Position numbers and translations under genes: made by a program
Notes under the pieces: model-generated
Told to the model about the DNA's origin: nothing
The model's input: the letters and a program-made list of their open reading frames with translations, nothing else
Databases searched by the model: none
NCBI GenBank assembly: GCA_903925985.1
Contig: CAIYHK010000349.1
Location: forward strand, 1-15,158
Source of the DNA: an uncultured Actinomycetes bacterium
GTDB taxonomy: Bacteria > Actinomycetota > Acidimicrobiia > Acidimicrobiales > Ilumatobacteraceae
DNA length: 15,158 nt
Direction: 5' to 3'
Shown: in pieces, positions 1 through 15,158 of the stretch
Position numbering within the stretch: the first letter of the stretch is position 1
Layout of the letters: each line of letters begins with the position of its first letter

Positions 1-727
1 AGCCTTCAGTCAGATTGAATCGCTCACCACCAAAGAGTGAGAACGTCGCTTCAAATCCCGAGAATGCTGCAGTAGAGATGAACCCGATTGCGGCGAAACG
101 GATCATCACAGGTGTCAGCACTCGTGGCTTTACATCAACAGATTTCTTCACGGTGCGATCTACATGTGTCTCTGGCAGGCGGATCCAGGCCGCGATTGCA
201 TTGATCGCCGCTATTGCACTCGCAACATAAAACGGAACGTGTGATCCCCCTAGTGCAGCGAGACCACCAACTGCTGGGCCCAACACAAAGCCGGCACCAA
301 ATGCTGCACCAAGCATTCCCAGCAACTTTGCGCGCTGTTCTGGCGGTGCAATGTCAGTGATTGCACCTTGGGCAACCGAGACACTCGCTCCAGATGCACC
401 GTCAATCGCGCGCCCTAAGAACAACACCCAAAGAGCACCAGCTGCACCAGTTATGAATGAGCCAATCGCGGTTCCTCATAGCGAGATGAGAATTACTGGT
501 TTGCGACCAATGCGATCTGAGAGTCGACCAAGAATCGGAGAGAAGACGAATTGTGCGAGGGAGAAGGTGGCAAAAAGTAAGCCCACTTGAAATCCACTCG
601 CCCCATATCGTTCCGCATAGCGACCAAGAATTGGTGCAACCATTCCAAACCCAACCAGGTCAAGGGCGACCGTGGTCCAGATAGTCCAAAAGCCCTGTGG
701 GAGTGGTGTCTTATCTTTCTTGGTCAA
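1..727 (-). pseudogene. MFS drug efflux transporter (TetA-like), interrupted by in-frame TGA, partial at left edge
   Basis: The reading frame starts at a TTG (725-727), 8 nt after the cysS stop, and is open to the left edge apart from one TGA at 476-478 (codon 84). The first 83 residues hold TM1 (FWTIWTTVALDLVGFGMVAP), TM2 and the MFS loop 2-3 signature GRLSDRIGRKP. After the TGA the same frame continues for about 158 codons without another stop and clearly encodes the rest of the N-terminal half: GRAIDGASGASVSVAQ, then APPEQRAKLLGMLGAAFG and FVLGPAVGGLAALGG, a pattern typical of the TetA/multidrug H+-antiporter group. Coding character on both sides is intact, so this is a recent nonsense change, a sequencing or consensus error, or (less likely) readthrough. 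The C-terminal half lies outside the window. No Shine-Dalgarno is visible at the TTG; translation may be coupled to cysS. The substrate cannot be told. Confidence 0.8.
476..478 (-). other. In-frame TGA inside the MFS gene
   Basis: The plus strand reads tca here, giving TGA on the minus strand between ILISL and GTAIGSF, at the start of predicted TM3. One base change would give TTA (Leu), TCA (Ser) or GGA (Gly), all plausible in a membrane helix. TGA ends valS, mftA, mftC and several other genes in this window, so the code is not reassigned. Confidence 0.85.
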
Positions 728-735
728 GGGATTGA

Positions 736-2106
736 CTACGCGCGGCGGACGCGTGTGCCTTCCTTTGATGTCTCTACCAACCAGCCACCCGCTTGTAACT
801 CGTTGCGAATTGCATCGGCCGTAGCAAAATCTTTTGCGGCACGCGCAGCATCGAGTTCACTGGCCCGAGCTTTAATTTCTGCCGGAACTTCTTCGGCGAC
901 TTTCAACTCAAGCCCAACCGCGCTGCACATCTCTCGTACAGCACTAGCCAAAGCGCCGGCACGCGCCGGATCTTCTGCATCGATTGCAGTGTTCGCCATC
1001 CGAACGGTGTCGAATATCAGTGCCGTTGCAGTCGGAGTATCGAGGTCGTTGTCCATCGCTTCGCGGAATTTGTCCAGCACGACTGGATCGGGAACCGAAT
1101 TGAGAAGCTCCCCTGCGCGTGCTGCAAATGAATCCAAGGATCCAAGTGCACTCACAGCTGCTTCAAGGTTGTCGCCAACGCGTACTGGTGAACGGTAGTG
1201 AGCCTGAAGGAGTAGGAATCGATACGCCCGAGCATCAAACTGTTCAACAAGATCAAGAAGGTTGGTGACATTTCCAAGGCTCTTGGACATCTTTTCGCCT
1301 TCGGCATCAACAACAAACCCGTTATGCATCCAATGTGCTGCAAACTCTTTGCCAAGTGCTACAGCTTGGGCACGCTCATTCTCATGATGGGGAAACCGCA
1401 GGTCGGCTCCACCACAGTGAAGATCAAACCCTTCACCCAAGATCGACAAACTCATCACAACACATTCGCTATGCCAGCCTGGACGACCTTCACCCCACGG
1501 TGAAGACCAAGAGGGTTCGCCAGGTTTAGAAAACTTCCAGAGTGCAAAATCTGCAGGGTGTCTTTTGTTTCCCGCACCGAACACTTCGCGGTCGCCACCA
1601 CCTGCGAGCATGTCATCGAGTTTCTGGTGTGCCAACAATCCATAGTCATCCACGGATTCGACCGCTAGGTATACGCCATCGTCGGTCACATATGCACGGT
1701 TGGCTGCCACCAGCTCCGCGATCATGTCAACCATCTGTTGTACGTACTCGGTTGCGTGAGGCACTTCAGTCGGCCTTAAGACATTGAGCGACTCCATGGC
1801 TTTAAACCAGATTGATTCACACTTGTGCGCAATATCTTCCCAAGGGCGACTTTCACGGTTCGCACGATCGATGATCTTGTCATCGATGTCGGTGATATTT
1901 GATACGAGACGCACTTTGACACCGGTCCACTCAAGGTAACGACGCAACACGTCATAGACGAGTGTGGCCCTGCCATGCCCCAAATGAGGTGGCCCGTAAA
2001 CGGTGGGCCCGCACAGATAAATGCTCAGGGTCCCGGGATCACGCTGGCGCAGGGGTCGAATCTCCTGAGTTGCGGTGTCGTAGAGATTCAGCACGGATTC
2101 AAACAC
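736..2106 (-). CDS. cysS: Cysteine--tRNA ligase
   Basis: This cytoplasmic class I aminoacyl-tRNA synthetase charges tRNA-Cys with cysteine using ATP. The 456-aa protein has the usual CysS length. The HIGH motif is HLGH (41-44) within CGPTVYGPPHLGHGR. The KMSKS loop is at 272-276 (GEKMSKSLGN). The zinc ligands expected in CysS are present by family comparison: C32, C215 (WHSEC), H240 and E244 (PHHENE). The C-terminal part holds the DALR-type helical domain and the small tail domain (ASELDAARAAKDFATADAIR), which separates it from the shorter mycothiol ligase MshC. The start is GTG at 2104-2106, giving MFESVLNLYDT, the normal family N-terminus. The MFS gene follows 8 nt downstream on the same strand, so the two probably form an operon. 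valS is divergent with a 48-nt gap. Confidence 0.96.
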   Translation of the reverse strand: MFESVLNLYDTATQEIRPLRQRDPGTLSIYLCGPTVYGPPHLGHGRATLVYDVLRRYLEWTGVKVRLVSNITDIDDKIIDRANRESRPWEDIAHKCESIWFKAMESLNVLRPTEVPHATEYVQQMVDMIAELVAANRAYVTDDGVYLAVESVDDYGLLAHQKLDDMLAGGGDREVFGAGNKRHPADFALWKFSKPGEPSWSSPWGEGRPGWHSECVVMSLSILGEGFDLHCGGADLRFPHHENERAQAVALGKEFAAHWMHNGFVVDAEGEKMSKSLGNVTNLLDLVEQFDARAYRFLLLQAHYRSPVRVGDNLEAAVSALGSLDSFAARAGELLNSVPDPVVLDKFREAMDNDLDTPTATALIFDTVRMANTAIDAEDPARAGALASAVREMCSAVGLELKVAEEVPAEIKARASELDAARAAKDFATADAIRNELQAGGWLVETSKEGTRVRRA

Positions 2107-2154
2107 TACTTATATAGGTGCGCTTGGGCGTGGCGAGATAGCGTTATTCCCCTT
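2107..2154. promoter_or_regulatory. Divergent promoter region cysS/valS
   Basis: This 48-nt gap must drive both synthetase genes. An AT-rich block TATATA (2111-2116) lies only 4 nt from the cysS GTG on the minus strand, which would fit a -10 element of a nearly leaderless transcript. On the plus strand, TAGCGT (2139-2144), a TANNNT match, lies 10 nt before the valS ATG. No convincing -35 box, T-box or Shine-Dalgarno is visible. The assignment rests on short motifs only. Confidence 0.3.
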
Positions 2155-4704
2155 ATGGCAACGGTCCCCGAGAAGCCCTCATTGGAAGGCATCGAGTCGC
2201 GCTGGGCGCAGCACTGGGAAGCGGTGGGCACATACACATTTGATGCGACCAAGCCCCGTGCCGAGGTTTTCGCAATCGACACCCCTCCGCCCACCGTGAG
2301 TGGCTCCTTGCACATGGGGCATGTGTTTTCTTATACCCACACCGACACGCTCGCACGGTTTTGGCGAATGTCTGGCAAAGCGGTGTTCTATCCAATGGGC
2401 TGGGACGACAATGGTCTACCAACCGAGCGCCGTGTCCAGAATTTCTATGGTGTCGCGTGTGATTCCAATGTCGCGTATGTGAAAGATCTTGAACCACCAT
2501 TCCGCGGTAACCCAACGAAGGATCACCAGCCAGTACCCGTCTCGCGACCCAACTTCATTGAGTTGTGTGAGGAGCTCACTCATCAAGACGAAAAAATCTT
2601 TGAAGATCTATTTCGTCGTCTTGGATTAAGCGTTGACTGGAACTACCTCTACGCAACTATCGATGAGCGCTCACGTCGCGCGAGTCAGCGTGCTTTCTTA
2701 CGCAACCTCGCTCGGGGTGAGGCATATTCGCAGGAAGCACCAACTCTCTGGGATGTTGATTTCAAGACTGCAGTTGCACAAGCTGAACTCGAAGACCGTG
2801 AGCGCTCAGGTGCGTACCACACTCTCGCATTTCACAAATCCGATGGTTCGGGGGACATCCTCATCGATACGACCAGGCCCGAACTTCTTGTCAGTTGTTG
2901 TGCACTGGTTGCACATCCTGATGATGAGCGTTACCAAGCAATGTTCAACTCAACAGTTCGCACGCCGGTATTTAACGTGGAAGTGCCCGTACTTGCACAT
3001 CCGCTAGCTCAACCCGATAAGGGAACCGGCATCGCAATGATCTGTACCTTCGGTGACCTCACTGACGTCATCTGGTGGCGTGAACTTCAATTGCCAACTC
3101 GAGCGGTGATCATGCGTGACGGTCGCTTGATGGCTGAAACCCCAGAGTGGATTACTGATTCACGTGGTGTGGATGCATATGCGGCAATCGCTGGCAAGTT
3201 CGTGAATCAGGCGCAACGCGCAACGGTTGAAATGCTGCGCACTAATTCTGAGATGATCGGTGAGCCAAAGGCCATCACACACCCCGTGAAGTTCTATGAA
3301 AAAGGTGATCGTCCTCTCGAGATTGTCACCAGTCGACAGTGGTACATCCGCAATGGTGGTCGCGATGTCGAACTACGCAATGCATTGCTCAAGCGTGGTG
3401 AAGAGATCACTTGGCATCCCGATTACATGCAGCACCGCTACACGAATTGGGTTGAAGGCCTAAATGGCGACTGGTTGATTAGCCGCCAGCGTTACTTCGG
3501 TGTCCCCGTACCTGTGTGGTACCGCACAGACGCTGAGGGAAATCCACTCCACGATGGGCCAATTGTCCCAAGTGAAGACCAACTCCCAATCGATCCGAGC
3601 ACGGATGTACCAACGGGATTCTCTGAATCACAACGCAACCAGCCCAATGGCTTTGTCGGTGACCCAGATGTAATGGACACTTGGGCAACGTCATCTCTGA
3701 CCCCGCAGATTGCTGGCAAATGGGAGGACGACAAAGATCTCTTTTCGCGTGTCTTCCCAATGGACGTGCGCCCACAAGGCCACGACATCATTAGAACTTG
3801 GCTGTTCTCAACAACTGTGCGTTCACACTTTGAGCACGGTGTTGTGCCGTGGAGCAACGCCGCGCTCTCTGGATGGATCCTCGATCCAGATCGAAAGAAG
3901 ATGTCCAAATCCAAGGGCAATGTTGTAACACCAATTGAATTATTCGAACAGTACGGTAGCGATGCTGTTCGTTACTGGGCAGCATCAGCACGACCTGGAG
4001 TTGACACCGCATTCAGCGAAGACCAAATGAAGGTGGGACGCAAACTTGCGACCAAACTTCTCAATGTCTCCAAATTTGTCCTTGGATTTATGGCCGATCA
4101 TGCGAACGCAACAACTGTGACAGAAGCTGTTGATCATTCAATGTTGCTGCGTCTTGGTTCGGTTATTGATGAAGCGAGCTCCGCATTTGAAGCATTTGAC
4201 TACGCCCGCGCCCTTGAGCGCACTGAGCAATTCTTCTGGTGGTTCTGTGACGACTATGTAGAACTAGTGAAAGTTCGTGCATACCGTGGTGCCAACGATC
4301 CTGGAGCTCAATCTGCTGTTGCCGCGCTGAATCTTGCGTTGAGTGCGTTACAACGACTGTTTGCACCAATGCTTCCTTTCGTCACCGAGGAGATTTGGTC
4401 GTGGTGGCAGGACGGCTCAATTCACAACGCACCGTGGCCCACCAGCAACGCACTTGGAGCCACGGGGGTCGACATCCTGGATCCGGTGTGCGAAGTTCTG
4501 GCAGTAATTCGACGCGCAAAAACCGAAGCCAAGACCTCGCAACGCACACCTGTCGCCGTGGCCACGGTGACCGCAGATGCCACTTTCATTGCCGCAGTGC
4601 AGACCGGACAAGCGGACTTGATTGATGCTGGAACAGTTGAAAACTTGCGGTTTGTGGAAGGTGATGGCCCGACGACCGTTGTCGAACTCGCACAACTAGC
4701 CTGA
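2155..4704 (+). CDS. valS: Valine--tRNA ligase (archaeal-type signature)
   Basis: This class I synthetase attaches valine to tRNA-Val and has a proofreading (CP1) domain. The start is ATG 2155, giving 849 aa. The frame is open further upstream, but that part overlaps cysS and has no synthetase character. The HIGH motif is HMGH (53-56) in PPPTVSGSLHMGHVFSY. The KMSKS loop is at 582-586 (KKMSKSKGNVV). The editing-domain signature is DTTRPELLVSCCALVAHPDD. The anticodon-binding helical domain with WWFCDDYVELVK follows near the C-terminus. GWDDNGLPTERRVQN after HIGH is the archaeal/Rickettsiales-type sequence; most bacterial ValS have a GTDHAGIATQ-type sequence there. The rather short length and lack of an obvious long C-terminal coiled-coil arm fit that subgroup. 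An LCP gene follows after 7 nt, probably in the same transcript. Confidence 0.95.
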   Translation: MATVPEKPSLEGIESRWAQHWEAVGTYTFDATKPRAEVFAIDTPPPTVSGSLHMGHVFSYTHTDTLARFWRMSGKAVFYPMGWDDNGLPTERRVQNFYGVACDSNVAYVKDLEPPFRGNPTKDHQPVPVSRPNFIELCEELTHQDEKIFEDLFRRLGLSVDWNYLYATIDERSRRASQRAFLRNLARGEAYSQEAPTLWDVDFKTAVAQAELEDRERSGAYHTLAFHKSDGSGDILIDTTRPELLVSCCALVAHPDDERYQAMFNSTVRTPVFNVEVPVLAHPLAQPDKGTGIAMICTFGDLTDVIWWRELQLPTRAVIMRDGRLMAETPEWITDSRGVDAYAAIAGKFVNQAQRATVEMLRTNSEMIGEPKAITHPVKFYEKGDRPLEIVTSRQWYIRNGGRDVELRNALLKRGEEITWHPDYMQHRYTNWVEGLNGDWLISRQRYFGVPVPVWYRTDAEGNPLHDGPIVPSEDQLPIDPSTDVPTGFSESQRNQPNGFVGDPDVMDTWATSSLTPQIAGKWEDDKDLFSRVFPMDVRPQGHDIIRTWLFSTTVRSHFEHGVVPWSNAALSGWILDPDRKKMSKSKGNVVTPIELFEQYGSDAVRYWAASARPGVDTAFSEDQMKVGRKLATKLLNVSKFVLGFMADHANATTVTEAVDHSMLLRLGSVIDEASSAFEAFDYARALERTEQFFWWFCDDYVELVKVRAYRGANDPGAQSAVAALNLALSALQRLFAPMLPFVTEEIWSWWQDGSIHNAPWPTSNALGATGVDILDPVCEVLAVIRRAKTEAKTSQRTPVAVATVTADATFIAAVQTGQADLIDAGTVENLRFVEGDGPTTVVELAQLA

Positions 4705-4711
4705 ATTGGTC

Positions 4712-5998
4712 ATGTCTGACGAGAACTCGCTTCCTAACCCACCGGTAGACGTTGCCGTTGATGAGCCTGTAACGAAGCCGCGCCATACACGCGGTCAGAA
4801 ATGGCTCGTTGGATTCAACGTCGCTGTGGCATTTGCACTCGTCGTTTCAGGCGTAATCCTGTTTTGGGCGAGTTCACGACTCAGCAGTCGCAAAGTTGTC
4901 ACAATTACCCATTCCAAGTCGTTGAATGGCAACGCCGGCGAAGATGCATTCGCCAATCTCGACAGCGGCGACTTGTCGGCGAAGAATTTCCTAATCACTG
5001 GCACCGACAACAATGCATGCATCCCTAAGGACTCGAAGTACTACGGCACTCTCGCAGGCCGTGAAGGGCTCGGCGAACGCAGCGACACAATCATGATTAT
5101 CCGTGCTAATCCAAGCACTGAACAAGCCGCGATACTTTCTTTTCCTCGGGACCTCTGGGTGAAGATTGCTGGCTCAAATACTTCAAGCAAACTGAATTCA
5201 GCGTTTGACCGCCAAGACCCGAGTCAACTGATCCAAACGATTGAAGAAAACTTTGGAATCCCAATTCATCATTACGTGAATGTCGATTTCTGCGCATTTA
5301 TGTCCTTGGTTGATGCGCTTGGCGGAATCAAGATTCCGTTTGAGTATGCGGTAAAAGATTCACACACAATGTTTGAAGTTTCTGCTCCGGGTTGCGTGCA
5401 GCTAACAGGTATAGATGCTTTGCAATACGCCAGATCGCGCTACTACTACTACTGGAGCAACTCACGCGGCGAGTGGGTGCAGGATCCCTCATCCGATCGC
5501 GGGCGAATCGCAAGACAACAGGATTTTGTACGCCGTCTCATTCAGCGCGCGATTGATAAAGGCGCACGCAGTCCGCGGGTTGCGAACAGGCTGATCAATA
5601 TCGCATTGGACAATGTGATCACCGATCGTGATCTAACGACACTCAAATTGCTTCAGCTGGGCAAGACCATGCGCACCCTGGACTCCCGTGCGGTGCGTAC
5701 CTACATGCTCGATGGCAAGGGGCAATACATCGGTAATTCGGCAGTGATCGTGCCCGACACCACTTCCACCACAGCCAAGCAAATATTGGCGATATTCCGC
5801 GGTGAAGCCAACCTGTCCACTCAGGTTGAACAAGACCTAGAGGGCACACTGATAACTGTCGCCCCTACCACCACCGTGAGCCCGTTCGCACAGTCGACAA
5901 CTACAAGTTCAACCAGTACAACAACTACTTTGCCCGTGGTCGAGCCTGAACAAGTTCCGGTGGGATTAGTGCCACCGCGAAACTCAGATTGTCACTGA
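4712..5998 (+). CDS. LytR-CpsA-Psr (LCP) family cell-wall polymer transferase
   Basis: LCP enzymes act outside the membrane and transfer polyprenyl-linked glycopolymers onto peptidoglycan. ATG 4712 (MSDENSLPNP) is chosen over a TTG two codons upstream; the protein is 428 aa. A short cytoplasmic basic N-terminus is followed by one TM helix (about 33-54) and the LCP domain (about 90-290). Its family motifs are GERSDT (121-126), SFPRD (143-147), KLNSAF, HHYVNVDF, DALGGI and DALQYARSR (235-243), then DRGRIARQQDF (262-272). The Asp and Arg residues in these blocks are those that bind Mg/pyrophosphate in the family. A stretch of about 18 residues rich in Tyr and Trp separates ARSR from DRGR. The C-terminal tail (about 381-410) is Thr/Ser-rich low complexity, likely an extracellular linker. 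It follows valS closely and converges with the alcohol dehydrogenase gene 7 nt away. Confidence 0.9.
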   Translation: MSDENSLPNPPVDVAVDEPVTKPRHTRGQKWLVGFNVAVAFALVVSGVILFWASSRLSSRKVVTITHSKSLNGNAGEDAFANLDSGDLSAKNFLITGTDNNACIPKDSKYYGTLAGREGLGERSDTIMIIRANPSTEQAAILSFPRDLWVKIAGSNTSSKLNSAFDRQDPSQLIQTIEENFGIPIHHYVNVDFCAFMSLVDALGGIKIPFEYAVKDSHTMFEVSAPGCVQLTGIDALQYARSRYYYYWSNSRGEWVQDPSSDRGRIARQQDFVRRLIQRAIDKGARSPRVANRLINIALDNVITDRDLTTLKLLQLGKTMRTLDSRAVRTYMLDGKGQYIGNSAVIVPDTTSTTAKQILAIFRGEANLSTQVEQDLEGTLITVAPTTTVSPFAQSTTTSSTSTTTTLPVVEPEQVPVGLVPPRNSDCH

Positions 5999-6005
5999 CC
6001 TCTGA

Positions 6006-7121
6006 CTAGTCGTTCATTAAGAGGACACCGCGAATATTGCGGCCCTCTCGCATGTCTTCATAGCCCTTGTTCACATCATCCAATGGATAGGTACGAGTGA
6101 CCATATTGTCGAGATCCAATTTGCCGTTGCGGTACAGGTGAAGAAGCTTCGGAATGTCGGCGCGCGGGTTTGCTGAACCAAACAGTGAGCCAACGATTCG
6201 CTTTTCCATCAATGTGAGATCCAAGAGACTCACTGTTGCGGAAGTCTCCAGCGCGCGGTGAATGTTTGTTACGACTACCTTGCCGCGCTTTCCACACATT
6301 GCAAGAGCCGTGGCCAACAATGAACCTTCGCCGACACCCATAGCCATGATCACTACATTGGCCATCTGACCCCAGGTGATCTCGCCGATTAATCCAATCG
6401 CTTCCTCCATTGAGGCCACTGTGTGTGTTGCACCAAAAGCTGGAGCACGATCTCGTTTGTTATCAACTGGATCCACAGCAATGATGTGTCGAGCCCCAGC
6501 AATCTTTGCTCCTTGGATCGACGCCGCACCGATTCCACCGACACCAACGACAACCACCGTGTCGCCTGGTTGTACATCACCGGCATAGACAGCTGAGCCC
6601 CACCCAGTGACCACACCACAGCCGAGAAGGCACGCACGCTCGAGCGGAATGTCTTTCTCGATCTTGATGCACGACGCCTCATTGACCACGGTGTGGTTAG
6701 CGAATGTTCCCAGCATGCACATGAGACCGAGATCCTTGCCCTGAGCATGGTGACGGGATGTGTCATCTGCTGCCTGACGGCCACCAGCCATCTTGGCGCC
6801 CAAGTCGCAAAGGTTCTGGTGTCCAGTGCTGCACGCTATGCAACGACCGCACGCAGGAATGAAGCCAAACACCACGTGGTCTCCGGGTTCAAGCCATGAA
6901 ACATCCTTGCCAACGCGTTCAACGACACCGCCGCCCTCATGACCACCAATCATTGGCGGACCAAAGGGTAAGTCACCAGTGACGATGTGTTCATCGCTGT
7001 GGCACATACCAGAGGCGTGCAACTTCACAAGCACCTCGGTCGGGCCTGGCTCATCGAGTTCAATCTCCTCGACACTCCATGGTGCTCCGACTTCCCAGCA
7101 GATGGCGGCCTTGGTCTTCAT
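6006..7121 (-). CDS. NDMA-dependent (mycofactocin-associated) zinc alcohol dehydrogenase
   Basis: This medium-chain zinc alcohol dehydrogenase (371 aa) matches the group that keeps its NAD(H) tightly bound and passes electrons to an external acceptor: the artificial dye NDMA in vitro, mycofactocin in vivo. Likely catalytic zinc ligands are C40 (GMCHSDEH), H61/E62 (GGHEGGGVV) and C168 (LLGCGVVTGWG). Structural zinc cysteines are C91, C94, C97 and C105 (CGRCIAC...NLC). The Rossmann motif GVGGIG is at 193-198, followed by an acidic residue in AVDP that suits NAD. The start is ATG 7119-7121, preceded by a strong Shine-Dalgarno. It is divergent from mftA with 70 nt between them, which places it with the mycofactocin system as a likely client enzyme oxidising primary alcohols. 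The real substrate is not known. The TAG stop is 7 nt from the LCP stop (convergent). Confidence 0.93.
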   Translation of the reverse strand: MKTKAAICWEVGAPWSVEEIELDEPGPTEVLVKLHASGMCHSDEHIVTGDLPFGPPMIGGHEGGGVVERVGKDVSWLEPGDHVVFGFIPACGRCIACSTGHQNLCDLGAKMAGGRQAADDTSRHHAQGKDLGLMCMLGTFANHTVVNEASCIKIEKDIPLERACLLGCGVVTGWGSAVYAGDVQPGDTVVVVGVGGIGAASIQGAKIAGARHIIAVDPVDNKRDRAPAFGATHTVASMEEAIGLIGEITWGQMANVVIMAMGVGEGSLLATALAMCGKRGKVVVTNIHRALETSATVSLLDLTLMEKRIVGSLFGSANPRADIPKLLHLYRNGKLDLDNMVTRTYPLDDVNKGYEDMREGRNIRGVLLMND

Positions 7122-7125
7122 GGTT

Positions 7126-7132
7126 CCCCCTT
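7126..7132 (-). promoter_or_regulatory. Shine-Dalgarno of the alcohol dehydrogenase
   Basis: The minus strand reads AAGGGGGAACC directly before the ATG. The purine run sits 4 nt from the start, the clearest ribosome binding site in the window, and fixes this start. It contrasts with mftA, which has no such site. Confidence 0.7.
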
Positions 7133-7178
7133 GTTGGCTAACTATTTCTCAACTTACACCCGAACCGCAGATAGTGGC

Positions 7179-7184
7179 TACGCT
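7179..7184 (+). promoter_or_regulatory. Candidate -10 element for mftA (leaderless)
   Basis: TACGCT fits the actinobacterial TANNNT -10 consensus and lies exactly 7 nt before the mftA ATG, the spacing seen when transcription begins at the start codon. There is no Shine-Dalgarno before mftA, which agrees with a leaderless mRNA. A clear -35 box is not visible. The rest of the 70-nt divergent gap (7122-7191) must also hold the dehydrogenase promoter. No strong operator palindrome stands out. Confidence 0.4.
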
Positions 7185-7191
7185 GTCCCAC

Positions 7192-7302
7192 ATGGAAGAG
7201 CGCGACGAAAACACCGCCCAAGAGGCCACTGCTAGTGACATGGTGACCGAAGAACTGCTGGTCGAGGAGATCTCCATCGACGGCATGTGCGGCGTCTACT
7301 GA
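7192..7302 (+). CDS. mftA: Mycofactocin precursor peptide MftA
   Basis: A 36-residue ribosomal peptide, the substrate from which the redox cofactor mycofactocin is made. The C-terminus ELLVEEISIDGMCGVY carries the invariant IDGMCGVY core. MftC decarboxylates and cross-links the final Val-Tyr pair, and the peptidase MftE then releases the C-terminal dipeptide-derived part. The acidic N-terminal half is the leader recognised by MftB. The start is ATG 7192 (MEERDENTAQ). An internal ATG at 7240 would leave only 20 residues. The frame is open further upstream, but that part lies antisense to the dehydrogenase gene. mftB starts 29 nt downstream. Identification is from the core motif and the neighbours mftB and mftC; I consider it secure. 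Confidence 0.97.
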   Translation: MEERDENTAQEATASDMVTEELLVEEISIDGMCGVY

Positions 7303-7314
7303 GCCACTGTTGAC

Positions 7315-7321
7315 GGAAGGG
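7315..7321 (+). promoter_or_regulatory. Ribosome binding site of mftB
   Basis: GGAAGGG lies 10 nt before the mftB ATG, in the 29-nt gap after mftA. The spacing is slightly long but it is the only purine-rich site there. Confidence 0.5.
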
Positions 7322-7331
7322 CCGTTGCCCA

Positions 7332-7598
7332 ATGGCCATCGACCTTGACACTGCTTACGAACTCCACCCCCAGGTGGCGATTCGGCCGGAGCCCTTCGGT
7401 GCCCTTGCGTACCACTACGACAACCGCCGACTTGTGTTCATGAAACACAACGATGTTGTGACCGTTGTGAAATCACTTAGTCAAAGCCCATCACTCCGCG
7501 CGGCACTCGAAAGCTGCCAAGTGGAAGAAACCCGCTGGCCAGCATTCATCGCAGCGCTGGACAGTTTGCAGAGTTCGGAGATACTTCGTGTCCGTTGA
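7332..7598 (+). CDS. mftB: Mycofactocin biosynthesis chaperone MftB
   Basis: An 88-aa cytoplasmic protein of the RiPP recognition element type. It binds the MftA leader and presents the peptide to the radical SAM enzyme MftC. The sequence HPQVAIRPEPFGALAYHY followed by DNRRLVF is the family hallmark (residues 12-36), corresponding to the strands of the PqqD-like winged-helix fold. The C-terminal half forms the predicted helices. Its last 11 nt overlap the start of mftC, consistent with translational coupling and matched amounts of the two partners. Confidence 0.94.
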   Translation: MAIDLDTAYELHPQVAIRPEPFGALAYHYDNRRLVFMKHNDVVTVVKSLSQSPSLRAALESCQVEETRWPAFIAALDSLQSSEILRVR

Positions 7599-8721
7599 AT
7601 CATTGGTTACCCAACTCAAGTCTGGGCTTGATGCTCCGATCTGCCTCACATGGGAGCTCACATACGCCTGCAACTTGCAGTGCATCCACTGTCTCTCATC
7701 AAGTGGTCGTCGCGACCCACGTGAACTCTCAACCGAAGAAGCAAAGTCCGTGATTGACCAATTGCGTGACATGCAGGTCTTCTACGTAAACATCGGTGGT
7801 GGCGAGCCGATGGTACGCCGTGACTTCTTTGAGATCATTGAGTACTCCACCGCAAATGGAATCGGAGTCAAGTTCTCAACCAACGGTGCATACATTGACG
7901 CCGAAAATGCAAAGCGTCTCGCTGCAATGGATTATCTCGACATCCAAATCTCGCTTGACGGTACGGATGCCAAAACTAATGACGCCATTCGTGGAGAGGG
8001 CTCCTTTGATACTGCAATCGCTGCGATGAACAACCTGCGTGACGCGGGTTTTGGTGAGTTCAAGATCTCAGTTGTTGTGACACGTCACAATGTCTCACAA
8101 TTGGACGCGTTCAAAGAGCTTGCAGATTCCTATGGAGCACAACTACGCATCACTCGCTTGCGACCCGCCGGTCGTGGAGCCGACACTTGGCATGAACTCC
8201 ATCCAACTAATGCACAGCAACGAGAGATCTACGACTGGCTGATGGCTCATGGTGAGAATGTGCTGACTGGAGACTCGTTCTTTCATCTCAACGCACTCGG
8301 ACCCGCTTTGCCCGGCCTCAATATGTGTGGTGCTGGCAGAGTTGTATGCCTCATCGATCCAATTGGCGATGTGTATGCGTGCCCGTTCGTGATTCACGAT
8401 GAGTTCAAAGCCGGTTCAATCCGTGATGAAGGTGGCTTCGCGCGGATCTGGCGCGAGAGCACGCTGTTCACCGAACTACGCGAGCCCCAGAGCGCGGGCG
8501 CCTGTGCAAGTTGTGGCAGTTACGACGCATGCCAAGGCGGTTGCATGGCAGCAAAGTTCTTCACCGGAATACCACTCGATGGGCCAGATCCTGAGTGTGT
8601 GGGCGGCGACGGTGAGCATTTCCTTGCGAATGTAAGCCGTGAATCCGTGCCCACACCCACTCCGGACCATTCCAAGCTGGTCACGATCAGGCGCCGCCAA
8701 GAATCTCTGACAATCGGCTGA
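7588..8721 (+). CDS. mftC: Mycofactocin radical SAM maturase MftC
   Basis: A 377-aa radical SAM/SPASM enzyme. It first oxidatively decarboxylates the C-terminal Tyr of MftA and then forms a carbon-carbon bond to the preceding Val. The SAM-cluster motif CNLQCIHC is at C28, C32 and C35; GGGEP at 70-74 contacts SAM. The C-terminal SPASM region has the cysteines for auxiliary Fe-S clusters: C247, C254, C265, C306, C309, C315, C319 and C337 (for example CGAGRVVCLIDP, YACPF, CASCGSYDACQGGC). The start is GTG 7588, supported by GGAG at 7577-7580 and by DAPICLTWELTYACN at the N-terminal position expected for MftC. In mycobacteria mftD comes next; here an OYE-family gene follows after 4 nt. Confidence 0.96.
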   Translation: MSVESLVTQLKSGLDAPICLTWELTYACNLQCIHCLSSSGRRDPRELSTEEAKSVIDQLRDMQVFYVNIGGGEPMVRRDFFEIIEYSTANGIGVKFSTNGAYIDAENAKRLAAMDYLDIQISLDGTDAKTNDAIRGEGSFDTAIAAMNNLRDAGFGEFKISVVVTRHNVSQLDAFKELADSYGAQLRITRLRPAGRGADTWHELHPTNAQQREIYDWLMAHGENVLTGDSFFHLNALGPALPGLNMCGAGRVVCLIDPIGDVYACPFVIHDEFKAGSIRDEGGFARIWRESTLFTELREPQSAGACASCGSYDACQGGCMAAKFFTGIPLDGPDPECVGGDGEHFLANVSRESVPTPTPDHSKLVTIRRRQESLTIG

Positions 8722-8725
8722 GCTG

Positions 8726-10612
8726 ATGAAGTTGCTGCAAGAACTTCGTATTGGGCAAGTTGTTGCACGTAATCGCGTGATGTTTGGTCCAATTGTGACC
8801 AACCTTGGCAACGATGATCGGGAATTCACCGAATCACATCGCGCTTTCTATGAGGCTCGAGCAAAAGGTGGCGCTGGCGTCATCGTGTTTGAAGGCGCAA
8901 GTGTCCATGAAAGCGATTGGCCATACGAACGCGCACCACTTGCTTCAAAATGTGAGTCTTCATGGCAGATGCTTGCGAAAGCAGTGCACGCTCACGGCGC
9001 TTTGGCTATTGCCTCATTGGACCACGCCGGTGGTCAAGGCAGTTCCGCGTACAGCCAAGCGGTCATGCTTGCACCGAGCCGTGTTCCAGAAGTGAACTCT
9101 CGCGAAGTTCCAAAGTGGATGGAACAATCAGATATCGACTCTGTCGTTGCCGGTTTCGCCGCTGCTGCCGAATCGGCCGTTCGTGCCGGATGTGATGGTG
9201 TCGAATTAAATGCAGGTCAGCACAGTCTCATCCGACAGTTCATTTCAGGACTCACCAATCAACGCGACGATGCATACGGAGCAGACAAAATGCTCTTTGC
9301 ATCACAGGTGATCAACGCAGTTCGCACAAAAGTTGGTCAGGCAATCATCGGGGTGCGTCTTTCATGTGATGAACTCGCACCCTGGGCGGGCATTACACCA
9401 GAATCTGCGGCGGCCTTAGCGAGCACACTTGAGTCTCTTGGGGTTGACTACATCGTGGTAGTACGGGGATCGATTTTCTCAGTTGAAAAAACTCGACCCG
9501 ATTTTCACGAACCCGAGAACTTCAACTCAGATCTAGCCAACTCAATCTCTAGTGGGGTCAAGATCCCAGTTTTCGCTCAGGGTTCGATAGTTCGTGCCAA
9601 TGATGCTGAATCAATAGTTGCCAATGGGATAGCTGGGGTTGAGATGACCCGCGCACAACTTGCTGATCCAAACCTCGTAACGAAGATTGCGAGTGGGCAT
9701 ATCGAAGACATTCGTCCTTGCATTCTGTGCAACCAAACTTGTCAGGTGCGTGATGCTCGCAACCCAATCATCACTTGTGTTGCCGAACCCAGCACTGGGC
9801 ACGAACTAACTGACGATGATTGGTATACGCCCGTTAGCATGCGCAAGAAAGTTGCTGTAATCGGGGGTGGCGCAGCGGGCCTTGAGTCTGCACGTGTTGC
9901 AGCGATACGTGGACACGATGTCACCGTTTTTGACCGCGAATCGATTGGTGGTCTCGCATCAGTGAGTGGTCCTGGTGCACCGTTCGTGAAATGGTTAGTC
10001 GCCCAATGCTCGGCGCATGGTGTTCAATTCAAACCCGGAGTTGAGTTAAACGATGCCAACCTGGAATCGGTATTGAGTGCCTTCACCGAGGTCATTCAAG
10101 CAACAGGTGGGCAGCCGGGAGTGCGCCAATACAGAACTGATGTCGGGGCCAACGTGATCAATGTTGAAGACCTTCGAATGGGTAGGGTCGCTCTTCCCGC
10201 CAATGGTGAGATAGCAATCTTTGATCCAATCGGTGGTCCGATTGCCATCGCCTTGGCCGAGGAACTCGGTCCGCGAGCAATTCTGATTACACAAGACAAC
10301 ATCGCTGGCAATGAGCTATCTCGAAGTGGTGACCTTGCCCCTGCAAACTCACGCCTTGCACAAAAGGGAGTGCGCGTTGAGCGCCGTGCATTGCTGAGAA
10401 TGGTTACGGCAAGCAGTGTTCTGATCGAAAACAAGTTTTCTGGCGAGGAGCACACCGTTTCTTGCGTGGCTCTGGTGGATTGCGGGTTCCGCCTGCCCAC
10501 CGCGCCGATAAAGGGTGCCAGCCAAATGGTCGGTGATTGCGTTGCTCCACGGACAATTATGGAGTCAGTGCTTGAAGCCCGACGCGCCGCTGTTTCGATT
10601 GGAGTCAGGTGA
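8726..10612 (+). CDS. Mycofactocin-system FadH/OYE-family oxidoreductase (1)
   Basis: A 628-aa multidomain iron-sulfur flavoprotein. Residues 1-330 form the old yellow enzyme TIM barrel (FMN site). C332, C335, C339 and C351 (CILCNQTC...C) make the 4Fe-4S motif of the 2,4-dienoyl-CoA reductase/trimethylamine dehydrogenase group. From 376 on there is a FAD/NAD(P)-type domain with GGGAAG (380-385) and a closing VGDCVAPRTIMES. Known for the family: electrons move between the nucleotide domain, the Fe-S cluster and FMN. By hand alignment, S167 (NAGQHSLIRQF) takes the place of the canonical proton-donor Tyr, and the His pair of OYEs is Asn/Gln. The substrate is unknown. It starts 4 nt after mftC and overlaps plsY by 4 nt. 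The number 1 follows the naming of two OYE families found with mycofactocin genes and is less certain than the family itself. Confidence 0.87.
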   Translation: MKLLQELRIGQVVARNRVMFGPIVTNLGNDDREFTESHRAFYEARAKGGAGVIVFEGASVHESDWPYERAPLASKCESSWQMLAKAVHAHGALAIASLDHAGGQGSSAYSQAVMLAPSRVPEVNSREVPKWMEQSDIDSVVAGFAAAAESAVRAGCDGVELNAGQHSLIRQFISGLTNQRDDAYGADKMLFASQVINAVRTKVGQAIIGVRLSCDELAPWAGITPESAAALASTLESLGVDYIVVVRGSIFSVEKTRPDFHEPENFNSDLANSISSGVKIPVFAQGSIVRANDAESIVANGIAGVEMTRAQLADPNLVTKIASGHIEDIRPCILCNQTCQVRDARNPIITCVAEPSTGHELTDDDWYTPVSMRKKVAVIGGGAAGLESARVAAIRGHDVTVFDRESIGGLASVSGPGAPFVKWLVAQCSAHGVQFKPGVELNDANLESVLSAFTEVIQATGGQPGVRQYRTDVGANVINVEDLRMGRVALPANGEIAIFDPIGGPIAIALAEELGPRAILITQDNIAGNELSRSGDLAPANSRLAQKGVRVERRALLRMVTASSVLIENKFSGEEHTVSCVALVDCGFRLPTAPIKGASQMVGDCVAPRTIMESVLEARRAAVSIGVR

Positions 10613-11226
10613 CTCTCGCTGTCGGCGCTGAGTCATTGCCTTTGGCGCTAATCGCAATCGTTGCTGGCTATTCACTCGGTTTGTTTCCAAGCGCTGCCAT
10701 CGTGGCGCGACGATCCGGAGTAAACGTTCACGCAGAAGGCTCAGGCAACCCAGGAGCTTCAAACATCACTCGCCTACTCGGATGGAAAGCCGGTGTCGTG
10801 GTATTCGCCATGGATGGCGCCAAAGGAATCGCTGCCGCTGGAGTTGGCGCCTTGGCGGATGGCCGGCTGGGAGCATATATCTGCGGTTTTGCAGCGGTGG
10901 TCGGCCACATTTTTCCGCTTACCAATCGCTTAAAAGGTGGCAAAGGTGTGGCCACTGGCGCTGGGGTCGTGTTAGCCGTGGCACCGCTCGTGTCAGTAAT
11001 TGTGATCGCAACCTGGTTTGTCATCTCACGCACGACTGGCAAATCTTCAGTTGCGTCCATAGTCGCCGTGCTACTTGTTCCATTGGGAATCGGGCTCCGT
11101 GGTGGCACGGCCTGGGAGATCATTGGCGTAGTTGCGGTTTGCACACTCATCATTGCCCGCCACGCTGAGAATATTCGTCGCCTTTTGGCGGGGGCCGAAC
11201 ATGGACTCAAGCACGACAAGTCCTAA
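10609..11226 (+). CDS. plsY: PlsY-type glycerol-3-phosphate acyltransferase
   Basis: A membrane protein of 205 aa. PlsY moves an acyl group from acyl-phosphate to glycerol-3-phosphate, the first acylation of phospholipid synthesis. All three family motifs are visible: SGNPGASN (45-52), GHIFPLTNRLKGGKGVATG (99-117) and ARHAENIRRLLAGAE near the C-terminus. Hydrophobic segments lie at about 10-33, 61-80, 88-103, 115-140 and 150-182. The start is GTG 10609 within a GTGA overlap with the upstream stop, with GGAG at 10601-10604. It sits between two OYE genes in the mycofactocin operon, an unexpected place for a housekeeping lipid gene. It may be the cell's only PlsY or a dedicated acyltransferase; the sequence alone cannot decide. 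Confidence 0.9.
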   Translation: MTLAVGAESLPLALIAIVAGYSLGLFPSAAIVARRSGVNVHAEGSGNPGASNITRLLGWKAGVVVFAMDGAKGIAAAGVGALADGRLGAYICGFAAVVGHIFPLTNRLKGGKGVATGAGVVLAVAPLVSVIVIATWFVISRTTGKSSVASIVAVLLVPLGIGLRGGTAWEIIGVVAVCTLIIARHAENIRRLLAGAEHGLKHDKS

Positions 11227-11235
11227 CCTTTAGGC

Positions 11236-13191
11236 GTGGCGTACAAGTATCTGTGGACCCCGCTCCAACTCGGGCCGGTAACTGCACGCAACCGGATCGT
11301 CTTCTCTGCGCACCTCACCAACTATGCGCGCAATGGCAAGCCAACTGATCAGCACGCTGCATATTACGAAGCGCGCGCTGCGGGTGGTGCTGGCCTCATC
11401 ATCACTGAAGAACACAGCACTCACCCAACCGACTGGCCTTACGAAAAACTCATCCACGGCTTTCACCGTGACGTAATTCCTGGCTACCGCAAGATCACCT
11501 CGGCAGTCCACAAACACGGTGTACCAATTTTCGCCCAGATCAATCACAACGGTGGTCAAGCATCGAGCATGTTCAGTCGGTTGCCCGTTTGGGCTCCGAG
11601 TCCAGTCGCCGATCCACTATTCCGTGAGGTTGCCAAGGGAATTACTCATGCAGAAATTGAAGAAGTAATTGCAGGGTATGCGTTAGTCGCCGGACACTGT
11701 GCCGAAGGTGGATTTGATGGCATTGAATTGCAATGCAGTCACTCATCAATCGTTCGTGGCTTTCTATCACCAGCAACCAACTTCCGAACAGATGAATATG
11801 GTGGCTCTCTAGAAAATCGTGCTCGTATTCTCATTGAAATTGTTGCCGCAGTTCGACGCGTGATTGGCCCCACGATGGCACTTGGCGTGAGACTTTGTGG
11901 TGACGAACTCATTGAAGGCGGCACCACCATCGATGAAGCCGTCGAAGTAGCGAAATTGGTTGAAGCGACAGGACGCGTTGACTACATCAACACTTCAATT
12001 GGTGTAGCCACCGCAAGCTTGTTCATGATCGAAGCTTCAATGCATATTCCTCCGGGCTATGCAATGTTCATCCCTTCCGCAATTCGTAAAGCAGTTGATC
12101 TTCCCGTGGTTGGTGTTGGGCGATTCAAGGATCCACTTCAGGCCGAGCGCGCACTAGCCGAAGGTCAGTGCGATCTGGTCGGTGTAGTCCGCGGCCAAAT
12201 TGCCGATCCGGACTTCGCCGCGAAATCGCGTGCAGGTGCTACCGACGACATTCGGCTTTGCTTGTCGTGCAACCAAGAGTGTGTCGGCAGAATGGGCCTC
12301 AATCGATGGTTGGGCTGCATTGAGAATCCCCGCACGGGACGCGAGAGCGAGTGGGAATCCAACGGCCACGTGCGGTTAACGACAAAACCAAAAAATGTGA
12401 TGGTTGTCGGAGCCGGCCCAGCAGGCCTACAGGCCGCAATTGCCGCAGCTCGTAATGGTCACAGCGTCCATGTTTACGAACAAAAGGATGCGCCCGGCGG
12501 ACAAGTTCGAATTGCCGCATCGGTTCCGAACCGTGCTGAGTTTGGCGACATCATTCGCAATCAAATGAATGAATGCGAGAGGCTCGGCGTGCAATTCACA
12601 TTCGGTGTTGGTGTCTGGCCCGGCCTAGTTTCGGAAAAACGCCCCGACCATGTGATTGTTGCTACTGGATCAGAGCCCCAACGCCCGTGGTGGGTCGCCG
12701 AAGACTGCCAAATCGGTGTCGCGGACTGCCGCGAAGTAATTGAAGGCGGTGCTGAGCCCTTCGGTGATGTTGTGGTGATTGATGAACTTGGATTCCACCA
12801 CGCAACCTCTGTGGCTGAATTGCTCGCCGACCGTGGCTGCAATGTTGAAGTCATTACACCTGGCATGGTTGTTGGACAAGACCTTGGCATCACTCTTGAT
12901 ATGGAGAACTGGTGGATTCGGGCAATTGGAAAAGGCATCGTACAAAGCACTGATCTCGTGCCGATGAACCTCGCTGGTCGCGAACTCACTTTGCTTCATC
13001 ACCCAACCGGAGAAAACAAAACACGTACACCTGACTGGGTGGTACTCGCTACACATGCCTCTCCCGTTGAATGGCTGTATCACGAATTGCAGACACAAGG
13101 AGTGAGTGTCGAGCGAGTCGGTGATTGTGTAGCACCACGCCGCGCACACGCCGCTGTTGTCGATGGCGAGCGAGCCGGTTCACGGTTGTAG
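11236..13191 (+). CDS. Mycofactocin-system FadH/OYE-family oxidoreductase (2)
   Basis: A 651-aa paralogue of the OYE gene upstream of plsY, with the same architecture. The TIM barrel spans about 1-340 with RTDEYGGSLENRAR (184-197), typical of OYE/trimethylamine dehydrogenase barrels. The 4Fe-4S cysteines are C342, C345, C349 and C361 (CLSCNQEC...C). The nucleotide-binding domain starts at about 387 with GAGPAG (392-397) and APGGQ. The C-terminus again has VGDCVAPRR. S171 (CSHSSIVRGF) replaces the canonical catalytic Tyr by hand alignment, while H169 matches the second OYE substrate-binding His. It probably oxidises or reduces a cofactor or small substrate linked to mycofactocin; this is inference. 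The start is GTG 11236, 9 nt after plsY; no clear Shine-Dalgarno is seen. dedA follows 7 nt downstream. Confidence 0.88.
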   Translation: MAYKYLWTPLQLGPVTARNRIVFSAHLTNYARNGKPTDQHAAYYEARAAGGAGLIITEEHSTHPTDWPYEKLIHGFHRDVIPGYRKITSAVHKHGVPIFAQINHNGGQASSMFSRLPVWAPSPVADPLFREVAKGITHAEIEEVIAGYALVAGHCAEGGFDGIELQCSHSSIVRGFLSPATNFRTDEYGGSLENRARILIEIVAAVRRVIGPTMALGVRLCGDELIEGGTTIDEAVEVAKLVEATGRVDYINTSIGVATASLFMIEASMHIPPGYAMFIPSAIRKAVDLPVVGVGRFKDPLQAERALAEGQCDLVGVVRGQIADPDFAAKSRAGATDDIRLCLSCNQECVGRMGLNRWLGCIENPRTGRESEWESNGHVRLTTKPKNVMVVGAGPAGLQAAIAAARNGHSVHVYEQKDAPGGQVRIAASVPNRAEFGDIIRNQMNECERLGVQFTFGVGVWPGLVSEKRPDHVIVATGSEPQRPWWVAEDCQIGVADCREVIEGGAEPFGDVVVIDELGFHHATSVAELLADRGCNVEVITPGMVVGQDLGITLDMENWWIRAIGKGIVQSTDLVPMNLAGRELTLLHHPTGENKTRTPDWVVLATHASPVEWLYHELQTQGVSVERVGDCVAPRRAHAAVVDGERAGSRL

Positions 13192-13198
13192 GTCTTTG

Positions 13199-13825
13199 AT
13201 GCTCGCACTTGTTAATGACTTCTTCGATTGGCTGAAGGAGTTTTCATCCGATCCAACCTTTTACTTGATTATTTTTTCAATCGCGTTATTAGACGCTGTT
13301 TTCCCAGTTGTACCAAGTGAGACGATGGTGATCATCGGTGGTGTTGCCGCTGGTGCAGGTGGCGCAGAAGATGGCAAGCTGTTCCTACCACTCGTGATTG
13401 CTGCAGGCGCATGTGGAGCCTTCTCCGGCGACAACATCGCCTATCTCATTGGTCGCTCATTTAGTGAACGCATCCACCGTCGCTACGACCGCACTGAAAA
13501 GGGGCGGCAACGCCTTCAATGGGCGCATAACCAGATTGAACAACGCGGTGGCTTACTACTCATCACTGGGCGCTTCATTCCCGGGGGGCGTACGATTCTC
13601 ACGATCAGTTGTGGCACAACCGAACAAGAACACCGTTGGTTTGCGCGTTGGATTGGTGTTGCCTCGGTGATTTGGGCAAGTTATGCCGCAACACTTGGGT
13701 ACTTCGGTGGCAAAGCCTTTGAGGACAACCACACACTTGCGTTTATCGTCGCTTTCCTGACCGCCATATCGATAACCGTGATTATCGAGGTCATTAGATA
13801 CATCCGCCACAACCGACCCCGTTGA
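13199..13825 (+). CDS. DedA-family (SNARE-associated) membrane protein
   Basis: A polytopic inner-membrane protein of 208 aa. Some DedA proteins flip undecaprenyl phosphate or phospholipids across the membrane and need the proton motive force. Diagnostic elements are the re-entrant FPVVPSETMVIIGG (35-48), SGDNIAYLIGR (76-86) and GGLLLITGRFIPGGRT (117-132) with the essential-type Arg residues R125 and R131. TM helices are predicted at about 20-38, 42-54, 62-86, 150-170 and 179-201. The start is ATG 13199, 7 nt after the OYE stop; an upstream in-frame start would overlap that gene by 35 nt. The link with mycofactocin is only positional. Confidence 0.87.
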   Translation: MLALVNDFFDWLKEFSSDPTFYLIIFSIALLDAVFPVVPSETMVIIGGVAAGAGGAEDGKLFLPLVIAAGACGAFSGDNIAYLIGRSFSERIHRRYDRTEKGRQRLQWAHNQIEQRGGLLLITGRFIPGGRTILTISCGTTEQEHRWFARWIGVASVIWASYAATLGYFGGKAFEDNHTLAFIVAFLTAISITVIIEVIRYIRHNRPR

Positions 13826-13830
13826 CCTCG

Positions 13831-13843
13831 GGCATTTCGTGCC
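13831..13843 (+). other. Weak hairpin between dedA and etfA
   Basis: GGCA and TGCC pair around TTTCG, extendable by one G-T pair. The stem is short and no T-run follows, so it is not a convincing terminator. It could weakly attenuate transcription or mean nothing. Confidence 0.2.
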
Positions 13844-13851
13844 TTGCCTAC

Positions 13852-13857
13852 TAGCGT
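13852..13857 (+). promoter_or_regulatory. Candidate -10 element before etfA
   Basis: TAGCGT matches TANNNT and lies 6 nt before the etfA GTG, the spacing of a leaderless start. The dedA-etfA gap of 38 nt is the largest in the plus-strand run after mftA-mftB, so a second promoter here is reasonable. A TTGACC at 13822-13827 is too far upstream (24-nt spacer) to be its -35 box. Confidence 0.3.
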
Positions 13858-13863
13858 TGAGGT

Positions 13864-14784
13864 GTGTTCGTAGTTGTACCTGTTCGGGGTGGAAGGTTGC
13901 CCGCTGGAGGCGCTGAAGTCGCCTCTGAATATGGCCAGGGTGGCATTCTGTTAATTGGGGAAGGTACCCAAGCCGCGGCAAATGAGCTTGACGGTTTGGT
14001 TCAAGAAGTCCATTGCGCGGAGGTAGGAAAATTTCGCCCCGACGCATGGAGTGCTGCTCTCCACCAGCACATCGGCGACGAGATCATCGTTTTGCCTGGC
14101 TGTCCAGATGGTCGCGACCTTGCCCCGCGGATAGCGGCTGCGAGTGGATGCGCCTACTTCGGCTCAGTAGCAGAGATCAAGAACCACGATGGTGAACTCG
14201 AAATCCAAATGGCGCGTTGGGGTGGGCTTGCAATGGAGCTCGTTCGAACATCTGGTCATTGTGTGGTGAGTGTGATGCCAGGACTCCACTCCCCCGTACC
14301 GGTAGATGGTTCACTACGGATAAAGGCGATTGAGTTACAACTCGGTGATGGAAATGATGTCGCGTTTGTTGACGAACGCGAGCCTGACGCAGCAACGATG
14401 GATCTTGCCGAGGCAAAAAGAATTTTTGGAGGCGGTGCAGGACTCCTCGACGAAGCAGTGTTTGGCCAACTCGGAAACATCGCCGCCGAACTTGGAGCCT
14501 CAATGGGAGCCACACGTGTGGTGACAGACCGAGGCTGGGTAGGTCACTCACGCCAAATTGGTACCACCGGCGTTGTAGTTGATCCAGATTTGTACATTGC
14601 CTTTGGAGTTTCTGGTGCTGTTCAACACACCAGTGGACTTGGTCAACCCGATCATGTGATCAGTGTGAATACCGATCCACATTGTCCGATGATGCAAATG
14701 TCTGACCTTGCAATTGTTTGTGATGCCAATGCTGTAGTTGCAGAGCTGGAACAACGGCTCGGCAGAAACGCTGGCGCAGCATGA
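13864..14784 (+). CDS. etfA: Electron transfer flavoprotein alpha subunit (mycofactocin-associated type)
   Basis: ETF alpha carries FAD and, with ETF beta, takes electrons from dehydrogenases and gives them to a quinone-linked flavoprotein. The 306-aa protein has the alpha-type N-terminal domain (GRDLAPRIAAASG, 83-95) and the conserved C-terminal FAD domain. That domain reads GASMGATRVVTDRGW (211-225), QIGTTGVVVDPDLYIAFGVS (231-250), GAVQH and ISVNTDPHCPMMQMSD. It is alpha rather than beta because beta lacks this FAD domain. The start is GTG 13864 (MFVVVPVRGG); no Shine-Dalgarno is seen but a possible -10 element lies close by. No etfB gene is adjacent in the window. Its stop overlaps the next ATG by 4 nt (ATGA), tying it to the FixC-like gene, its expected redox partner. 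Confidence 0.9.
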   Translation: MFVVVPVRGGRLPAGGAEVASEYGQGGILLIGEGTQAAANELDGLVQEVHCAEVGKFRPDAWSAALHQHIGDEIIVLPGCPDGRDLAPRIAAASGCAYFGSVAEIKNHDGELEIQMARWGGLAMELVRTSGHCVVSVMPGLHSPVPVDGSLRIKAIELQLGDGNDVAFVDEREPDAATMDLAEAKRIFGGGAGLLDEAVFGQLGNIAAELGASMGATRVVTDRGWVGHSRQIGTTGVVVDPDLYIAFGVSGAVQHTSGLGQPDHVISVNTDPHCPMMQMSDLAIVCDANAVVAELEQRLGRNAGAA

Positions 14785-15158
14785 GTACGGACTTCGACGC
14801 CATCGTTGTCGGTGCTGGCCCGGCGGGTTCGTGTGCGGCAATTGTTCTCGCGCGTGCAGGCAAACGGGTGGCGCTGATTGAACGCGGACCATTTGCTGGA
14901 TCAAAAAATATGTACGGCGGAGTTGTGTACCCGCGCATTCTTGATGAGTTGATCCCGAATTGGTGGGAAGAGGCACCGATTCAGCGCTGGGTCACTCGGC
15001 GCTCAACAATGTTGCTCACAGACACACAGGCACTGACGATTGACTTTCGATCACAAAATTGGGGGGCGCCGCCGTACAACGGCGCAACCGCATACCGACC
15101 AGACTTTGATGCATGGCTTGCTGATCATGCAGTCGCAGCTGGCGCAGTACTGGTTACC
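14781..15158 (+). CDS. FixC/ETF-quinone oxidoreductase-like flavoprotein, partial at right edge
   Basis: Only the first 126 residues are in the window. The N-terminus FDAIVVGAGPAGSCAAIVLA (5-24) is an FAD-binding Rossmann motif with GAGPAG at 11-16 and an acidic E34 for the ribose. GSKNMYGGVVYPRILDELIP (40-59) is the hallmark of the FixC/ETF-dehydrogenase group, which moves electrons from ETF to quinone. YRPDFDAWLADHA (105-117) is the next conserved block of the flavoprotein family. It starts in an ATGA overlap with etfA. Whether the missing C-terminus includes the membrane-binding region, or a FixX-like ferredoxin gene follows, cannot be seen. Confidence 0.88.
   Translation, partial: MSTDFDAIVVGAGPAGSCAAIVLARAGKRVALIERGPFAGSKNMYGGVVYPRILDELIPNWWEEAPIQRWVTRRSTMLLTDTQALTIDFRSQNWGAPPYNGATAYRPDFDAWLADHAVAAGAVLVT

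Follow-up and report, generated by a model that had tools for sequence, protein, structure and literature searches.

In the mycofactocin systems of actinobacteria, the flavoenzyme OYE1 and MftD are nearly mutually exclusive, and the exchange of MftD for OYE genes recurs in actinobacteria other than the source organism. We give close to an even chance to the reading that a module of OYE1, OYE2, EtfA, FixC, FixX and EtfB takes MftD's place, forming a second type of mycofactocin system. From sequence comparison, this swap suggests a different way of making or recycling the cofactor. Haft 2011 (PMC3023750), in the part available to us, describes the MftD family as not universal in mycofactocin species, a pattern that made its function difficult to deduce; from the near-perfect exclusion we can now name what is found in its stead.

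The DNA comes from an uncultured Actinomycetes bacterium (Ilumatobacteraceae; assembly GCA_903925985.1, contig CAIYHK010000349.1). The window, that is the whole stretch of 15,158 nt analysed, is one entire contig, and its right end falls within fixC. The locus starts left of position 7192, since the divergent NDMA-dependent alcohol dehydrogenase gene at 6006-7121(-) belongs with it. This enzyme family is listed with mycofactocin genomes in the same part of Haft 2011, and many relatives carry such a divergent gene in the same place. The first-pass annotation omitted it, and did not remark that the replacement concerns mftD alone. The features are as follows.

6006..7121, minus strand: NDMA-dependent (nicotinoprotein) Zn alcohol dehydrogenase, divergent from mftA (TIGR03989, 545 bits, cut-off 440)
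7192..7302, plus strand: MftA precursor peptide, core ...SIDGMCGVY (PF23709; TIGR03969, 50 bits, cut-off 25)
7332..7598, plus strand: MftB chaperone (TIGR03967, 100 bits, cut-off 33)
7588..8721, plus strand: MftC radical SAM/SPASM maturase (TIGR03962, 617 bits, cut-off 265)
8726..10612, plus strand: OYE1, FMN barrel with CxxCxxxCx11C 4Fe-4S motif and dinucleotide-type domains (TIGR03996, 654 bits, cut-off 627.9)
10609..11226, plus strand: PlsY, acyl-phosphate:glycerol-3-phosphate acyltransferase (PF02660, 139 bits, cut-off 24; TIGR00023, 134.8, slightly below 137.2)
11236..13191, plus strand: OYE2, second three-domain OYE/FadH-type flavoenzyme (TIGR03997, 962 bits, cut-off 793)
13157..13825, plus strand: DedA/VTT-family membrane protein (PF09335, VTT domain, 65 bits, cut-off 34); the true start is probably near 13199 rather than 13157
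13864..14784, plus strand: mycofactocin-type EtfA, mft_etfA (NF038209, 329 bits, cut-off 240)
14781..15158, plus strand: FixC-like flavoprotein of the ETF:quinone oxidoreductase type, first 126 aa (this piece scores about 108 bits with NF007450/NF007542, below the full-length cut-offs)

Profile searches bore out the gene order read in the first-pass annotation (mftABC-OYE1-plsY-OYE2-dedA-etfA-fixC-like), with each gene where it had been placed; the overlaps or gaps under 10 nt also proved correct, except between mftA and mftB (29 nt) and between dedA and etfA (38 nt). A second contig of the same genome (C189, locus L148) shares a 196-bp end overlap of 96.4% with CAIYHK010000349.1 and carries the remainder of fixC, then fixX, mft_etfB, mftE and mftF. 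Specifically, mftE is a 222-aa open frame scoring 263.6 bits against TIGR03964 (cut-off 172), mftF also lies above its cut-off, and mft_etfB reaches 200.9 bits against a cut-off of 200, while FixX is a subfamily match below the curated cut-off (PRK15449, 46.7 of 166). The source genome holds the full set of EtfA, EtfB, FixC and FixX, the last two by subfamily matches below curated cut-offs. A search of the whole source genome (90% complete) returned no MftD-family (TIGR03966) match at E<=1e-30; a copy hidden elsewhere in it was rejected on this ground, and of the mftABCDEF genes mftD is the sole one absent. The earlier statement that mftABC is not followed by mftD-mftE-mftF is right within the window, and for mftD genome-wide, but reading to the right of 15158 places mftE and mftF on C189. 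Compared with the classical mftABCDEF of mycobacteria, MftA, B, C, E and F and the NDMA-dependent alcohol dehydrogenase are common to both, whereas here mftD is missing, OYE1, OYE2, etfA, fixC, fixX and etfB occur instead, and the gene order differs. The association of OYE and ETF proteins with mycofactocin is already named in NCBIfam, whose families TIGR03996, TIGR03997, NF038209 and TIGR04503 all score above their curated cut-offs here; our literature searches found no account of the MftD exclusion, the block swap or a mechanism.

The exclusion was examined in 100 relatives, a 396-genome phylum sample and 40 genomes picked for OYE1. Among the 98 mftC-positive actinobacterial genomes of the relatives and the phylum sample, 59 carry mftD, 38 carry OYE1, none carries both, and one (G276) lacks mftD as well as any clear OYE1, showing only a single OYE2-like gene adjoining a divergent mftC. 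The relatives include 59 mftC-positive genomes. Twenty-four are mftD-type (23 with mftD above cut-off, and G030 with an mftD fragment at a contig end), and the other 35 are OYE-type, with OYE1 above cut-off in 28 and as fragments or split in 7. The phylum sample adds 39 mftC-positive genomes, 35 with mftD; the four without are G369 and G140 (OYE1 above cut-off), G405 (a 556-bit OYE1 piece at a contig edge) and G276. OYE1 exceeds its cut-off in 7 of the 396 phylum-sample genomes, all seven mftC-positive, where sub-cut-off OYE matches, which also occur in mftD-type genomes (up to 306 bits, G139), were left uncounted. Likewise, etfA is above cut-off in 33/35 OYE-type relatives versus 0/24 mftD-type relatives. 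The redox half of the first-pass proposal is upheld, as distant actinobacteria, too, have OYE1, OYE2, etfA, fixC and etfB together with mftABC. This cluster is also present, with no mftD above cut-off, in strains of Saccharopolyspora, S. hirsuta among the OYE-type ones, so that the proposal is testable in named strains.

On a 93-row MftC tree, the system type switches about 13 times, at least four of them on well-supported (starred) branches; an independent-pairs test on the only four supported pairs gave p 0.125. The switch is visible within genus g2, where the operon of G028 carries OYE1, OYE2, etfA, fixC, fixX and etfB, and that of G002 has none of these six genes, with mftD elsewhere in the genome. 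No constant neighbour was seen by eye around mftD in 14 mftD-type genomes, mftE being adjacent in 3. The sole case of mftD above cut-off alongside OYE1 in the 40 OYE1-picked genomes is G478; no other mft gene was seen on the 6.7-kb contig that bears its mftD, and a mixed bin and a true double therefore look alike. Additionally, G004 (77% complete) has OYE2-etfA-fixC-etfB with mftC and OYE1 not detected, and the relatives G048 and G051 have OYE1 with mftC not detected. We counted G478, G276, G004, G048, G051, the sub-cut-off OYE matches in mftD-type genomes and the p value of 0.125 as points against the module reading, together with four described below: the reductase best matches, the weakness of the third-domain motif, the absent FMN cysteine and the response of mftD to hypoxia.

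OYE1 and OYE2 keep the 4Fe-4S motif cysteines invariant in alignments of 10 and 9 rows, respectively. A fold search with the predicted OYE1 structure matched NCR, DCR, histamine dehydrogenase and trimethylamine dehydrogenase; the prediction is moderate (77.2), and reductases and amine dehydrogenases cannot be told apart by this search. That of OYE2 was not good enough for such a search (mean pLDDT 65.9, pTM 0.49). The best match of OYE1, by sequence and fold, and of OYE2, by sequence, is a reductase (NCR, DCR), with the amine dehydrogenases close behind. Neither protein keeps the WHE of DCR and NCR: the GWHE stretch of DCR, whose His is presumably catalytic, reads GVAT in OYE2, and in two alignments the residue of OYE1 opposite the His is Val or Ile. 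The third-domain GxGxxG, which we take to be the NAD(P)H-binding motif of DCR/FadH, is also absent from both; the reductase NCR itself reads GGNEIS there, and the DCR alignment ends before it. OYE2 aligns without gaps in this domain to histamine dehydrogenase and HisD, which, like the loss of WHE, we counted in favour of the module reading; the third-domain motif may point weakly to the amine-dehydrogenase branch, its value being reduced by the NCR sequence. The trimethylamine, histamine and 6-HPON amine dehydrogenases share the three-domain FMN/4Fe-4S fold; OYE1 and OYE2 have no covalent-FMN cysteine and lie slightly nearer NCR and DCR in sequence. At the positions aligned with the 6-S-cysteinyl FMN cysteine of trimethylamine dehydrogenase, which we take to be Cys30, neither OYE1 nor OYE2 has Cys, and HisD (6l6j) also lacks it in the alignment. 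Trimethylamine dehydrogenase passes its electrons to ETF. The related Pno of Agrobacterium S33 is clustered with etfAB and an ETF-ubiquinone oxidoreductase, according to the part of PMC5500553 available to us.

The MftA core is identical in 88 of the 93 loci, across both types; the search pattern did not pick up the remaining five. Both types are also accompanied by MftF and NDMA-type alcohol dehydrogenases. MftD uses O2 for precursor oxidation and makes the redox centre of mycofactocin. In the OYE-type locus, AHDP should form as usual, because MftABC, MftE and MftF are all there and the MftA core is ordinary. OYE1, or OYE1 together with OYE2, would then act like the amine-dehydrogenase branch of the fold and oxidise the amine of AHDP; hydrolysis of the resulting imine would give the keto-amide premycofactocin, and the electrons would run from the 4Fe-4S cluster through EtfAB and FixCX to the quinone pool. 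Reduced mycofactocin may be re-oxidised by the second OYE, its electrons joining this branch. This fuller account, that actinobacteria repeatedly trade O2-using MftD for a six-gene, amine-dehydrogenase-like OYE-ETF-FixCX route to quinone that possibly also recycles the reduced cofactor, is tentative, and we place it somewhat below even. If true, making and recycling of the cofactor would share one respiratory exit. MftD cannot simply be called the aerobic form, since the mftD transcript rises in hypoxia in M. tuberculosis (PMC8406134, in the part available to us). The mycofactocin species listed by Haft 2011 include the anaerobes Geobacter, Pelotomaculum and Desulfotomaculum.

ETF with FixCX is a known type of electron entry to quinone, which would suit a module confined to re-oxidation, where one OYE oxidises reduced mycofactocin, EtfAB-FixCX delivers the electrons to quinone in place of MftG, and an unrelated enzyme performs the MftD step. 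The accessible part of the MftG paper (PMC11778925) reports that about 25% of MftC-encoding genomes lack MftG and leaves the substitute open; the OYE-ETF-FixCX module is a candidate electron exit for them. MftG, a GMC mycofactocinol dehydrogenase, delivers electrons of the mycofactocin system to the respiratory chain, as we propose for the module, but is an unrelated protein. As the electron exit of this group MftG was rejected, being above cut-off in 1/100 relatives and not in the source genome. However, it is also above cut-off in 0/24 mftD-type relatives, so that the module goes with the loss of mftD rather than that of mftG, and confinement to re-oxidation leaves the absence of mftD unexplained; we consider this alternative unlikely, though of some weight. 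Less probable still is a different mycofactocin in OYE-type bacteria, with the AHDP amine kept or otherwise changed and the OYEs making or using a variant redox centre. Two conserved OYEs suggest more than one step, no MftD-family protein was matched at E<=1e-30 in 24/35 OYE-type relatives (a result that also favours the replacement of MftD by the module), and eight of the nine mftC-positive relatives with mftE absent or below cut-off are OYE-type (it is above cut-off in 50/59; internal stops flagged in some matches were taken as terminal stops). Yet the common MftA core, MftF and alcohol dehydrogenases imply that the product likely serves the same partners in both types. That the OYE and ETF genes form a catabolic set unrelated to mft and adjoin it by chance is very improbable: OYE/FadH enzymes are often catabolic, but OYE1 above cut-off was confined to mftC-positive genomes in the phylum sample, and its distribution is almost the inverse of that of mftD.

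The first-pass annotation had proposed a wider cofactor-to-membrane system, in which PlsY and DedA would be functional components. The redox genes do recur with mftABC, but plsY and dedA fail the co-occurrence comparison, and we give this reading similarly little credence. In its favour, plsY follows mftC at a distance of no more than 6 kb in 41/51 mftC-positive genomes of the source family, in both system types, the tight spacing, real within this family, makes co-transcription possible and suggests a single transcript, and PlsY is unmatched in 4/10 mftC-less family members (G004, G048, G051 and G059; 77, 94, 73 and 87% complete). Against it, the other six keep plsY-dedA adjoining valS-lytR, and plsY follows mftC within 6 kb in 0/8 mftC-positive genomes outside the family, three of which (G078, G081, G090) lack any PlsY match. 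Three Saccharopolyspora loci and the Streptosporangiales locus L235 likewise show no plsY or dedA match. PlsY and DedA, disfavoured as parts of the system by the six mft-less relatives and the 0/8, are probably housekeeping genes interleaved with the operon in the source family, outside the redox module. In the source genome, the PlsY at 10609..11226 is the sole PlsY match found.

Every gene that the first-pass annotation named (mftABC, then OYE1, plsY, OYE2, dedA, etfA and fixC) is indeed present in the window, which is one entire contig (C349, 15,158 bases) of a 1.69-Mb draft genome in 389 contigs. From left to right, with cysS, valS, LytR and MFS assigned by eye from translations, it holds:

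2–727, minus strand: MFS-type fragment at the contig end, two same-frame pieces resembling one transporter gene with a stop near 476 between them, which may reflect gene disruption, strain variation or an error
minus strand: cysS
plus strand: valS
plus strand: LytR-like protein
minus strand: NDMA-dependent alcohol dehydrogenase
right end: mft operon

MftA, MftB, MftC, OYE1, OYE2 and EtfA of the window exceed the curated NCBIfam cut-offs, and the OYE1, OYE2 and etfA families are already named mycofactocin-associated by NCBI. The OYE1 is 95% identical to that of Ilumatobacteraceae bacterium CPBay_Sum0_6G08_119, the closest named relative among the matches listed. The operon extends past the window onto a second contig (C189), which shares a 196-bp overlap with the window end (96.4% identical, inexact as in a mixed-strain assembly) and carries the remainder of fixC, a FixX-like ferredoxin, mft_etfB, MftE and MftF. 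A genome of the same genus (G001) holds dedA-etfA-fixC-(99-codon frame)-etfB-mftE-mftF on a single contig. The sole classical mft gene not found in the window genome, which is 90% complete, is mftD.

Across the mftC-bearing genomes, MftD and OYE1 are nearly mutually exclusive. Among 100 relatives (61 from one family, counting the window's own genome, and 39 from the order), 59 have mftC above cut-off; mftD exceeds its cut-off in 23 of these, G030 adds a 225-residue contig-end fragment, and the remaining 35 have OYE1, 28 above cut-off and 7 partial. The partial ones (G014, G018, G026, G035, G043, G044 and G058) are fragments, split or contig-edge copies, scored as present because OYE1 is the best match for frames adjoining mftC or lying in the syntenic block. 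Sampling 396 genomes across the phylum gave 53 with mftC, 14 of them already counted and 39 new, and mftD is above cut-off in 35 of the new genomes. The other four comprise G369 and G140 with OYE1 above cut-off, G405 with a 556-bit contig-edge OYE1 piece adjoining mftC, and G276, whose one OYE matches OYE2 best. Combined, the 98 mftC-bearing genomes include 59 with mftD, 38 with OYE1, one with neither (G276) and none with both, where sub-cut-off OYE matches in mftD-type genomes (highest 306 bits, G139) are left out of the counts. Additionally, OYE1 is above cut-off in 7 of the 396 phylum genomes, all with mftC. Counting against exclusion, G048 and G051 have OYE1 but no mftC detected by profile search among the 100 relatives. 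Forty genomes were picked by OYE1 from the 80 loci retained out of 264, at least two of them already counted (identical coordinates); one, the metagenome bin Dino_bin48 (G478; L213, L251, L253), is the sole genome seen with OYE1 and mftD both above cut-off, and its mftD contig has no visible mft neighbours. The titles and abstract openings of the mycofactocin papers listed, with subscription papers mostly outside coverage, gave no account of this exchange, and the terms "OYE", "old yellow" and "electron transfer flavoprotein" are absent from the main text of Haft 2011 (PMC3023750).

Two loci stand apart. L155 (G276:C40) combines a divergent mftC (335 bits), the single OYE2-like gene and fixC-, etfB- and mftF-like genes with no mftD match genome-wide, and is perhaps a third, minimal mft type. 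L254 (G004:C253) has OYE2-etfA-fixC-etfB with no mftC or OYE1 detected in a 77% complete genome, and may be an incomplete assembly or a remnant.

The exchange between mftD and the OYE module is a repeated swap of a gene block. Specifically, 33 of the 35 OYE-type relatives possess mft-type etfA above cut-off (of the two others, one, G024, has fragments and the second, G058, has none), versus 0 of the 24 mftD-type ones. Within genus g2, G028 carries mftABC-OYE1-plsY-OYE2-dedA-etfA-fixC-fixX-etfB-mftF, and G002 carries mftABC-plsY-dedA-mftF at the same valS-lytR site, with mftD on a different contig. Neither has mftE above cut-off, which 50 of the 59 mftC-bearing relatives do; the gap in the nine others (eight OYE-type, one mftD-type: G002, G028, G044 and G058 of g2, and G018, G020, G035, G038 and G090) may reflect draft assemblies or another peptidase that frees the core. 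The MftC tree has 93 rows, of which 47 are mftD-type (with 23 of the 35 genomes from the phylum sample) and 46 OYE-type (8 from named loci, and G276 included). It shows 13 type changes against a shuffled mean of 31, at least four on starred branches, a rough count since the tree is quick, leaves 32 forks open and contains several long rows. Only four supported pairs were available for an independent-pairs test, and each agreed with the expectation (p 0.125). Among neighbouring genes, a 305-aa frame lies between plsY and OYE2 in G022 (L078 9584–10498; no match in Pfam at E≤1e-5 or NCBIfam at E≤1e-8), and G028 has, downstream of mftF, an alanine-racemase-N-type protein and an HGSNAT-type membrane acyltransferase (L083 18283–19959).

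MftC and MftE produce the precursor AHDP, which is then deaminated to premycofactocin by MftD (PMC11778925). OYE-type clusters keep the same MftA core, so AHDP should form there, but a search at E≤1e-30 gave no MftD-family match in 24 of the 35 OYE-type relatives. Both OYE1 and OYE2 are of the three-domain FMN/4Fe-4S type. Their relatives with solved structures comprise two reductases, NCR and DCR, and three amine dehydrogenases, namely histamine dehydrogenase, trimethylamine dehydrogenase and HisD; both score slightly higher to the reductases. The GWHE of DCR and NCR is replaced by GVAT in OYE2, with Val or Ile at the His in OYE1, and in alignments GxGxxG is absent from both third domains. 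The OYE2 third-domain stretch aligns without gaps to histamine dehydrogenase and HisD and with one gap to NCR, a weak argument because NCR's own letters there are GGNEIS. Pno, a histamine dehydrogenase relative, belongs to a nicotine cluster with etfAB and ETF-ubiquinone oxidoreductase (PMC5500553). From the expected AHDP, the missing MftD, the fold relatives and motifs, and the likeness to the Pno cluster, we propose that an OYE would oxidise the AHDP amine, and that its electrons would pass through EtfAB and FixCX to quinone. The gene content, the exclusion and the motifs are observed; the OYE substrate, reaction direction, acceptor and assignment of steps to OYE1 and OYE2 are inferred. MftD itself uses O2. 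A simple aerobic/anaerobic split of the two types is disfavoured by the rise of the M. tuberculosis mftD transcript in hypoxia (PMC8406134).

Alternatively, the module could serve purely to recycle mycofactocin without replacing MftD. The mycofactocinol dehydrogenase MftG is above cut-off in only one of the 100 relatives (G014, OYE-type); mftD-type genomes of this order therefore also lack it, and the swap follows the loss of MftD, not of MftG. We thus rank replacement of MftD above pure recycling, and a double role is possible. The redox part of the earlier cofactor-to-membrane reading is right and can be sharpened.

The membrane part of that reading is most likely wrong, since plsY and dedA are kept without mft genes and look like bystanders. 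Specifically, cysS-valS-lytR-plsY-dedA is retained in six of the ten family members without mftC above cut-off (G003, G009, G029, G031, G045 and G047; plsY of G045 seen through the PlsY profile search), and the PlsY search gave no match in the other four (G004, G048, G051 and G059; 77, 94, 73 and 87% complete). With some contigs ending too early for a judgement, 41 of the 51 mftC-bearing family members (22 of 31 OYE-type, 19 of 20 mftD-type) have plsY downstream of mftC at ≤6 kb, and none of the eight such genomes from other families does; G078, G081 and G090 have mft and no PlsY match. The loci of Saccharopolyspora elongata, oryzae and hirsuta and Streptosporangiales L235 hold mftABC-OYE1-OYE2-etfA-fixC-etfB plus mftE and mftF with no plsY or dedA match, and mftD is not above cut-off in their genomes. 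In several mft-less genomes of the order, plsY lies about 2–4 kb from another radical SAM gene (weak matches of 17–187 in the mftC search), a neighbourhood that is perhaps the older home of plsY.
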